A stretch of 64,000 nt of DNA. It comes from Cohaesibacter haloalkalitolerans. GTDB lineage: Bacteria; Pseudomonadota; Alphaproteobacteria; Rhizobiales; Cohaesibacteraceae. A model generated the notes under the pieces. That model was given only the letters and a program-made list of their open reading frames with translations. It made no database searches and had not been told where the DNA came from. The position numbers were made by a program, and so were the translations under genes. Shown here piece after piece: positions 1-64,000 of this stretch. How positions within the stretch are numbered: position 1 is the first letter of the stretch; the number at the start of each line of letters is the position of its first letter. The DNA lies in the NCBI RefSeq assembly GCF_003574655.1, contig NZ_QNUM01000004.1:186001-250000 (forward strand), read 5' to 3'.

Positions 1-1
1 C

Positions 2-388
2 GACAACGTCACCAAGGAGATGGATATCTACAAGGAAGAAATCTTTGGTCCTGTACTCTGTCAGGTGCGTGCCGAAACCTATGAAGAGGCCCTCAAGCTG
101 GTCATGGACAATGCCTATGGCAACGGCACGGCCATCTACACCGCCGATGGCGACACCGCCCGCGACTTTGCACACCGGGTGAATGTCGGCATGGTCGGCA
201 TCAACTTCCCGATTCCAGTGCCGCTCAGCTACTTCACCTTCGGCGGCTGGAAGAAGTCCGCCTTTGGCGATCTCAACCAGTATGGCCCGGATGCCTTCCG
301 CTTCTATTCCAAGACCAAGACGGTCACAGCCCGCTGGTTCTCCGGCATCAAGGAAGGCGGGGAATTCAACTTCAAGGCCATGGATTAA
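2..388 (+). CDS. mmsA: Methylmalonate-semialdehyde dehydrogenase (acylating), C-terminal part
   Basis: The window opens inside this gene, so only the last 128 codons are present. The translation matches the end of the CoA-acylating methylmalonate-semialdehyde dehydrogenase family. It has the EIFGPVL motif of aldehyde dehydrogenases, a PVPLSYFTFGGWKKS segment near the end of the fold, and the MmsA-like ending FRFYSKTKTVTARW. The enzyme converts methylmalonate or malonate semialdehyde to propionyl- or acetyl-CoA in valine and inositol breakdown and acts in the cytoplasm. The catalytic cysteine lies upstream of the window and cannot be checked. The gene ends at a TAA and is followed by a strong terminator, so it is not co-transcribed with psuK. 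Confidence 0.9.
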   Translation, partial: DNVTKEMDIYKEEIFGPVLCQVRAETYEEALKLVMDNAYGNGTAIYTADGDTARDFAHRVNVGMVGINFPIPVPLSYFTFGGWKKSAFGDLNQYGPDAFRFYSKTKTVTARWFSGIKEGGEFNFKAMD

Positions 389-455
389 GAGCAAGCTCCG
401 ACGAGCCTCTTTACAATCAGGGCCGAAAAGCACTATACCCCAAGACAGGAACCGA

Positions 456-487
456 CCGCCGCTCCACCAAGCGGCGGTTTTCTTTTT
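456..487 (+). terminator. Rho-independent terminator after mmsA
   Basis: A perfect 8-bp stem (CCGCCGCT / AGCGGCGG, 456-463 and 470-477) with a 6-base loop is followed by a T-rich run from 478. It closes the mmsA unit before psuK. Confidence 0.85.
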
Positions 488-570
488 GCGAGGCCCGGTC
501 CCATTCTTTCCTCGCAGAAAGCCTGCAAGTCTGATATTCCTGCCTGCACTGAAAAGAGCTTGATGAGAGC

Positions 571-1503
571 ATGACGTCCGATCCCTTCACACCTGATATT
601 TTTGTCATTGGCGGTGCCCATATTGATCGCATCGGCCGGTCCACTGCACGTCTGGAACCGGGGCAATCCAATCCCGGAGCCCTTAGTCGCAATGTCGGCG
701 GCGTGGCTGGCAACATCGCCCGCTGTCTGGCCAAACTTCAGTGGAAGGTGGCCCTTTCGACCATCTCGGGGCAGGACGATGACGCGACATTGCTCAAGCA
801 ACAGTTGCAGGATGCCGGGATCGACATTTCCCTGTTGCTCGAAAGCCCATCCCATCGCAGCGCCACCTACACGGCGATAGAAGACAGCGACGGCTCTCTG
901 GTCGCCGCCATCGCCGACATGGCGATCTATGAATCCTATCCGGTAGGAGAGATCATCAACTGCCTCGATGCCCTGCCGTCCGCAACGCGACTTATCGCCG
1001 ACACCAACCTGTCGGCAACCGCCCTTGAGGCGCTGGCCCTGCACAAGGGTACCCACCCGCTCGCCATAAGCGCCGTCTCCGGCCCCAAGGCCAACCGGGC
1101 GCAGAATATCCTCAAGCACATCGACCTGCTCTTCTGCAACGAGGCAGAGGCCGCCATTCTGGCCGATGAATATGCCGACCTTGCCGCCCTGCCGGAAATC
1201 CTCATGGAGGCCGGTGTGACCTCGGGGATCATCACCAAGGGCAACGCAGGCCTCAGCGCCTGGAAGGATGGCCAGCAATGGTCCCTGCCTGCGCCGCCTG
1301 TGAAAGTCAAATCCACCAACGGAGCGGGCGACACCCTGACAGCCTGCGTCCTGCACGCCCTGCTGCAGGCAGCGACCTTTGAAAAGGCGCTCAGATATGG
1401 CATGGCGGGCGCAAGCCTGAGCCTGATGAGCGATCAGGCCGTTCCCGACATTTTGAACAGACCCGTTCTGGAATCCTGCATTGCAGACATTCCCCAAAGC
1501 TGA
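571..1503 (+). CDS. psuK: PfkB-family carbohydrate kinase, probable pseudouridine kinase
   Basis: This 310-residue protein has the ribokinase/PfkB fold. The N-terminal strand FVIGGAHIDRIG is followed by a glycine-rich NVGGVAGNIARCLA substrate-binding motif. The C-terminal PfkB signature STNGAGDTLTA near residue 250 contains the catalytic Asp and anion hole. The family phosphorylates sugars or nucleosides with ATP. The substrate is inferred from the next gene, a pseudouridine-5'-phosphate glycosidase: the kinase would make pseudouridine 5'-phosphate. The start follows a GAGAG-like ribosome site. The psuG gene begins about 20 bases after the stop, so the two are probably one operon. Another nucleoside kinase activity cannot be excluded from sequence. 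Confidence 0.88.
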   Translation: MTSDPFTPDIFVIGGAHIDRIGRSTARLEPGQSNPGALSRNVGGVAGNIARCLAKLQWKVALSTISGQDDDATLLKQQLQDAGIDISLLLESPSHRSATYTAIEDSDGSLVAAIADMAIYESYPVGEIINCLDALPSATRLIADTNLSATALEALALHKGTHPLAISAVSGPKANRAQNILKHIDLLFCNEAEAAILADEYADLAALPEILMEAGVTSGIITKGNAGLSAWKDGQQWSLPAPPVKVKSTNGAGDTLTACVLHALLQAATFEKALRYGMAGASLSLMSDQAVPDILNRPVLESCIADIPQS

Positions 1504-1522
1504 ACAGAAAGCCAACGACGTC

Positions 1523-2440
1523 ATGAGCATTGATTCCTCCACCTTGCCAATCATCTACAGCGAAGAAGTCGCAGCGGCCCGTGCGGCAGGCAAGCCCATC
1601 GTGGCCCTCGAATCCACCATCATCACCCACGGTATGCCCTATCCGGAAAACGTCTCCACGGCCCTCGAAGTGGAAGCCATCATCCGTGAGGAAGGCGCCT
1701 GCCCGGCAACCATCGCCATCCTGGACGGCGTCATCAATGTCGGCCTCACCCGGCAGCAGATCGAAGCGCTGGCCCAGCGTGACGATATCCTGAAGCTCTC
1801 CCGCGCCGATCTGGCCTATTCACTGGTGGCTGGCAAGAGTGGCTCCACCACGGTTGCCGCAACCATGATCTGCGCCTCCATCGCCGGGATCGCAACCTTT
1901 GCCACCGGCGGCATCGGCGGCGTCCATCGCGGAGCCGAGGAAACCTTCGACATCTCCGCCGACCTGCAGGAACTGGCCAAGACCCCGGTCATGGTCGTCT
2001 CCGCTGGTGTCAAGGCGCTGCTCGACATTGCCAAGACCCTCGAAGTGCTCGAAACCCTCGGCGTGCCGGTGGTCGGTTATGGCACCGACGAATTCCCGGC
2101 CTTCTGGTCGCGCGAGAGCGGCTTCGAGTGTCCTTTGCGTCTGGATGCGCCCAAGGACATCGCCGCGCTCTATCAGATGCGCAAGGCGCTCGGCCTTGAA
2201 GGTGGCATGATCGTTGCTAATCCGGTGCCGGAAGAAGCCGAGATCCCACGCAACGAGATGGAGACCTTCATTCTGGAAGCCATTGCCGAAGCCAACCGCC
2301 TCAGTGTTCATGGCAAGGCCGTCACGCCCTTCGTGCTCTCCCGCATCAAGGACCTGACCGACGGCGACAGCCTTGTGACCAACATCGCACTGGTCAAGAA
2401 CAACGCCCGTCTGGCAGCCAACATCGCCAAGGCCCTCTAG
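1523..2440 (+). CDS. psuG: Pseudouridine-5'-phosphate glycosidase
   Basis: The 305-residue product matches the PsuG (IndA) family along its length. Near the N-terminus are ALESTIITHGMPYP, with the conserved Glu, and ILDGVINVGL. The central TTVAATM and FATGGIGGVHRGAE segments follow, then VSAGVKALLDI with the lysine that opens the ribose ring in this family. It cleaves the C-C glycosidic bond of pseudouridine 5'-phosphate to uracil and ribose 5-phosphate, so with psuK it recycles pseudouridine from RNA turnover. I chose the ATG at 1523, just after the psuK stop. An in-frame ATG at 1481 would overlap psuK by 23 bases and add residues not typical of the family. Confidence 0.93.
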   Translation: MSIDSSTLPIIYSEEVAAARAAGKPIVALESTIITHGMPYPENVSTALEVEAIIREEGACPATIAILDGVINVGLTRQQIEALAQRDDILKLSRADLAYSLVAGKSGSTTVAATMICASIAGIATFATGGIGGVHRGAEETFDISADLQELAKTPVMVVSAGVKALLDIAKTLEVLETLGVPVVGYGTDEFPAFWSRESGFECPLRLDAPKDIAALYQMRKALGLEGGMIVANPVPEEAEIPRNEMETFILEAIAEANRLSVHGKAVTPFVLSRIKDLTDGDSLVTNIALVKNNARLAANIAKAL

Positions 2441-2465
2441 GCTACGATCGCACCAGCACAGCAAC

Positions 2466-2504
2466 AAAAAACCCGCCAGTCTCATACGACAGGCGGTTTT
2501 TTTT
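2466..2504. terminator. Terminator between convergent psuG and cckA
   Basis: CCGCC (2473-2477) pairs with GGCGG (2492-2496). An A-run precedes the stem and eight Ts follow it, so the structure could stop transcription in both directions. It lies between psuG (plus) and the end of cckA (minus). Confidence 0.75.
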
Positions 2505-2545
2505 CATGGTCGGAATGCTGGAGCAGCAGCAACAGCCTCCACAGC

Positions 2546-5197
2546 TCAGCCGTCCAGCATTTCCTTGATCTTGGTCGCCAACTGCTTGAGAGAGAAGGGC
2601 TTGGGCAGGAAGCCGAATTCTTCATTGTCCGGCAGGTTCTTGCGGAAGGCCTCTTCCGCATAGCCGGACATGAAGATCACCTTCAGCTCGGGCCGGATCT
2701 TGCGCAATTCGCCCAGCATGGTCGGACCGTCCATTTCCGGCATGACCACATCGGAAACAACCAGATCGATCGGCTCGTCAATTTCATGGATGATCTCCAG
2801 CGCCTCGGCTCCGGAGCCAGCCTCATAGACCTGATAGCCGCGGGAGGCCAGCGCACGGGCGGCGAAGGCCCGCACAGCTTCCTCGTCCTCGACAAGCAGA
2901 ATGGTGGCACTGCCGGTCAGATCGGTGACAGCAGGCGGTGTCTCGCTGATGACTTCTCCGGCGTCCACAGCCAGCGCCTGCTGATCAGACTCGCCGCCAG
3001 CGGCCTCTCCCGCTGCCTCGAGGGCCTTGGCGTCTTCCACATAGCGCGGCAGGAAGATGCGGAAAGTCGTTCCTTCACCCATCTCGCTCTCAAGGAAGAT
3101 GAAGCCGCCGGTCTGCTTGATGATGCCGTAAACCGTCGACAGCCCCAGCCCGGTCCCCTTGCCCACATCCTTGGTGGAGAAGAAGGGCTCGAAGATCTTG
3201 TCGCGGATATCGGCAGGAATGCCAGTACCGCTGTCAACAACTTCAAGCAGCACATACTCGGCTGTCTCCAGCTGTTTGTAAGGCATTTCGGCAGCTTCTT
3301 CAGCAGAGAGATTGCGCGTCTGGATGGTCAGATGACCGCCCTCGGGCATGGCATCGCGCGCGTTCACCGCAAGGTTGACGATCACCTGCTCAAGCTGGTT
3401 TAGGTCGGCCTTCACCGGCCACAGATCGCGACCATGAACAAGATCCAGATCCACCTTCTCGCCGAGCAGGCGGTCGAGTAGAATGGACAGGTCCGCCAGA
3501 ACATCACCCAGCGCCAGCACTTGCGGCCGCAGCGTCTGGCGGCGGGAGAAGGCCAGCAGCTGACGCACCAGTGAGGCGGCGCGGTTGGCGTTCTGCTTGA
3601 TGTTCATGATGTCCTGGAAGGCCGGATCGCTCGGGCGGTGGCTGGTCAGCAGCAAATCGGAGAAGCCGATGATGGCAGTCAGAACGTTGTTGAAGTCGTG
3701 GGCAACGCCACCAGCAAGCTGGCCAACAGCCTGCATCTTCTGGCTCTGTGAAAACTGTTCTTCAAGCGCTCGCTGCTCGGTGGTTTCAAGCGCATAGACG
3801 ATGATCTGCTCGTCATCCCCTTCGCTGTCCTCAACCCCGGAGAGGAAGAAGCGGACCGTGCGATTCTTGTCTTCGGCAAGCTGGCTCTCGACGGGAACGA
3901 TGTTGCTCTGCCCCTGCAGTGCATTCTCGATGGCCTCGCTCAACGCGGCCCGGTCCTTCTCGACAATCAGATTGAGAATCGACGGTGCCTTGCGTTCGCC
4001 ATCCTCGTCCTCGGCCTTGTCCGTATCGACAGGCGCATCGGCCTTGAACATCCGTGCGAACGGAGCATTGGTCCGCAAAACCTGGCCTTCGCCGGTCAGG
4101 GCGGCAATCGCAATCGGGGTATTGTTGAAGAAGCGGGCGAAGCGCACCTCGGCGACACGCAGCTCTTCGGAAATGTCCTCGCCCGGACTGCGATTCAGCA
4201 CCAGTGTACGCGACGCCCCCGGCGTGCCGTCGGATGCCATGGGCACCCGGTGCATCAGCCGCACCGGCAGCCCCTGCCCGTTGCGCTTGACCAGATCCAG
4301 ATCAATCATCTCGGTCTTGGGCATGCCAGGCGCCCTGATGGCAGCATCCAGCAAAGCGGTACCGTCACCGGGCACCAGCTCGGAAAGATTGAGCTGCCGT
4401 GGCTCGAACTGGGCCAGATCATAGCCCAGCCAGTCGGCCAACGTGGCGTTCATGTAGATCACACGGCCATCCGGTTCGGCCGAGAAGAAGCCGGCAGGGG
4501 CATGATCGAGATAGTTGATCGCCAGCTGCAGCTCCTGAAAGATGTTTTCCTGCCGTTCCCGGTCTCGCGTGATGTCGCTGACCTGCCAGACATAGAGGTC
4601 CTCGACCTTGCCGCTGACCCCGACATCGACCATGCTGCGCACGCGGATGCGAAACCAGCGCGCCTGCGGCTCCGGCTCACCATCGGCAGCGCCACTCGGC
4701 GCCCGGAACAGCCGGAACTCTTCCATCGCCGGTCGACCGGACCGCACCGCTTCCGACAAGCGGTAGATCGCTTCGGCCGCATCCGGTTCACCGGCAAAGC
4801 TGCGTTCGATGGAACGGATGGATGCCGACCCGTCAGCACCGGTCAGCCGCCCGTATTCGGCATTGGCATAGACAATGCGGTCCTTGGCATCGCAGACAAG
4901 GATACCCTCGTTCATGCTATCCACAAATTGTCGCGTCAAATGCTGCTCGGGTGCCTGATTGCCCATCTGGATGAGCCCGGCGGCAAAGCCCAGCAGCGAA
5001 AGGATTCCCACCCCCGCCAGAACGCTCAAAAACACCAGCTGGATCTCGCCGCCGATCTTGCCCTTGAACAGAACCAGCGCGACAGCCACGCCAACGAGGA
5101 AAAACGCAAGCAACAACAGCCACTTGATGCTCCCAGATCGTTCACTCTGATCGATCATGGCCGGTTCCGTCTTTTCCTGACCTGTCAGCTTGCCCAT
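2546..5197 (-). CDS. cckA: Hybrid sensor histidine kinase CckA
   Basis: This 883-residue protein has the CckA layout. Two N-terminal membrane helices (about 25-44 and 53-78) precede PAS-like regions (about 88-210, 222-340 and 350-470). A HisKA domain has its phospho-accepting His500 in [12 protein letters not shown]. The HATPase region has an N box near 611, DSGTGIP and [11 protein letters not shown]. The C-terminal receiver domain (765-880) has its predicted phospho-Asp at 816 in [12 protein letters not shown]. CckA phosphorylates ChpT, which passes phosphate to CtrA and CpdR, controlling the cell cycle and early flagellar genes. It is the last gene of the flgB-flhB unit, 70 bp after flhB. 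The ATG is preceded by AGGGA. A shorter start at residue 14 is possible. Confidence 0.95.
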
Positions 5198-5267
5198 CTG
5201 GTGTGTCCCTGCCTTTATTAGCGGCCTTGCCTTCTCGAATCGTTGCTTCTCAAGTTGCCTGAAAACT

Positions 5268-6353
5268 TCACTTGCTGCTAGACCAACTCGACCGATTTTT
5301 CAGTTTCATAATGTAACTGATGACTTCAGCAACAGCTTTATAGTGTTCTTCCGGAATGACATCATCGATTTCAACCGTGGCATAAAGAGCACGTGTCAAT
5401 GGCGGGTTCTGGACGATCGGAATGCCGTGTTCACGCGCCACTTCGCGGATGCGCATCGCCGTATCATCAACGCCCTTGGCCACGCAGACCGGCGCGGCCA
5501 TGTTGCCGGCATCATATTTGAGCGCCACCGAATAGTGGGTCGGGTTGGTCAGCACCACCGAGGCCTCGGGAACGGCGGCCATCATGCGCTTGCGGCTGCG
5601 CTCCATGCGCACCTGCCGCAGCTTGGCCTTGACCATCGGGTCACCTTCCTGCTGCTTGTACTCTTCCTTGACTTCCTGCATCGACATTTTCTGCTTTTCG
5701 TACCAGCGATTGCGCTGGTAGAGAAAATCGATACCGGCAACCACGGCCATCAGCAGAATGACCCCGAAAACGAGCTTGATGGCAAGGCTCTGCACGAGCG
5801 AGAGAAGCGCGACCGGCTCCAGCCCGATGACCAGATCCAGCTGATCCCTTTCAGGGTAGAGCAGAATCCAGAACAGCGATCCAACGGCACCGAGCTTGAT
5901 GAGACCCTTGGCAAAATTGACGAGGCTCTCTTTGGAAAACAGCCGCTTGAAGCCGCTGAGCGGGCTGACCTTGGAGAGTTTGGGGGTGATGGGCTCGGTG
6001 GTAAAGACAAACCGGTGCTGAATGAGATTGCCGATAACTGCCAAGGTAACGAGCGCCAGCATCGGCAGGATGATGACCCCAAGCATAGCATAGCTGACCT
6101 TGCCCCAGATCTGGGCAAGCAGCGACCCATTGAGCGACAACTGCCAGGAGTGTTCGATGAAACCGCGCAAATTGTCTGAAACGCCCTGTGCGACAAAGCC
6201 CGCCAGCAAAGCAATGACCAACCCGGTCCCCAACATTGAGAACCAGGCTGACACTTCCTGACTTTTTGCCACATCGCCCTTCTTGATCGCGTCATCAAGA
6301 CGCTTTTGAGTGGGCTCTTCCGACTTTTCTGTGTCGTCGTCACTACCGGCCAT
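5268..6353 (-). CDS. flhB: Flagellar export switch protein FlhB
   Basis: This is a 361-residue inner-membrane part of the flagellar type III export gate. The N-terminal EKSEEPTQKRLDDAIKKGDVAKS motif is typical of FlhB. Four hydrophobic segments cover about 37-60, 88-110, 150-166 and 188-210. The cytoplasmic domain carries the self-cleavage site Asn270-Pro271-Thr272-His273, whose cleavage switches export from rod/hook to filament substrates. Its C-terminal tail has the usual MRIREVAREHGIPIVQNPPL sequence. A strong ribosome site (CAGGAG) precedes the ATG. It lies between fliR and cckA in the same orientation. Confidence 0.97.
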   Translation of the reverse strand: MAGSDDDTEKSEEPTQKRLDDAIKKGDVAKSQEVSAWFSMLGTGLVIALLAGFVAQGVSDNLRGFIEHSWQLSLNGSLLAQIWGKVSYAMLGVIILPMLALVTLAVIGNLIQHRFVFTTEPITPKLSKVSPLSGFKRLFSKESLVNFAKGLIKLGAVGSLFWILLYPERDQLDLVIGLEPVALLSLVQSLAIKLVFGVILLMAVVAGIDFLYQRNRWYEKQKMSMQEVKEEYKQQEGDPMVKAKLRQVRMERSRKRMMAAVPEASVVLTNPTHYSVALKYDAGNMAAPVCVAKGVDDTAMRIREVAREHGIPIVQNPPLTRALYATVEIDDVIPEEHYKAVAEVISYIMKLKNRSSWSSSK

Positions 6354-6431
6354 GACAGTCTCCTGAACCTGTCCGCACGTGTCAATGCCAACGGTGCGCC
6401 ATGCCTCTCCTCAGCAAGAGAGGCACCAACG

Positions 6432-7196
6432 TCACCGGATGATAAACTTCCCGAGCACGTCTTCAACATGCCCCATATACCAGGTCATCATGGTGATCAG
6501 CAGTACCATAAACAGCAACAGTCCGACGAAAATATTCGCCGGCATCGCCAGAAAATACACCTGCAACTGCGGCATCAGGCGCGACAGCAGCCCGAGCGCG
6601 AACTGAAAGACCAATCCGTAAACGATGAAGGGCGAGGACAGCTTGATCCCGATGATAAAGGATTCGCCCAGAATGTCGGTCGCATATTGCGCAATATCAC
6701 CGATGGCGATCGGCTGGTTGACAGGAAACAGCTGATAGCTGTCATACATCGCTGCAATCATCAGATAGTGCAGATTGGTGATGAAGATCATCGCAATGGC
6801 CAGCGTGCTCAGGAAGGTGCCGATCTGCACGGTCTGCTGGCCAGAAGACGGGTCCGCCCCCATGGCAAAGCTCAATCCCATCTGAAAGGCAATGGTCGTT
6901 GCTGCGATCTGCAACGCGGCCATCACCAGCTTCATCGACAGCCCGATCAGCGCGGCAATGATCATCTCCCGGCCCATGGCGACCAGAATCCCGGCCAGCG
7001 TTCCCGGCACCACCCCATAGTTGGCAGCAACCATCGGATACATGAGAAGGCTCGTCATCAGCGCGATCACCAGCCGCAGCCGGGTAGAAATCGCCTGTTC
7101 GGAAAAGGCTGGTAACAACATGAAAAGCGTACCGATCCGGGCAAAGATCAGTATGAAGATATAAGCGGTCTGTGGGAGAAAATCGATCAGCAACAT
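6432..7196 (-). CDS. fliR: Flagellar export gate protein FliR
   Basis: This is a 254-residue integral membrane protein with about six hydrophobic segments and the family's typical start LLIDFLPQTAYIFILIFARI. It forms the FliPQR export channel with FliP and FliQ. I chose the ATG at 7196. A GTG seven codons upstream is in frame but would add an atypical MCRCDLL extension. It lies 39 bp after fliQ and 78 bp before flhB, the usual alphaproteobacterial order. Confidence 0.95.
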   Translation of the reverse strand: MLLIDFLPQTAYIFILIFARIGTLFMLLPAFSEQAISTRLRLVIALMTSLLMYPMVAANYGVVPGTLAGILVAMGREMIIAALIGLSMKLVMAALQIAATTIAFQMGLSFAMGADPSSGQQTVQIGTFLSTLAIAMIFITNLHYLMIAAMYDSYQLFPVNQPIAIGDIAQYATDILGESFIIGIKLSSPFIVYGLVFQFALGLLSRLMPQLQVYFLAMPANIFVGLLLFMVLLITMMTWYMGHVEDVLGKFIIR

Positions 7197-7235
7197 GAGC
7201 AGGTCGCACCGGCACACGCCCCCGAAGGGGCATCG

Positions 7236-7499
7236 CTATCCGGAAATGGCGCGCTCCATCAACATGTGCATGTAGCTGCTCAGGGTTGCACCAAGAAACG
7301 GCATGGTGAGCAGAATGGTCACGAAGATGGCTATGATCTTCGGCACAAACACCAAGGTCATTTCCTGAATCTGGGTCAGGGCCTGGAACAGGGCGATGAC
7401 AACACCAATCACCAGACCCACCAGCATGATGGGGGCGGAGATCTTGATCAGAACCCACACCCCTTCCCGCGCGATATCAAGCACTTCCGAACCGGTCAT
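7236..7499 (-). CDS. fliQ: Flagellar export gate protein FliQ
   Basis: This 87-residue protein has two membrane helices, with the family motifs LIGVVIALFQALTQIQEMTL-like in the middle and FVPKIIAIFVTILL in the second helix. It is a channel subunit of the flagellar type III export gate. A very good ribosome site (AAGGAGAAG) lies upstream of the ATG. It sits between fliE and fliR in the minus-strand flagellar unit. Confidence 0.96.
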   Translation of the reverse strand: MTGSEVLDIAREGVWVLIKISAPIMLVGLVIGVVIALFQALTQIQEMTLVFVPKIIAIFVTILLTMPFLGATLSSYMHMLMERAISG

Positions 7500-7590
7500 T
7501 TCGCTTCTCCTTCACACGTGGAATTGATGAAACCGACTGGTCCTAAGCATCGCCCGGAGCACAGCCCGAAGCGTAGATTGTCATTCATGC

Positions 7591-7911
7591 TCAGATCGGC
7601 ATCTGCATGATCGACTCATAGGAGGAAATCACGCGATCCCGAATGGAAACCATCGTCTCCAAAGCCACTTCAGTTTCAGCAACCGCCGTCACCACGTCGA
7701 CCACATCCGCCTTGCCGTTGATCATCGAGGTGGCAGACTTCTCGGCAACATCACCCTTGTCGAGAACCCCCTGCACCCCGTCTTTCACCATGGCCCCGAA
7801 ATCGGGTTTGGCATCGGCAGCCTTTTGCAGCGACTGGTCTGATAGTGTCTGATTCGTGAGCTTCTGGGCTAGATTATATGCGTTTGCGGCGCTCAGGGAA
7901 GTGTTGATCAT
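7591..7911 (-). CDS. fliE: Flagellar hook-basal body protein FliE
   Basis: The product has 106 residues, the usual FliE size. The C-terminal half carries the family pattern VVDVVTAVAETEVALETMVSIRD followed by VISSYESIMQMPI, which ends FliE proteins. FliE joins the MS ring to the proximal rod. The ribosome site is weak. It lies 56 bp after flgC and 91 bp before fliQ. Confidence 0.94.
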   Translation of the reverse strand: MINTSLSAANAYNLAQKLTNQTLSDQSLQKAADAKPDFGAMVKDGVQGVLDKGDVAEKSATSMINGKADVVDVVTAVAETEVALETMVSIRDRVISSYESIMQMPI

Positions 7912-7967
7912 TGTCTAACTCATAAGGCCAGTCGCGGCCAGTGGGGGAAAAACCGGGTTGAATTCGT

Positions 7968-8378
7968 TCAGGCCTTGAGAATGTCGAGCGTCTTGGTGAC
8001 CATCTCGCGGGTCGCCGTGATGACATTGAGGTTGGCCTGATAGCTGCGCTGTGCCTGTTGCAGGTCAGTGACCTCCATCAGGGAATTGATGTTCGGCATC
8101 TTCACATAGCCATTGGCGTCAGCCGCCGGGTTGCCCGGTTCATACTGCATCCGGAAATCGGATTTGTCTGGCAACACGCGCCCCATTTCAACCAGATTGG
8201 CCTCGACCTTCTTGTCAAAATGTGACCGGAACGTCGGAACCTGCCGACGATAGGGATCGCCACCCGGAGTACGGGCCGTCGAATCCGCGTTGGCAATGTT
8301 TTCCGAAATCACGCGCATACGACCGCTTTGCGCATGCAGACCGGAAGCTGCAATCATGATCGATTTCAGAAAATCCAT
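7968..8378 (-). CDS. flgC: Proximal rod protein FlgC
   Basis: The 136-residue product has the flagellar rod N-terminus (SIMIAASGLHAQSGRMRVISENIANAD). Its C-terminal segment LQQAQRSYQANLNVITATREM forms the coiled coil of rod proteins. I chose the ATG at 8378 because AAAGGAAACGG lies just upstream. An in-frame ATG at 8393 has no suitable site and would overlap that sequence. FlgC assembles with FlgB and FlgF as the proximal rod in the periplasm and is secreted by the flagellar export apparatus. Confidence 0.96.
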   Translation of the reverse strand: MDFLKSIMIAASGLHAQSGRMRVISENIANADSTARTPGGDPYRRQVPTFRSHFDKKVEANLVEMGRVLPDKSDFRMQYEPGNPAADANGYVKMPNINSLMEVTDLQQAQRSYQANLNVITATREMVTKTLDILKA

Positions 8379-8453
8379 TCCGTTTCCTTTCATTCCCTTG
8401 TGCCATGTTCAATGTGCCATGTTCAATCAGGGACCAACTGCCTTCGGCAGCCA

Positions 8454-8861
8454 TCACCCCTTGCGAACGGCGGTGCGTATCATGCCCAATCCCTTGGAGT
8501 AGAGACTGGCCACGGCCTGATAGTCCATCTGGTTGGCCGTTACCTTCATCATCTGTTCTTCAAGGTTCACGTTGTTGCCCGATGGGGTCATTTCGAACCC
8601 GTCCATCTTCTTGCCAACAAGATCGCCGTCGGGAAAGATTGCCTTTCCCTGCAAATGCAGCTTGTTGGTCTGGCGGGTCTGAAGCCCTCCGGCCTTCTGC
8701 AGCTTGAGGATCGTGTTGAAATTGATCGGCGCGAGGTCCTTGGCGAGATATTCCGGACTGTCCGCATTGGCGATATTCTCGGCCAGCACCCGTTGCCTCG
8801 TCTGATGCCAGTGCATCTTGGAGCGAAGCATCTCGAATAATTTCAGATCACCGATTGCCAA
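8454..8861 (-). CDS. flgB: Proximal rod protein FlgB
   Basis: This 135-residue rod protein has the N-terminal motif RQRVLAENIANADSPEYLAKD and the C-terminal VTANQMDYQAVASLYSKGLGMIRTA helix of FlgB. It appears to start with TTG, preceded by GAAGAGG; no in-frame ATG fits the family N-terminus as well. It is the first gene of the flgB-flgC-fliE-fliQ-fliR-flhB-cckA unit. An exact CtrA box lies about 86 bp upstream. Confidence 0.94.
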   Translation of the reverse strand: MAIGDLKLFEMLRSKMHWHQTRQRVLAENIANADSPEYLAKDLAPINFNTILKLQKAGGLQTRQTNKLHLQGKAIFPDGDLVGKKMDGFEMTPSGNNVNLEEQMMKVTANQMDYQAVASLYSKGLGMIRTAVRKG

Positions 8862-9224
8862 CGACTTGCCTCTTCAATCCGATTGAGCGAAGACGATGAG
8901 GCCATGCCCTCGACGACCCCTTGGGCAAATTTTGCCTATCAAATGGTTAACAAGATGTTAACGAAATGGAATGACTGGGTAAATATGGCTGAATTCTGCA
9001 AATACTGCCAAAAATAACGACGGGTAAAAATTGCATTTTGCATATGAAAACCGCCCAAAATATTTCAATATCGTTAGAATGCTTTGTTACATTCAGATTC
9101 GCCCGAGGCAAATTCCTTCCTTTGGCGCATGAACGGTTCCTCTGGCGGGAGGGTGCGGGTCTGACATGTCAATGACAGCAGAAGACAAGACTGACAGACA
9201 ATATAAGACAAGATTGGAAACCCC
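8862..9224. other. Divergent intergenic region flgB / fliO
   Basis: This gap of about 360 bases lies between the divergent flgB and fliO genes. It is AT-rich and contains an exact CtrA box and a near-palindrome GGCAAATTTTGCC (8924-8936). I see no convincing sigma-54 promoter and no small gene. Confidence 0.6.
8947..8961. promoter_or_regulatory. CtrA box upstream of flgB
   Basis: Exact TTAA-N7-TTAA (spacer CAAGATG), the consensus for phosphorylated CtrA. It is 86 bp upstream of flgB and 264 bp upstream of fliO, so flgB is the likelier target. Confidence 0.78.
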
Positions 9225-10586
9225 ATGTTGAGCATTGAAAGCGGCGTGCTTGTTCAGGTCCTGATCGGCTTTGGTGTGATCCTGATATTAATCTTCCTTC
9301 TGACCTGGATCATGAAGAAGCTTAATCTGGTATCAGCACGCATTGCCCGGCAAGGAGAAGATCCAAGACTGTCCATCAAGGAAGTGATCGCGGTCGACCA
9401 CAAGCGCCGCCTGCTACTGGTGCGAAGAGACAATGTCGAGCATCTGCTGATGATTGGCGGCGAAGCTGACCTCGTTGTCGAGCAGGGCATTCCTGCCCAA
9501 ATGCCCCATGCACATGCTGCACATGCGGCGGCAGCTCAAGGCAAGGCATCAACCACCGCACCGGCAGCCCAGCTGCAGCAGCCAGCACAGATGCCAGCCG
9601 CAACAGCACCCCAATCCACTCAGCAGGATCTGCCACAGCAGCCGATGCAACCGCGCATGGCACCTCCTCGCCCTTTGTCAGGGCAACCCTATTCCCCGGC
9701 ACCGGCGCACCCCGCAGGGCAGGCTCCATCCTATGGCAACCAGCCGTCCTCGTCGGCGCCCCGCCCCCATGACGCACCGCCACCCTATTCTCAGGCGCCC
9801 GGCTATTCGCGCCCGACCCCACAGCATCCGGCAGCTCAGCCCAAGGGGCCGAAACTGCATCAGCCGCAGTATGGCGAACCCTACGGGCGCGACCCGCTCC
9901 ATACTCCTGCACCTCATTCAGCCGATGCCAGACAGGCGCCGCGGTATGGACGTTCGGCAGCCCCGATGCCCCCGCTGACAGCCGAGCAGGCCTCGCCACA
10001 GAGTGCGCCACAGAGTTCGTCCCAGACCTCGCCCCAAAGTGCGCCTCAGAACGAGGAAACATCAGCAGGGCGCCCTCGCCCGCAGGCTGCACCAGAAGCC
10101 GCAGCTCAGCCCGCATCACACTCAAGACCAGCCGGAGAGCCTTCAACTGCGGACTCCGCTGAACAGCCAGCATCTTCGCGCAGAGAGCCACAGACGCCGG
10201 TTCATCAGGATGCACCATCGGCAGACACGGATCCGTCGGACCGCCCGTCTCCCGCAGCAAAGCGTGCAAGACCGGCAGCGCCGACCAATGACATGGATAT
10301 GGACGAAAGCAAGCTGTCCGTGCCGGTTCCCGATGACGTGAAGGCGCCGGAGACGGAAGGTCCCAACCCGGCGGACACATCAAGAGACGCCACAAGCGAG
10401 CGGAAACCGGCAGATGAGGCCACACAGGCAGCGCCTGAACGCGTCAGCACTGAGGCCACCAACCGACCCCAGCAGGCCCGGCCTGAACAGCCCGTTCCCG
10501 GCTTGCGGCCCCTTGCGGAATCGGCATCCTATGATGACGAGATCAACCGTCTCCTGAACGAGCTTTCGAGCGAAATCAAGAAATGA
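9225..10586 (+). CDS. fliO: FliO-like flagellar assembly protein with very long disordered tail
   Basis: Only the first 90 of 453 residues look like FliO. A membrane helix (about 8-30) is followed by a small basic domain with IKEVIAVDHKRRLLLVRRDN and HLLMIGGEADLVVE, the FliO signature. Residues 95-430 are a Pro/Gln/Ala/Ser-rich, probably disordered region with repeated SPQSAPQ-type segments. The last 20 residues (DDEINRLLNELSSEIKK) look ordered again. FliO is a scaffold for FliP ring assembly in the inner membrane. Its stop overlaps the fliP start by four bases, showing translational coupling and supporting the call. The length is several times that of enterobacterial FliO. Confidence 0.88.
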   Translation: MLSIESGVLVQVLIGFGVILILIFLLTWIMKKLNLVSARIARQGEDPRLSIKEVIAVDHKRRLLLVRRDNVEHLLMIGGEADLVVEQGIPAQMPHAHAAHAAAAQGKASTTAPAAQLQQPAQMPAATAPQSTQQDLPQQPMQPRMAPPRPLSGQPYSPAPAHPAGQAPSYGNQPSSSAPRPHDAPPPYSQAPGYSRPTPQHPAAQPKGPKLHQPQYGEPYGRDPLHTPAPHSADARQAPRYGRSAAPMPPLTAEQASPQSAPQSSSQTSPQSAPQNEETSAGRPRPQAAPEAAAQPASHSRPAGEPSTADSAEQPASSRREPQTPVHQDAPSADTDPSDRPSPAAKRARPAAPTNDMDMDESKLSVPVPDDVKAPETEGPNPADTSRDATSERKPADEATQAAPERVSTEATNRPQQARPEQPVPGLRPLAESASYDDEINRLLNELSSEIKK

Positions 10587-11434
10587 GTTCTCTCCACTCG
10601 CAAGAGGTCTCGCATCAGGCAACGACACCAGTCGCGACAGCGCCAGCCCCGCGAAAGGCAGCCCCGCAAAAGGCAACACCGTCGCGGCGGCCCCTGTGGC
10701 TGTCAGCTCTGGCCATCATCGCCATGGCGCTGGGTCTCACTGCACTGGCCAACCCGGCCCTTGCCCAGCAGATGAGCATCGGTTTTGGCGATGACCTGAC
10801 CCTGACCGAACGAGCAGTACAGCTCGTCGCGCTGATCACGGTGCTGTCGCTCGCCCCATCCATTCTGATCATGGTGACCTCGTTTACCCGGATTGTTGTG
10901 GTGCTGTCGCTGCTGCGATCGGCGCTTGGGCTTCAGACCTCGCCGCCCAATACGGTAATGGTCAGCCTTGCGCTGTTCCTGACGGCTTTCATCATGCAGC
11001 CCACCTTCGAGCAGGCCTACAACAACGGCATCAAGCCGCTGGTGGATGGCACCATCGAGGCACCGGAGGCGTTCGACCTGACATCGCGGCCATTCCATCA
11101 GTTCATGCGCCAGCATGTGCGGGAGGAAGACCTCGCCCTGTTTCTCGACATGGCCAATCAGGAGCCCCCAGACACCCCTGAAGACATCAGCCTGCGCGTG
11201 CTGGTTCCTGCTTTCATGATCAGCGAGTTGCGCCGGGGCTTCGAGATTGGCTTTCTCATCTATCTGCCCTTCATCATCATTGACCTGGTGGTCGCCTCCA
11301 TCCTCATGTCGATGGGTATGATGATGCTGCCGCCAGTTGTGATTTCCCTGCCGTTCAAACTCATCTTCTTTGTGCTGATTGATGGCTGGAACCTGATTAC
11401 CGGCTCACTGGTAAAGAGCTTCCTCGGCGGTTGA
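10583..11434 (+). CDS. fliP: Flagellar export gate protein FliP
   Basis: This 283-residue FliP has a cleavable-type hydrophobic leader ending near ALANPALAQQ (about residue 60). The leader is preceded by an unusually long basic N-terminal extension. The highly conserved core begins at LAPSILIMVTSFTRIVVVLSLLR, with QTSPPNTVMVSLALFLT and the C-terminal PFKLIFFVLIDGWNLITGSL. It forms the FliPQR export channel. It overlaps fliO and is followed by a hairpin terminator. Confidence 0.97.
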   Translation: MSSLHSQEVSHQATTPVATAPAPRKAAPQKATPSRRPLWLSALAIIAMALGLTALANPALAQQMSIGFGDDLTLTERAVQLVALITVLSLAPSILIMVTSFTRIVVVLSLLRSALGLQTSPPNTVMVSLALFLTAFIMQPTFEQAYNNGIKPLVDGTIEAPEAFDLTSRPFHQFMRQHVREEDLALFLDMANQEPPDTPEDISLRVLVPAFMISELRRGFEIGFLIYLPFIIIDLVVASILMSMGMMMLPPVVISLPFKLIFFVLIDGWNLITGSLVKSFLGG

Positions 11435-11520
11435 CGCGCCGCAGCCAAGTAGTCCAGGCAGCCCAAGTGCCGGGCGGATCATCTCCATAGCAGGGTGCCC
11501 AATGGCACAATACAAGCAAC

Positions 11521-11543
11521 AACGGGCCGCTTTCGGCCCGTTT
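11521..11543. terminator. Hairpin after fliP
   Basis: A 9-bp perfect stem AACGGGCCG / CGGCCCGTT with a 4-base loop is followed by only a short T-run. It lies between the convergent fliP and the large TPR gene and could serve either. Confidence 0.6.
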
Positions 11544-11613
11544 GTACGTGCTGTCTTTGTACATGTGTCCCGGCAAGCCTTTGCCTTGTTTCACTGAACA
11601 AACTCACGTCAGG

Positions 11614-14600
11614 TCAGGCGTTCGGTGCGCCCCCACCATTGAGAGCCCCGTTGCTTGCACCACCCGGTGCGGCCGTATCTGCCAGATTACCCGAATCCGG
11701 TTGCAGATAGCGGTTTCGGTATTCCTTCAGGAAGCGTTCCATGGTGCTGATGCCAGCAATTTCCTGCGCGATGGCCTGAAACTGCTGCCCGTCCCGCTGT
11801 TCGATCGGCAATGTCACCACATCGAAGGCCCCGGAGACCGGCGTGTCCGACATCATCTTGGCATATTTGCGCCGCAGGCGATCCAACCCCAGACGATCAT
11901 CGGAAAGGCTGTAGGCAATTCCGGCACGCAGGATGTTGGTCTGCTCATCCTTGTCCAGCGGATTGGGCACGCTCCACCGGTCACCCATCATCTGCTCGAT
12001 CTGTTCGGCGACATCCTGCCAGCGCTTTGCCCGCCACAGGATATCAGCACGCAACTGTTCCACATCAGCCCCCTGTAGAGGCTTGATCAGATCAAGCGCC
12101 AGATCCACCTTGTTGAGCTCCGCAAGCGCCCGCGCCTCAACAAGACGCCGCTGGCGTTCGAGCGACAGCGGCAATTGGGCCTGACGGGTACGGCGCAACA
12201 CATCCAGCGCCATGTTCGGCTTGCTGTCGAGCATATAGATCACGGCCAGATCGGCGGCAATCTGTGAGCGGGCAGCCCCCTTCAGGCGATTGTCGACCTG
12301 ATGCTTGAGCAGTTCCTCGGCTCGATCCAGCAGATCCACCTCGACCAGCTTGTCCGCCAGTCTGCGAACCATTTCATCGCCGCGACGCCCGACAGGGGTC
12401 AGCTCGCGAAAGTCATAATAGAGGGAAAGGGCCTTGATGGCGGAAAGCTCGTCCACCTTGCCATCGAGAAACAGAGAAGAGAAGACACCGTTCATCTCCT
12501 CCTGCAGAACCCGTGTGATGTCTGATGCCGCGTTCGAACTGGTCGCAGCCTTGAGCGTCTCGAAGGCGTTGCGATATTCGCCCTTGTCCACATAGAGATG
12601 AGCCAGCGTGCGCAGCGCATTGAGTTCGACGTCATCGCCACGCCAGATCGTTGTCAGGCCTTCCAGTTCATCGATGGCTTCATCATTGGAAATATCATTT
12701 TCCTGATTCTTCAGCTTGATTTCCTGAAGCCAGGCATCGGTTGCAATCGGCATGAAGCGGGTGTCCCGCGCCGTCTTGAAAGCATCAAGCGCCTCGGCGG
12801 GCTGGTTGCGCGCCACGGCAATCTTGCCCCGCAGCAAATTGTAGCGGGCAACCCCTTCCTGATTCAAATAGGCCGGATTAACCTCGGCGAGCGCCGCAGC
12901 AGCACTGCCGAACTGCTGATCGAGCAGGGAGATTTCCACTCCGTCGAGCAGCATCATGTTGCGCACATGCACGCTGTAGTCCTGCGAAACAGTCGACGCC
13001 AGATCAAGGGCATCCTCGGCTTCACGCCACCGCCCCGATTGTGCAGCGGCCAGACCGCGCCAGACCGAGGCATCCGCATCATTGTCGAACTCGGGATGAT
13101 TGAGACGCTGAAAAGCAGCCTCCGGACGCCCGGCAAACAGCTCAGCCGCGGCATAAAGGGTTCTGAAGCCACGTCCACGAGCAAACTCGGGCGCAGAATC
13201 CTCGATGATCTGCAGATGCCCCAGCGCCTCGGTCGAATAGCCATTGGCCAGCAGGAGCTTTGCCAGTGCCATTTCGCTCTGGATCGCCATCAGGTCATCA
13301 TACTGCGACAGCTTGGCCTCCAGCGCCTGCCGTTCACGGGTAAAGGCAGTAGGCGAACTTGCAACCAGCGATTCAAGATTGAGATAGGTCTCCCTCACCT
13401 TGCCATTGCTGTTGGTCAGACCACTGACATCGGGCTTGGCCGCAGCAGTGCTTGACAGGGTCAACCCCTTGCCCGAGCTGATATAGATGAAGCCGCCATC
13501 ACGAGCGACCTGCAAGTCGTCGACATTCTCGGTGATCGCGATGCCGTGGGCGGAGACAAGGGTCGAGAAGTCGACCAACTGCTGCGATTTGACAAACCCG
13601 CGCGCTGGCCCCAACCCGGTGACCACATGGAGGTTTTCACCCGTCCCCGGGTCGCGCAGCTTGAGGATGCTGCCGGCGCCTTCAAACTTCACACGAACAG
13701 CAGAGCGTCCACCACTGATCTTGGTGCGGGACATATGCAGCGGCTTGGTCGGCTCGACAACCATGTCGCCGATGGTCAGAAGCCATCCGTAGCCTTCAGG
13801 CGAGAAGGTCACCAGCCGCGAGTTCTTGAGGGGAATCCGCAGAACCGCCGTCTTACCCGACCGCCAGACCTCCAGATCGTCGGCGATGGAGGCCAACTGA
13901 CTGCGGGCACTGGAAATATCAAGCCCAAGCGCCGTATCGAAGACGGCCCAGATGACACCATCCTTCTTGAACACGGCAGATGCCGTCGGATCCTTGAAGG
14001 GGAAGAACAGACGCACCGAATGCCCGAAGGCCTTGGCTTCGACAGGCAGCAGCTGGGCGGTCAGATCCGAGGTCACCCCGGTCATTCGCTCGGCGTTGCT
14101 CTCACCGGAAATGCGATCCTCACCGGGCAGTATATTCTCCTGAGCCGGATCGGGCTGTGTCGGGGCAATCAGATCAGTCTGCAAGTCGCCCATCGACGGC
14201 GCCTCGGCAACCGGGCCTGCATCAGGCATCGGCAAAATCGGATTGGTGGCAGCAACAGGAGCAACCGGCGCCGCCGACGGGGGCGTTGCATTGTCTGTTG
14301 AAGGGATGGCCGAGGGTCGAGTGTCGGCGGAAACAGGCTTGGGCTCCGCACCGGCTGGCGGTATCGTCAAATAGGCGTCATTGACCGCAGCGTTTTGCAG
14401 GTTGGTCTCCGTCTGCCCGGCATCGGTCGCAGCTGCTGTGTCGGGATTGATCGGCTCGGCGACCTGGGCGTTGGCAAACAGCGCGCTGCTCTGATCCTCG
14501 CCATTCGGCCCCGGCCCGAGAATGAGATCGCCCTTGGCAGCCGCATCCTTGGCATCGCCCCAGGTGTCAGCGGAGCCAATCCTGTTGCCTGCGGCTGGCG

Positions 14601-15609
14601 TCTCATTGGCCGCAGAATTATCTCCGCCCGTTCCTTGGGAAATGAGCACGCCGCTGTCACCACTGGAGGTGATGGCCCGCGTGATGCTGTCTTCCGCTCC
14701 CTTGGCCTCGAACAACACCTTGTCGCCGGTTATATCGACGACATAGGATGACTCCTCGCGGAAGGCGCGGACATCGGACGTCGGGGCGACGTCGATCACG
14801 AACTTGGTACCGCCGCCATCATGGGAAAAACTGAGATCGTTGATCAGGGCAGGAAGCTCGGCCCGGATCTTGGAAAGATCGACATCCGCGTCGTGATTGA
14901 AATTGACCCGCACCTGAGCGCCCTGACGTTCGAAGGTGGAATCAAAGGGAATATTCCAGATAAAGGCAACACGGGTGAAAGTCGGGTGATCGCCGATGCG
15001 CAGATCAAGCTTCGGGCGCACCCTTGTCCCGGCCTTGGCCTGCTCAAGGGATTTCGCCAGACGCAAGGCAGCCTCGGCCCTCTTGGCAAGTTCCTGCACC
15101 ACATCGGATGGCAAGGCCGGAGGCAGGCCGCTCCAGCTGGTTGGCAACAGATCCACAAACAGCTTCTCGCCCGCTTCCATCGTGTTGATCCGCACATCCG
15201 GCTTGAGGGCGATGCGAATGCCCATGCCATCGGGATCTAGTCGGGCAACGGTGATGTAATCTGGCAGAATGGTCGGCAGTGACAGGACGGACGTCGAATT
15301 CATCGGCTCATCGAACCGGATCACGAAAACGCTGTTTTCCTGCTTGATGGAATGCGCCGGCAGCAGGTTTCGCCCCTTGAAATTGAGGACGATACGGCCA
15401 TAGCCCTCTTCCTTCGTGGTGACGATTTCCAGCTCTCCCTTCGGTGAAGAAGACGACTGCGCCATAGCCACTGAATTGAGAACCAAAACCAGAAATGGCA
15501 AGAGAAAAGCCGCGGCAAGAGACTGGTAGGCAACGGCAAAACGGCAGGCCCGCATCCATTGGCAGGCCTTGAGGCATTGCATCAAAATCTGCCGCGCCGC
15601 ATTCGACAT
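11614..15609 (-). CDS. Very large exported TPR protein of the flagellar cluster, function unknown
   Basis: The 1331-residue product begins with a long signal sequence (hydrophobic stretch about 31-47, then SVAMAQ). A first region of about 250 residues has beta-type motifs such as YGRIVLNFKGRN and FTRVAFIWNIPF, suggesting AMIN-like or wall/pilus-associated folds. A Pro/Ala/Thr-rich linker follows, then another beta region, and a C-terminal half of helical pairs typical of TPR repeats (for example ALGHLQIIEDSAPEFARGRGFRTLYAAAELFAGRPEAAFQRL). I chose the ATG at 15609 for its GGAG site; an upstream TTG at 15654 is weaker. It follows fliL-fliM-DUF6468-motE-like in the same orientation, which points to a periplasmic role near the motor. 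I do not recognise a named homologue. Confidence 0.8.
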   Translation of the reverse strand: MSNAARQILMQCLKACQWMRACRFAVAYQSLAAAFLLPFLVLVLNSVAMAQSSSSPKGELEIVTTKEEGYGRIVLNFKGRNLLPAHSIKQENSVFVIRFDEPMNSTSVLSLPTILPDYITVARLDPDGMGIRIALKPDVRINTMEAGEKLFVDLLPTSWSGLPPALPSDVVQELAKRAEAALRLAKSLEQAKAGTRVRPKLDLRIGDHPTFTRVAFIWNIPFDSTFERQGAQVRVNFNHDADVDLSKIRAELPALINDLSFSHDGGGTKFVIDVAPTSDVRAFREESSYVVDITGDKVLFEAKGAEDSITRAITSSGDSGVLISQGTGGDNSAANETPAAGNRIGSADTWGDAKDAAAKGDLILGPGPNGEDQSSALFANAQVAEPINPDTAAATDAGQTETNLQNAAVNDAYLTIPPAGAEPKPVSADTRPSAIPSTDNATPPSAAPVAPVAATNPILPMPDAGPVAEAPSMGDLQTDLIAPTQPDPAQENILPGEDRISGESNAERMTGVTSDLTAQLLPVEAKAFGHSVRLFFPFKDPTASAVFKKDGVIWAVFDTALGLDISSARSQLASIADDLEVWRSGKTAVLRIPLKNSRLVTFSPEGYGWLLTIGDMVVEPTKPLHMSRTKISGGRSAVRVKFEGAGSILKLRDPGTGENLHVVTGLGPARGFVKSQQLVDFSTLVSAHGIAITENVDDLQVARDGGFIYISSGKGLTLSSTAAAKPDVSGLTNSNGKVRETYLNLESLVASSPTAFTRERQALEAKLSQYDDLMAIQSEMALAKLLLANGYSTEALGHLQIIEDSAPEFARGRGFRTLYAAAELFAGRPEAAFQRLNHPEFDNDADASVWRGLAAAQSGRWREAEDALDLASTVSQDYSVHVRNMMLLDGVEISLLDQQFGSAAAALAEVNPAYLNQEGVARYNLLRGKIAVARNQPAEALDAFKTARDTRFMPIATDAWLQEIKLKNQENDISNDEAIDELEGLTTIWRGDDVELNALRTLAHLYVDKGEYRNAFETLKAATSSNAASDITRVLQEEMNGVFSSLFLDGKVDELSAIKALSLYYDFRELTPVGRRGDEMVRRLADKLVEVDLLDRAEELLKHQVDNRLKGAARSQIAADLAVIYMLDSKPNMALDVLRRTRQAQLPLSLERQRRLVEARALAELNKVDLALDLIKPLQGADVEQLRADILWRAKRWQDVAEQIEQMMGDRWSVPNPLDKDEQTNILRAGIAYSLSDDRLGLDRLRRKYAKMMSDTPVSGAFDVVTLPIEQRDGQQFQAIAQEIAGISTMERFLKEYRNRYLQPDSGNLADTAAPGGASNGALNGGGAPNA

Positions 15610-15757
15610 CAAAGGTCTCCAGAACCGAGAAACACACCATATCTCGACAGACAAGCGTCCAATCGAGCATTCATCATGGTAGCCAGACTAGATGAAAATG
15701 CTTTCTCGTGAATTACCAAACCCGCTAAACACGGCCCGAATCCAACATTCAAATGGA

Positions 15758-16495
15758 TCAATTGCCAATTTGTGGCAGTTGATCAGACGAATTCGACTGC
15801 ATGGTCTGCTGAAGCGAGTTGCTGTTGGCAATTGCCGCGCTCAGAGCACTGGCAGACTCAGCTTTCATTTCGCCCATGATCGCAGCGAGCTTGCGGGATT
15901 TCATCGACTTGACGATATCGAGCAGAATATCCTGATCCATCACTTCGAAGATCTGGGCTGCCTGCTTGGACTTCATCGATGAATACATGGCGACCAGACG
16001 GTTGACGTCCTGTTGCTGTTCCTCAGTACGCTTCTTGGTCGCCAGTTCGATCGACTGCTCTATGGATTTCAATTCGTCCACCCGCTGCTGCAGTCGCTTC
16101 TCGGCCGCTTTCAGCAGCGCCTCGCGCATCTCGATGCTCTTTGCCCGGTCGTCCAGTTCCTTGCGGCGATTGGCGAGGCGTTCGAGAATGGCCAGTTCGG
16201 ATCGGGACCCCTGCGTCGGATCAACCTTCATGCCATCGACAAAAGCTGGCGGCTCGTCACCAAGAGACGGCGCAGCTGGGTCAGCAGCGGTGTCGGCGGG
16301 CGCTTGCGCGCCATCGGCAGAACCAGCCTCGGCCCCAGCCCCGTTGGCAGGAGTCGCAGCAGGGGCTTCCTGCGCTTGGGCTGGTGTTGTCGAGCCACCG
16401 GCAAAATCACTGTAGACGACCAGATGGGCCACCTTGATGCACAGCAATCCAACCACGGCAATCAGAACGGTTGGAAGCAGACGAACCTGTGTCAT
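15758..16495 (-). CDS. MotE-like periplasmic/membrane protein with MgtE-N-type domain
   Basis: This 245-residue protein has an N-terminal membrane anchor (LPTVLIAVVGLLCIKVAHLV). An Ala/Pro linker is followed by a coiled coil (about 95-175, with MREALLKAAEKRLQQRVDELKSIEQS). The C-terminal domain (VMDQDILLDIVKSMKSRKLAAIMGEM) resembles the MgtE N-terminal fold found in MotE and FliG-like proteins. In Sinorhizobium MotE is a periplasmic partner needed for motility. Here the start overlaps the stop of the DUF6468 gene by four bases, so the genes are co-translated. Exact equivalence to MotE is inference. Confidence 0.8.
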   Translation of the reverse strand: MTQVRLLPTVLIAVVGLLCIKVAHLVVYSDFAGGSTTPAQAQEAPAATPANGAGAEAGSADGAQAPADTAADPAAPSLGDEPPAFVDGMKVDPTQGSRSELAILERLANRRKELDDRAKSIEMREALLKAAEKRLQQRVDELKSIEQSIELATKKRTEEQQQDVNRLVAMYSSMKSKQAAQIFEVMDQDILLDIVKSMKSRKLAAIMGEMKAESASALSAAIANSNSLQQTMQSNSSDQLPQIGN

Positions 16496-17067
16496 GCCGC
16501 GACACCTCTCTTCTGCCGAATGGCCATCAGACGCTCGGAGGTAGCAGCAGCAGCATCCTTGAGACTGCGAGGCGCTTCAATGGCTTCAACGAGTGGAGCA
16601 GCAGCTTCCCTTTCAAGAGTTTCATAATGGGTATGCGCAGAAACACCCCGGCTGTATCCGGCCGTATTGACGCGGGTGTATCCGTTATCCTGGGCAAGAG
16701 CCGGGCGAGCGGCCAGTTGCGGCTGCTCCACAGCCACGGCACCACCGCGCACGGCATCGGAAATCTTGACCAACCGGCCCACGACCCCCTCTCCTTGCGA
16801 GACATAATACTGCAGTTCCGAGGCCAGCCGCTCCGCTTCCATCAGGCGATGAGCGAGGTTCTTGTCGCAGTCTCCTGCGGTGGCCTTGAGGCCAAGGATG
16901 GCCCGCTCGGCGATCTCGGTTGCAGTAATCAGCTCGGCAATGGTGGCGCGCAGGGCTTCTTCGTCATTGCGCAGGCGCTTCAAGCGACGGTTCAGCGTCA
17001 TGCAGTAGCCGATCGTCAGAACGAGCAAAAAGGCGACAAACAATTCAATCATCATTCCAGCAGACAT
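16492..17067 (-). CDS. DUF6468-type membrane protein in the fliL-fliM unit
   Basis: The 191-residue protein has an N-terminal transmembrane helix (MIELFVAFLLVLTIGYCMTL). A helical region follows with NRRLKRLRNDEEALRATIAELITATEIAERAI and AHRLMEAERLASELQYYVSQGEGVV, the conserved block of an alphaproteobacterial family found beside fliM. The C-terminal third is low complexity. The start at 17067 follows the fliM stop by one base and has an AGGGTGAG ribosome site. No biochemical role is known to me; its context suggests basal-body or motor assembly. Confidence 0.8.
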   Translation of the reverse strand: MSAGMMIELFVAFLLVLTIGYCMTLNRRLKRLRNDEEALRATIAELITATEIAERAILGLKATAGDCDKNLAHRLMEAERLASELQYYVSQGEGVVGRLVKISDAVRGGAVAVEQPQLAARPALAQDNGYTRVNTAGYSRGVSAHTHYETLEREAAAPLVEAIEAPRSLKDAAAATSERLMAIRQKRGVAA

Positions 17068-17068
17068 T

Positions 17069-18232
17069 CTACTCACCCTTCCCTGATGCGCCCTGAGCGG
17101 CTTTCTCAAACGCGGTTAGCGTCATTTTTGGTTTGGCCAACTTGTTGGTGACCTGTACGGAGATATTCCCATTGTGCTGCCCCATGATTCCCTTGGTCAG
17201 ATAGACCCCACCGCATTTCAGACGAACAGGGTCATTCGGCCCGCTCTCCAGCATCAGGGTCTGACCAACATCGAGTTTCATGATTTCGCTGAGCGACATC
17301 TTCTTCTCGAACAGAAGGGCATCGACCTGGATCTCCGAGAGGAACACTTCCGTCGCCAGATGTCCTTCCCAGATGGGATCACGACCGAATTTTTCGCCCA
17401 TGAACATCTGCAGAAGAAGATCTCGAATCGGCTCGATTGTAGCATAGGGTAGCAGCATTTCGATCTTGCCACCCCGGTCTTCCATATCAATGCGCAATTC
17501 AACCAAGATTGCCGCATTGGCAGGCCGGGAAATGGCCGCAAAGCGCGGATTTGTTTCCAGACGCTCCAGCGTGAAGTTGACTGGAGACAGAGGCGCAAAG
17601 GCGGCCTCCGCATCTTCCAGAACAATCTCGATCATCTGGCGCACAAGGTTGAGCTCAATGGTCGTGTAGGGACGCCCCTCAACGCGGATGGCCGAGGTCC
17701 CGCGCCCCCCTCCGAGCAACACGTCGATGATGGAATAGATCAGGCTGGAATCGACCGTGATCAGACCCAGGTTGTCCCACTCCTCCGCCTTGAACACCGT
17801 CAGGATGGCAGGCAGAGGAATGGAGTTGAGATAGTCGCCAAACCGAATGGAGGTAATCGAGTCCAGAGACACTTCGACGTTGTCAGAGGTAAAATTGCGC
17901 AGGCTGGTGGTCGTCATGCGGACCAGACGGTCGAAGACGATTTCCAGCATCGGCAGACGTTCATAGGAGACAATAGCCGAGTCGATCAGCGCGCGCACAC
18001 CGCTGCGCTCACCGGCAAAGCCATCATCAAGGCTAAAGCCGAGCAGATTGTCGATCTCTTCCTGATTGAGCACCCGATCAGCGCCGCGCGAGGAGCCATC
18101 TTCCCCGTCCATCGGCTCATCGATCATCGCCGCCCATTGCGCAGCCATCTCATCGGCACTACCAGCACCCTGCTCTTCCAGAGCAGCGCCCCAATCGGCC
18201 ATCAGGTCTACACTGTCGTCATCGTCCGCCAT
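17069..18232 (-). CDS. fliM: Flagellar motor switch protein FliM
   Basis: The 387-residue product has the FliM core: LINSAIVSYERLPMLEIVFDRLVR-like helix, VSLDSITSIRFGDYLNSIP, the LLGGGRG loop, and a C-terminal SpoA domain with LDVGQTLML. It binds CheY-P and FliG in the cytoplasmic C ring and controls rotor direction. An N-terminal acidic extension of about 50 residues carries DWGAALEEQ before the CheY-binding-like NQEEIDNLL motif at 56-64, which in enteric FliM is at the very start. It lies 20 bp after fliL and immediately before the DUF6468 gene. Confidence 0.97.
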   Translation of the reverse strand: MADDDDSVDLMADWGAALEEQGAGSADEMAAQWAAMIDEPMDGEDGSSRGADRVLNQEEIDNLLGFSLDDGFAGERSGVRALIDSAIVSYERLPMLEIVFDRLVRMTTTSLRNFTSDNVEVSLDSITSIRFGDYLNSIPLPAILTVFKAEEWDNLGLITVDSSLIYSIIDVLLGGGRGTSAIRVEGRPYTTIELNLVRQMIEIVLEDAEAAFAPLSPVNFTLERLETNPRFAAISRPANAAILVELRIDMEDRGGKIEMLLPYATIEPIRDLLLQMFMGEKFGRDPIWEGHLATEVFLSEIQVDALLFEKKMSLSEIMKLDVGQTLMLESGPNDPVRLKCGGVYLTKGIMGQHNGNISVQVTNKLAKPKMTLTAFEKAAQGASGKGE

Positions 18233-18252
18233 TTGAAGCCCTATCGAAAGTC

Positions 18253-18747
18253 CTACTGAATGAGGATTTCCTTGAACAGAATGTCATTTACCTTGACCGG
18301 ATAGATTGCATCATTGATCCGCTTCAGAAGCTCCCGCTTCAGCCGAAACAGCCCAGCTGACCCTTCAAGATCCCTCGTCCTCAATTCCCTGAGATAGACC
18401 TGGAAGGCATCCAGAACCCGCGGCATGAACGGTTCGATCTTCTGCGCCTGCTCCTGACTGAGCAACTCCAGTGAAACCTTGAGGCGAAGATACTGCGCCC
18501 GGCGGTTCTGTGAGTTCAGATTGACCGTCATCTCTGGCAAGTCATAGAAATAGGCCTTGCTCTCAGGCTCGGCGTTAGGGTCATTTTCAGGTTCAACCAC
18601 ACTGCTGGAAGAAGAAGACATAAAAAAATAGACGCCCCCACCGATGCCGGCAACCAGCGCCAGAGCAAGGGCGATCATGATGATCAGCTTTTTCCTGCTG
18701 CCACCAGATCCACCTTCTTTTTCGTCATTTTCAACTTCGTCCGACAT
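18253..18747 (-). CDS. fliL: Flagellar basal body-associated protein FliL
   Basis: This 164-residue single-pass membrane protein has a charged cytoplasmic start, a helix (KKLIIMIALALALVAGIGGGVYFF) and a Ser-rich linker. The periplasmic FliL domain has YFYDLPEMTVNLNSQ and the C-terminal LKRELLKRINDAIYPVKVNDILFKEILIQ. FliL rings surround stators and stabilise them. I chose the ATG at 18747, preceded by GGATCC; an ATG nine codons upstream has no ribosome site. It is the first gene of the fliL-fliM unit. Confidence 0.95.
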   Translation of the reverse strand: MSDEVENDEKEGGSGGSRKKLIIMIALALALVAGIGGGVYFFMSSSSSSVVEPENDPNAEPESKAYFYDLPEMTVNLNSQNRRAQYLRLKVSLELLSQEQAQKIEPFMPRVLDAFQVYLRELRTRDLEGSAGLFRLKRELLKRINDAIYPVKVNDILFKEILIQ

Positions 18748-19038
18748 CGAGGATCCAACCTGATAACGATTCATCAACCATGGTTAATAACCCTTAATAA
18801 ATAGCGCAGAAAAGGTTAACAAAACCTTTCCAAATTTTGGACACGACCAGATCGGCAACTTTTTCCCACTGGGCATTTTTAAACCCTGAATCCTTTGCCT
18901 TCGCCGCCAACATATATCATCAAACCATTGAAATATATATGGTTCGCATTTTGGCACACTTCATGCTTAACACAATCTGAACGCATCACGCTGGGGAGCA
19001 GAGATGCGCATCATTTGGGAGCAAAGTGGTTAACGCTT
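18748..19038. other. Divergent intergenic region fliL / flgF
   Basis: About 290 bases separate the two genes. It holds TTAA-N6-TTAA (18784-18797), a near-CtrA box one base short in its spacer, and a sigma-54-type promoter toward flgF. It also has CCAAATTTTGG near 18830. Confidence 0.55.
18952..18967 (+). promoter_or_regulatory. Sigma-54-type promoter of flgF operon
   Basis: TGGCAC-N5-ATGCT matches the -24/-12 consensus (TGGCAC-N5-TTGCW) with one mismatch and exact GG/GC spacing. It is about 70 bp upstream of the flgF start and outside coding sequence. Confidence 0.75.
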
Positions 19039-19779
19039 ATGGAGAACCTACAACTCATAGGTCTGACGCGGCAGATGGTTCTGCGGCGCAAGATGGATGT
19101 CATCGCCAACAATCTGGCGAACATCAACACGGCGGGCTACAAGTCCGACAACCTGTTGTTCAAGGAATACATCATGCCGGTCGCAGAAATGGACGATTTC
19201 CGCGCATCCGACAAGAAGCTGTCCTATGTGCAGGATGACGTGATCGTGAAGCAGTTCGAGCCCGGCTCGATTGTCAACACGGGCAATCCAGTCAATGTCG
19301 CGATCAACGACAGAACATCCTTCATGGTCATCAACACGCAGAACGGTGAACGTTACACCCGCAACGGCGAGTTCGAAATCAACAATCAGGGTCGAATGGT
19401 CACCACCGACGGATACGAGGTCATGGGCGCAGACGGCCCGATCACCTTCACGCCGGAAGACACCAATATCAACATAACCCGCGATGGCCTGATCACCTCC
19501 GACAGGGGCGAGGTCGGACGCCTGCGGGTCGTAACCTTTGACAACCTGCAAGCTCTCAAGAAAGAGGGCACCTCGCTCTTCATCGGCGAAAACCCGACAC
19601 CGGTCGAGACTCCCAACCTTCTGGGTGGCCACATCGAGCAATCGAATGTTCATGGTGTTATCGAAATCTCTCGCATGATCGAAGTCTCCCGCGCCTACGG
19701 CTCCCTTGCCAATGCACTGAAGGCCACCAATGACCTTCGGGAAACCGCAATCGACAAACTCGGCAGATTGAATGCCTGA
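19039..19779 (+). CDS. flgF: Proximal rod protein FlgF
   Basis: This 246-residue rod protein starts MENLQLIGLTRQMVLRRKMD, followed by the rod motif VIANNLANINTAGYKSDN. It has the central D1-type MVINTQNGERYTRNGEF segment and the C-terminal MIEVSRAYGSLANALKATNDL helix. FlgF sits between FlgB/C and FlgG. The ATG at 19039 fits the family N-terminus; longer frames upstream run through the promoter. It leads flgF-flgG-flgA-flgH. Confidence 0.96.
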   Translation: MENLQLIGLTRQMVLRRKMDVIANNLANINTAGYKSDNLLFKEYIMPVAEMDDFRASDKKLSYVQDDVIVKQFEPGSIVNTGNPVNVAINDRTSFMVINTQNGERYTRNGEFEINNQGRMVTTDGYEVMGADGPITFTPEDTNINITRDGLITSDRGEVGRLRVVTFDNLQALKKEGTSLFIGENPTPVETPNLLGGHIEQSNVHGVIEISRMIEVSRAYGSLANALKATNDLRETAIDKLGRLNA

Positions 19780-19804
19780 CGCTGAATAGAACAGGAGATC
19801 GAAA

Positions 19805-20590
19805 ATGAGAGCACTCCACATCGCATCGACCGGCATGATGGCGCAGGAACACAACGTCGAAGTCACGTCGAACAACATCGCCAACATGCGGACCACCGGT
19901 TACAAGAAGCAGCGCGCCGAGTTTCAGGACCTGCTCTATCAGGACCTGCGCCGCGCCGGCTCCAGCACCTCGGCCCAGGGAACACAGGTTCCCGTCGGCG
20001 TCCAGATCGGCTCGGGTGTCCGTCTTGCCGCAACCTCCCGCGTCATGTCGCAGGGCGATCTTGAGAACACCCAGAAAGATCTGGATGTCGCCATTCGTGG
20101 CGAAGGCTATTTCCAGATTTCCTTGCCGGATGGCCGCACAGCCTACACCCGTGACGGCTCCTTTGAAATGGACAGCGCTGGCCGACTGGTGACCATTGAC
20201 GGTTATGAAGTCCTTCCGGGGATCACCTTCCCTGACGACACCAAAGACATCACCATCAGCAGCGATGGCGAGGTTCAGGTCACCCAGAGCAACAGCACCA
20301 CGACCAACACCATCGGACAGTTCACTCTGGCCCGCTTCATCAACAAGGCAGGCCTTGAGCCGATGGGCGACAACCTGTTCCTTGAAACCGAAGCCAGCGG
20401 CGCACCGCAGGTAGCCGTGCCGAACGATGAGGGCTACGGCAATCTGCTGCAGAAATATCTGGAAAGCGCCAACGTCAACTCGGTCACCGAGATTTCCGAC
20501 CTGATTGCCGCCCAGCGCGCCTATGAAATGAATTCCCGCGTCATTCAGGCCGCCGACGACATGTTGTCTGCAACCTCTCAGCTAAGCTAG
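19805..20590 (+). CDS. flgG: Distal rod protein FlgG
   Basis: The 261-residue product carries MRALHIASTGMMAQEHNVEV and TSNNIANMRTTGYKKQRAEF at its N-terminus. The FlgG-specific LLYQDLRRAGS segment follows, and a C-terminal ANVNSVTEISDLIAAQRAYEMNSRVIQAAD helix ends it. It forms the distal rod. A good ribosome site (AGGAGATCGAAA) precedes the ATG. It lies 25 bp after flgF and 10 bp before flgA. Confidence 0.98.
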   Translation: MRALHIASTGMMAQEHNVEVTSNNIANMRTTGYKKQRAEFQDLLYQDLRRAGSSTSAQGTQVPVGVQIGSGVRLAATSRVMSQGDLENTQKDLDVAIRGEGYFQISLPDGRTAYTRDGSFEMDSAGRLVTIDGYEVLPGITFPDDTKDITISSDGEVQVTQSNSTTTNTIGQFTLARFINKAGLEPMGDNLFLETEASGAPQVAVPNDEGYGNLLQKYLESANVNSVTEISDLIAAQRAYEMNSRVIQAADDMLSATSQLS

Positions 20591-20600
20591 GCCCCATAAG

Positions 20601-21641
20601 ATGAAACGTGCATTTCTCGATATGGCAAAACGTCCGGCAGCTCTGGGACGGATCGCAAGAGCCGCCTGTCTGGCCATCCTAGGCTTCTCAGCCGCCCTTT
20701 CCGGCAGCCAGACAGCCTTTGCCATCACCATTGATACCGATACGGCCATTCTCAAGGCCAACATCACCGTTGAAAACCAGCTTGTCACACTGGGTGACCT
20801 GTTCATCAACGCCGGCTCACATGCTGGCACGGCCGTGTTCCGCTCACCGTCGCTGGGACAGAGCGGTAGCATCAAGGCAGATCTCGTCCTTGAGGCAGCC
20901 CTGCGCGCTGGCCTCAGCAAGGTGACGGCCAACAACATCTCAATGGTCAACGTGGCACGGGCTTCCGAACTCGTCACCGAAGCCGACATTCTGGGCTCAG
21001 TCGCGGCCCAGCTCAAAGCCAAGGGCTATGTGTCCGCAACGGCGCAGGTTGATGTCGAACTAAGCAGCCACATCACCGATCAGCACGCTGCCGTCGGAGG
21101 GTTCACCCCATTCGAAGTCCGGAACCTGCGTTTTGACCGCGCCAGTGGTCGCTTCGTTGCCAACCTGACCATCTATGGTCGCGAAGACCTCGGCATCGTA
21201 CATCTCAACGGTCGCGCCGTCGAAACGGTTATGGTTCCGGTTGTCTCCCGCACCATCCGCCGCGGCGAGGTCGTCTCGGAAAATGACATCACCATGACAC
21301 CGATGGCCCGCCAGCGCGCCGAAGCCAGCAATCCGGCAGATCTTGCCGATGTTGTCGGCAAGGCAGTCAAGCAGTCTCTGCGTCCGGGAACCATCGCCAG
21401 CGCGGCCTTTTTCACCGAACCGGACATGGTCAAGCGTTCCGACACGGTCACCATCATGTTCAATGCCGGCAACCTTAACCTGTCGATCATGGGCAAGGCC
21501 CTTTCCGACGGCACCAAGGGCGACGTCATTCCCGTTCAGAACGCCCAGACGAACCGCATCATTCGCGCTCAAATCATAGGCCAAGGCCTGCTGGAAATCG
21601 TCACACCGAACCAGAACGTCGCCTCGCTCGGAGCCCAATGA
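20601..21641 (+). CDS. flgA: Flagellar P-ring assembly chaperone FlgA
   Basis: The 346-residue periplasmic protein has a signal peptide ending near SGSQTAFA (about residue 41). The C-terminal SAF/FlgA region is recognisable from VVSRTIRRGEVVSENDITM, VVGKAVKQSLRPGTIASAA and a final VQNAQTNRIIRAQIIGQGLLEI. FlgA helps FlgI assemble as the P ring around the rod. It is longer than enteric FlgA (about 220), as is common in alphaproteobacteria. Its stop overlaps the flgH start by four bases. Confidence 0.94.
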   Translation: MKRAFLDMAKRPAALGRIARAACLAILGFSAALSGSQTAFAITIDTDTAILKANITVENQLVTLGDLFINAGSHAGTAVFRSPSLGQSGSIKADLVLEAALRAGLSKVTANNISMVNVARASELVTEADILGSVAAQLKAKGYVSATAQVDVELSSHITDQHAAVGGFTPFEVRNLRFDRASGRFVANLTIYGREDLGIVHLNGRAVETVMVPVVSRTIRRGEVVSENDITMTPMARQRAEASNPADLADVVGKAVKQSLRPGTIASAAFFTEPDMVKRSDTVTIMFNAGNLNLSIMGKALSDGTKGDVIPVQNAQTNRIIRAQIIGQGLLEIVTPNQNVASLGAQ

Positions 21642-22387
21642 CTATGAAAACGATCCATCTAATCTCAATCTGCCTGATGGCGTCCGCTCTGAGCGCCTGC
21701 GGCGCGGGCGAACGCCTCAAGAATATCGGCAAGGCCCCGGCCCTGTCGGCAATCGACAACCCGACCTCCCAGAAGGGCTATCGCCCGGTACAGATGCCAA
21801 TGCCAACAGTAGAAGCCGCAGCCTACAGCCCCAACTCCCTGTGGCAGACCGGGTCACGCAAATTCTTCAAGGATCAGCGCGCCAACAAGGTCGGCGACAT
21901 CTTGACGGTTCAGGTCAGCATCACCGATAGCGCCAAGATCGACAACTCGACCTCACGCAGCCGTAGCGGCAGCGACAGCGTTGGAATGAATGGCTCGGTC
22001 GGCAATGCGCTCACCAGTGCGCTCGCAGGGCTGGGAAAAATTGACGCCTCCTCGCTGGCCGATGCCTCCTCAAGTTCATCATCCACGGGCACCGGCGCCA
22101 TCGACCGGTCTGAAACCATCACCACATCCGTCGCCGCCGTCGTGCTGCAGGTTCTGCCGAACGGCAATCTGGTCATCGAGGGACGACAGGAAATCCGCGT
22201 CAACTTCGAAGTGCGGGAAATTCTGGTCGCCGGTATCGTCCGGCCAGAAGACATCGCGTCGAACAACACCATTGAATCGGAAAAGATTGCCGAAGCCCGC
22301 ATCGCCTATGGCGGCCGCGGTCAGCTCTCCGATGTTCAGCAGGCCCGTTATGGCCAGCAAGTCATGGATATCATCCTGCCATTCTAA
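21638..22387 (+). CDS. flgH: Flagellar L-ring lipoprotein FlgH
   Basis: This 249-residue outer-membrane lipoprotein has a type II signal peptide with lipobox LSAC (Cys21). The L-ring core is visible in KFFKDQRANKVGDILTVQVSI, the following Ser-rich loop, VLPNGNLVIEGRQEIRVN and the C-terminal SDVQQARYGQQVMDIILPF. It forms the L ring in the outer membrane. The start overlaps flgA (ATGA), indicating coupling. Confidence 0.97.
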   Translation: MTMKTIHLISICLMASALSACGAGERLKNIGKAPALSAIDNPTSQKGYRPVQMPMPTVEAAAYSPNSLWQTGSRKFFKDQRANKVGDILTVQVSITDSAKIDNSTSRSRSGSDSVGMNGSVGNALTSALAGLGKIDASSLADASSSSSSTGTGAIDRSETITTSVAAVVLQVLPNGNLVIEGRQEIRVNFEVREILVAGIVRPEDIASNNTIESEKIAEARIAYGGRGQLSDVQQARYGQQVMDIILPF

Positions 22388-22533
22388 CCGTGCGGCGGGC
22401 CCCGGCCCGTCACTCCCATGCTCCCCACCAGATCCCGAACCACTGGATCTGGCATCGGCGAGGTCCGCTCCCAATCTGGCCTCCCGATCCGTGATCACGC
22501 CATGCTCCCAAATTTTGGCTTGATCACAAATAA

Positions 22534-22566
22534 AAGGCGCGGATCTCTCTCCAGGATCCGCGCCTT
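22534..22566. terminator. Terminator between flgH and dksA
   Basis: A perfect 12-bp stem AAGGCGCGGATC / GATCCGCGCCTT has a 9-base loop. On the minus strand it is followed by TTTTATTT, so it chiefly ends dksA; it may also stop flgH transcripts. Confidence 0.85.
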
Positions 22567-22622
22567 CTAATAGCAAACTCAAAAATATGTAACCGTTTCA
22601 GAAAGAGGCAAACCTTTGAGCC

Positions 22623-23039
22623 TTATTCATCCCGGTAGACTTTTTCTCTCCGCTCGTGACGTTCCTGCGCCTCAATGGAAAGAGTGGCAGTCGGTCTGGC
22701 ATCAAGGCGTTTCAGTGAAATTGGTTCCCCGGTATCTTCACAATAGCCGTAGGATCCGTCCTCAATCCGCTTCAAAGCTGCATCGATTTTGGATATCAGT
22801 TTTCGCTGCCGGTCACGTGCGCGCAATTCGATCGCCCGGTCGGTTTCCGAAGAGGCTCTATCCACCAGATCAGGATGGTTGGAGCTCTCATCCTGAAGAT
22901 GCTGCAAAGTCTCACGGCTTTCTTTCAGAATTTCGTCTTTCCACTTTTGCAGTTTGAGACGAAAATATTCAATTTGCCGTTCGTTCATGAAGGGCTCACT
23001 GTCCGAAGGACGATAGTCATCATCTATCTCGATCGACAT
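22623..23039 (-). CDS. dksA: RNA polymerase-binding transcription factor DksA, single-cysteine type
   Basis: This 138-residue DksA/TraR-family protein has the coiled-coil region (FRLKLQKWKDEILKESRETLQ ... DLVDRASSETDRAIELRAR) with the DxxDxA-type tip that reaches into the polymerase secondary channel. The C-terminal zinc-finger region GYCEDTGEPISLKRLDARP keeps one of the four classical cysteines, a form known from alphaproteobacteria such as Rhodobacter. It works with ppGpp on rRNA and amino acid promoters. The ATG at 23039 has an AAGGGG site. The gene lies inside the flagellar locus between flgH and fliX. Confidence 0.93.
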   Translation of the reverse strand: MSIEIDDDYRPSDSEPFMNERQIEYFRLKLQKWKDEILKESRETLQHLQDESSNHPDLVDRASSETDRAIELRARDRQRKLISKIDAALKRIEDGSYGYCEDTGEPISLKRLDARPTATLSIEAQERHERREKVYRDE

Positions 23040-23107
23040 GGGCTTACCCCTTAGTTCCCTGGAAAAGACGACCGTTATATAGAGGGTGCAAGACTGACGC
23101 ACAACTA

Positions 23108-23132
23108 CTCTTTATAAAAAAAGTATAAAGAG
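23108..23132. repeat. Perfect inverted repeat upstream of dksA
   Basis: CTCTTTATA (23108-23116) and TATAAAGAG (23124-23132) with a 7-base A-rich spacer. It lies between the fliX stop and the dksA start, about 70 bp before the dksA ATG. It could be an operator or a weak fliX terminator. Confidence 0.6.
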
Positions 23133-23185
23133 ATTAATTTGCGTGCGATATTCCATATAAACGATCTTAAATGAGCAACGGATAC

Positions 23186-23614
23186 TCAGTTTTTATGAAG
23201 TGCTTCCAGTTTTGCGACTTCAACCTGAGCCCTCAGGGAGATTTCCTCAAGAAGTGCATCGATTCGCTCGTCGCCACTGGCTTCCGATTCCGTAGAAAGT
23301 CGTTCCAGTTGCCGCAACACCGAAATGGACAAGGTACCACAGAGAATACCCATCCTGATTTCTTCAAGTAGATCCAGCATCTTGTTACCTTTGCGTACGG
23401 CTTTTCTTTTCTTGCCGTGCAAGGCATCATCCACCGACTGCAGGGCAATCAGCGCCGAAACGTCCTGAACAGCCCCACTCTGAACTGTCTGCTGGGACCG
23501 CGAGGCGCCTTGCGTTTCTTCCGGAACGGAGAAACTGCTTGATGATGTCCTCGAAGCACCCGACGTCCCTGACTTGGAAACCTGCTTGCTTCCCGATCCA
23601 CCCTGTACTCGCAT
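23186..23614 (-). CDS. fliX: Flagellar assembly regulator FliX
   Basis: The 142-residue product begins MRVQGGSGSKQ, with a Ser-rich linker. The FliX family core follows (VSALIALQSVDDALHGKKRKAVRKGNKMLDLLEEIRMGILCGTLS). In Caulobacter FliX links early basal-body completion to the sigma-54 activator FlbD. The ATG at 23614 is chosen by the family N-terminus over a TTG ten codons upstream. It is divergent from flgI, the same arrangement as in Caulobacter, with a CtrA box 120 bp upstream. It supports a FlbD gene elsewhere in the genome. Confidence 0.9.
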   Translation of the reverse strand: MRVQGGSGSKQVSKSGTSGASRTSSSSFSVPEETQGASRSQQTVQSGAVQDVSALIALQSVDDALHGKKRKAVRKGNKMLDLLEEIRMGILCGTLSISVLRQLERLSTESEASGDERIDALLEEISLRAQVEVAKLEALHKN

Positions 23615-23733
23615 TTCAACATCCCGTCTTGTCTGACCCGTCAAACCATCATCATGGCACAGCGGAAGATCCCGAAGTCGCGCCAGTCTGGTGTCTCCAG
23701 TCCTGCGTCTTAGGAAAAGATTAACCCAATTGG

Positions 23734-23748
23734 TTAACGAAGCGTTAA
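23734..23748. promoter_or_regulatory. CtrA box between fliX and flgI
   Basis: Exact TTAA-N7-TTAA with spacer CGAAGCG, 120 bp upstream of fliX. A further TTAA begins at 23721, so CtrA may contact more than one half-site. Confidence 0.8.
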
Positions 23749-23865
23749 CCTACCCGGCAAATTTTGCACCCCTCCCAATGCAAGCCAATTGAGAAACATT
23801 CCAGGATCGATTTAAGAATCCCGGAATTTCGGCAAAGACGGCGGAAAACGGCGAAGCTCGGAGTC

Positions 23866-23881
23866 TGGCACGCACCTTGCA
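23866..23881 (+). promoter_or_regulatory. Sigma-54 promoter of flgI
   Basis: TGGCACGCACCTTGCA is a full match to the -24/-12 consensus. It is 75 bp upstream of the flgI start codon. Confidence 0.88.
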
Positions 23882-23955
23882 ATTGGCTATGCAACAGGTC
23901 TTGCAATTTGAAAATTCAACGCGTCAACAGCCTGCATCAAGAAGGTTTTTCGGAA

Positions 23956-25065
23956 ATGTCACTCCTTACCCGTATCCTGATGGTCTGCGCAGCCCTTATC
24001 ATCGCCACGTCTTCGGCAATGAGCGCATCCCGCATCAAGGATATTGTTGACTTCGAAGGCATTCGCGACAACCAGTTGATCGGCTACGGCCTCGTCGTCG
24101 GCCTTAACGGTACCGGCGACTCGCTGAATGGCGCGCCATTCACCAAACAGAGCTTGCAGGCGATGTTGGAAAGAATGGGCGTCAACATCACCGGCACCAA
24201 CCTCAATACCAAGAATGTGGCCGCCGTCATCGTCACGGCAACCCTGCCGCCCTTCTCGGTTCAGGGCTCGCGGATCGATGCGACCATTAGCGCGCTTGGC
24301 GATGCCAAGAGCCTGCAGGGCGGCACTCTGATGGTAACCCCCCTGATGGGCGCCGACGGTGAGACCTACGCCATTGCGCAAGGACCGATCGCCATCGGCG
24401 GCTTCACGGCTCAGGGCGATGCTGCAACCGTCACCCAGGGCGTTCCGACCTCCGGGCGCATTGCCAACGGGGCCCTGATCGAGCGCGAGCTGACCTTCCA
24501 GCTTGCCAGCATGACCACCCTGCGCCTTTCGTTGCGCAACCCGGACCTGACCACCGCCCGCCGCATCGCCCAGACCATCAACGACCTGATCGGCCAGCCG
24601 GTTGCCGAACCGCTAAACCCGACCGGCGTTCGCCTGACCCTGCCACACAATTTCAATGGCAACATCGTTGACCTGATCACTGACATCGAACAGCTCAACG
24701 TCGAGCCGGATCTGCCAGCCAAGATCGTCATTGACGAAACCACCGGCATCATCGTCATGGGCCAGGACGTCCGGGTCAGCACCGTCGCCATTGCACAGGG
24801 CAACCTGACAGTGACCGTCAGCGAGAGCCCACAGGTCAGCCAGCCCAACCCGCTCGCTCGCGGACAAACCGCTGTCGTTCCTCGCTCGAATGTCGGCGTC
24901 CAGACCGGAGCAGAAAAGAAGCTGGCCATGCTGGAAGGCAGCGTACCCCTGCGTGATCTTGTTTCCGGGCTCAATGCTCTGGGTGTCGGTCCGCGAGACA
25001 TGATTTCCATTCTTCAGGCCATCAAGGCCGCGGGTGCCCTTCAGGCAGAAATCGAGGTGATGTAA
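23956..25065 (+). CDS. flgI: Flagellar P-ring protein FlgI
   Basis: The 369-residue periplasmic protein has a signal peptide (cleavage near SAMSA, about residue 24). Family landmarks are ASRIKDIVDFEGIRDNQL, GYGLVVGLNGTGDSL, NVAAVIVTATLPPF, GGTLMVTPLMGADG and the C-terminal ALGVGPRDMISILQAIKAAGALQAEIEVM. It forms the P ring in the peptidoglycan layer. The start at 23956 fits the signal peptide and a GAAGG site. Its stop overlaps the flgJ start by one base. Confidence 0.98.
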   Translation: MSLLTRILMVCAALIIATSSAMSASRIKDIVDFEGIRDNQLIGYGLVVGLNGTGDSLNGAPFTKQSLQAMLERMGVNITGTNLNTKNVAAVIVTATLPPFSVQGSRIDATISALGDAKSLQGGTLMVTPLMGADGETYAIAQGPIAIGGFTAQGDAATVTQGVPTSGRIANGALIERELTFQLASMTTLRLSLRNPDLTTARRIAQTINDLIGQPVAEPLNPTGVRLTLPHNFNGNIVDLITDIEQLNVEPDLPAKIVIDETTGIIVMGQDVRVSTVAIAQGNLTVTVSESPQVSQPNPLARGQTAVVPRSNVGVQTGAEKKLAMLEGSVPLRDLVSGLNALGVGPRDMISILQAIKAAGALQAEIEVM

Positions 25066-25367
25066 TGACCACCGTCAACTCCGTCCCCTTCTCCATCGCC
25101 CAGAACAAGGGCATCCAGTCCAACCTGAGCAAGGAAGAACAGGCCCGTCAGGCAGCCCAGCAATTCGAGAGCGTGTTTCTCTCCCAAATGCTATCCGGCA
25201 TGTTCGAAGGAACCGGACAGGATGAATTCGGAGACTCCTACGCCCAGAACACCTATCGCAGCCTCCTCACCGAGACCTACGCAGACGAAATAACAAAATC
25301 CGGCGGCATCGGCATTGCGGACTCCGTAATGCGTGAATTGCTCAGCGCACAGGAAGTGGAACAATAA
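25065..25367 (+). CDS. flgJ: Rod-binding protein FlgJ, no muramidase domain
   Basis: This 100-residue protein corresponds only to the N-terminal rod-binding domain of FlgJ. Conserved elements are AAQQFESVFLSQMLSGMFEG, the TYRSLLTETYADEITKSGG segment and GIADSVMRELL. The enteric muramidase domain is absent, as in many alphaproteobacteria (sometimes called CheL). It acts as a rod cap. It is coupled to flgI by a one-base overlap and followed immediately by flgN. Confidence 0.93.
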   Translation: MTTVNSVPFSIAQNKGIQSNLSKEEQARQAAQQFESVFLSQMLSGMFEGTGQDEFGDSYAQNTYRSLLTETYADEITKSGGIGIADSVMRELLSAQEVEQ

Positions 25368-25368
25368 G

Positions 25369-25875
25369 ATGACAGACTCCCAGAACAGCAGCCAGAATCC
25401 TGTCACCCAGGCCGCCGCGCTTGCCAAGACGCCGATTGGTGGTGCCGAGGATGTGCAGCGTCTGCTGGGCGCCATCGAGCAGATCATGGATGCACTGGAC
25501 TCTATCCTGATCGAAGAAACGGAGCTGCTGCGCAAGGGCGAACTGAAGCAGGCCCTTGATCTGGTCGAAGCCAAGAACCAGCTTTCCATTCAATATATGC
25601 TGTTACAGAAGGCGATTGCCGCCAACGCCTCCATCGTCAAGCAGCTGGCGCCACAGGATGCAGAACAGCTGGCCCGTCGCCATCAGATGTTCCAGAACAC
25701 CCTGCAGGCCAATCTGGCCGTCATCGCCACCGCCCGCGAAGTGTCATCCGAGCTGGTGAGCGACATCAACGAGCAGATCCAGAAAGGCGCCAAGGCGAAA
25801 ACCTACGGCCGCGCCGGGCAGGCTCCGGTCAAGGCCAATCAGAAACAGGGCATCTCAATCGATACAAAGTCATGA
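25369..25875 (+). CDS. flgN: FlgN-family flagellar export chaperone
   Basis: The 168-residue, largely helical protein has the FlgN-like segment RLLGAIEQIMDALDSILIEETELLRKGELKQ... (about 25-60) and VEAKNQLSIQYMLLQKAI. FlgN binds FlgK and FlgL subunits and guides them to the export gate. It starts one base after the flgJ stop. A strong terminator follows, ending the flgI-flgJ-flgN unit. The family is weakly conserved, so the call rests on both helix pattern and position. Confidence 0.8.
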   Translation: MTDSQNSSQNPVTQAAALAKTPIGGAEDVQRLLGAIEQIMDALDSILIEETELLRKGELKQALDLVEAKNQLSIQYMLLQKAIAANASIVKQLAPQDAEQLARRHQMFQNTLQANLAVIATAREVSSELVSDINEQIQKGAKAKTYGRAGQAPVKANQKQGISIDTKS

Positions 25876-26224
25876 TCTGAGCCTTTATACTGCTTGCGAC
25901 TTCAAGCTTTTGCAAAGGAGCGGTCCTCATGGATCGCTCCTTTTCTATTGCAAGACATAAAGCAGCCAAACCTATTCTCTTTCGTAACCATTTGGACACC
26001 ATCGCCCAAACCAAAACCACGTCGTTTTTCCGAATCACCAGTATTGCCAATCCGTTTTACTGCAACAGGTCTCTTATGCGATGCCCGTTTCAAGCCCTCT
26101 TTGATAGTTATAATTTTCAGAAACTTAACTTCAATTCTCGACAAGAAAGTCTTCCAGTATGACAAGCGCCGAATATTAGGCTATACTTTTCTCGTTCAGC
26201 AGTTTGTTGACTTAGAGGCGACCG
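25876..26224. other. Intergenic region after flgN
   Basis: Apart from the terminator at 25914-25946 this region of about 350 bases is AT-rich. I see no convincing gene or regulatory site in it. Confidence 0.5.
25914..25946 (+). terminator. Terminator after flgN
   Basis: A 13-bp stem (AAAGGAGCGGTCC / GGATCGCTCCTTT, one G-T pair) with a 4-base loop runs into TTTT. It ends flgI-flgJ-flgN. Confidence 0.9.
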
Positions 26225-26617
26225 ATGGATTTATCCGTGCAGAAAATGCAGCCGCCCGCCACCGTGAGAGGCAAGACCGCGGCGAAGCGAACCACCCCCG
26301 GCAGCGAGAGCGAAGAAGCCGTAGAGAATGCCATGCGTGATCAGCATGTCGAGTTCAAGCACGGCAACACCGGCTATGAAGCCATCGATCCGGATGAAGA
26401 GAAGGCAGGCCACAAGGACAAGGACGAGCGGCAGGGCCGTCGCAAGAACCGCCAGCTGTTGTCCCAGGACGATCTCTCCGAACTGACCACCTCCATAGAT
26501 GATCTTCAGCAGGAAGAAAAGCTGGCAGACGGGCTGGCCCAGTTGCGGGCCTATCAGACGGCCCCCGTCAGCGACAAAAAAGACGACGACCTGCCCCATT
26601 TCGAAGTCAACATCTAG
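26225..26617 (+). CDS. Small highly charged hypothetical protein, flagellar locus
   Basis: The 130-residue product is not recognised. It is rich in Lys, Glu, Asp and Gln and lacks membrane segments, a signal peptide or cysteines. The middle (PDEEKAGHKDKDERQGRRKNRQ) is likely disordered. A short helix-forming segment (SQDDLSELTTSIDDLQQEEKLADGLAQLRAYQ) follows. A GAGGCG ribosome site precedes the ATG, and codon use resembles its neighbours, so it is probably a real gene. It lies between flgN and the flagellins; an involvement in flagella is only suggested by position. Confidence 0.6.
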   Translation: MDLSVQKMQPPATVRGKTAAKRTTPGSESEEAVENAMRDQHVEFKHGNTGYEAIDPDEEKAGHKDKDERQGRRKNRQLLSQDDLSELTTSIDDLQQEEKLADGLAQLRAYQTAPVSDKKDDDLPHFEVNI

Positions 26618-26882
26618 ACGGTCCCCCCCCCTTCGGACTGCTCATCCGTCTGGCTGCTCCATCGCAGCCATGTGGTTTTGCGGCGACGCTTATCCCATGC
26701 AGCACCCTTGCAGCACCTTCAGGTTGAGAAATTAAAATAAAAACAATCAAAAGACGGCATTAATGCTTGTGCATATTACCGCTCACCCTCAACTTTTTTA
26801 AAAATTTTATTGACTGGGGGAAGATATCGCTCAGGTTTGGCGAGCTTCTGCTGACCAGATGCCATGATATCCGGCAATTGGT

Positions 26883-26897
26883 TTAACCCTCTGTTAA
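26883..26897. promoter_or_regulatory. CtrA box upstream of flagellin 1
   Basis: Exact TTAA-N7-TTAA with spacer CCCTCTG, 241 bp upstream of the flagellin start. GGCAATT (26873-26879) lies 3 bp to its left. Confidence 0.72.
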
Positions 26898-26998
26898 TTT
26901 TTGTCAGCAGAAAGCAAAACATCAAACAATTGGCAAAATTGACGATTCAGCGTTGCACTTGGAGTTTTCTACTCTTTGGTAACCATAACGCTGCAACG

Positions 26999-27013
26999 CT
27001 AACCCGCCATTAA
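26999..27013. promoter_or_regulatory. Near-consensus CtrA box upstream of flagellin 1
   Basis: CTAA-N7-TTAA (spacer CCCGCCA), one mismatch from the CtrA box, closer to the gene than the exact box at 26883. Confidence 0.45.
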
Positions 27014-27137
27014 CCCTGACAACCGTTAACCATATAATTTTACTAATGATTCTCAATTCAAATGCATTCTGCCCCTGACCACGAACGGTCATAGTCCAAG
27101 AAGGACGACGAGTACTAACCAGAAAGGTTATGGGGAA

Positions 27138-28562
27138 ATGTCAGATATCACTCTCTCCGCCGGCGTACGCGCCAACTTGCTCTCTCTGCAGAACACCGCA
27201 GACATGATGGCTTCCACGCAGAACCGCCTCGCTACCGGCAAGGCAGTCAACTCCGCGCTGGACAACCCATCCAACTTCTTCACTTCCAAAGGCCTGAATG
27301 CTCGCGCTGGTGAGTTGAACAATCTGATGGACTCCATCGGTAACGCCACCAAGGTTCTTGAAGCTGCCGATAACGGCATCAAGGCTATCACCGACCTGAT
27401 CGAAAGTGCTCAGTCCACGGTTAAGCAGGCTCAGTCCGCCAACTCTGATGCTGCTGGCACGAACATCCAGAGCGACTCCAACATCGACACCACCGGCACT
27501 ACCGGAGCAACCACCAAGGCCCGCGTAGAATCGCAGACCCTGACCGCTCTTGGCATGACCGGCGTCGGCAATGGCGGCGCAGCAGACTCCAACCTGGTCA
27601 TCACATCCACTTCGGAAAATGGTGTCACCAGCACGTTCGACCTTGACGCTCACTTTGCAGCAACCGGCAAGGCCCTGAACGACGCCAACGGCGACGGAAC
27701 CACCGGCGACAACTACACCATCTCGGATCTGGTTGACGACATCAACGCTTCCGGCGTTGCCACCGCTTCCATCACCGACGACGGTCGCCTTGACCTGAAA
27801 GCCAGCGGCAATTCTCAGCTGTCTCTGACCATCACCGACCAGGACGCCACCGATAACACCACGCAGGACGGCGCAACCGGTACCTCAATCGCAGCAGCCT
27901 TCGGCTTTGCGGCATCGGCCTCTGAAGACCTCAGCTCTCCAGCTGACGGTGACTATGTCGACGCTGGCGAAACGGCCGTAACATGGGCAGACGGTGCAGC
28001 AGCGGGCGACGTTGACACCCTGACCATCGTAAACCAGGCTGGTTCCACCGATGCCGACAACTCCGAGCTGGTTTCCCAGTTCAACTCGATCATGGATCAG
28101 ATCGATGAATTGGCTCGTGACGCCAGCTTCAACGGTATCAACCTGATCAACGGCACCGGCAACGACCTGACCGTAGCCTTCAACGAATACCGCGACGACA
28201 ACAAGTCCGAACTGACCATCGCGTCTGCCGACTTGAGCTCCAGCGGTCTGTCCCTGACGGATGCTTCCTCGTTGAGCTCGGACGAAGCCAGCCTGAAGCT
28301 GGACTCTCTGTCCGAAGCCCTGACGACCCTGCGCAGCCAGGCTTCTTCCTTCGGTTCCAACCTCAACACGGTTACGATCCGCGAAGAGTTCACCAAGAAC
28401 ATGATGAATACCCTTCAGACCGGTGCAGACCAGCTCGTTCTGGCCGACACCAACGAGGAAGGCGCCAACATGCTGGCCCTGCAGACGCGCCAGTCGCTGT
28501 CCACCACCGCCCTGTCCCTGGCTTCCCAGGCAGACCAGGCAGTGCTCAGCTTCCTGCGCTAA
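27138..28562 (+). CDS. Flagellin 1
   Basis: This 474-residue flagellin has the conserved D0/D1 N-terminal helices (SAGVRANLLSLQNTADMMASTQNRLATG, then LNNLMDSIGNATKVLEAAD). The C-terminal helices include LNTVTIREEFTKNMMNTLQTGA and the end ALQTRQSLSTTALSLASQADQAVLSFLR. A large central insert (about 115-310) includes DLDAHFAATGKALNDANGD and ADGDYVDAGETAVTWADGA. It polymerises into the filament after export. It is followed by a strong terminator and then a paralogue. The conserved end LRS/LLR is typical of alphaproteobacterial flagellins. Confidence 0.96.
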   Translation: MSDITLSAGVRANLLSLQNTADMMASTQNRLATGKAVNSALDNPSNFFTSKGLNARAGELNNLMDSIGNATKVLEAADNGIKAITDLIESAQSTVKQAQSANSDAAGTNIQSDSNIDTTGTTGATTKARVESQTLTALGMTGVGNGGAADSNLVITSTSENGVTSTFDLDAHFAATGKALNDANGDGTTGDNYTISDLVDDINASGVATASITDDGRLDLKASGNSQLSLTITDQDATDNTTQDGATGTSIAAAFGFAASASEDLSSPADGDYVDAGETAVTWADGAAAGDVDTLTIVNQAGSTDADNSELVSQFNSIMDQIDELARDASFNGINLINGTGNDLTVAFNEYRDDNKSELTIASADLSSSGLSLTDASSLSSDEASLKLDSLSEALTTLRSQASSFGSNLNTVTIREEFTKNMMNTLQTGADQLVLADTNEEGANMLALQTRQSLSTTALSLASQADQAVLSFLR

Positions 28563-28588
28563 TAGACAGCACAAAATCAGTCATTGGA

Positions 28589-28617
28589 AACGGGGCCATT
28601 CGGCCCCGTTTTTTTTA
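28589..28617 (+). terminator. Terminator after flagellin 1
   Basis: Perfect 9-bp stem AACGGGGCC / GGCCCCGTT with a 4-base loop, then a run of Ts. Confidence 0.93.
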
Positions 28618-28684
28618 ACTTTTCGAGCCCATCAGTAAACTCAAAATTAAGTTTCCGCACATTTCCAAGTTTCTGAAATGACAT

Positions 28685-28714
28685 AGAAAAGCAGCTTTTC
28701 TGTCAAAACAGAAA
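28685..28714. repeat. Two overlapping palindromes upstream of flagellin 2
   Basis: AGAAAAGC-A-GCTTTTCT (28685-28701) and TTTCTGT-CAAA-ACAGAAA (28697-28714) share bases, so only one hairpin could form at a time in RNA. Confidence 0.5.
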
Positions 28715-28750
28715 CGTAACACTTTGTTTAGGTTAATACGAAAGGACTGG

Positions 28751-28765
28751 TTAACCTTAAATTAG
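28751..28765. promoter_or_regulatory. CtrA-like box upstream of flagellin 2
   Basis: TTAA-N7-TTAG, one mismatch to the consensus, about 83 bp before the start codon. Confidence 0.4.
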
Positions 28766-28847
28766 GGTTTAAGCGCGACCATCAGATCAAGCCTCAGAAG
28801 GAGGCTAATAACAATATCTGTATGCGAGTACCCAGAAAGGTAACCAA

Positions 28848-30278
28848 ATGTCTTCGGATATCACTCTCTCCGCCGGCGTGCGCTCAAACCTCCTGTCCCT
28901 GCAGAAAACTGCCGACATGATGGCTACCACGCAGAACCGCTTGGCAACTGGTAAAAAAGTCAACTCCGCGTTGGACAACCCAACCAACTTCTTTACCTCT
29001 GAAAGTCTCTCTGCTCGTGCAAACGATCTGAGCAATCTGCTGGATGGCATTTCCAACTCGATCAAGACAATCGAGGCTGCCGACAACGGCATCACGGCTA
29101 TTACCGATCTGGTGGAAAGCGCTCAGGCAACCGTACGTCAGGCGCAGTCCAACAACAACAATGCGTCTGCTACCCACATCCAGAGCAGCTCCAACATCGA
29201 CACCACCGGCACCACCGGCACCACCACCAAAGATCGCGTCGAGTCCCAGACCCTAAGCGCTCTTGGCATGACGGGCGTCGGCGCTGGCGGCGCAGCCGAC
29301 TCCAACTTCGTCATCACCTCCACGTCAGAAAACGGCGTAACCAAGACGTTCGACCTTGATGCGCATTTTGCCGCTACCGGCAAGGCGTTGAACGATGCGA
29401 ACGGTGACGGCACCACTGGCGACAACTACACCATCTCCGATCTGGTTGATGACATCAACGCTTCCGGCGTTGCCACCGCATCGATCACGGAAGACGGCCG
29501 CCTCGATCTTCAGGTCAACGGCAACCAGAATCTCAGTCTGACGATCACTGACGCTGACGCCGCCGCTGGTACCACACAGGATGGCGCAACCGGCACTTCT
29601 ATCGCGGCAGCCTTCGGCTTCGGCGGCTCGGCTTCAGTAGACCTCAGTTCTCCTGCTGACGGCGACTATGTTGACGCAGGCGAAACGGCTGTAACCTGGG
29701 CAGACGGTGCTGCGGCTGGCGACGTCGACACCCTGACCATCGTCAACCAGGCCGGCGATGCGGACGCAGACAACAGTGCACTGGTCACCCAGTATAACGA
29801 AATCCTGCAGCAGATCGACGAACTGGCCAACGACGCTAGCTACAACGGCATCAACCTGATCAACGGTTCGACCAATGACCTGACGGTGTCCTTCAACGAG
29901 CATCGCGACGAAAACAAGTCTGAACTGGTGATCGAGTCGGCTGACATGACCGCGTCCGGTCTGGCCCTGACCGAAGCTTCGTCCCTGAGCACCGAGGAAT
30001 CCAACCTCAAACTCGACGCTCTGGCCGACGCACTGGTCACCCTGCGCAAGCAGGCTGGCACCTTCGGCTCCAACCTGTCCACCGTGCAGATCCGCAAGGA
30101 CTACACCAAGGAAATGATCAACACCCTTCAGACCGGTGCTGACAACCTTGTTCTGGCAGACTCCAACGAAGAAGGCGCCAACATGTTGGCCCTGCAGACC
30201 CGTCAGACCCTGTCTACCACGGCTCTGTCGCTGGCATCTCAGGCCGACCAGGCTGTTACCAGCTTCCTCCGCGCCTAG
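28848..30278 (+). CDS. Flagellin 2
   Basis: This 476-residue paralogue of the preceding flagellin shares the same terminal D0/D1 helices and almost the same central domain. Stretches such as the 46 residues from DLDAHFAATG to ATASIT and the 39 from DLSSPADG to TIVNQAG are identical. The DNA differs at many third positions, so the copy is not recent. The ends differ slightly (ITSFLRA-type end VTSFLRA). It would be a second filament subunit, as is common in alphaproteobacteria. It has its own upstream region and terminator. Confidence 0.96.
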   Translation: MSSDITLSAGVRSNLLSLQKTADMMATTQNRLATGKKVNSALDNPTNFFTSESLSARANDLSNLLDGISNSIKTIEAADNGITAITDLVESAQATVRQAQSNNNNASATHIQSSSNIDTTGTTGTTTKDRVESQTLSALGMTGVGAGGAADSNFVITSTSENGVTKTFDLDAHFAATGKALNDANGDGTTGDNYTISDLVDDINASGVATASITEDGRLDLQVNGNQNLSLTITDADAAAGTTQDGATGTSIAAAFGFGGSASVDLSSPADGDYVDAGETAVTWADGAAAGDVDTLTIVNQAGDADADNSALVTQYNEILQQIDELANDASYNGINLINGSTNDLTVSFNEHRDENKSELVIESADMTASGLALTEASSLSTEESNLKLDALADALVTLRKQAGTFGSNLSTVQIRKDYTKEMINTLQTGADNLVLADSNEEGANMLALQTRQTLSTTALSLASQADQAVTSFLRA

Positions 30279-30300
30279 TAGAAGCTTACAGAAACATAAG

Positions 30301-30330
30301 GAAAGGCGGGGAAATACTCCGCCTTTCTTC
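30301..30330 (+). terminator. Terminator after flagellin 2
   Basis: GAAAGGCGG / CCGCCTTTC, 9-bp stem with a 9-base loop, followed by a short T-rich tail. Confidence 0.75.
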
Positions 30331-30538
30331 GTATTTGCGGGCGCATTTTCCCTTCTATTTGACCTTCCCAAGACAATCGGATTGCTTTAAAGCAATGGCC
30401 ACCAAGTGGAGTTTCACATCACGATTTATAGGACAGGAACATCTCGCATCAGTTCGTTAATACAATGCGCCGATCATCGTCCTTGTCAAAAATGTCTGTC
30501 AGAAGCAGAAATTCGCTTACGTGAATAGAGGAATAAAT

Positions 30539-30937
30539 ATGTCTCTTAAAATAGAACTACGTCCAGGCGAGCGAATTATTATTGGGAATAGCGTTATTAC
30601 CAATGGCGATCATCGCACACGCTTCTTTGTTGACGGGAAAGCACCTATTTTACGTGAAAAAGACATCCTGACGTCTGAAACTGCAAATAGTCCGGCAAAA
30701 AGAATCTATCTGTGCATACAACTCATGTATCTCGCGCAAGATATAGCGGGACACAAGGACATGTACTTCACTTTGGTAAATGAATTTTTACACGCCGCCC
30801 CCAGCTCATTAACGCTGATTGACAGCATAAATAACAAAATTTTAACCAGTTCCTTTTATCCTGCATTAAAAGAAGCAAAGGCTCTCATAAGGTTCGAAGA
30901 GGAGTTACTTCGGAATGTACAATCATTCAGCGGCTAG
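30539..30937 (+). CDS. flbT: Flagellin mRNA repressor FlbT
   Basis: The 132-residue product matches FlbT: MSLKIELRPGERIIIGNSVI, then AKRIYLCIQLMYLAQD, then a helical C-terminus. In Caulobacter FlbT binds the 5' leader of flagellin mRNA and promotes its decay until the hook is finished. The ATG at 30539 has a GAGGA site; a GTG six codons upstream overlaps that site. The gene is noticeably more AT-rich than flaF and the flagellins around it. The flaF gene starts within its last 23 bases. Confidence 0.95.
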   Translation: MSLKIELRPGERIIIGNSVITNGDHRTRFFVDGKAPILREKDILTSETANSPAKRIYLCIQLMYLAQDIAGHKDMYFTLVNEFLHAAPSSLTLIDSINNKILTSSFYPALKEAKALIRFEEELLRNVQSFSG

Positions 30938-31283
30938 AGCTTATCAGGACGCCAGCTCCCACGCAGGGTCGCCCAGGGAACGCGAAGCAGCCTTGTTGAT
31001 CAAGGCAGCAGCCAAATTGCAGCGGACCAAGTCCCCCGAGTGTACACGCGAGCAGCTGGATGAGGCGTTGACGTTCAATCGCAAGATATGGACACTCTTC
31101 GTCGGTGAGCTTATGAGCGAAACCCATGAAATGCCGAAAGAATTGCGCCAGAATCTGGTCAACCTCGGTATCTTCACATTCAACCACACCCTGCGCATCA
31201 TGACCGAACCGGACAAGGCGTCCGTTGACAGCCTGATCAACATCAACCGGAATATCGCAGAGGGCCTCCGCGCCGACGGGTAA
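30915..31283 (+). CDS. flaF: Flagellin synthesis/secretion regulator FlaF
   Basis: This 122-residue protein has the FlaF family features: N-terminal ARAYQDASSHAGSPREREAALL, the LNALTFNRKIWTLFVGEL-like core, PKELRQNLVNLGIFTFNHTL and the LININRNIAEGL end. FlaF works with FlbT in flagellin synthesis and secretion. The overlapping start with flbT shows coupling, and a terminator follows. Confidence 0.95.
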   Translation: MYNHSAARAYQDASSHAGSPREREAALLIKAAAKLQRTKSPECTREQLDEALTFNRKIWTLFVGELMSETHEMPKELRQNLVNLGIFTFNHTLRIMTEPDKASVDSLININRNIAEGLRADG

Positions 31284-31331
31284 GCGGACGGGACGTGATC
31301 CCCTCGCAGATCTGAAGACGAACACCACGAC

Positions 31332-31364
31332 AAGCGCCACCCGAACAGGACTGGCGCTTTTTTG
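31332..31364 (+). terminator. Terminator after flaF
   Basis: AAGCGCCA / TGGCGCTT stem with a 12-base loop, then TTTTTT. Confidence 0.88.
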
Positions 31365-31418
31365 TTGCCCCGTCATTGCCCCTGCTTCCCCCGCCCCTCC
31401 AACTCTGCACCCGCCACA

Positions 31419-31447
31419 AAAAAAGCAGCCTCAAGGGCTGCTTTTTT
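31419..31447. terminator. Bidirectional terminator after flgL
   Basis: A 12-bp stem AAAAAAGCAGCC / GGCTGCTTTTTT with a 5-base loop and A/T-runs on both sides. It closes flgE-flgK-flgL on the minus strand and backs up the flaF terminator. Confidence 0.9.
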
Positions 31448-31490
31448 CTTGCAATGGTTAATGCCACAGGCGCCAGCGCCAACCCGGTTG

Positions 31491-32990
31491 CTAGATAAAG
31501 TTGGTGAGCGAGAGGTTATACATCATGGAAGCAGCCTGATAGGAAGCCTCGATTGTCGTCTTGATCGTCATGATCTTGGCCGCCACCTCTTCTCTGTTGA
31601 TGCCTTCCTTTTCCGACAATGTCGTCTGCAACATGCTCTTGGATGTGATGTGACGAGAATTGGCATCCTTCATCGCCTTGCTGGCGACACCGATTTCGGT
31701 GAGGGTCGTCTTGACCACATCACCCTGATTGACACTGGCAAGGCCGGCAGAAACAGCATCGGCAAAGTGAGTATAACGGGCCTTGTCGGTATCGCTGTTC
31801 TGCTCATAGGTCGGCAGCGAAAAGGCCGTCATATAGGCCAGCTGTCTGGCAATACTGTCCTCGTTTGCCCGGGCACCATAGGAAACGCTCAGGCGGTTAT
31901 CGATCATCACCGTCGCCGTATCGCGCGACTTGACCGTAGAATTGTCTCCTGCATACCAGTTGAGCGTCGGCTTGCCTGCCGCCGTTGCCGTATCCAGTGT
32001 GGTTGCCGTCTCCGGTGTTCCAACCACCCGCTTCGGCTCTCCGTCGTTTGATGTCATGAAGAAATCGAGCGAAGCCTGAATGCGGGATGCCGCCTCCCCT
32101 TCCGTGGCGACATTCTTACCCAGTTGAAAGGCCAGCACATCGCGAATGGATGCAGCGACCACATCGGGAGCCCCGTTTATCGAAAACTGCCCCTCGGAGG
32201 CATCGGTGGGGCCATCCTGCCCGGTGAGCTTGATGATTTCGATGGAGCCATCCGGCATATCAAAGGTGAAACTGAGCACCTGCCCGGGTTCCGGCGTCCC
32301 GGTCACAGTCACATCGATCCCGGCTGGACTGCCAGCTGGTCCGTTGACCGTCACATTGCTCAGTGTGCTGGTCACGGCGCTCAGCTTGTAGCCGAAGTCC
32401 GTCGCCTGCTCGGCAATCGTGAAGGTCGGCCCCGCAGCCGTCAGGTCAAGCCGCCCCAGCCCATCGGCACCGGCATCGGCCCGGATGCGCTCGTCGGTCA
32501 CCGTCAGAAGGCCATCCTCACCGCCATAGCCATAGACGATGCGGTCATAGCTGGCAGCCGGAACGACATCCGTCGTGGTGCCGGAAAAGACGAAGTCACC
32601 ATCCACTTCCGTATTCAGCAGCCCGATCATTTCCCTGACCAGCGTGCCAGAGGTTGCCTGTGCCACCGACTGGTTGTTCGAGGTGATGTCATACTGGGTG
32701 CCAGTGGCCGAGCCGCTGACGTCCGCCCCCATGTCGACAATCCGCTCCAGCGCTACATTCATCATGTTGATCTGTAGCTGGGCCTGCTCGATATTGGTCT
32801 GATAGCCAGAAATGGCACCGATCTGGCTGCGCAGATCGAGCGTCAGACCGACATCACGACCAAGGCCACCATAGGTCTGGGACTTCTTGCCCGTGCTGAG
32901 CTGGATGGTCAGATCCTGCATCAGGCTGGAATTGTTCTTCAGCACATTCATCATCACAGAGGATGAGTATCCGTTCAGTGTACCGATCAT
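31491..32990 (-). CDS. flgL: Hook-filament junction protein FlgL, long form
   Basis: The 499-residue product has flagellin-like ends. N-terminal VMMNVLKNNSSLMQDLTIQLSTGKKSQT and AISGYQTNIEQAQLQINMMNVALERI resemble FlgL. The C-terminal EVAAKIMTIKTTIEASYQAASMMYNLSLTNFI is the matching helix. A long middle section (about 165-330) is extra relative to enteric FlgL (about 317). It forms the junction ring with FlgK. It is third in flgE-flgK-flgL, 34 bp after flgK. Confidence 0.9.
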   Translation of the reverse strand: MIGTLNGYSSSVMMNVLKNNSSLMQDLTIQLSTGKKSQTYGGLGRDVGLTLDLRSQIGAISGYQTNIEQAQLQINMMNVALERIVDMGADVSGSATGTQYDITSNNQSVAQATSGTLVREMIGLLNTEVDGDFVFSGTTTDVVPAASYDRIVYGYGGEDGLLTVTDERIRADAGADGLGRLDLTAAGPTFTIAEQATDFGYKLSAVTSTLSNVTVNGPAGSPAGIDVTVTGTPEPGQVLSFTFDMPDGSIEIIKLTGQDGPTDASEGQFSINGAPDVVAASIRDVLAFQLGKNVATEGEAASRIQASLDFFMTSNDGEPKRVVGTPETATTLDTATAAGKPTLNWYAGDNSTVKSRDTATVMIDNRLSVSYGARANEDSIARQLAYMTAFSLPTYEQNSDTDKARYTHFADAVSAGLASVNQGDVVKTTLTEIGVASKAMKDANSRHITSKSMLQTTLSEKEGINREEVAAKIMTIKTTIEASYQAASMMYNLSLTNFI

Positions 32991-33024
32991 GATGTCGTTT
33001 CCATTTCCAGTCAGTCCTCAGCGG

Positions 33025-34884
33025 TTACACCCGCATCAGGGCATCCATCATTTCCTTGACCGCGGTCATGACACGCGCGTTGGCAGAATAGGCCGTCTGA
33101 AGCTCAAGCAGCCGCGCCAGCTCCTCGTCAACATCCACGCTGGCCGACTCCTCAAAGCGCGACAGCACATTGTTCATGACAATCTGCTGGCCGTCATAGC
33201 GGATCTGCGCCGTTTCGGCCTGTTGCGACTGATAGGAGATCACCTGCCGGGCAAATTCATCAACCGTCATGCTGACGGGCGCCCCGCCATCCTGATAGGA
33301 GAAAGTCAGCTTGGTGTCCGTCAGGGCTGCGAGCAGCTCCGAGGGGCGCGTCTGGTCGGCAATCCCGGTGCTGGCACTGTGCCGCACCAGGAGGGTGGGA
33401 TCATTGAACAGCGCCTGATTGACCGCGATACGTCCTGAAAAACCGGTCTGCTGGACCTGCCCGTCGACGCTGCCCGAATAGATATCCGGTCCGGCACCGG
33501 CATCAACGAAGAATGGCAGCGCCCCTGCTGTCTGCTGCAGACCCGTTGCAGTGGCTCGCCCATCAAACGACTGGATGGCCACCGTGTTGGCCGCTCCGTC
33601 ATCCAGAATCCGCAGATCATTGCCTGCCGGGTTGCTGACCGTGAAGGCTCCACCCAATGCGGTCTGCACCTGCGCAGCCACACTGGCCATGCCACCCGAG
33701 AAGTCGATACCGACGACGGTGTCATCATTACGCGCAGTGACATCATCACCAAGTGGCAAGGAGGTTGCCGAGTCGACCCGTACAAAGGTTACCGTATTGG
33801 TCTCGCCCGTCCCCACATCCTGATAGGTGAAGGTAAACTCGTCACCCGACTGTAAATCCGTGAGGTCAAGATCAAAGCCATCCTGCGCCCCGACAGTGAC
33901 GGCGCTGCCCTCGATATCGAACTTGCCGAAGGCATCGGCCAGGCCATCGGCCAGGCTGTCCAGCTGCGCCTGCGCCTCGACCAGCAGATCATCACGCAGT
34001 TCCAGAAGCGCCCCGATCCGGCTACCGCCCAGCCCCCCGGAAAGGGTGATATCGGTCAGCTCACCGGTGTTTGACTTCAGATAGACCGAGCCAAGCTGGT
34101 TGTCATTCGACTGACTGTCCCATTCCGTATAGGGCCCAACAGTGCCGTAGGCCGTGAAATCAAGTTGCACGGCCTCAGCGTCATAAAGCGTGAGACCGCC
34201 GGTGGTCGAAATCTGGATGGAGTTGTTGTCCCGCTGGGTCACCCGCACCGGCATCAGCTCGGCAAGCTGCGTCACAAAGGCGTCGCGCTGATCCATCAGC
34301 CCTGCCGCAGACCCGCCAGATGTCAGGGAGACTTCCTGTATCTGCTGATCAAGCTTCTGGATATTCTGCAGGATGTCATTGGCACTCTGGACGGCATCCT
34401 CAAGGGCGAACTCGGCATCCTGCCGCAGAGCCTGTATGGTTTCGGAGGCATCATTCATGGCCCGCGTCAGCACCGATGCGTCATTGAGCACCTGAAGCCG
34501 CGTGGTGGAATCGTCCGGGCTCGTCTCGAGCGCCTGCAAGGAGGTTGCAAACTCGTTGACCAGAGCATCAAGCGCATTGGCGTCGCCAGGTTGACCGAAC
34601 ATCGCGTCAACCTGGGTCAAATAGTCATTGATCGTCTTGGAATAGCTGGTGGCGCCGGTCTCGGTCCAGAACTGTTTCTGGGCGACGAGATCAAGCGTCC
34701 GCTGCACATCGGTCTGGACAACGCTGGTAACCTGCCCGTTCAGAACCATGTCTTCACGGCTGGAAACCTTCTTGGTGTATCCAGGCGTGTTGGCATTGGC
34801 AATGTTGGACGAAGCGACCTCAAGATCGCGGTTCGTCGCCTTCAAACCAGATGTTGCAATCGACAATGCACTCGTCAATGCCAT
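33025..34884 (-). CDS. flgK: Hook-filament junction protein FlgK
   Basis: This 619-residue HAP1 protein has the N-terminal SALSIATSGLKATNRDLEVASSNIANANTPGYTKK rod/hook motif. The long helix with SANDILQNIQKLDQQIQEVSL follows, then DQRDAFVTQLAELM. Its C-terminal ELARLLELQTAYSANARVMTAVKEMMDALMRV segment is typical. It caps the hook and receives FlgL. It is 61 bp after flgE. Confidence 0.96.
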   Translation of the reverse strand: MALTSALSIATSGLKATNRDLEVASSNIANANTPGYTKKVSSREDMVLNGQVTSVVQTDVQRTLDLVAQKQFWTETGATSYSKTINDYLTQVDAMFGQPGDANALDALVNEFATSLQALETSPDDSTTRLQVLNDASVLTRAMNDASETIQALRQDAEFALEDAVQSANDILQNIQKLDQQIQEVSLTSGGSAAGLMDQRDAFVTQLAELMPVRVTQRDNNSIQISTTGGLTLYDAEAVQLDFTAYGTVGPYTEWDSQSNDNQLGSVYLKSNTGELTDITLSGGLGGSRIGALLELRDDLLVEAQAQLDSLADGLADAFGKFDIEGSAVTVGAQDGFDLDLTDLQSGDEFTFTYQDVGTGETNTVTFVRVDSATSLPLGDDVTARNDDTVVGIDFSGGMASVAAQVQTALGGAFTVSNPAGNDLRILDDGAANTVAIQSFDGRATATGLQQTAGALPFFVDAGAGPDIYSGSVDGQVQQTGFSGRIAVNQALFNDPTLLVRHSASTGIADQTRPSELLAALTDTKLTFSYQDGGAPVSMTVDEFARQVISYQSQQAETAQIRYDGQQIVMNNVLSRFEESASVDVDEELARLLELQTAYSANARVMTAVKEMMDALMRV

Positions 34885-34945
34885 CAGTTACCCTCCACTC
34901 CGCTCCCTGCCAACAGGCAGGGAGAGCCGGAGCTGATCAAAAAAC

Positions 34946-36328
34946 CTACCGAATGATCTGCATGACTTCAGACAGCATGTCCCGGGCCGTAGACAGGACG
35001 CGGGTATTGGCCGTGTAAGCCTGTTGCGAGATGATCATTTTCGAGAATTCGTCCGCGATATCGACGTTCGATGATTCCAGAGATGAACCACGAATAGAGC
35101 CTGTAGCCCCGAGAATGGCAAGACCGGAATCCTCGGTCGCCCGAAACGCTCCACCACTGGCACGGGCCAGATAGTTGTCGCCATCGAACGACGCCAGAAT
35201 AACCTGCGCCATGTTGCTCGACTTGCCGTTGGCATAGTTGGCAACGATATAGCCGTTGTTGTCGATGGAGATACTGGTCTGTTCACCGGCGGCGGCGCCA
35301 TCCTGCGACAGGTTCATGTTGGCAGTACCGGTCTGCGTTGCATAGGCCGTGATGCCATCGCCGTTGCCGCCGTGATCCAGAATGATATTGCCGAGCGACA
35401 CACCATCAATCGTCATCGCAGGAACCGTTACGTTGGTGAGCGGCGACGTCATCTTGCCGGTCGTATCGAAGGTGTAATCCTGACCGACGTTGGTCCATTT
35501 GGTGGCCGCACCGGTAGCGGAAGAGTCAGACTTGTAGAACAGGTTCCAGGTGTCTTCGGTTGGCGGCACTGCCGACGGGTTACCATCTGCGATCTTGCCC
35601 CACCGCAGCTGCACACTGGCATTCTCACCATTGGCAACATAGGCCGTGATCGAGCCACCGGAAATCGTCTGGCTGAGGAATTGGGTCTCATCCTGCGCCT
35701 GAACCACACCGGCACCGGCAGTGGTCGGGTTGGAGGTATAACCAACAGCACCGGTGAGCAGAGAGCCGGTCGCGTCAGAAGTGGAAGGAACGGCAGGCAG
35801 GTTGCCATTGTAGGTCAGGGTCGTGGTAGCTTCAGCTGCCATGAAACCTTCCTGGAAGGTGGTTGGCTGCGGCACAGAGCTTACCGGGTTGCCCGTTGCA
35901 TCATCAAGCTCGATCACAGCCAGATAATAACCGGCTTCGTTGACGAAGTAGCCGTCCTGATCCTGTGTGAAGTCGCCGCGGCGGGTGTAGAGCGGCGTAC
36001 CATCAAAAATCGGCTTGCCATCGATCTCGCCGATCTTCTCGTAGACAACAAAATAGCCATCACCGCTGATCGACATGTGCGTGGTGGTCTGCGAGGAATC
36101 AACCGACCCCGCCACAGTGTTGGTCTGTCGCGAACTGGAAAGCACCGAGCCTGACGTTTGCTTGCTCTTGTCGGCGCTGTAGTTGCTGACCAGATCCACA
36201 AACGCAGTGTCAACGCGCTTGAAACCGTTCGTCGACGTATTGGCGATGTTGCCAGAAATATTCTGCATTGCAGTAGACTGCGCACCCATGCCGGCTACAG
36301 AAGTTGTAAGTGCTGAATAAAGACTCAT
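34946..36328 (-). CDS. flgE: Flagellar hook protein FlgE
   Basis: The 460-residue hook subunit begins MSLYSALTTSVAGMGAQSTA with NISGNIANTSTNGFKRVDTAF. It has the FlgE hook domain (PTTFQEGFMAAEATTTLTYNGNLPA) and the C-terminal EFSKMIISQQAYTANTRVLSTARDMLSEVM helix. It polymerises into the hook. It leads flgE-flgK-flgL and has a sigma-54-type promoter and a CtrA box upstream. The adjacent flgD seen in many genomes is missing from this window. Confidence 0.96.
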   Translation of the reverse strand: MSLYSALTTSVAGMGAQSTAMQNISGNIANTSTNGFKRVDTAFVDLVSNYSADKSKQTSGSVLSSSRQTNTVAGSVDSSQTTTHMSISGDGYFVVYEKIGEIDGKPIFDGTPLYTRRGDFTQDQDGYFVNEAGYYLAVIELDDATGNPVSSVPQPTTFQEGFMAAEATTTLTYNGNLPAVPSTSDATGSLLTGAVGYTSNPTTAGAGVVQAQDETQFLSQTISGGSITAYVANGENASVQLRWGKIADGNPSAVPPTEDTWNLFYKSDSSATGAATKWTNVGQDYTFDTTGKMTSPLTNVTVPAMTIDGVSLGNIILDHGGNGDGITAYATQTGTANMNLSQDGAAAGEQTSISIDNNGYIVANYANGKSSNMAQVILASFDGDNYLARASGGAFRATEDSGLAILGATGSIRGSSLESSNVDIADEFSKMIISQQAYTANTRVLSTARDMLSEVMQIIR

Positions 36329-36372
36329 GGTACATCCCTTTGACCAGATACAAATCAGATTACCACCGACTT

Positions 36373-36388
36373 TGCAAAAAGCAGGCCA
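36373..36388 (-). promoter_or_regulatory. Sigma-54-type promoter of flgE
   Basis: On the minus strand TGGCCTGCTTTTTGCA matches the -24/-12 consensus with two mismatches and correct GG/GC spacing. It would start transcription about 35 bp before the flgE ATG. Confidence 0.7.
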
Positions 36389-36435
36389 GTTTTAACATTC
36401 AGAAATATTTTTATAAATTCAGACACTTACCTTTG

Positions 36436-36450
36436 TTAACCCTTTGTTAA
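36436..36450. promoter_or_regulatory. CtrA box upstream of flgE
   Basis: Exact TTAA-N7-TTAA (spacer CCCTTTG), 108 bp upstream of flgE and just behind its sigma-54 promoter. GGCAATT (36454-36460) lies 3 bp to its right. Confidence 0.72.
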
Positions 36451-36861
36451 GTAGGCAATTTCTTTCCCACAACGGCTGTGCATCGGAAAAAATTGCAATG
36501 GTGGTTCAACCAACCCGGCAAGATGGGATCACGCCCTGTTCTTCCTCCGCACCTGATCGCGCGCCCCCTGACCGCACTTCTCCGACCCGCCAAAAGCGCG
36601 AAGAAATGGCCAGACCCCAGCCGGCTGTCATGAAAATGTTGCCTTCTTGCGCTCATAAAGCGTTGCCGGACGACTGAGCCATCCTTTGCAAAAAGGGCCT
36701 CCGCCCCGGCGAAGTTGACAGCCCACAAGAAAACGGACCAAGATCAGGGCGCTTCACCCTGCCCTTGCCAGTGCCGGACGCCCGCCCCGCGCAAAAGGGA
36801 CACCGCAGAAGCTTGGGGCTGGCCTTCCTTCACGAAGACGACAACAGGAGACGGAAATACG

Positions 36862-37431
36862 ATGCTGAAGCTTTTTCTGCTGCGACACGCGAAATCATCC
36901 TGGTCGGACCCTTCTCTGCATGACTTCGATCGCCCGCTGAGCAGGCGCGGCCAGAAAGACGCGCCAAAGATCGGCTGCGTCATGAAGGCGCGCCACTACA
37001 ATCCCGACCGTATTCTCTGCTCTTCCGCCCAGCGAACCAAGGAGACCATGGCAGGCATCATCCCAAGTCTCAAGGGCGATGTGAGCCTGAGGCTTCTGGA
37101 CGCACTCTATGAGGGCAATTCACCCGACTATCTGGCAATCCTCAGAAAGCACGCCAAAGACAGCCGGAACCTGATGATCGTGGGCCACAATGTCGGACTG
37201 CAGAATATTGCCGTCGAACTGGCCGGGTCCGGTGATCCGGACCTCATCATGCAGATGCGGGTCAAATACCCAACAGCAGCCCTCGCCGTGCTGGAATTCA
37301 ACATTCCCGACTGGCATGCCATCACCAAGGGCTCCGGCCATCTGGTTGACTTCATCAAACCCAGAGACATCGATAGCAGCGAAGAAGAGCTGATCGTGGA
37401 GAATCCAGCCCCCACCTTCTTCCGTCGCTGA
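36862..37431 (+). CDS. sixA: SixA-like histidine phosphatase
   Basis: The 189-residue protein belongs to the histidine phosphatase superfamily, short SixA branch. The catalytic LLRHAKSSW near the N-terminus contains the RHxK-type motif. DRPLSRRGQKDAP and ILCSSAQRTKET follow, and IVGHNVGL carries the second histidine. SixA dephosphorylates phosphohistidine in Hpt domains or PTS proteins. An AGGAG site lies about 12 bases before the ATG. With CckA and an Hpt gene nearby, a phosphorelay substrate is possible but not shown. Confidence 0.85.
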   Translation: MLKLFLLRHAKSSWSDPSLHDFDRPLSRRGQKDAPKIGCVMKARHYNPDRILCSSAQRTKETMAGIIPSLKGDVSLRLLDALYEGNSPDYLAILRKHAKDSRNLMIVGHNVGLQNIAVELAGSGDPDLIMQMRVKYPTAALAVLEFNIPDWHAITKGSGHLVDFIKPRDIDSSEEELIVENPAPTFFRR

Positions 37432-37583
37432 CAGAACACCAAGAAAGGCCTGCGCCCTTCCGTCACCCGCCAATTGGGCCAACCCTGATTGCAATCCTGC
37501 GTTCCGTCGCCTACATGCTAGAAGAGCAAATGTGACGCCCCGTACCCGGCAGGCACACACAATGGCTCCTGAGAGGCGGAACG

Positions 37584-39140
37584 ATGAAAGTCCTGGAAGA
37601 GATTCGCATTGCCACGGCCAACCTCGCCGATTTCGCGAGTGACATGACCGAGCCCTCCATCCGGCTGGGCGTCACGGGGCTCGCCCGGGCAGGCAAGACC
37701 ATCTTCATCTCCTCGAGCCTGCACAACATCATTCACGGCGGCCGCCTGCCTCGTTTCGAGGCCCACGCGACGGGCCGCATCGGTTCCGCCGAGATCAGCC
37801 CGCAGCCGGACAATCTCACCCCTCGCTTTCGCTATGAGGATCACATCGCCGATCTCACCAACCATCGGGTCTGGCCCTCCTCGACCAGCCGCACCAGTCA
37901 GGTGCGCCTGTCACTGAGATACCAGTCGCGGGACACCCTCAAGCGGACCTTCCGCTCCGATCGCCTGGCCCTCGACATTGTCGACTATCCCGGTGAGTGG
38001 CTGCTCGACCTCACCCTGATGGACCACAGCTTCCGGAGCTGGTCCGAGCGCTCGTTCCGACAGGCCAGCCAGCCGCTCTACCGCCCCTATTCGAAGGAGT
38101 GGATCCACTTCTCCGACGGCATCGGCGCCATGGTCGAGGAAGAGGAACGCGGCGACGAGCCACTGCTTGAAACCATCGCCCGTCAGACAGCCAGCAACTT
38201 TACCGCGTATCTCCTGAAGGCCAAACAGGCGCGCGGCGCCTATGCGCTTCTGACGCCGGGACGCTTCCTGATGCCCGGCGACTTGCAGGACAGTCCGGCA
38301 CTTACCTTCGCCCCTCTGCCGGACAGTCTTTACAGCAAGGACAGGAAGAGCCTGTGGGCCATGATGGAGCGCCGCTTCGAGGCCTACAAGAGCTCGATCG
38401 TGCAGCCATTCTATCGCGATCACTTCGCCCGCCTCGACCGACAGATTGTCCTCATCGACCTGCTTGCCGCCCTCAACGAAGGGCCCGAGACATTGGCCGA
38501 GCTGGAAGACACCATCACCGAAATCCTGCGCGCCTTCCGTCCCGGTTCGCACTTCTGGCTGCGCAATCTGGTCTCCCGTCGCATCGACAAAATCCTCTTT
38601 GCCGCAACCAAGGTAGACCATCTGCACCACACTTCGCACGACCGCCTGGAACACATCCTCAGTCGCCTTGTCGAGCGTGCCGCCAAGCGGGTGGAAGCCT
38701 CCGGCGCCGACTATGAGACCATGGCCATTGCCGCAGTCCGAGCCACCCGCGAGGCCACGCTGACCGTTGAGGGCGAGGAATTGCCTTCGCTGATCGGCAT
38801 TCCGATGAAAGGTGAATCTCTGGGAGAGGATGAATTCGATGGAGAAACGGAATTTGCATTATTTCCCGGCGACTTACCAAAGAACCCTGAATCAGTTTTC
38901 AAACATCTTGAATCAGTTTCTGAAGCCACTTACACCACAAAAGCGGATTCAACACTTGAACAAGATCCTCCCCGCGTTGACTCAAAATCTCAACAACAGT
39001 CCCTGTTCGAAGACCCGCTCTGCTTTGTCCGCTTCCGACCGCCCGAACTCGACAAGGACGCCAACGGCGTTGCCCGCTCGCTGCCCCACATCCGGCTGGA
39101 CAGGGCCCTTGACTATCTGCTGGGAGACATTCTGAAATGA
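37584..39140 (+). CDS. ycjX: YcjX family P-loop NTPase (DUF463)
   Basis: The 518-residue product has the Walker A motif GLARAGKT (32-39) and DIVDYPGEWLLDL (about 130), consistent with the YcjX GTPase-like family. It also has VERAAKRVEASGADYETMAIAAVRATREAT and FALFPGDLPKNPES. The role is unknown; in E. coli it is stress-induced with YcjF. Codons between about 38815 and 39000 are clearly more AT-rich than the rest, with a short repeated GAATCAGTTT. The last four bases overlap the next gene. A GAGAGGCGG site precedes the start. Confidence 0.92.
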   Translation: MKVLEEIRIATANLADFASDMTEPSIRLGVTGLARAGKTIFISSSLHNIIHGGRLPRFEAHATGRIGSAEISPQPDNLTPRFRYEDHIADLTNHRVWPSSTSRTSQVRLSLRYQSRDTLKRTFRSDRLALDIVDYPGEWLLDLTLMDHSFRSWSERSFRQASQPLYRPYSKEWIHFSDGIGAMVEEEERGDEPLLETIARQTASNFTAYLLKAKQARGAYALLTPGRFLMPGDLQDSPALTFAPLPDSLYSKDRKSLWAMMERRFEAYKSSIVQPFYRDHFARLDRQIVLIDLLAALNEGPETLAELEDTITEILRAFRPGSHFWLRNLVSRRIDKILFAATKVDHLHHTSHDRLEHILSRLVERAAKRVEASGADYETMAIAAVRATREATLTVEGEELPSLIGIPMKGESLGEDEFDGETEFALFPGDLPKNPESVFKHLESVSEATYTTKADSTLEQDPPRVDSKSQQQSLFEDPLCFVRFRPPELDKDANGVARSLPHIRLDRALDYLLGDILK

Positions 39141-40252
39141 CCAAGGACAATGCCACCGGCCAGGACAAGACCAACCATCACAGCCGCGCCCCGCGCGCGG
39201 TAAAAGTGGACCGCGGTGCCTATGGCGACGACATCGCCCGCCCGGCCCCGGACACAGGTGCGACGCTTTCCATCTCGCGGGATTTCACCCCGGACAGTGA
39301 AGACTATTTCGACAAGGTGAATGCCGAGAGCGAACCACGCTACAAGCCGGTGCGCAAACGTGGCTGGTCCCTCTCCGTGTTGTTCTGGAGCGCCCTGTCC
39401 GGCATCGTTTCCCTTGCCATCGGGCTTTGGCTCGACACCCTGATACGCGATCTGTTTGCCCGCTGGGACTATCTCGGCTGGGCTGGTCTGGCCCTCGTTG
39501 CCATCGCCATTCTGTCGCTTCTTTTCTTCATCGGCCGCGAGCTGCTGGCCCTGCGACGCCTTGCCCGCCTCGACCACCTTCGCGCGGAAGTTGAGGCGAT
39601 ATATGAGGACGGCGACCGCAAGGACGCCATGAAGATCGCCAATGATCTGCTTGCACTCTATCAGGAACAGCCCTCCCTGTTCCGCGCGCGACAGACCCTC
39701 AAACAGGACCTGCCGCACCTCTTCGACAGGGAGGATATTCTCGCCCAGACCGAACAGATCCTGATGCCACCGATCGACCGGCTGGTGACCCACAGAGTGC
39801 ATCAGGCCGCCAAGCGGGTGGCCGTCGTCACGGCCCTCAGCCCACGCGCCCTGTTCGACGTCATCGTCGTTCTGGTGGAGACCGTGCGGATGGTCCGCTT
39901 CATCGCCGAGAGCTACGGCAACCGCCCCGGCTTTGTCGCCATGCTGCGTCTGACCGGTCACATCGCAAGCCATCTGGCCGTAACAGGCGGCATGGCTGCC
40001 GGTGAAAGCCTGTTGCAACAGATCGTCGGTCACGGCCTTGCCGCCCGCCTCTCGGCCAAACTCGGCGAGGGCCTGCTCAACGGCATTCTCACCGCGCGCA
40101 TTGGCCTGACGACCATCGCCCTCTGTCGGCCGATGCCCTTCAGGACCGAAGCCCAGCCGCAACTGGGAGCCGTCATCAAGACCCTTCGCGCCACCTCCGA
40201 GGAGATGGAAAAGCAGGAAACCACCAACCCATCCGGCACAGAAGGGAAATAG
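39137..40252 (+). CDS. ycjF: YcjF-type membrane protein (DUF697)
   Basis: This 371-residue protein has two close membrane helices (about 78-100 and 112-132, with LSVLFWSALSGIVSLAIGLW and GLALVAIAILSLLFFIGREL). The DUF697/TIGR01620 region follows in the C-terminal half (VVTALSPRALFDVIVVLVETVRMVRFIAE, RLTGHIASHLAVTGGMA). It is the usual partner of YcjX and overlaps it by four bases. The function is unknown. Confidence 0.9.
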   Translation: MTKDNATGQDKTNHHSRAPRAVKVDRGAYGDDIARPAPDTGATLSISRDFTPDSEDYFDKVNAESEPRYKPVRKRGWSLSVLFWSALSGIVSLAIGLWLDTLIRDLFARWDYLGWAGLALVAIAILSLLFFIGRELLALRRLARLDHLRAEVEAIYEDGDRKDAMKIANDLLALYQEQPSLFRARQTLKQDLPHLFDREDILAQTEQILMPPIDRLVTHRVHQAAKRVAVVTALSPRALFDVIVVLVETVRMVRFIAESYGNRPGFVAMLRLTGHIASHLAVTGGMAAGESLLQQIVGHGLAARLSAKLGEGLLNGILTARIGLTTIALCRPMPFRTEAQPQLGAVIKTLRATSEEMEKQETTNPSGTEGK

Positions 40253-40380
40253 CAGGGCACAGCACGCCACCAACCATAAGAGGCACCGGAGCCGCCAATC
40301 AATTTTCTTTATTTGACGCCAACGACACGGAGCTGCTAGATATCAGGCCTCTCCGCGTTCCTTGTCAAAAAGGCCCAGCC

Positions 40381-41592
40381 ATGAAAGCCCCTGCCGTATC
40401 TGCCAGCTCCTGGCGCACCCCCTTCGTTCTGCTTATGCTGATGGCGGCGGCAAACCAGCTCGGCTTTGCCAGCTGGAACAATCTGCTGAACAATTTTGCC
40501 ATCACCGAGGTCGGCTTCACCGGACGGGAAATCGGCATTCAGCAGTCGATCCGCGAAATTCCGGGCTTTCTGGCCTTCACGTCGATCTTCGTGCTGCTGG
40601 TGATGCGGGAACAGACCATGGCCTTCGTGGCGCTTGCCCTGCTGGGCATCGGCGTTGCCATGACGGGCTTCCTGCCCTCGATCTATGGCCTCTATTTCTC
40701 CACCATCATCATGTCTGTCGGCTTCCATTATTATGAGACGGCAAACCAGTCGCTGTCGCTGCAATGGCTGCCAAAGGACAAGGCTCCGGCGATGATGGGA
40801 CGCATCCTGTCGGTCGCGGCAACCGCACAGCTGATCGCCTATGGCGTCATCTTCCTGACCTGGAAGACGCTGCACCTGTCCTATGAGACGGTATTCCTGA
40901 TCGGCGGTTCGATGACCATCGTTGTCATCCTCGTGCTGTGGTTCCTCTTCCCCCAGTTCGAGGCCCCCAACCCACAGCGCAAGAAGCTGGTGCTCCGCAA
41001 ACGCTATTGGCTCTATTACGCGCTCACTTTCATGGGCGGTGCCCGCCGCCAGATCTTCACGGTCTTTGCCGGCTTCATGATGGTCGAGAAATTCGGTTAT
41101 CGCGTCGATGAAATCGCGGCACTGTTCTTCATCAACTGCTTCTTCAACATGGCTTTTGCCCCGCAGATTGGCAAGTTCATCGGCCATTTTGGCGAGCGCA
41201 GGATGCTGGGCATCGAATATGTCGGCCTGTTCGTTATCTTCACGGCCTATGCCTTTGTCTCCAGCCCCTGGATGGCCGCAGCGCTCTACGTCGCTGACAA
41301 TGCCTTCTTTGCCATGGCAATCGCCATGAAAACCTATTTCCAGAAGATCGCCGACCCGGCAGACATTGCCCCGACGGCAGGCGTGGCCTTTACCATCAAC
41401 CACATTGCCGCCATTGTCATTCCGGCCTCCTTCGGCCTCATCTGGCTGATCAACCCGTCGGCCGTGTTCCTGCTGGGCTCGGGCATGGCAATCATCTCCT
41501 TCATCCTCTCGCGCTTTGTGCCAAGACACCCGGAAGAAGGTCATGAATGGGTTGGCAAGGCTCCTTCCGCCCCTCAACCGGCAGCCGAATAG
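40381..41592 (+). CDS. MFS family transporter, substrate unknown
   Basis: The 403-residue membrane protein has about twelve hydrophobic segments of MFS type. Two halves are joined by a charged loop (about 195-210, QFEAPNPQRKKLVLRKR). Features such as TGREIGIQQSIREIPGFLAF and HYYETANQSLSLQWLPKDKAPAMMGRI place it in an uncharacterised bacterial MFS group. An AAGG-like site precedes the ATG. Its position after ycjF gives no substrate. Confidence 0.82.
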   Translation: MKAPAVSASSWRTPFVLLMLMAAANQLGFASWNNLLNNFAITEVGFTGREIGIQQSIREIPGFLAFTSIFVLLVMREQTMAFVALALLGIGVAMTGFLPSIYGLYFSTIIMSVGFHYYETANQSLSLQWLPKDKAPAMMGRILSVAATAQLIAYGVIFLTWKTLHLSYETVFLIGGSMTIVVILVLWFLFPQFEAPNPQRKKLVLRKRYWLYYALTFMGGARRQIFTVFAGFMMVEKFGYRVDEIAALFFINCFFNMAFAPQIGKFIGHFGERRMLGIEYVGLFVIFTAYAFVSSPWMAAALYVADNAFFAMAIAMKTYFQKIADPADIAPTAGVAFTINHIAAIVIPASFGLIWLINPSAVFLLGSGMAIISFILSRFVPRHPEEGHEWVGKAPSAPQPAAE

Positions 41593-41629
41593 AACCGGCA
41601 CCGGAACCCGCCGCCTTTATCGCTACGCA

Positions 41630-42277
41630 TTACCGCTTGCGGGCGATGCCCACATGGTGGGTGCCAAGGATACGGGTGCCCAGCCCCAGGTCGTAGATAT
41701 CATACTGATCCATTTCAAAACCGGCAGACCGGATCAGCGCACCGGTATCCCGGTTGAGATGGCAGCCTGCCGCCACAAAGCGCCACGGCGCATTGAACCT
41801 GTTCTGCAATCGCGCCACGCGGGCCCTCGGCGACAGCCCATGTTCACAGAACAGCAGCCGCCCGTGCGGCCGCAGAATGCGGTGCGCTTCTGCAAGGGCC
41901 GCCATCACATCCGGAATGGAACAGAGGCTGTAGGTCACCACCACGCTATCGGCACACTCGGAGGACAGTGACATCGCTTCGGCACTTTCAACCAGCAGCT
42001 CGGTGGGCATGTCCTGCCGGGCGATCGCCCGCCGCGCCAGCTCGGGCAGACCGTCATCGGGATTGATGCCGATGAGACTGCGGACCGCACTGCGATCATA
42101 GTGGGGCAGATTGTGCCCCGAGCCGAAGCCGATCTCCACCACATCGCCGCTCGCCAGCGGCACCACTCTGGCTCGCTGACGCGTCACCACAGGCAACCCG
42201 CACACCAGATGCACGCCGACAGGCATGAGCCCACCTAACAGGGAACCGGATCCGTGTCTGGTGCAGCAAGCGGTCAT
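41630..42277 (-). CDS. Class I SAM-dependent methyltransferase
   Basis: This 215-residue protein has motif I VVEIGFGSGHN (SAM binding) and a following acidic strand (LIGINPDD), consistent with the UbiE/COQ5-like or phospholipid methyltransferase fold. VVVTYSLCSIPDVMAALAEAHRILRPHGRLLFCEHG covers motifs IV-V. The ATG at 42277 has an ideal AGGAGG site. The acceptor is unknown; the Rossmann core and AEAHRILRPHG motif support a small-molecule substrate. Confidence 0.87.
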   Translation of the reverse strand: MTACCTRHGSGSLLGGLMPVGVHLVCGLPVVTRQRARVVPLASGDVVEIGFGSGHNLPHYDRSAVRSLIGINPDDGLPELARRAIARQDMPTELLVESAEAMSLSSECADSVVVTYSLCSIPDVMAALAEAHRILRPHGRLLFCEHGLSPRARVARLQNRFNAPWRFVAAGCHLNRDTGALIRSAGFEMDQYDIYDLGLGTRILGTHHVGIARKR

Positions 42278-42354
42278 GAGGCCTCCTGTTTCAATGGTAT
42301 CGAACACTCACAAATAGGAAGGCATAATCTGCCGCATCGCCGGACGGCTTTCAA

Positions 42355-42387
42355 TAAAAAAGCGGTGGCCCGCAAAGACCCCCGCTT
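42355..42387 (-). terminator. Possible terminator after the ferredoxin gene
   Basis: On the minus strand AAGCGG / CCGCTT with a 16-base loop is followed by TTTTTTATT. It lies beyond the ferredoxin stop. Confidence 0.55.
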
Positions 42388-42444
42388 GCAACTCCTCTCC
42401 AGCCTCAGCCGTGCGAGCGGCTCAGACCATCAAGGCCGTCAGGC

Positions 42445-42765
42445 TCAGGCCTGGCTCTCCGGAATGCGCACAACAAGGCCATCCAGTTCATCGGTCATCT
42501 TGATCTGACAGGAAAGGCGGCTGCGTTCATCCGCATCCTGTGCAAAGTCGAGCATGTCTTCTTCCATCGCGCCCGGCTCACCAGTCTTTGCCGCCCATGC
42601 CTCGTCCACATAGACATGGCATGTAGCACAGGAGCAGGCGCCGCCGCATTCGGCCTCGATCCCCGGAACACCATTCTTGATGGCCGTTTCCATTACCGTC
42701 GCGCCGTCCTTGGCTTCCACATCATATTGCGTGTCATCAAAAGTGATAAATGTAATCTTGGGCAT
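42445..42765 (-). CDS. Adrenodoxin-type [2Fe-2S] ferredoxin
   Basis: The 106-residue protein has the 2Fe-2S loop [10 protein letters not shown] (Cys-x5-Cys-x2-Cys, beginning near residue 40) and the fourth cysteine in RLSCQIKM, the adrenodoxin/ISC ferredoxin pattern. It also has the [14 protein letters not shown] helix found in FdxB. It would shuttle electrons, perhaps in Fe-S assembly or hydroxylase systems, in the cytoplasm. No isc genes are nearby, so the partner is unknown. Confidence 0.92.
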
Positions 42766-42919
42766 GAACTCAACTCACTGGTCTGATTTGGTCGATTAGT
42801 CTGCATATAGACAATTTCGTACTGAATACAAAGAGGACGAATTGTATCGAAGGGTAACAATTGTCAGTCACCCCGCCCTTGTTGAAAAGGAGGCCCCAGA
42901 AGAAGGCCGGACATCCGGG

Positions 42920-43252
42920 TCAGCGCACCTCGGCAAGATAGCGGCCGATTTCATCAACGGTTGCATCCACGGCCTGCTTCAGACAGCGAATGGCATCAGC
43001 CGGGTTGCCTTCGGTCTTCTCCAGTGCCTCGGCAGCCCCGGCCACATCCCAGGCCCCGATGCCCTTCGCCGAGCCCTTGAGACCATGCGCCAACTTGGCA
43101 AGGTCGTCGGAGGCGATTTCCAGCTGCGGCATCGTCTGTGTCACATGGTCGATGAAAATGGACAGAACCTGCCGGCTCAGAGCCTCGTCTCCCATTGTCT
43201 GTCTGGAAAGATGCTCAAGGTCCAGCCTGCTTTTTTGATTATCCATGCCCAT
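42920..43252 (-). CDS. Hpt domain phosphotransfer protein
   Basis: This 110-residue protein is a four-helix Hpt domain. The phospho-accepting histidine is in LAHGLKGSAKGIGAWDV (about residue 56). Such proteins relay phosphate between hybrid kinases and response regulators. It is too short for ChpT. Two in-frame ATGs (43252 and 43246) compete; the first is preceded by CAGGG. It lies before the growth-pole-ring-like gene, divergent from it. A perfect 12-bp inverted repeat lies upstream. Confidence 0.86.
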   Translation of the reverse strand: MGMDNQKSRLDLEHLSRQTMGDEALSRQVLSIFIDHVTQTMPQLEIASDDLAKLAHGLKGSAKGIGAWDVAGAAEALEKTEGNPADAIRCLKQAVDATVDEIGRYLAEVR

Positions 43253-43795
43253 TTTTCCCTGCCAGAATGGCCGATTGGCCGGATTCGACAAAATTTCAAA
43301 TATGGTTACCGTGCGTTAACCATATTTGCCAGATTCGATTCAAAACGGCACAAATATTTTAACTCCGCAACCATGCCTTTGATGCCGTTCCCGGGGCTGT
43401 TTTTCACAAGATAAAATCCATTTAGATTCATATAGTTAATACTTAGCTCCGGAACGCTCTCCAACAAAGACCCCAGACTTCCCGCGCGATTGGTTAACAA
43501 GTTGGACAAAGCGAAAAAAAATAGTAGTTCCTTTGCCTTTCCTCTCCTTGTACGATGCGTCGCAGTATGTTGGACACTTTCAGCTATCCGTTTTTCGCGT
43601 CTCTTGGCCCGTTTCAAGCATCGGGCATTCTTTAACAAATTCAGCGAAACCCATCCACACGGTTGGCAGCAGTGACGACTAGGTTTGACCCTACGGGGAG
43701 GCTTGCCCGACGCACGAGGCAAAACCGCGCATCAGACGCGGCGGAGCGAACGGCAAGACTGAGTCAGTATTGAGTAGAACAAGGCTAGAGCAGAC
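43253..43795. other. Divergent intergenic region Hpt / growth-pole-ring-like gene
   Basis: The 543 bases hold a perfect inverted repeat near the Hpt gene and several single TTAA half-sites (no exact CtrA box). A 61-residue open frame at 43490 lacks coding features. Confidence 0.5.
43297..43328. repeat. Perfect 12-bp inverted repeat upstream of Hpt gene
   Basis: CAAATATGGTTA and TAACCATATTTG with an 8-base spacer, a dyad typical of a dimeric repressor or other operator. It is 45 bp upstream of the Hpt start. Confidence 0.75.
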
Positions 43796-46700
43796 ATGGT
43801 AACGAAGTCTCCAAAGATTCAGGATCCGACAGAAGCGGCTCTGTCAGCGGTTGAAGATGCTTTGAAACTGGATTTCGACGTCTCCGATGAGGCGGGCGAA
43901 AATCGGGCAAAGAGCATCGCCGACGGCACCAGGGACCCATCCGGCGAAAATGCCGGTGCCAAGGCTGATGCACGCAGCAAGAAAATCAAGCCAAGGCCAG
44001 CGAACGACGACCAGCAGTCTGTCGGCCACCTGTTGCATTCGCTGCAGCAGCCACCAAGCTCGGCCCCTTATGTGTTTGCCACCATCCTTTCCCTGTTCTG
44101 GGTCGCCATTGGTGGCGCCCTGTTCTTCATGGGATTTGGCGGAGCGCAGCTGGCAGAGGACGGCCTCGCAGGCATCGTCGATTCGCCCGCTGCTCTGGCT
44201 GCCATGGCAGGCATTTTCCTGCCCGTCATCCTGTTCTTCATGATGGCCTATATCGTCGTCCGGGCGCATGAGATGCGTCAGGTCTCCAACGCCATGACGC
44301 AGGTTGCCATGCGTCTGGTGGAACCGGAAAACGTCGCCAAGGAATCGGTCGTCAATGTCGGCCAGGCGATCCGCCGCGAAGTCGCTTCCATGAGCGACGG
44401 CATCGAGCGCGCTCTAGCCCGCGCCTCGGAGCTGGAAGTCATGGTGCACAACGAGGTGTCCTCGCTGGAACGTGCCTACACCGAAAACGAACTGCGCATC
44501 CGCTCCCTGATTGATGAACTGATCACCCAGCGCGAAGCGATCGTAACCAACTCCGAACGGGTTCGGGCCTCCATTTCCGGTGCCCACACCAGCCTGTCGG
44601 ACGAACTGAACACCACCAGCGAGTCAATCTCGAAAAGCGTTTCCGACGCGGGCTCCCGCGTTACCCTGTCGTTGGCCGAAAAGGGCGAACAGATCACCAT
44701 CGCGCTGGCCAACGCTGGCGAGACCATGGTCAACGTTCTGTCCAACCGCGGTTCCGATCTGGTTGACCGTCTGTCGACCACAGGTGCCAACGTCACCGAG
44801 TCCCTCACCGACGCTGGCCAGTCCATCACCAACCAGTTGAGCATGACCGGTACCGACATCTCCCAGAAACTGGAGATCACCGGCGGCGACCTGACCAGCC
44901 AGTTGGCCAGCATCGGCCATGAAGTGACCGATCGCTTCATCGGCGCAGGTCAGGAACTGACGGCAACCCTGTCCCAGACCGGTGAAACAGTCACCCAGAA
45001 CATCGCCGAAGTCGGCGCAGGCCTCAATTCCAACCTGCAATCCATCGGCAATGATGTCACGGCAAATCTGTCAACGACCGGCAATGCGCTCACCAGCGAA
45101 CTGAAGTCCATCGGTTCGGAAGTGACCGAAAACCTCGCCCTCACCGGCAGCTCGCTCACCAACGAACTGAAGACCATCGGCGCCGACGTGACCGGCAATC
45201 TGGCCGACACCGGCAACAGCCTGACCGGCGAACTTCGCTCGATCGGCGCGGAAGTCACGGCAAACCTTGCCAACACCGGCGGCTCGCTCAGCAACGAGTT
45301 GAAGTCGATTGGCTCCGAAGTGACCGAGAATATCGCCACCACCGGCCAGTCGCTCACCGACAATCTCAGGACCTTCGGCTCCGACGTTACCACCAATCTT
45401 GCCAACACCGGCGGCTCGATCACCTCCGAGCTGCGCGAAATCGGCAACTCGGTAACCGGCAGCCTGTCGGAAATCAGCTCCACGATGACCCGCTCGATGT
45501 CCGAGACGGGCTCTACGGTGGCAGAAAACATCCGCACCCAGGGCACTGAAATCGTCTCAGCAATCACGGAACGCTCCACCGAGGTTTCCCAGGCCCTCAA
45601 GGGCACCGGCGACGCTCTGCTGGTAGACCTCTCCCTGCGCGGCACCGAAATCAACGAGAAGCTGGACGAGACCGGCACCAACATTGCCCAGATGATCTCC
45701 AGCACCGGCGACAGCCTGACCCATCGCATGACGGAAACGGGAACCCACATTTCCCAGACCCTGTCGACGCAGGGCGAAGAGCTCTACAGCAAGCTGGACA
45801 ACACCGCCGACCGCATTCACCAGACGGTTGCCGTCAAGGGTGGCCAGCTCAACGAGCAGCTTGAGGCACACGCCACCAACCTTGGCTCCATGCTGGATGA
45901 ACGCACCAGCAACATGAACAACGTGCTGGAAACCCAGTCCCGCGCCATGTCCGAAAATCTCGAACAGGCCACCGGCAAGGCAACCGACGCGCTCAACTCG
46001 CGCTCCATGGAAGTCACCGAACGTCTGGCCATGGTCGGCACCGAGATCGCCAAGGTCATTGCCCAGCGCGGCAACAAGGTCAAGGAACTGTTCGAACATG
46101 CTGGCGGCGAGCTGACCAATGCCCTGCAGGGTCAGAGCGAGGAAATCCGCCTCGCCATGGAAGAGCGGGTCAAGGCATTCGACGATGTTGTCTCCGTTCA
46201 GGGCACCAACCTCGTCAGCCATCTCGGCGACCGTCTCGATACCCTCAGCCAGTCGATGGATCAGCGCATCAACGCGCTCGACCAGACGCTGTTCGCACGC
46301 GCTGGCGAGATCGAAAGCATGCTCGACACCCGGCTCGAGGGCTTCACGGTCAGCGTTACGGCGCGGGCAGAGGAAGTGGCCAACTCGCTTTCCAACCGCA
46401 CCGAGACTTTCGAGCAGGAGATCGCAACCCGCCTCAGCGGCTTCGAAGACAATATCTCCAGCCTGACCATGAATTTCGCAACCAAGGCAGACACGCTCAA
46501 CAGCGCCCTCGAAGAACGGACCAGCAAGCTCGACGAAACCCTCGACAGCCGCGCCCGGAATATCAACGAGACGCTGCTTGAACGGACACGCGATATCGCC
46601 AAGGCCTACTCGCAGGGTCAGAACGACATCAACGAGAGCATGGACCAGCGTCTCACGCTCGTTGGCGAGACCCTGTCCCGTCAGGCTCACGAACTCACAG

Positions 46701-49387
46701 AGACCCTCTCCGACCGCGTTGCCGAAATCAACGTATCGCTCGGCAGCAAGGTCTTTGAGGTTGCCGAAACGCTCGACAGCCGCTCGGCCCAGATCGAGGC
46801 TATTCTCAATGATCGCCTGAACGCGATCTCCACCAACTTCGCAACGGAAAGCGCCAAGGCACGCGATGCCCTCGCCTCCACGCTGACCACCGCAAGCGCG
46901 GAGATCACCGAGAAGACCGAGAGCTTCAACGCGGTTCTGGGTTCCCGGTCCGCCGAGCTGTCGTCCATTCTCGACGAAAAGGGCAATGCCGTCGTTCAGG
47001 CTCTCGACAGCCGGTCCGAAAGCATCACCGAGACCTTCCAGAAGGCTGGCGAAAGCATCATTCACAGCCTGTCCAGCCGCGGTGGCGAGATCGCCCGTGC
47101 GGTGGCGCAGGAAAGTGCCCGTGCCTCCCAGACCCTCGCCCAGACCGGCGACCATCTGGTCAGCACGATCACCGAGAACAGCGCCCGGGCAACCGAAGCG
47201 CTTGATGAGAGCACCAGCCGCGCTGTCATGGCCATCACCGAGAATACCCAACGCTCGGTTGGCTCGCTGACCAGCAGCACCGACCGCGCTGCCCATGCCA
47301 TGTCGGAAAGCGCCCAGCAGGCCGTCCAGATGCTCGAGGAAAGCACCTCGCGCACCCAGAACGCCCTCACCTCCAGCGCCGAACTGGCCTCCAGAGCCCT
47401 CAGCGAAAGCTCCAGCAACACGCTGGCTGCCTTCGAAGACACCTCACGCCGTGCCGTCAGCGCTCTCACAGAGACCTCCAGCGACACCCTCGCTGCCTTC
47501 GAGGATACCTCTCGCCGTGCCGTCAGCACCATCACCGAGACCTCCAGCGAAACACTGGCCGCCTTCGAGGACACGTCCCGCCGTGCTGTCAGCGCTCTTA
47601 GCGAAAGCTCCAGCGGAACTCTGGCCGCCCTTGATGAAGGCTCCAGACGCGCCGTCAGCGCCCTCAGCGAAAGCTCCCGTCAGGCCGTCGAGGCCATCGC
47701 CGAGAAATCCAGCGAGACGCTCACCGCCATGGACGAAAGCTCCAAGCGCACGGTCGAGGCTCTTACCATCAGCTCCGATCAGGCCCGCGCCGCGCTCGAA
47801 GCCTCTTCCAGCAATCTGGTCAAGGCCATTGCCCAGAGCAGCCACGACGCCATTATCAAGCTCGACACCTCCAACAAGCGTCTGGTCGAGGCCATGCGTA
47901 TTGCTTCCGACGAGGCAAGCCAGTCGATGAGCAGCACCAACGAACTGCTGCGCGCCGATGGCACGGAAATCGTCGAACGCCTGAAGCATGCCAACGACAC
48001 CCTGTCCGAACTGCTGCTCAACGCCGGTCACAGCCTGTCCACCATCGAGACAAGCCTGTCCGAGCAGACCAACCAGTTCCGCACGGTGGTCGAAACGGTT
48101 GTTCACGAAGCTGGCAACTCCACCGGCCAGCTCTCCGGTCATGTGCATGATCTGCGGGATGTTTCCACCAGCATCCTCGGCCAGGTCGCATCCCTCACCG
48201 ACAAGTTCGAGGAACAGGCTCAGGCCCTTGTCAACACGACCCGCATCATGGAATCGACCAACCACCGCATGGAAGGCTCGGTCGAGGAACGGCGTGCCAT
48301 GTTGGCCAACATGACCGAGGACCTCACCCAGCGGACCGAAGCCATCGAGAATGTTCTGAACAACTTCACCTCGATCATCGCAAGCACCCTCAGCACGGCA
48401 GAAGGCCGCGCCCGCGATGTCGGCATGTTGCTCAGCCAGAGCACCGAAGGCGTCTCCAAGGAGGTCATGGACCAGCTCGAACAGCTGCGCATCAATGCCG
48501 CTTCCGAAGGTCGCCGGGCAGCCGAGTCCATCCGTGCTGTTCAGCGCGAAATGAGCGAGGAAATGGTCCAGTCGATGGCCGATGCCAACGCCCGCTTCGA
48601 ACAGGCCACGCAGGACATCCGCGCCATCACGCAGGAAATCAAGCGTGATCTGGACACCACCCGCGCCGAGCTCAAGCAGGGACTCAGCGAACTGCCAACC
48701 GAAACCCGCGAGGCAACCGGAGCCATGCGCCGCGTTGTGTCCGAACAGATCGATGCCCTCAAGGAACTGTCCCGCGTGGTTCAGCGCCATGGCAACATGT
48801 TCGATACGGTTCCGGCCGCCGATCGCTCAAACCAGCAGCGGAATGCCGCTCCTGCTCCCAGCCAGCGTCCGATGCCTCCGGTTCAGCAGCCAAAGCGCCA
48901 GCCTGAACCACCGATGCAGCAGCCACAGCAGGCCAGCAACTATGCGCCGCAAAGCGCCAGAGAAGACGACAACCGGTCCGGCGGCTGGGTCTCCGATCTG
49001 CTGCGCCGCGCCTCCCAGCCCGAGGACAATATCCCTCAGCCGGGTGACGCCGAAGCGCTGGCTCCGATCTCCAAGGACATTATCCGCGGGATCGACAGCA
49101 GCAATCAGGCAGAAGCCTGGGAGAGCTACCGTCGGGGCGAAGGGGGCAGCTTCACACGCCGTCTTTACACCCTGAAGGGTCAGCAGACCTTTGAAGACGT
49201 CCGCATGCGCTACCAGCGTGACACGGACTTCCGCAACACGGTCAACCGTTATGTCGGTGATTTCGAGCGTATTCTGGATGACATTTCCAGAAAGGACCGC
49301 GACGGCAGCACGACGATGAACTATCTCACGTCTGACACCGGCAAGGTCTACACCATGCTCGCACACGCCAGCGGTCGCTTGGGATAG
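43796..49387 (+). CDS. Giant growth-pole-ring (GPR)-like membrane protein
   Basis: This 1863-residue protein has two membrane helices near its start (about 92-117 and 132-155) after a charged leader. A Ser/Thr/Glu/Ala-rich rod of about 1,500 residues follows, in 11- and 22-residue amphipathic periods resembling apolipoprotein. A Pro/Gln linker (about 1682-1720) precedes a conserved end (SYRRGEGGSFTRRLYTLKG, then RMRYQRDTDFRNTVNRYVGDFERIL). This is the layout of the Agrobacterium GPR protein, which forms a ring at the growing pole of Hyphomicrobiales. The name is inferred from architecture. Two 66-bp repeat blocks lie within it. It stands alone on its strand, ends at a UUCG terminator, and faces cheZ. 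Confidence 0.72.
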   Translation: MVTKSPKIQDPTEAALSAVEDALKLDFDVSDEAGENRAKSIADGTRDPSGENAGAKADARSKKIKPRPANDDQQSVGHLLHSLQQPPSSAPYVFATILSLFWVAIGGALFFMGFGGAQLAEDGLAGIVDSPAALAAMAGIFLPVILFFMMAYIVVRAHEMRQVSNAMTQVAMRLVEPENVAKESVVNVGQAIRREVASMSDGIERALARASELEVMVHNEVSSLERAYTENELRIRSLIDELITQREAIVTNSERVRASISGAHTSLSDELNTTSESISKSVSDAGSRVTLSLAEKGEQITIALANAGETMVNVLSNRGSDLVDRLSTTGANVTESLTDAGQSITNQLSMTGTDISQKLEITGGDLTSQLASIGHEVTDRFIGAGQELTATLSQTGETVTQNIAEVGAGLNSNLQSIGNDVTANLSTTGNALTSELKSIGSEVTENLALTGSSLTNELKTIGADVTGNLADTGNSLTGELRSIGAEVTANLANTGGSLSNELKSIGSEVTENIATTGQSLTDNLRTFGSDVTTNLANTGGSITSELREIGNSVTGSLSEISSTMTRSMSETGSTVAENIRTQGTEIVSAITERSTEVSQALKGTGDALLVDLSLRGTEINEKLDETGTNIAQMISSTGDSLTHRMTETGTHISQTLSTQGEELYSKLDNTADRIHQTVAVKGGQLNEQLEAHATNLGSMLDERTSNMNNVLETQSRAMSENLEQATGKATDALNSRSMEVTERLAMVGTEIAKVIAQRGNKVKELFEHAGGELTNALQGQSEEIRLAMEERVKAFDDVVSVQGTNLVSHLGDRLDTLSQSMDQRINALDQTLFARAGEIESMLDTRLEGFTVSVTARAEEVANSLSNRTETFEQEIATRLSGFEDNISSLTMNFATKADTLNSALEERTSKLDETLDSRARNINETLLERTRDIAKAYSQGQNDINESMDQRLTLVGETLSRQAHELTETLSDRVAEINVSLGSKVFEVAETLDSRSAQIEAILNDRLNAISTNFATESAKARDALASTLTTASAEITEKTESFNAVLGSRSAELSSILDEKGNAVVQALDSRSESITETFQKAGESIIHSLSSRGGEIARAVAQESARASQTLAQTGDHLVSTITENSARATEALDESTSRAVMAITENTQRSVGSLTSSTDRAAHAMSESAQQAVQMLEESTSRTQNALTSSAELASRALSESSSNTLAAFEDTSRRAVSALTETSSDTLAAFEDTSRRAVSTITETSSETLAAFEDTSRRAVSALSESSSGTLAALDEGSRRAVSALSESSRQAVEAIAEKSSETLTAMDESSKRTVEALTISSDQARAALEASSSNLVKAIAQSSHDAIIKLDTSNKRLVEAMRIASDEASQSMSSTNELLRADGTEIVERLKHANDTLSELLLNAGHSLSTIETSLSEQTNQFRTVVETVVHEAGNSTGQLSGHVHDLRDVSTSILGQVASLTDKFEEQAQALVNTTRIMESTNHRMEGSVEERRAMLANMTEDLTQRTEAIENVLNNFTSIIASTLSTAEGRARDVGMLLSQSTEGVSKEVMDQLEQLRINAASEGRRAAESIRAVQREMSEEMVQSMADANARFEQATQDIRAITQEIKRDLDTTRAELKQGLSELPTETREATGAMRRVVSEQIDALKELSRVVQRHGNMFDTVPAADRSNQQRNAAPAPSQRPMPPVQQPKRQPEPPMQQPQQASNYAPQSAREDDNRSGGWVSDLLRRASQPEDNIPQPGDAEALAPISKDIIRGIDSSNQAEAWESYRRGEGGSFTRRLYTLKGQQTFEDVRMRYQRDTDFRNTVNRYVGDFERILDDISRKDRDGSTTMNYLTSDTGKVYTMLAHASGRLG
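45041..45436 (+). repeat. Six 66-bp in-frame repeats (22 residues each)
   Basis: Residues 416-547 repeat the pattern SIGxxVTxNLAxTGxSLTxEL six times with small changes. The period is exactly 66 bp, so the rod is built of whole repeats. Confidence 0.9.
47408..47671 (+). repeat. Four 66-bp in-frame repeats, second type
   Basis: SSSxTLAAFEDTSRRAVSALxE is repeated four times (about residues 1205-1292), again with a 22-residue period but a different sequence from the earlier block. Confidence 0.9.
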
Positions 49388-49437
49388 AGGCCTGGGATAG
49401 ACATCCGGGAAAGACTGGCGATACCATGAGATCAATC

Positions 49438-49466
49438 AGAGGGCCGTTCGCGGCCCTCTTTTTTTG
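49438..49466 (+). terminator. Terminator after the growth-pole-ring-like gene
   Basis: Perfect 9-bp stem AGAGGGCCG / CGGCCCTCT with a UUCG-type loop, then a run of Ts. Confidence 0.95.
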
Positions 49467-49537
49467 CCCGCCCTTCGCCCTGCCCCATCGCTGTCGATAG
49501 GGGAAGCTGGACGGCACCTTGAAAGAGCATCTGGACA

Positions 49538-49566
49538 AATAAAAAGGGCACCGCTTGGGCACCCTT
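49538..49566 (-). terminator. Terminator after cheZ-like gene
   Basis: On the minus strand a 9-bp stem with two G-U wobbles (AAGGGTGCC / GGTGCCCTT) runs into TTTTTATTT. Confidence 0.7.
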
Positions 49567-49650
49567 GTTGAAATTCTGTCATGGCAGGCAGTAAGCCATC
49601 AACCATTGTCCGCAAGTTTTGATCGCGTAAGCCTCATCAGATGAAGTCGT

Positions 49651-51048
49651 TCAGCTGAACTGGGCGACCCGATCCCGCAAATCCAGAAACTCTTCTTCTT
49701 CCTCTTCCTCGGCGGCAACAGCTTTATCCTGCAAAGCGGAACCGAACACATCCGCAGGAGCAAAGACATCGGCATCGTCTTTCATCATCGCTGACAGGTC
49801 GTGCTCTCCTGCCTGGTCTTCAGCCTCAGAGGCAGCTTCTTCATCGGCGGAAACGGATGCGAACACATCGCCTTCCGGCTCAACTTCGTTTGAGACGCTA
49901 TCAAACAAATCGTCAGCCGCTTCTGCCTCGGCGGGGTCAACGGTTTCCAGATAGTCGGCAGCATCCTTTGTGGCATTTGCCTCACTTGCCCAGTCAAGAT
50001 CCTGCATATCTACGAAATCGACATCAGCCTGCTCGGCGATAACCGCATCATCAGCCTCGTCTGCCGCATCGGCTTCAATAGTTGCGAACTCTGCCTCTGT
50101 CTCGTCTTCCCCGTCAGCTGCACCGTCGGCAACCATGGCCTCGTCTTCATCCGCCTCGAACTCAGCATCCATGACGGATGGCCCGGTGTCAAACAGGGCA
50201 TCGGCTTCATCCTGTGTCATCTCGGCGGAGAGGTCGCAGCTGTCATCCTCATCTTCTGTCGCAGAACCGGCATTGGCGAACAGAGCATCGACATCGTCCT
50301 GATCGGCTTCTTCATGCAAATCAGCATTATCGAACAGCATGTCGACATCATCCTGCCCGACACCTTCCCCGGCGAGAGCAGGTCCGTTGAGCAGATGGGC
50401 GTCAGGCCGCTGGTCATGGCGTTTGTGATCATGCTGATCCACTTCCATGCCATCTGACTCGAAGCCCCAGATCTCGATCATGGAATTGATGCGGCTCTCG
50501 ATATAGCGCATGGCATCCACGATTTTCCGGATCCGCTGGCCGGTCAGATCCTGGAAGGAACAGGCCATGTAGATATTGGTCGCTTCCATATCCAGTTCAT
50601 CGCACTTGTCGCTGTCAGCCCCCATTTCGCGCAGCGTCCAGGCAAATTCCTGAATCTTCTCGGCAGCCCCCAGAATTTCACTCGTCGCACTTTCCGTCTG
50701 GGACACAATGGCATCAAGCTCGATCGTCGCCCGCTCGAAGCGTTCGGCTCCCTCATTGTCTTCGTGCTTGATCTGAGCAATTTCTTTCTTGGTCCGCTCG
50801 ATGGCGTGGGCCATATCGGCCAGATCCATGCGAACCTGATGCATGAGAGACGACGGCGCGCGTTCGCGAGTGATCGATTTTTCCAGTTTATCGATCGCGG
50901 ACAATAGGGTATCAGTATCTGCGTTACGGTTTCTGCGGGCATACTCTGCCAGGAACCAGCGACCTCTCGCAGTTTCCATCACGGCGGCTTCAATCGCCAG
51001 ATAGTCCTCTTGTCGCAGTGGTGAAGGTGGCATTGGTTTGCTGCTCAT
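49651..51048 (-). CDS. CheZ-like CheY-P phosphatase with long acidic tail
   Basis: The first 200 of 465 residues are helical and contain the CheZ active-site signature CSFQDLTGQRIRKIV, with Gln166 as the catalytic residue. CheZ dephosphorylates CheY-P and ends tumbling signals at the pole or C ring. The remaining 265 residues are very acidic and probably disordered. They carry three similar short motifs, GQDDVDMLFD (231-240), QDDVDALFAN (250-259) and TQDEADALFD (279-288). They resemble the C-terminal CheY-binding peptide of enteric CheZ and the FliM N-terminus. The ATG at 51048 is clear. It is divergent from an MFS gene and convergent with the growth-pole-ring-like gene. Confidence 0.85.
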   Translation of the reverse strand: MSSKPMPPSPLRQEDYLAIEAAVMETARGRWFLAEYARRNRNADTDTLLSAIDKLEKSITRERAPSSLMHQVRMDLADMAHAIERTKKEIAQIKHEDNEGAERFERATIELDAIVSQTESATSEILGAAEKIQEFAWTLREMGADSDKCDELDMEATNIYMACSFQDLTGQRIRKIVDAMRYIESRINSMIEIWGFESDGMEVDQHDHKRHDQRPDAHLLNGPALAGEGVGQDDVDMLFDNADLHEEADQDDVDALFANAGSATEDEDDSCDLSAEMTQDEADALFDTGPSVMDAEFEADEDEAMVADGAADGEDETEAEFATIEADAADEADDAVIAEQADVDFVDMQDLDWASEANATKDAADYLETVDPAEAEAADDLFDSVSNEVEPEGDVFASVSADEEAASEAEDQAGEHDLSAMMKDDADVFAPADVFGSALQDKAVAAEEEEEEEFLDLRDRVAQFS

Positions 51049-51167
51049 GGTTCAGACCAAGTTCCTATCGTTATTGGCGCGAATCACGCTCGATATACGC
51101 ATTCTCACGGCCCGATGCTACAGGCCAAATCTTAACGCACTTTTACTTTTCAGCAGGCAAATCTGCG

Positions 51168-52361
51168 ATGCAGGCCCCATATCAGCAAAATTACGCTTTA
51201 CGAATGTCCCTTTTTTACGCTGGATTCTTTTTTCCTTATGGAATCTACGTACCCTTCTTCGCGGTTTGGCTGAAAAGTCTCGACTTTGGTGCCGAAGCCA
51301 TCGGAATGGTGTTAACCATACCCATGATTGCCCGCGTAATTTTTACACCTCTCATGGCGGCCATTTCGGACAAGATTGGTGACAGGCGGCTGGCCTTGCG
51401 CATCTATTGCACCTTCTATGGCCTGAGCTTCTCCCTGATCACCCTGAGTGACAGCCTTGTCTGGATCGGCCTGGTTATGGCGATATCACATATTGCCCAG
51501 AGCGCGATCATCCCGGTCAGCGACTCCCTGGCGCTGGCGGGCACACGCCGGTTCGGCCTCGATTATGGCCGGATGCGCAGCTCTGGCACCTTTGCCTTCT
51601 TGCTGGCCAACCTGGCGGGCGGGCTGTTCATGCAGACCTTCGGTGACAACAGGCTGATCTGGCTGCTGGTTGCAGGCAACATGCTGCATATCCTCTTTTC
51701 GATGACCCTGCCCATCGATCCACGCCGCATCGACAACAAGTCTCTGGCCAAGGGTGCCCGGCTCGACTGGAACCAGCTCAAGCAGTTCGCCCAGATCAGC
51801 TTCTGGATGATCCTCATCAGTGCATCGCTGATTCAGTCATCCCACAGCATGCTCTATTCTTTTTCGGCCATCTACTGGAACAGGATTGGCATCAGTTCCA
51901 ACATGACCGGCCTGTTGTGGTCGATGGCCTCGGTCTCGGAAATCGTCCTGTTCCGCTATTCCAAGAAAATCTCCGCCCGTTTCAACTGGAAAGCCCTGAT
52001 GCTGATCGCCGCAGTGATCGCCATCGTTCGCTGGGCAACCTTCCCGCTGGAGCTGCCTATCTATGGCTATCTGTTGCTGCAGGTTCTGCACGCTGGCAGC
52101 TTCGGCTGCGCCCACCTTGGGGCGATGTTCTTCATCAACGAACTGGTGGATGACGAGATTTCGGGAACCGCTCAGGGGCTCTATACAATGCTGACCGGTC
52201 TGTTGTCGGCATTCGCCACCACCGCCTCGGGCTTTCTCTATGCGGAACTCAATGGTCTGGCTTTCCTGTCGATGAGCCTTGTTGGCCTTGTCGCGCTTGC
52301 CCTGTTGCTGCTGAGCGGCGTGTTCCCGCTGGCCCGCATCCGGGCAGACGAGAGGGACTGA
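51168..52361 (+). CDS. MFS transporter, HcaT-like
   Basis: This 397-residue protein has about twelve hydrophobic segments. The start LRMSLFYAGFFFPYGIYVPFFAVWLKSLDFG and the YGRMRSSGTFAFLLANLAGG region are typical of the MFS_1-like/HcaT branch. The C-terminal half has MSLVGLVALALLLLSGVFPLAR. The ATG at 51168 precedes the hydrophobic core; longer frames upstream overlap the divergent cheZ-like start. Substrate unknown. Confidence 0.82.
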   Translation: MQAPYQQNYALRMSLFYAGFFFPYGIYVPFFAVWLKSLDFGAEAIGMVLTIPMIARVIFTPLMAAISDKIGDRRLALRIYCTFYGLSFSLITLSDSLVWIGLVMAISHIAQSAIIPVSDSLALAGTRRFGLDYGRMRSSGTFAFLLANLAGGLFMQTFGDNRLIWLLVAGNMLHILFSMTLPIDPRRIDNKSLAKGARLDWNQLKQFAQISFWMILISASLIQSSHSMLYSFSAIYWNRIGISSNMTGLLWSMASVSEIVLFRYSKKISARFNWKALMLIAAVIAIVRWATFPLELPIYGYLLLQVLHAGSFGCAHLGAMFFINELVDDEISGTAQGLYTMLTGLLSAFATTASGFLYAELNGLAFLSMSLVGLVALALLLLSGVFPLARIRADERD

Positions 52362-52553
52362 GCGGCGCAATTAGATACGATATGCGATTAAAGCTCTTCA
52401 AATGGCGGATTTTTCTGTATAACAGGCCTATAGTGCGGTGTTCGTCTGGAACTGCGGATTTCGGTTTTAATACTATTTGGTTGATTCTATTTGAGCTCGC
52501 CCGTTTGTTCGGAGCGCAGGCATTTGGAAACGGGAACAGGGCGCAACGACATC

Positions 52554-53708
52554 ATGGCTCCACAGGGATCAGACATTGCCACAAGCGGGCAGCCTCCCCT
52601 ATTGCAAGGTGACGGCACCGTTGCCGATGGCACCCTGCACCTTTCCGGCGACTGGACGATTGACACCCTGAAGGAAGCCGATCAGCAGGTTGACAGCATT
52701 GTCCAATCCCGCAGCACCTTCCAGAAGCTCAACCTGTCAGGCCTTGCCATGCTCGACACCTCTGGTGCCTGGGTCATCATTCGCCTGCTGCGCGGCCTTG
52801 GCCTGAAGATGACGGATGCCGAGCCCATCAGAGCGGATCACAAATCCCTGTTCGAGGCGGTTGAGGAAACCAACAAGAAGCAGCCGCAGTCGACACCACA
52901 GCCGGGCTTTCTGATCTCCGCCCTCAGCCAGACCGGCGAGGATGTCGTCGAGATCTACAATGACGTCAAGATCCTTGCCTATCTGACCGGTGAGATCGTG
53001 CTGTGCCTGCTGCGCAGCATCCTCAATCCGCGCAGCCTGCGCATCACCTCCATCGTCCATCACATGCACCAGACCGGCCTCAAGGCGGTGCCGATCGTTG
53101 CACTGATGTCGTTCCTCGTCGGGGCCATCGTGGCGCAACAGGGAGCCTTCCAGCTGCGCAAGTTTGGCGCCGAGCCTTTCGTCATTGATCTGGTCGGCAT
53201 TCTGGTGCTGCGCGAGGTGGGTATTCTGCTCACCGCCATCCTCGTTGCCGGACGGTCGGGCAGCGCCTTCACTGCCGAAATCGGCTCGATGAAGATGCGC
53301 GAAGAAATCGATGCCATGCGTGTCATGGGCCTCAACATCATCGAGGTTCTGATCGCGCCGCGCGTCATTGCACTGATCATCGCCCTGCCCCTGCTGGGGC
53401 TTGTGGCCAACCTTGCCGGTCTCGTCGGCGGCGGGATGCTGCTCTGGGTCTATTCCGATATCGCGCCGACCGCCTATATCAACTGGTTGCGCGAGGCGGT
53501 GGCCATCAACACCTTCCTTGTCGGCGTGATCAAGGCTCCCTTCATGGCCCTGATCATTGCGCTGATTGCCTGCAGCGAAGGGCTACAGGTCGGCGGCAGC
53601 GCCGAAAGCCTTGGCCGACGCACCACCGCCGCCGTGGTCAAGTCCATCTTCCTGATGGTCATGGTTGACGGCCTGTTCGCAATTTTCTTTGCTGCTATCG
53701 GCTATTAG
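52554..53708 (+). CDS. mlaE: MlaE-family lipid ABC permease with N-terminal STAS domain
   Basis: The 384-residue permease has an N-terminal STAS-like region (LHLSGDWTIDTL to DTSGAWVIIRLLRGLG, about residues 20-85). The MlaE fold follows with AIVAQQGAFQLRKFGAE, LVLREVGILLTAILVAGRSGSAFTAEIG and MKMREEIDAMRVMGL, the permease signature. It moves phospholipids between the membranes with MlaF and MlaD. The ATG at 52554 is chosen over a TTG at 52491. The mlaF gene starts 10 bp after its stop. Confidence 0.93.
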   Translation: MAPQGSDIATSGQPPLLQGDGTVADGTLHLSGDWTIDTLKEADQQVDSIVQSRSTFQKLNLSGLAMLDTSGAWVIIRLLRGLGLKMTDAEPIRADHKSLFEAVEETNKKQPQSTPQPGFLISALSQTGEDVVEIYNDVKILAYLTGEIVLCLLRSILNPRSLRITSIVHHMHQTGLKAVPIVALMSFLVGAIVAQQGAFQLRKFGAEPFVIDLVGILVLREVGILLTAILVAGRSGSAFTAEIGSMKMREEIDAMRVMGLNIIEVLIAPRVIALIIALPLLGLVANLAGLVGGGMLLWVYSDIAPTAYINWLREAVAINTFLVGVIKAPFMALIIALIACSEGLQVGGSAESLGRRTTAAVVKSIFLMVMVDGLFAIFFAAIGY

Positions 53709-53718
53709 GGAGGACCAG

Positions 53719-54531
53719 ATGACCACGCCCCTTGATACCCGGCAGACACCATTGACGAGTGACGATACAAAGCCGCCCATTCTTTCCATACGCGGCCTGA
53801 CGGTCGGCTTTGACGAGCGCCTGATCCTCGACAAGCTCGACCTCGACGTCAAGCGGGGCGAAATTCTCGGCATTGTCGGCGCTTCGGGCACAGGCAAGAG
53901 CGTGCTGTTGCGCAGCGTACTTGGCCTGCTCAATCGTCAGGCCGGACAGTTCATCCTGTTTGGCCATGACACCGAAAATCTGACACGGGCCGAGCGGCTG
54001 ACCATCGAGCGGCGCCTTGGCGTCTTGTTCCAGCATGGAGCCCTGTTTTCCTCGCTGTCGGTGCTGCAGAATATTCAGGTGCCGATGCGGGAATATTATT
54101 CGCTACCCCAGCGCCTGATGGACGAGCTGGCGATCTCCAAGCTCGAACTCGTCGGCCTTTCGCCGGACGCCGCCCACAAATTCCCTTCCGAGCTGTCGGG
54201 AGGCATGATCAAACGCGCCGCACTCGCCCGTGCGCTGGCGCTTGATCCGCAGTTGCTGTTTCTGGACGAGCCGACCTCCGGCCTCGACCCGATCAGCGCG
54301 GAGGAATTCGACGATCTGATTTCCACGCTCAGAGACACTTTGGGTCTCACCGTTTTTATGGTAACCCATGATCTGGATAGTCTCAGTCAGGCGTGCGACC
54401 GGATTGCCGTGCTTGCCGAGCGCCGGGTTCTGGCGATTGGCAACATGACGGAATTGCAGAAGAACCCGCACCCCTGGATCAAGAGCTATTTCACGGGCAA
54501 ACGCGCCTTCAGACAATGGGACAAGAGCTGA
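53719..54531 (+). CDS. mlaF: Mla-type lipid ABC transporter ATPase
   Basis: This 270-residue ABC ATPase has Walker A GASGTGKS, the signature SELSGGMIKRAALARAL, Walker B LLFLDEPTSGLDP and the H-loop MVTHDL. It powers the MlaE permease in the cytoplasm. A strong GGGAGGA site lies at the ATG. The mlaD gene begins two bases after the stop. Confidence 0.95.
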   Translation: MTTPLDTRQTPLTSDDTKPPILSIRGLTVGFDERLILDKLDLDVKRGEILGIVGASGTGKSVLLRSVLGLLNRQAGQFILFGHDTENLTRAERLTIERRLGVLFQHGALFSSLSVLQNIQVPMREYYSLPQRLMDELAISKLELVGLSPDAAHKFPSELSGGMIKRAALARALALDPQLLFLDEPTSGLDPISAEEFDDLISTLRDTLGLTVFMVTHDLDSLSQACDRIAVLAERRVLAIGNMTELQKNPHPWIKSYFTGKRAFRQWDKS

Positions 54532-54533
54532 CA

Positions 54534-55931
54534 ATGGAAACCAAAGCCAATTATGTAGCCATAGGCCTGTTCACGCTGATTTTGGTGGCCCTCGGGTTCG
54601 GCTTCATCTACTGGATCGGTAAATATGACGAAGCCAGACCGATGACCCAGCTTGTCGTCCGGTTTGAAGGCTCCGTCGCAGGTCTCAACCGCGGCGGCGC
54701 AGTGATGTTCAACGGCATCAAGGTCGGCGAGGTCCAAAAGCTCGAATATGACCCGAATAACCCACGCTATGTGAAGGCCGACCTGATGGTCGATGCTGAC
54801 ATCCCGCTCAAGAAGGACAGCGACGTCAGCCTTTCCTTTCAAGGCCTGACAGGCGTTGGCACGATCGAAATCAAGGGCGGCAACCCCGATCTGCCAGATC
54901 TGTTTGATCAGGGTGGCGTGCCCGAGATGATCGCTCGCAGTTCCTCCTTCGAGGATCTGATGAACGGCGCCCGCCAGCTCATGTCCCGTGCCGACAAGGT
55001 GCTCTCCAAGATCGAGGATGTGGTCGACACCAATCAGGAAGGCATCAACAGCTCGATCAAGAATATCGAGAGCTTCACGACGGCGCTCAACAACAATTCC
55101 GACAATATCGAGACCTTCCTTGCGGATGCGTCCAGCGCCGCCAAGGGGTTGACCTCGCTGTCCGAACGCCTTGAAGGCCTCAGCGACCGGGCCGACACCC
55201 TGCTGGCGGCAGTCGATCCTGAGAGCATCAAGACCAGCGTCACCAATGTCGAAAAATTCAGCGACAAGCTTGTCAATACTTCGGATCGCTTCGACGAGAT
55301 CGTGACCAATGTGTCCGAGGCTTCAAAAGGCATCAACGACTTCTCCTCCAATCTCAACGCGTCCCTCGGCAAGGTGAACGAGCTGGTCGCCAGCGTTGAT
55401 CCGGAAGTGGTCTCGGCGGCTGTTTCCTCGCTCAAGGGCTTTGCCGACTCGCTGGAGCGCTCCTCTGACGACATCGACGCAATTCTCGCCAATGCCAAAC
55501 AGGCTTCCGGCGATATCAGCACCTTCTCCCAGTCGCTGGCCTCGCGCACCGATGACTTCAACATGATCGTGACCGATGCCAAGGAACTTGCCGCACGCCT
55601 CAACAAGGCATCCGAGCGGATCGACGGCATTCTAGGCAAGGTCGATGGCATCCTCTCGGATGAAGAGGGCGGAAAAGGCGTCATCGAGGAAGTGACCCTA
55701 GCAGCACGCTCCATCCGCAGCGTGGCGGACAAGTTCAACAGCCGGGCGGACGAAATATCGGACGGCATCGCCCGCTTCTCGGGCCGTGGCCTGCGCGATG
55801 TCGAAGCCATGGTATCCGAAGCTAGACAGACGCTGAAGAGCGTGGAAAGCGCTGTCGACAAGATCGACAAGGACCCGTCCAGCGTCCTCTTTGGTGGCAA
55901 CAAGGTGAAAACTTACAATCAGCGCTATTAG
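54534..55931 (+). CDS. mlaD: MCE/MlaD-family protein with long coiled coil
   Basis: The 465-residue protein has an N-terminal membrane anchor (NYVAIGLFTLILVALGFGFIYWIG) and one MCE domain (about 40-120, RFEGSVAGLNRGGAVMFNGIKVGEV and LSFQGLTGVGTIEIKGG). A C-terminal extended helical region (about 150-460) has many heptads such as DTLLAAVDPESIKTSVTNVEKF. It binds lipids in the periplasm and may bridge toward the outer membrane. The tail is far longer than that of E. coli MlaD (183 residues), which suggests a rod-like MCE protein. Confidence 0.92.
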   Translation: METKANYVAIGLFTLILVALGFGFIYWIGKYDEARPMTQLVVRFEGSVAGLNRGGAVMFNGIKVGEVQKLEYDPNNPRYVKADLMVDADIPLKKDSDVSLSFQGLTGVGTIEIKGGNPDLPDLFDQGGVPEMIARSSSFEDLMNGARQLMSRADKVLSKIEDVVDTNQEGINSSIKNIESFTTALNNNSDNIETFLADASSAAKGLTSLSERLEGLSDRADTLLAAVDPESIKTSVTNVEKFSDKLVNTSDRFDEIVTNVSEASKGINDFSSNLNASLGKVNELVASVDPEVVSAAVSSLKGFADSLERSSDDIDAILANAKQASGDISTFSQSLASRTDDFNMIVTDAKELAARLNKASERIDGILGKVDGILSDEEGGKGVIEEVTLAARSIRSVADKFNSRADEISDGIARFSGRGLRDVEAMVSEARQTLKSVESAVDKIDKDPSSVLFGGNKVKTYNQRY

Positions 55932-56223
55932 TCAGCACTATTGGGCAGCGCGACCAGACAGCGTGCAGGAGCAGCCTGTCGGCCGGATCAAGCCTTGGGA
56001 ATCACCATGCCGGGACGAATCTGGACGTTGGGGGAACTCTCTCTGCCCTTGGTGAAAATGACAAGATACCAGCCATCGCAGACAAGGCGGTGTAGATGGA
56101 GCTAAAATGCACAGAAACAGCTTCGCCGGTTTTGCGCCTAAACCCCAAATGATGAAAGAAAAACAGTCATTCTTGGGAAAAAGCGGTTGGAAGTTCATAT
56201 TTCTGGGTTAAGGTAGGCCCGGG
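55932..56223. other. Gap between mlaD and the lipoprotein gene
   Basis: These 292 bases contain no clear gene or terminator. An AAGGTAGG sequence near 56210 is the ribosome site for the next gene. Confidence 0.4.
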
Positions 56224-56859
56224 TTGGTTAAGTCTATTGCCGAGGTACGTTCCTTGTTTTCTGCGTCCAAGATTGTCCGCATAGCGTTAAGCGTGAGTTT
56301 TGCTCTGGGGCTTGCATCCTGCTCTGTCGTTGGCGGCGGCAAGGAGCTGGCAACCTATGACCTGAGTGCTCCGACGAGCTTTGACAATCTTTCTGGCCGT
56401 AGCAAAGCCCAGTTGCTGGTCTCGGTGCCGACCGCTCTCAAATCTCTCGACAGCGAAATGATCGTGGTGCGGCCCAGTGCCTCGGAGATCACCTATTTCG
56501 GCGACGCCCAGTGGAGCGACAGCCTGCCCAACGTTTTGCAGGACAAGCTGATCCGGACCTTCGAGAATTCGGGTCGGGTCCGGTCTGTGGTCAAGCCGGG
56601 TGACGGCGTTGTCGTCGACTACAAGCTTTCCACCGCCATCCGCACCTTCGAGCTCGATGACCAAGGCCAGCCAACGGCCCGTGTGGCCCTGTCGGTCAAG
56701 ATCATCAATGACCGCTCCGGCCGCGTAATTGCTTCGCGCCAGTTCGAGGCATCCGCCCCGGCAGGCGCGGCAACGCCTGCCAAGGGGGTCGCCGCCATGG
56801 ATCGCGCTCTTGGCGTCGTGCTCAAGGATATTCTGGTCTGGGTGCTGAGCACAACGTGA
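56224..56859 (+). CDS. ABC-transport auxiliary lipoprotein (PqiC/DUF330-type)
   Basis: The 211-residue product has a signal peptide with lipobox LASC (about residue 33). The family's core follows: RSKAQLLVSVPTALKSLDSEMIVVRPSASEITYFGDAQWSDSLPNVLQDKL. Such lipoproteins in the outer membrane partner MCE/Mla transporters. The start appears to be TTG, preceded by AAGGTAGG. It is 292 bp after mlaD in the same orientation, so it may have its own promoter. Confidence 0.87.
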   Translation: MVKSIAEVRSLFSASKIVRIALSVSFALGLASCSVVGGGKELATYDLSAPTSFDNLSGRSKAQLLVSVPTALKSLDSEMIVVRPSASEITYFGDAQWSDSLPNVLQDKLIRTFENSGRVRSVVKPGDGVVVDYKLSTAIRTFELDDQGQPTARVALSVKIINDRSGRVIASRQFEASAPAGAATPAKGVAAMDRALGVVLKDILVWVLSTT

Positions 56860-56923
56860 GGCATCAGACATCTCCATAAGACATCAGGGCACCGCTTCCG
56901 TGCCCCTATGATGCCCTATGCAC

Positions 56924-57931
56924 TCAGTCATGCGTGAGCTTGGCGATGTTGGTCAGGAATTGCGCGGCGCTGGCTTCCCAGCTATATTGCGCGGCGTAGT
57001 CCAGACATAGCTGCGGATCGATCTTCAGAGCCTCTGTCACCGCTTCAGCCAGATCATCTCTCAAAACCCCGGCCCCACTGTCGCCAATGACATCCAGCGG
57101 TCCCATGACGGGATAGGCCGCAACCGGCACCCCTGAAGCCAGCGCTTCAAGCAGAACGATGCCAAAAGTGTCGGTTCTGGAAGGAAAAACGAAAGCATCA
57201 CAGGACGCATAGACTTCCGCCAGCGCTTCGCCCTCCTTGAGGCCCAGGAACACCGCATCCGGATAGCGCGCTTCCAGCTCTGCTTTCTGAGGGCCGTCCC
57301 CGACCACAATCTTGGTGCCCGCAACATCAAGCTTCAGGAAGGCTTCGATATTCTTCTCGACCGCCACGCGCCCCACATAGAGCAGCAGCGGCCCCGGATA
57401 GTCGAGCACCTTCTTTTCGCGTGGATGGAACAGGGCCAGATCAACCCCCCGCCCCCAGTAGCGCAGGTTGAGGAAGCCGCGGTCCTGCAGATCCCGTTTG
57501 AGGCTGGGGGTCGCAACCATGCAGCAGCTGCCCGGATTGTGAAACCAGCGCAGACCGGCATAGGAAAGCGACAACGGAACCGGGAAACGCGCCGCCAGAT
57601 ATTCCGGAAACCGCGTGTGATAGGACGTGGTGAAGGCCATGTCGCGCTGGCGGCAATAACGCCGCGCCCAGAAGCCCAGCGGCCCCTCGGTCGAGATATG
57701 GACATATTCGGGATCGATTTCCCGGATCTTCTTTGCAACCCCGCGCCCCATAGTCAACGACAGGCGGATTTCGGGATAGGTCGGACAGGGGATCGTCTTG
57801 AAATCGAGAGGCGTCAGATAATGCACCTCAAGACCCTTGTTTCTCAGTTCCTGACCCAGCCGGTCTAGAGAGCGGACAACACCATTCACTTGTGGATGCC
57901 AGGCATCCGTAACAATCATAAGCCCACTCAT
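56924..57931 (-). CDS. agt: GT4 glycosyltransferase, probable Agt-type glycolipid synthase
   Basis: This 335-residue GT-B glycosyltransferase has N-terminal IVTDAWHPQVNGVVRSL and the donor-binding FVFPSRTDTFGIVLLEALASG near residue 245. HNPGSCCMVATPSLKRDLQ and LLLYVGRVAVEKNIEAFL also match. It overlaps the preceding metallophosphatase by four bases. That pair matches the plcP-agt arrangement that remodels membranes under phosphate starvation, adding sugar to diacylglycerol. The sugar is not predictable here, and a general glucosyl-transferase role is an alternative. Confidence 0.85.
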   Translation of the reverse strand: MSGLMIVTDAWHPQVNGVVRSLDRLGQELRNKGLEVHYLTPLDFKTIPCPTYPEIRLSLTMGRGVAKKIREIDPEYVHISTEGPLGFWARRYCRQRDMAFTTSYHTRFPEYLAARFPVPLSLSYAGLRWFHNPGSCCMVATPSLKRDLQDRGFLNLRYWGRGVDLALFHPREKKVLDYPGPLLLYVGRVAVEKNIEAFLKLDVAGTKIVVGDGPQKAELEARYPDAVFLGLKEGEALAEVYASCDAFVFPSRTDTFGIVLLEALASGVPVAAYPVMGPLDVIGDSGAGVLRDDLAEAVTEALKIDPQLCLDYAAQYSWEASAAQFLTNIAKLTHD

Positions 57932-58737
57932 GCAATCGCCTTGGTCGAAGTTGGATTTTGGAATTGCGGCACTGCCTTGGCTTCTTCGCTCCAGTGGATC
58001 AACTCGAAGCGGCCGTCCTGATGCTCCACGATTGCCGTGCAGCTCTCCACCCAGTCACCGGTATTGAAATAGGAGATGCCGAATTTCTCATGCATCTCGG
58101 CATGGTGAATGTGGCCGCAGATCACTCCGTCAACGTTGAACTTGCGCGCTTCCTGCGACAGGGTTTCCTCGAAGGTGCCGATGAAATTGACCGCATTCTT
58201 GACCCGCATCTTGGCCCAGGCCGACAGCGACCAATAGCTGAACCCAAGCTTGCGGCGCAGGGCGTTGAGCACCGTATTCACCCCGAGCGCAAAGCTGTAG
58301 GCCCAGTCGCCCAGATGGGCGAGCCACTTGGCGTGGCGCACGACCATGTCATACTGATCGCCGTGGATGACCAACAGGCGGCGACCATCGGCGGTTTCGT
58401 GGATGTCATGTTCCCTGACTTCGACACCGCCAAAATGCGCGCCGTAATAATTGCGCAGAAACTCATCGTGATTGCCGGGAACATAGATGATGCGCGCGCC
58501 CTTGCGCGCTTTCCTCAAAAGCTTCTGGACAACATCATTATGCAGCTGCGGCCAGTGCCACCGGCTTTGCAACCGCCAGCCATCGACAATATCGCCAACA
58601 AGATAGATCACGTCGGCATCGTGGTATTTCAGAAAATCAAGCAGCATCTCTGCCTGACAGCCACGGCTTCCCAGATGAACATCGGAGATGAACATCGTCC
58701 GATGCTTGTAAAGCCCTTCATCGCTGAACTGATTCAT
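57928..58737 (-). CDS. plcP: PlcP-type metallophosphoesterase (LpxH-like fold)
   Basis: The 269-residue protein has the metallophosphatase signature: TMFISDVHLGSRG, GDIVDGWRL, GNHDE, then VIHGDQYD and ICGHIHHAE, providing the dinuclear-metal ligands. The PlcP-specific features are MLLDFLKYHDADVIYLVGDIVDGWRLQSRWHWP and NDVVQKLLRKARKGARIIYVPGNHDEFLR. PlcP is a phospholipase C that frees diacylglycerol from phospholipids when phosphate is scarce, which the downstream Agt then glycosylates. It is often annotated UDP-2,3-diacylglucosamine diphosphatase; neighbour and sequence favour PlcP. The stop/start overlap is ATGA. Confidence 0.87.
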   Translation of the reverse strand: MNQFSDEGLYKHRTMFISDVHLGSRGCQAEMLLDFLKYHDADVIYLVGDIVDGWRLQSRWHWPQLHNDVVQKLLRKARKGARIIYVPGNHDEFLRNYYGAHFGGVEVREHDIHETADGRRLLVIHGDQYDMVVRHAKWLAHLGDWAYSFALGVNTVLNALRRKLGFSYWSLSAWAKMRVKNAVNFIGTFEETLSQEARKFNVDGVICGHIHHAEMHEKFGISYFNTGDWVESCTAIVEHQDGRFELIHWSEEAKAVPQFQNPTSTKAIA

Positions 58738-58891
58738 GTGTCTGCTCTGATTCAGGTTCTCTCAAAGTGTCCGCCCCTTTTAAGAACGGGCTGTCTCACT
58801 TTTGTGACAATCAGGGCAGGCGCAGTCGAAAGGCAGGAGCTTTCCCCTACCCTTCAGCAAAAACAGACGGATTTTTGCGGAATATCGCCCC

Positions 58892-59797
58892 TCAGACGGA
58901 TTTGACCTGCCGCTCAACCTTGCGGGATACGCCCAGTTGGCGCTCGCGGTAGACAACGAAAAGACCAGCCAGAACGACAATGGAGCCACCGGCCAGCACC
59001 GCATGACTCGGATATTCGCTGAACAGCACAATGCCGATGATCACGTTCCAGACCACGTTGACATAGTCGAACGGCGCAATCAGCGAGGCCTCTGCCATAC
59101 TGTAGGACTTGGTCATCAGGATCTGCCCCAATCCGCCGAACACCCCGGCCAGCACCATCAGCCCGAAGGTCCGGGCATCCGGCATGACCCAGCCCCAATA
59201 GGCGCTGACCGATGAAAACAGGGTCGCTGTCACGAAGAAATAGAAGACAATAGCCGAGCTCTTCTCGGTTTTTGTCATCATCCTGATGAGAATGCCGGCA
59301 AGCCCACCCAGAAAGGTCGACGCAAGGCATAGCACGGCACCGAGCAGGCCGACGTCGCCGGAGGATGCAGCCAACCTCGGCGACAGGATGATCAGCACGC
59401 CAACAAAGCTGACCGCAACCGCCGTCCATCGATAGGCCCTGACGGTTTCCTTGAGAAAGATCGCCGCCAGCGCAACGATCATCATCGGGTTGATGAAGGA
59501 GATGGCGGTTGCCTCCGGCAGGGGCAGCAGTGTGATGGATGTGAACCAGCAGAACATCGACGTCGCCCCGACAACGGACCGCCGCACATGAGACCACGGA
59601 TTGTTGGTACGAATGCAGTCACGCCAGTCGCCTTGCAGGGCCGTCACCAGAAAAAGCGGCGGAATGGCGAACAGGCAGCGGAAAAACACGACCTCGCCAA
59701 TCGGCATCGTCTCTGCGGTGTATTTGATCAAGGCGAGCATGATCGCGAACATCACCGTGGAGGCAATTTTCAATCCGATGCCGTAAAGAGCGTTCAT
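58892..59797 (-). CDS. EamA/DMT family transporter
   Basis: This 301-residue protein has ten hydrophobic segments in two repeated EamA halves, including MFAIMLALIKYTAETMPIGEVVFFR and SYSMAEASLIAPFDYVNVVW. It is probably a drug/metabolite exporter; the substrate is unknown. The ATG at 59797 fits the N-terminal helix. It is paired divergently with another EamA protein of similar type (APFDY in both), so the two may have arisen by duplication. Confidence 0.87.
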   Translation of the reverse strand: MNALYGIGLKIASTVMFAIMLALIKYTAETMPIGEVVFFRCLFAIPPLFLVTALQGDWRDCIRTNNPWSHVRRSVVGATSMFCWFTSITLLPLPEATAISFINPMMIVALAAIFLKETVRAYRWTAVAVSFVGVLIILSPRLAASSGDVGLLGAVLCLASTFLGGLAGILIRMMTKTEKSSAIVFYFFVTATLFSSVSAYWGWVMPDARTFGLMVLAGVFGGLGQILMTKSYSMAEASLIAPFDYVNVVWNVIIGIVLFSEYPSHAVLAGGSIVVLAGLFVVYRERQLGVSRKVERQVKSV

Positions 59798-60202
59798 TGC
59801 GGGGTCTTTCCGGTTTTCCGTCTGCTTGCCTCGGTCTTCCGGCGGCCAGCCGGTAGAGGCAGAGATGCGGGAACACGTGTGCAAGGAGGGGCGATGGCAA
59901 TTGCATGCGCTGGGTAAGAAGGTCATTTTCCGCACGCTTTACAGAAAAGATCAAGTTGTTTCTGACACTCTGCTGGACGGTGCCCCTTCGCTCGCAAGCC
60001 GTTTGTGCCTGTCACACCCGCAAAAAGCCCGGATTTTTGCAAACTTTCATTCATCAGCGAAACTGAACGAAACTTGTGTGCTGATTTACAGAATTGAAAT
60101 GTTGTGATACACAACATGTTCTTTCCCGAGCGCACCTTGTTCGATGCCAATGATTGCCGCTTCGAACGCGCAATCTCCTACTATCGCAAAGCGTTCATTC
60201 CG
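59798..60202. other. Divergent intergenic region of two EamA genes
   Basis: These 405 bases have no clear gene or regulatory motif. The right-hand part, up to the chosen start, contains an open frame from 60104 that is a possible N-terminal extension. Confidence 0.4.
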
Positions 60203-61189
60203 ATGACATTGCCCAGACCCTCTCTGAGGACATCGCTCAAGTCAGCACCAAGGACAACGGTTCGCAAGGCCAGCGTGGCGTTTGATGCCATGCCCAGCTT
60301 TCTGCAAGCAGTTTTCGTGATGTTCATCGCAATGATCGGCTTTACCCTTCAGGCCGGTATCGTCAAGGAACTGGGACAGAGCCTGCATGTCAGTCAGATC
60401 ATTGTCATGCGGCAGGCGTGGATGATCCTGTTCCTGCTGCCGCCGATGCTCAAATCTGCTCATGGCGATCTCAAGATCCATCGCATGGACCTGTTCGTCC
60501 TGCGCGCCATCTTCACCTACCTGAGCATTCTGGCAGGCTTTACGGCGATCATCGAACTGCCGATGGCAACCGCAACCACGATGAGCTTTACCCGCACCTT
60601 CTTCCTGACCATCTTTGCCGTGTTGATCCTCAAGGAAGCTGTCGGCTTGCGCCGTATCGCCGCGCTGGTGGTCGGCTTCATTGGTGTTCTGGTCATTGCC
60701 CGCCCGGCCGAGCTGCTGGCGGGAGGCCTTGCCGGGCTCGATCAGAATCTGTTGCTGGCCCTTGCCGGAGCGGCCCTTGTTGCAGGCAACCAGACCATCG
60801 TGCGCATCCATTTGCGCTTTGACCGGCCAACGATCATCGTCACCTATCAGGCCATCGTCATCGGGCTGGCGCTTGTTCCACTGGCATGGATCCACTGGAA
60901 GCCGATGACCCTTTCGCAGTTCGGCCTGATGGCCCTGATCGGCGTTTGTGCCAGCTTTGCCCAGTGGCTGATGCTGCATTCCTTCAAGCGGGCCGAGGCG
61001 ACGGCGCTGGCGCCATTCGACTATCTGCGGCTGGTGATGTCCGCCGCGCTGGGCTGGTACATGTTCAATGAATGGCCCGATTCCTACACCTGGATCGGGG
61101 CGGCGATCATCTTCGCCTCCACCTTCTACATCATGCATCGCGAGGCCCAACTGGGCAAGGAACGCAAGCTGCAACCACCCGGTCACTAG
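60203..61189 (+). CDS. EamA/DMT family transporter
   Basis: The 328-residue protein has ten hydrophobic segments. AVFVMFIAMIGFTLQAGIVKEL starts the first, and FKRAEATALAPFDYLRLVMSAALGWYMFNEWPD carries the EamA signature. It is a paralogue of the divergent neighbour. The start is uncertain: ATGs at 60104, 60203 and about 60290 are in frame, and none has a strong ribosome site. The last leaves the shortest hydrophilic lead. Confidence 0.85.
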   Translation: MTLPRPSLRTSLKSAPRTTVRKASVAFDAMPSFLQAVFVMFIAMIGFTLQAGIVKELGQSLHVSQIIVMRQAWMILFLLPPMLKSAHGDLKIHRMDLFVLRAIFTYLSILAGFTAIIELPMATATTMSFTRTFFLTIFAVLILKEAVGLRRIAALVVGFIGVLVIARPAELLAGGLAGLDQNLLLALAGAALVAGNQTIVRIHLRFDRPTIIVTYQAIVIGLALVPLAWIHWKPMTLSQFGLMALIGVCASFAQWLMLHSFKRAEATALAPFDYLRLVMSAALGWYMFNEWPDSYTWIGAAIIFASTFYIMHREAQLGKERKLQPPGH

Positions 61190-61195
61190 AGCCCC

Positions 61196-61681
61196 ATGCA
61201 AAAAAGCCCCATCCAGCAAAGCCACATATTGGCCAACAAACCTCTGGCGGCAGTTCTCGGCCAGTTGCCGGCTCCGGTCTTTTCCGGCAACAGCCGCTCC
61301 CTTGGCAAATGCCCCAATGCTGGCGGCGTCTATCTGCTGGCGATGGCCCTGCCACGCCGCACCAAGATCATGCGTCCGACGGAAACCATCCTGCCGCCCG
61401 GCCTCTATTGCTACGCAGGCAGCGCCCATGGCCCGGGTGGGCTGCGAGCACGCCTTGCCCGTCATCTGGCAAAAGAGAAGTCCATCCGCTGGCATGTGGA
61501 TCAGTTGACGACGCGAGCCAGTTCGCTTCATGTCTGGGCATGGCTTGAAGGCACCGAATGTGAACTGGCCACAAAGATGAAGCAGAACGAGGGCTTCAGC
61601 GTCCCCCTGCCCGGCTTTGGCAGCTCGGACTGCCCCCACTGCGCGTCCCATCTTTTCGCAAATCCCGCCGACATGCGCTGA
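61196..61681 (+). CDS. DUF123 (Uri-like GIY-YIG) family protein
   Basis: This 161-residue protein has the DUF123 pattern: GVYLLAMAL, then GLYCYAGSAHGPGGLRARLARHL with the modified GIY-YIG motif (GLY... YAGSA), then IRWHVDQLT and LPGFGSSDCPHCASHLF. Archaeal Uri nucleases and some proteins fused to endonuclease III have this domain, suggesting an as yet untested DNA repair nuclease. It starts six bases after the EamA stop, so it is probably in the same transcript. Confidence 0.88.
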   Translation: MQKSPIQQSHILANKPLAAVLGQLPAPVFSGNSRSLGKCPNAGGVYLLAMALPRRTKIMRPTETILPPGLYCYAGSAHGPGGLRARLARHLAKEKSIRWHVDQLTTRASSLHVWAWLEGTECELATKMKQNEGFSVPLPGFGSSDCPHCASHLFANPADMR

Positions 61682-61723
61682 TCCGCACAGCCCACGAGCG
61701 CCCGGAATCGCATCTTGCCAGGG

Positions 61724-62281
61724 CTAAACCCGGTCCATCTTGCGCCATGGCTTGGCGGGCAGCATCACCCGGATGCCATCGCCCGGCTTCACGGTGCCGC
61801 CCTTCAGAACGATCCCCATGATACCGGCCTTGCGCACCAGCGCACCGTCTTCCCCCTTGAAGACAAGCTCCTTGAGCAGGCCCGGCTGCCATGCCTCGAT
61901 CTGATTGCAGGGGTTGCGCAGCCCCGTGATCTCGACCTCTGCCTCCGCACCGATCTGCAAAACCGTGCCTGTCGGCAAGGACAGCAGGTCGATACCGCTG
62001 GTGGTGATATTCTCGCCCATGTCGGCAGGCTGGATCGTGAACCCCTTGAGGGCCATTTCCTCGAACAGCTCCTGATGCATGAGATGCACCTGCCGCAGAT
62101 TGGGCTGATCCGGGTTGGCACGCACCCGCGACCGATGTTGTACCTTTTCGCCCATATGGGCATCGCCCTCGACACCAAGGCCTTCGAGCAATCGAATGGA
62201 ATCTTTCAGCTTTTTGGAAAAGGCATGCCGGTCATCAAGACTGACAGCACGCACGACACCTTCAAGGATTTCATCTTGCAC
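61724..62281 (-). CDS. MOSC domain protein
   Basis: The 185-residue protein is a stand-alone MOSC domain: VVRAVSLDDRHAFSK, LEGLGVEGDAHMGEKVQHR, QVHLMHQELFEEM, MGENITTSGIDL and ITGLRNPCNQIEAW. The cysteine of RNPC is where MOSC enzymes bind sulfur or molybdenum cofactor. It may act in molybdenum-cofactor sulfur transfer or detoxification. It ends convergently with the DUF123 gene. Confidence 0.9.
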   Translation of the reverse strand: MQDEILEGVVRAVSLDDRHAFSKKLKDSIRLLEGLGVEGDAHMGEKVQHRSRVRANPDQPNLRQVHLMHQELFEEMALKGFTIQPADMGENITTSGIDLLSLPTGTVLQIGAEAEVEITGLRNPCNQIEAWQPGLLKELVFKGEDGALVRKAGIMGIVLKGGTVKPGDGIRVMLPAKPWRKMDRV

Positions 62282-62320
62282 AGCAGGTCTCCAAAGTGAG
62301 GGGGCCAGCGAACTGACACT

Positions 62321-62352
62321 AAAAAGGGAGGGCAGACAGTGTCTACCCTCCC
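62321..62352 (-). terminator. Terminator after leuA
   Basis: GGGAGGG / CCCTCCC stem extended by AGAC / GTCT, with T-run on the minus strand side (AAAAA at 62321-62325). It ends leuA. Confidence 0.88.
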
Positions 62353-62377
62353 GTTATGACGTCAATTTGACGACGGA

Positions 62378-63928
62378 TCAATCTGCCACATTGCTTCTCT
62401 GGGCGTTGTGGATTTCTTTCTCGCGCCGCACCATCAGCTTGTTGAGAGCCGAGACATAGGCCTTGGCAGACGACACCATGGTGTCGGTATCGGCCGACCG
62501 ACCCGTGACCGTGTGGTCGCCCTCGCGCAGTCGGCAGGACACCTCGGCCTGAGCATCGGTACCGGCGGTCACCGCGCTCACCTGATACAGCATCAGGCGT
62601 GCCTTGTGCGGGATCATCTGCTTGATGGCGTTGAAGATCGCATCGACCGGGCCGTCGCCGGTTGCTTCCTTGGTCACGTGGGTGCCGTCCATGTCCAGCG
62701 TCACGATGGCTTTCTGAACACCGCTGGTACCAGCGATCACGGTCATGGCAATGACCTTGATCTTGTCGGATGCTGCACCGACTTCGTCATCAACCAATGC
62801 CTCGATGTCTTCATCGAAGATGTTTTTCTTCTTGTCAGCCAGATCCTTGAAACGGTTGAAGGCATCCTGGAAGGCGTTTTCGCCCAAATGATAGCCCAAC
62901 TCGTCCAGCTTCTGCTTGAAGGCGTGACGACCGGAGTGCTTGCCCATCACCAGGTCGGTACCGCCAACGCCCACGTCTTCCGGCTTCATGATTTCGTAGG
63001 TTTCGGCATTCTTCAACATGCCATCCTGATGGATACCGGACTCATGGGCAAAGGCGTTCTTGCCGACAATGGCCTTGTTATACTGCACTGGGAAGGCCGA
63101 TACGGCAGACACCAGCTTGGATGCGCGGGTCAGCAGCTTGCTGTTGACGCCGGTTGTGTAGGGGAAAATATCATTGCGGGTGCGGATCGCCATGACGATC
63201 TCTTCCAGCGCAGCGTTACCGGCGCGCTCACCCAAGCCATTGATGGTGCATTCGATCTGCCGCGCGCCACCCTTGGCCGCAGCCAGCGAGTTGGCAACCG
63301 CCATGCCCAGATCGTTGTGGCAATGGGCCGAGAAGATCGCCTTGTCGGAGTTTGGCACATTCTCGATCACGCGGGAGAACAGCGCCGTGATTTCGTCTGG
63401 GGCCGTATAGCCGACTGTGTCGGGGATATTGATGGTTGTCGCACCGGCATTGATGGCTGCCTCCACGCACTTGCACAGGAAGTCGAATTCGGTACGGGTG
63501 CCGTCTTCTGCCGACCATTCCACATCATTGGTCCAGTTGCGTGCGCGGGTAACGGACTCGATTACCTTCTCGTATACCCGATCCGGCTCCATCTGCAGCT
63601 TGTATTTCATATGCACGGGGCTGGTGGAAATGAAGGTGTGAATACGGCTCTTTTCAGCGTGCTTGACGGCTTCGCCTGCCCGGTCGATATCCTTGGCGCC
63701 AGCACGGGCCAATCCACAAACAGTGGCCTTCTTGACGACCTTGGCAATCTCACTTACGGCCTCGAAGTCGCCGTTGGAGGCGATCGGGAAGCCGGCTTCG
63801 ATCACGTCGACCCCCAATTCGTCCAGCAAATGAGCGACCTGCAATTTCTCTTCCAGGGTCATGGACGCCCCCGGAGACTGTTCACCATCGCGCAAGGTCG
63901 TGTCGAAGATTACGATATTGTTGTTCAT
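62378..63928 (-). CDS. leuA: 2-isopropylmalate synthase
   Basis: The 516-residue enzyme has the LeuA TIM-barrel motifs [43 protein letters not shown] (metal-binding His pair), [10 protein letters not shown] and [13 protein letters not shown]-terminal regulatory domain (about 385-516) binds leucine for feedback control. It joins acetyl-CoA and 2-oxoisovalerate, the first committed step to leucine. AGGAAG lies before the ATG. The remaining 72 bases of the window upstream show no clear leader peptide. Confidence 0.97.
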
Positions 63929-64000
63929 TGAACTCTTCCTGCTTTTGCCGCGCCAGCAAAGTCTATGTCATGCATGGCTGGTCACGCGGCTGGAATTTTT

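Follow-up and report, generated by a model that had tools for sequence, protein, structure and literature searches.

The locus considered here lies in a 64,000 nt stretch of DNA from a marine bacterium (hereafter, the window) and raises the question of why a CheZ phosphatase should carry several tandem copies of a peptide that E. coli CheZ presents once, at the very end of its 214 aa. The gene (49651..51048, minus strand) is an open reading frame for a 465 aa protein, P0001, with orthologues across the genus and three internal motifs in a 265 aa acidic tail. Its assignment as CheZ, proposed in a preliminary description of this DNA, is borne out by Pfam PF04344 (E-value 5.2e-10; 40 bits, above the curated cut-off of 30.7). 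The enteric CheZ equivalog NF008368 (NCBIfam) scores 40.5 bits on P0001, far under its cut-off of 257, which marks the protein as a relative and not as an enteric equivalog. At an E limit of 1, a single PDB match is listed, 1kmi_Z, E. coli CheZ (E 0.0039), from an entry that contains CheY besides CheZ.

By alignment, an N-terminal segment common to the long-CheZ rows (EDYxAIExAVMETxRGRWFL..., residues 1-62, 50863..51048, minus strand) precedes the CheZ core (residues 63-200, 50449..50862, minus strand). The 1kmi_Z alignment runs from the DxxxQ pair through to the first tail motif and places D167 and Q171 of the DLTGQ element (50536..50550, minus strand) on E. coli D143 and Q147; both are invariant among 28 CheZ, and we take them to be the catalytic pair. 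The catalytic glutamine of P0001 is thus Q171 and not Q166 of SFQDLTGQR, as first described, since Q166 aligns with E. coli Q142. The 18 invariant columns of the 28-CheZ alignment include F165, Q166, D167, T169, G170, Q171 and R172, and also G222, P223, Q232 and D236. P0001 would be expected to dephosphorylate CheY~P.

All three tandem motifs of the preliminary description were found, the ranges given there (231-240, 250-259 and 279-288) being the motifs with flanking residues. Motif 1 (QDDVDMLF, residues 232-239, 50332..50355, minus strand) stands opposite the C-terminal peptide of E. coli CheZ in the 1kmi alignment; this position, together with the invariant Q232 and D236, points to a CheY-binding-like peptide after the core and supports the likeness to the enteric CheZ peptide that had been pointed out; the motifs also match the docking peptide of FliM. 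Motif 2 (QDDVDALF, residues 250-257, 50278..50301, minus strand) and motif 3 (QDEADALF, residues 279-286, 50191..50214, minus strand) were recognized by motif match and orthologue comparison. Motif 3 has Ala where most copies carry Ile or Val, and since Ala or Thr is kept at that position it may bind more weakly. When the 265-residue tail (residues 201-465) was shuffled 200,000 times and searched with the pattern of the preliminary description, three copies never appeared and two copies appeared in one shuffle. P0001 shares with E. coli CheZ the DxxxQ pair, the LLNGP...QDxVDxLxD tail element and, by prediction, a helical core, and differs from it in the N-terminal segment and in another conserved C-terminus (DLRDRVAQFS, 49654..49683, minus strand), kept in alignments across the genus. 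Other conserved tail pieces, MQDLDWA and DVFAS-like repeats, lie within window positions 49654-50013.

An AlphaFold model of P0001 built with the 28-CheZ alignment is weak by its mean pLDDT of 59.7. Within it, the core is predicted as helices 66-93, 98-141 and 146-194, the latter two long, and the predicted helices 232-240, 250-261 and 279-286 begin exactly on the three motifs, at a low block pLDDT (about 51-70). Elsewhere the tail falls largely below pLDDT 50, with motif-free helices also predicted, for example at 206-211, 372-380 and 436-464, the last being the longest. On the question of a dimeric four-helix-bundle core, a fold search with this model returned generic helical matches, 1kmi being absent among those listed.

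A long-CheZ orthologue is present in 16 of the 18 genus genomes searched (own genome included). In the remaining two (G006, 64% complete, and G007) shorter paralogues only were found. One of the 16 is frameshifted (G009, contig C20, L217); its CheZ, GPR-like and MlaE-like genes are all in pieces, which looks like poor assembly. Among the 15 intact orthologues a loose regex counts two motif copies in four genomes, three in four, four in five, six in one and seven in one. Conservation of the three motifs, offered earlier as a check, therefore holds for the array as such and not for its size: exactly three copies occur in only 4/15 genomes, within a range of 2 to 7, and in four genomes the orthologue lacks motif 3. 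The two closest orthologues have all three motifs identical at the protein level while the tail changes. Pooled over these two, motif codons show 8 synonymous and no nonsynonymous differences, against 107 and 77 for the rest of the tail (Fisher p 0.015, both comparisons sharing one reference), and the core shows 44 and 2. Over six orthologues the motif/tail contrast gives p 7e-6, with 36 synonymous and 17 nonsynonymous differences in the motifs; having one common reference, these codon comparisons are not independent. Extra copies could also reflect drift in a tolerant tail.

The same genome encodes two further CheZ, L002 with one terminal copy (SQDDIDALFD) and L003 with two (QDEVDAML and a terminal SQDDIDALFG). 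A cheY gene directly adjoins L003, and its product matches E. coli CheY at 67 of 122 positions, retaining D57, T87, Y106, V108, K109, L116 and K119. It departs from E. coli (A90S, K92T, I95V, A99K, A103V, V107I and T112N) at what we take to be the peptide-binding face. The genome holds 40 receiver-like matches to its own CheY. FliM, the 387 aa motor switch protein (17069..18232, minus strand; ORF with Pfam FliM 9.8e-65), has the docking-like motif QEEIDNLL at residues 57-64 (18041..18064, minus strand), in keeping with the Q-x-[DE]-[IV]-D-x-L-[LF] form of the FliM N-terminal CheY-binding motif. Such a motif occurs in all 11 long-form FliM read and in none of three short FliM paralogues; in contrast to the P0001 array, it is a single copy in 10 of the 11, with LL rather than LF as the usual ending, and two copies (QGDVDALF and QDEIDSLL) are found in the FliM at L152:1925-3031. 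Flagellar genes occupy window positions of about 5200-36400, about 13 kb from the CheZ gene, as called by eye from FlhB-, FliR-, FlgF/G-, flagellin-, FlgK/L- and FlgE-like ORFs, FliM alone being profile-tested. A 1863 aa apolipoprotein-repeat protein (PF01442; window 43796-49387, plus strand) adjoins the long CheZ in the genus genomes checked; going by the account in PMC8262873, it resembles GPR, the growth pole ring protein of Agrobacterium.

Searching this 5 Mb genome with a DNA pattern for QD[DE][IVM]DALF yields 10 sites, against none for the reversed control: each of the three CheZ has one, and the other seven, spaced by 57 bp, lie in a ZitP-like protein, P0002 (G000:C11, L043:7217-8614), whose gene adjoins FtsX-like and ABC-ATPase genes. 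With a broad pattern, 12 of 13 matches fall within the same four proteins. P0002 consists of an N-terminal zinc ribbon (PF13717, 3.2e-14; MJ0042_CXXC, 3e-15), seven tandem SQDDIDALF repeats of 19 residues built around SQDDIDALFDSPS, and a hydrophobic segment, which by hydropathy alone (peak 2.0 at residue 307 of trimmed L225, the same protein) is a single transmembrane-type segment after the linker. By sequence P0002 is ZitP-like, its C-terminal region being DUF3426-like only through an orthologue: DUF3426 gave no reported match on P0002 and a sub-threshold one on orthologue P0004 (9.4e-4, 19.7 bits, cut-off 27.7). Differences among the repeats are mostly synonymous (99 against 12 nonsynonymous over all within-gene pairs). 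A PopZ-type gene is present in the same genome (PF10691, 6.3e-26), and the zinc ribbon of P0002 is expected to bind this polar organiser. The best five named loci of the ZitP search are all Cohaesibacter (44-71% identity; records of the window's own genome are possibly absent from the collection), and each of the five has at least five motif copies, one locus being cut by a contig end. From these matches, the genus of the present genome is most likely Cohaesibacter. Caulobacter crescentus ZitP, as described in PMC5182063 and PMC5182065, likewise has an N-terminal zinc ribbon and a transmembrane segment, together with a DUF3426-like region; the Cohaesibacter-type ZitP read differ from it in a linker with 5-9 QDDIDALF-like repeats. 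CheY goes unmentioned in the main text of both papers, and the first describes the effect of ZitP on motility as being of unknown mechanism. Among the papers listed from an open-access library, none appeared to describe ZitP motif arrays.

A zinc ribbon of ZitP type is found in 85 of 111 genomes of the order. From 90 loci, 88 could be parsed, with at least four motifs in eight and none in 80; in 20,000 shuffles of each ZitP linker, no more than one motif ever appeared. The eight array-bearing proteins stem from four families that spell the motif differently (QDDIDALF; QSSIDDMF; QGDIDSLF/QDDIDGLF; QADLDALF), and one genome that shares its genus code with two array carriers has no motif. A further spelling, QGAIDDMF, is seen in the named MAG loci L169, L170 and L172. 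A quick tree, computed for 79 proteins with the linker removed, calls for four or more changes in array state, of which well-supported branches force two. Two to four origins of the array are therefore probable, with repeated loss as a possible alternative to repeated gain.

Beyond ZitP, a broader motif pattern is found in 98 of 150 genomes of the order (reversed control, 4/150) and a stricter one in 49 of 385 genomes of the class (control, 0). The 29 and 20 loci classified from the order and class scans, respectively, comprise CheZ (14 and 12), ZitP (2 and 0), EutB-like proteins (5 and 0) and others (8 and 7), with one locus lacking an ORF. Six of the 15 others belong to one family of about 200 aa with the motif at the C-terminal end; its members (L112, L113, L131, L145, L147 and L148) share a conserved TDYLNH and a CheZ-like ending, Q[DE][DE]IDALF. 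Five members scanned had no Pfam match above cut-off, and modelling gave, with confidence, a helical bundle for which no clear PDB counterpart emerged; the family is a candidate new CheY-binding protein. A membrane CSS-EAL c-di-GMP phosphodiesterase (L122:3764-5689, minus strand) carries four tandem docking-like motifs at its C-terminus, and a FliN (L153:1847-2173, minus strand) an N-terminal QDDIDAMF. A 99 aa ORF (L151:1608-1907) has a CheZ-like tail (LLNGPQ...SSQDDVDALF) and no catalytic core, possibly a stand-alone docking protein or a fragment. Multiple copies are also present in other CheZ, two to four by regex in L149, L150 and L160, and two in an annotated plasmid CheZ of Rhodovastum. 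A CheZ relative with 40% identity (L309) comes from a contig that is listed among viral ones but may be host DNA. Azorhizobium caulinodans belongs to the same order as the host of P0001. Its CheZ, reported by Liu et al. 2018 and described in a review (PMC8429497), has the conserved phosphatase motif, as does P0001, and differs in that the review's description of it names no multiple docking motifs.

We favor, with a probability of about 0.7, the reading that P0001 is a CheZ-type CheY~P phosphatase whose docking helix has been multiplied along the tail, the motif being a portable CheY/receiver tag that also appears in the ZitP-like protein. The single C-terminal CheY-docking helix of CheZ would have been copied along an acidic, mostly disordered tail, and each Q-x-x-[IV]-D-x-[LM]-[FL] element would form a short helix that packs against the alpha4-beta5-alpha5 face of CheY in its phosphorylated form, or of a CheY-like receiver, in the manner of the lone CheZ peptide and of the N-terminus of FliM. 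One face of CheY is common to CheZ and FliM (PMC3774744), and in Caulobacter changing the Ile-Asp of the FliM motif removes the density of CleD, a CheY homologue, at the motor (PMC7534056). Several docking sites beside the D167/Q171 active site may raise the local concentration and residence time of CheY~P, and the array could serve more than one receiver at a time. As a docking tag, the motif would have been reused in the two other CheZ and, seven times, in the ZitP-like membrane protein, whose array would dock receivers at the PopZ-organised pole. CheY binding, multivalency, phosphatase activity and polar gathering are what we infer.

CheZ acts on CheY, and cheY directly adjoins the motif-bearing CheZ L003; both points weigh against the idea that the motifs dock other CheY-like receivers, such as Cle-type c-di-GMP-binding ones, in which case the array would couple the phosphatase and the pole to c-di-GMP state and not to chemotaxis. 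We consider this unlikely, even with the large number of receiver-like proteins in the genome, the four copies on an EAL phosphodiesterase of another family, and the binding of Cle proteins to the FliM motif in Caulobacter (PMC7534056). Somewhat less probable still is that motif 1 alone is functional and the others are left over from local duplication, in an acidic tail that is free of constraint. The variable copy number inside one genus, the Ala or Thr at the core position of motif 3 and the fast-evolving tail would fit such remnants; the three unchanged motifs in the two closest orthologues, despite the changing tail, and the recurrence of arrays in unrelated proteins do not.

The least probable of the readings weighed, in our judgment, is a general short acidic amphipathic helix for another partner (PopZ, membrane or chaperone), unrelated to CheY. 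It draws on the acidic character of linkers and tail and on the polar nature of Caulobacter ZitP and PopZ (PMC5182063, PMC5182065), but in Caulobacter the part of ZitP that binds PopZ is the zinc ribbon (PMC5182065). Moreover, the CheZ read usually end in the motif, which matches that of FliM, and CheZ makes up 14/29 and 12/20 of the classified motif loci.

Returning to the multiplied docking helix as the preferred reading, the long CheZ is a known phosphatase in a new form, and the ZitP arrays come as the greater surprise. A known one-copy docking peptide becomes a countable, evolving array, present also on a second, probably polar, scaffold, and its tandem occurrence on an unrelated ZitP-like membrane protein suggests how the swimming signal might be collected at selected sites in the cell. 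We speculate, as a tentative proposal that we would not yet back, that several lineages of the order independently made ZitP a multivalent CheY/receiver trap which, with multi-motif CheZ, would form a PopZ-ZitP platform concentrating, buffering or delivering CheY~P near the flagellar pole. If true, this platform would tie chemotaxis directly and physically to cell polarity.
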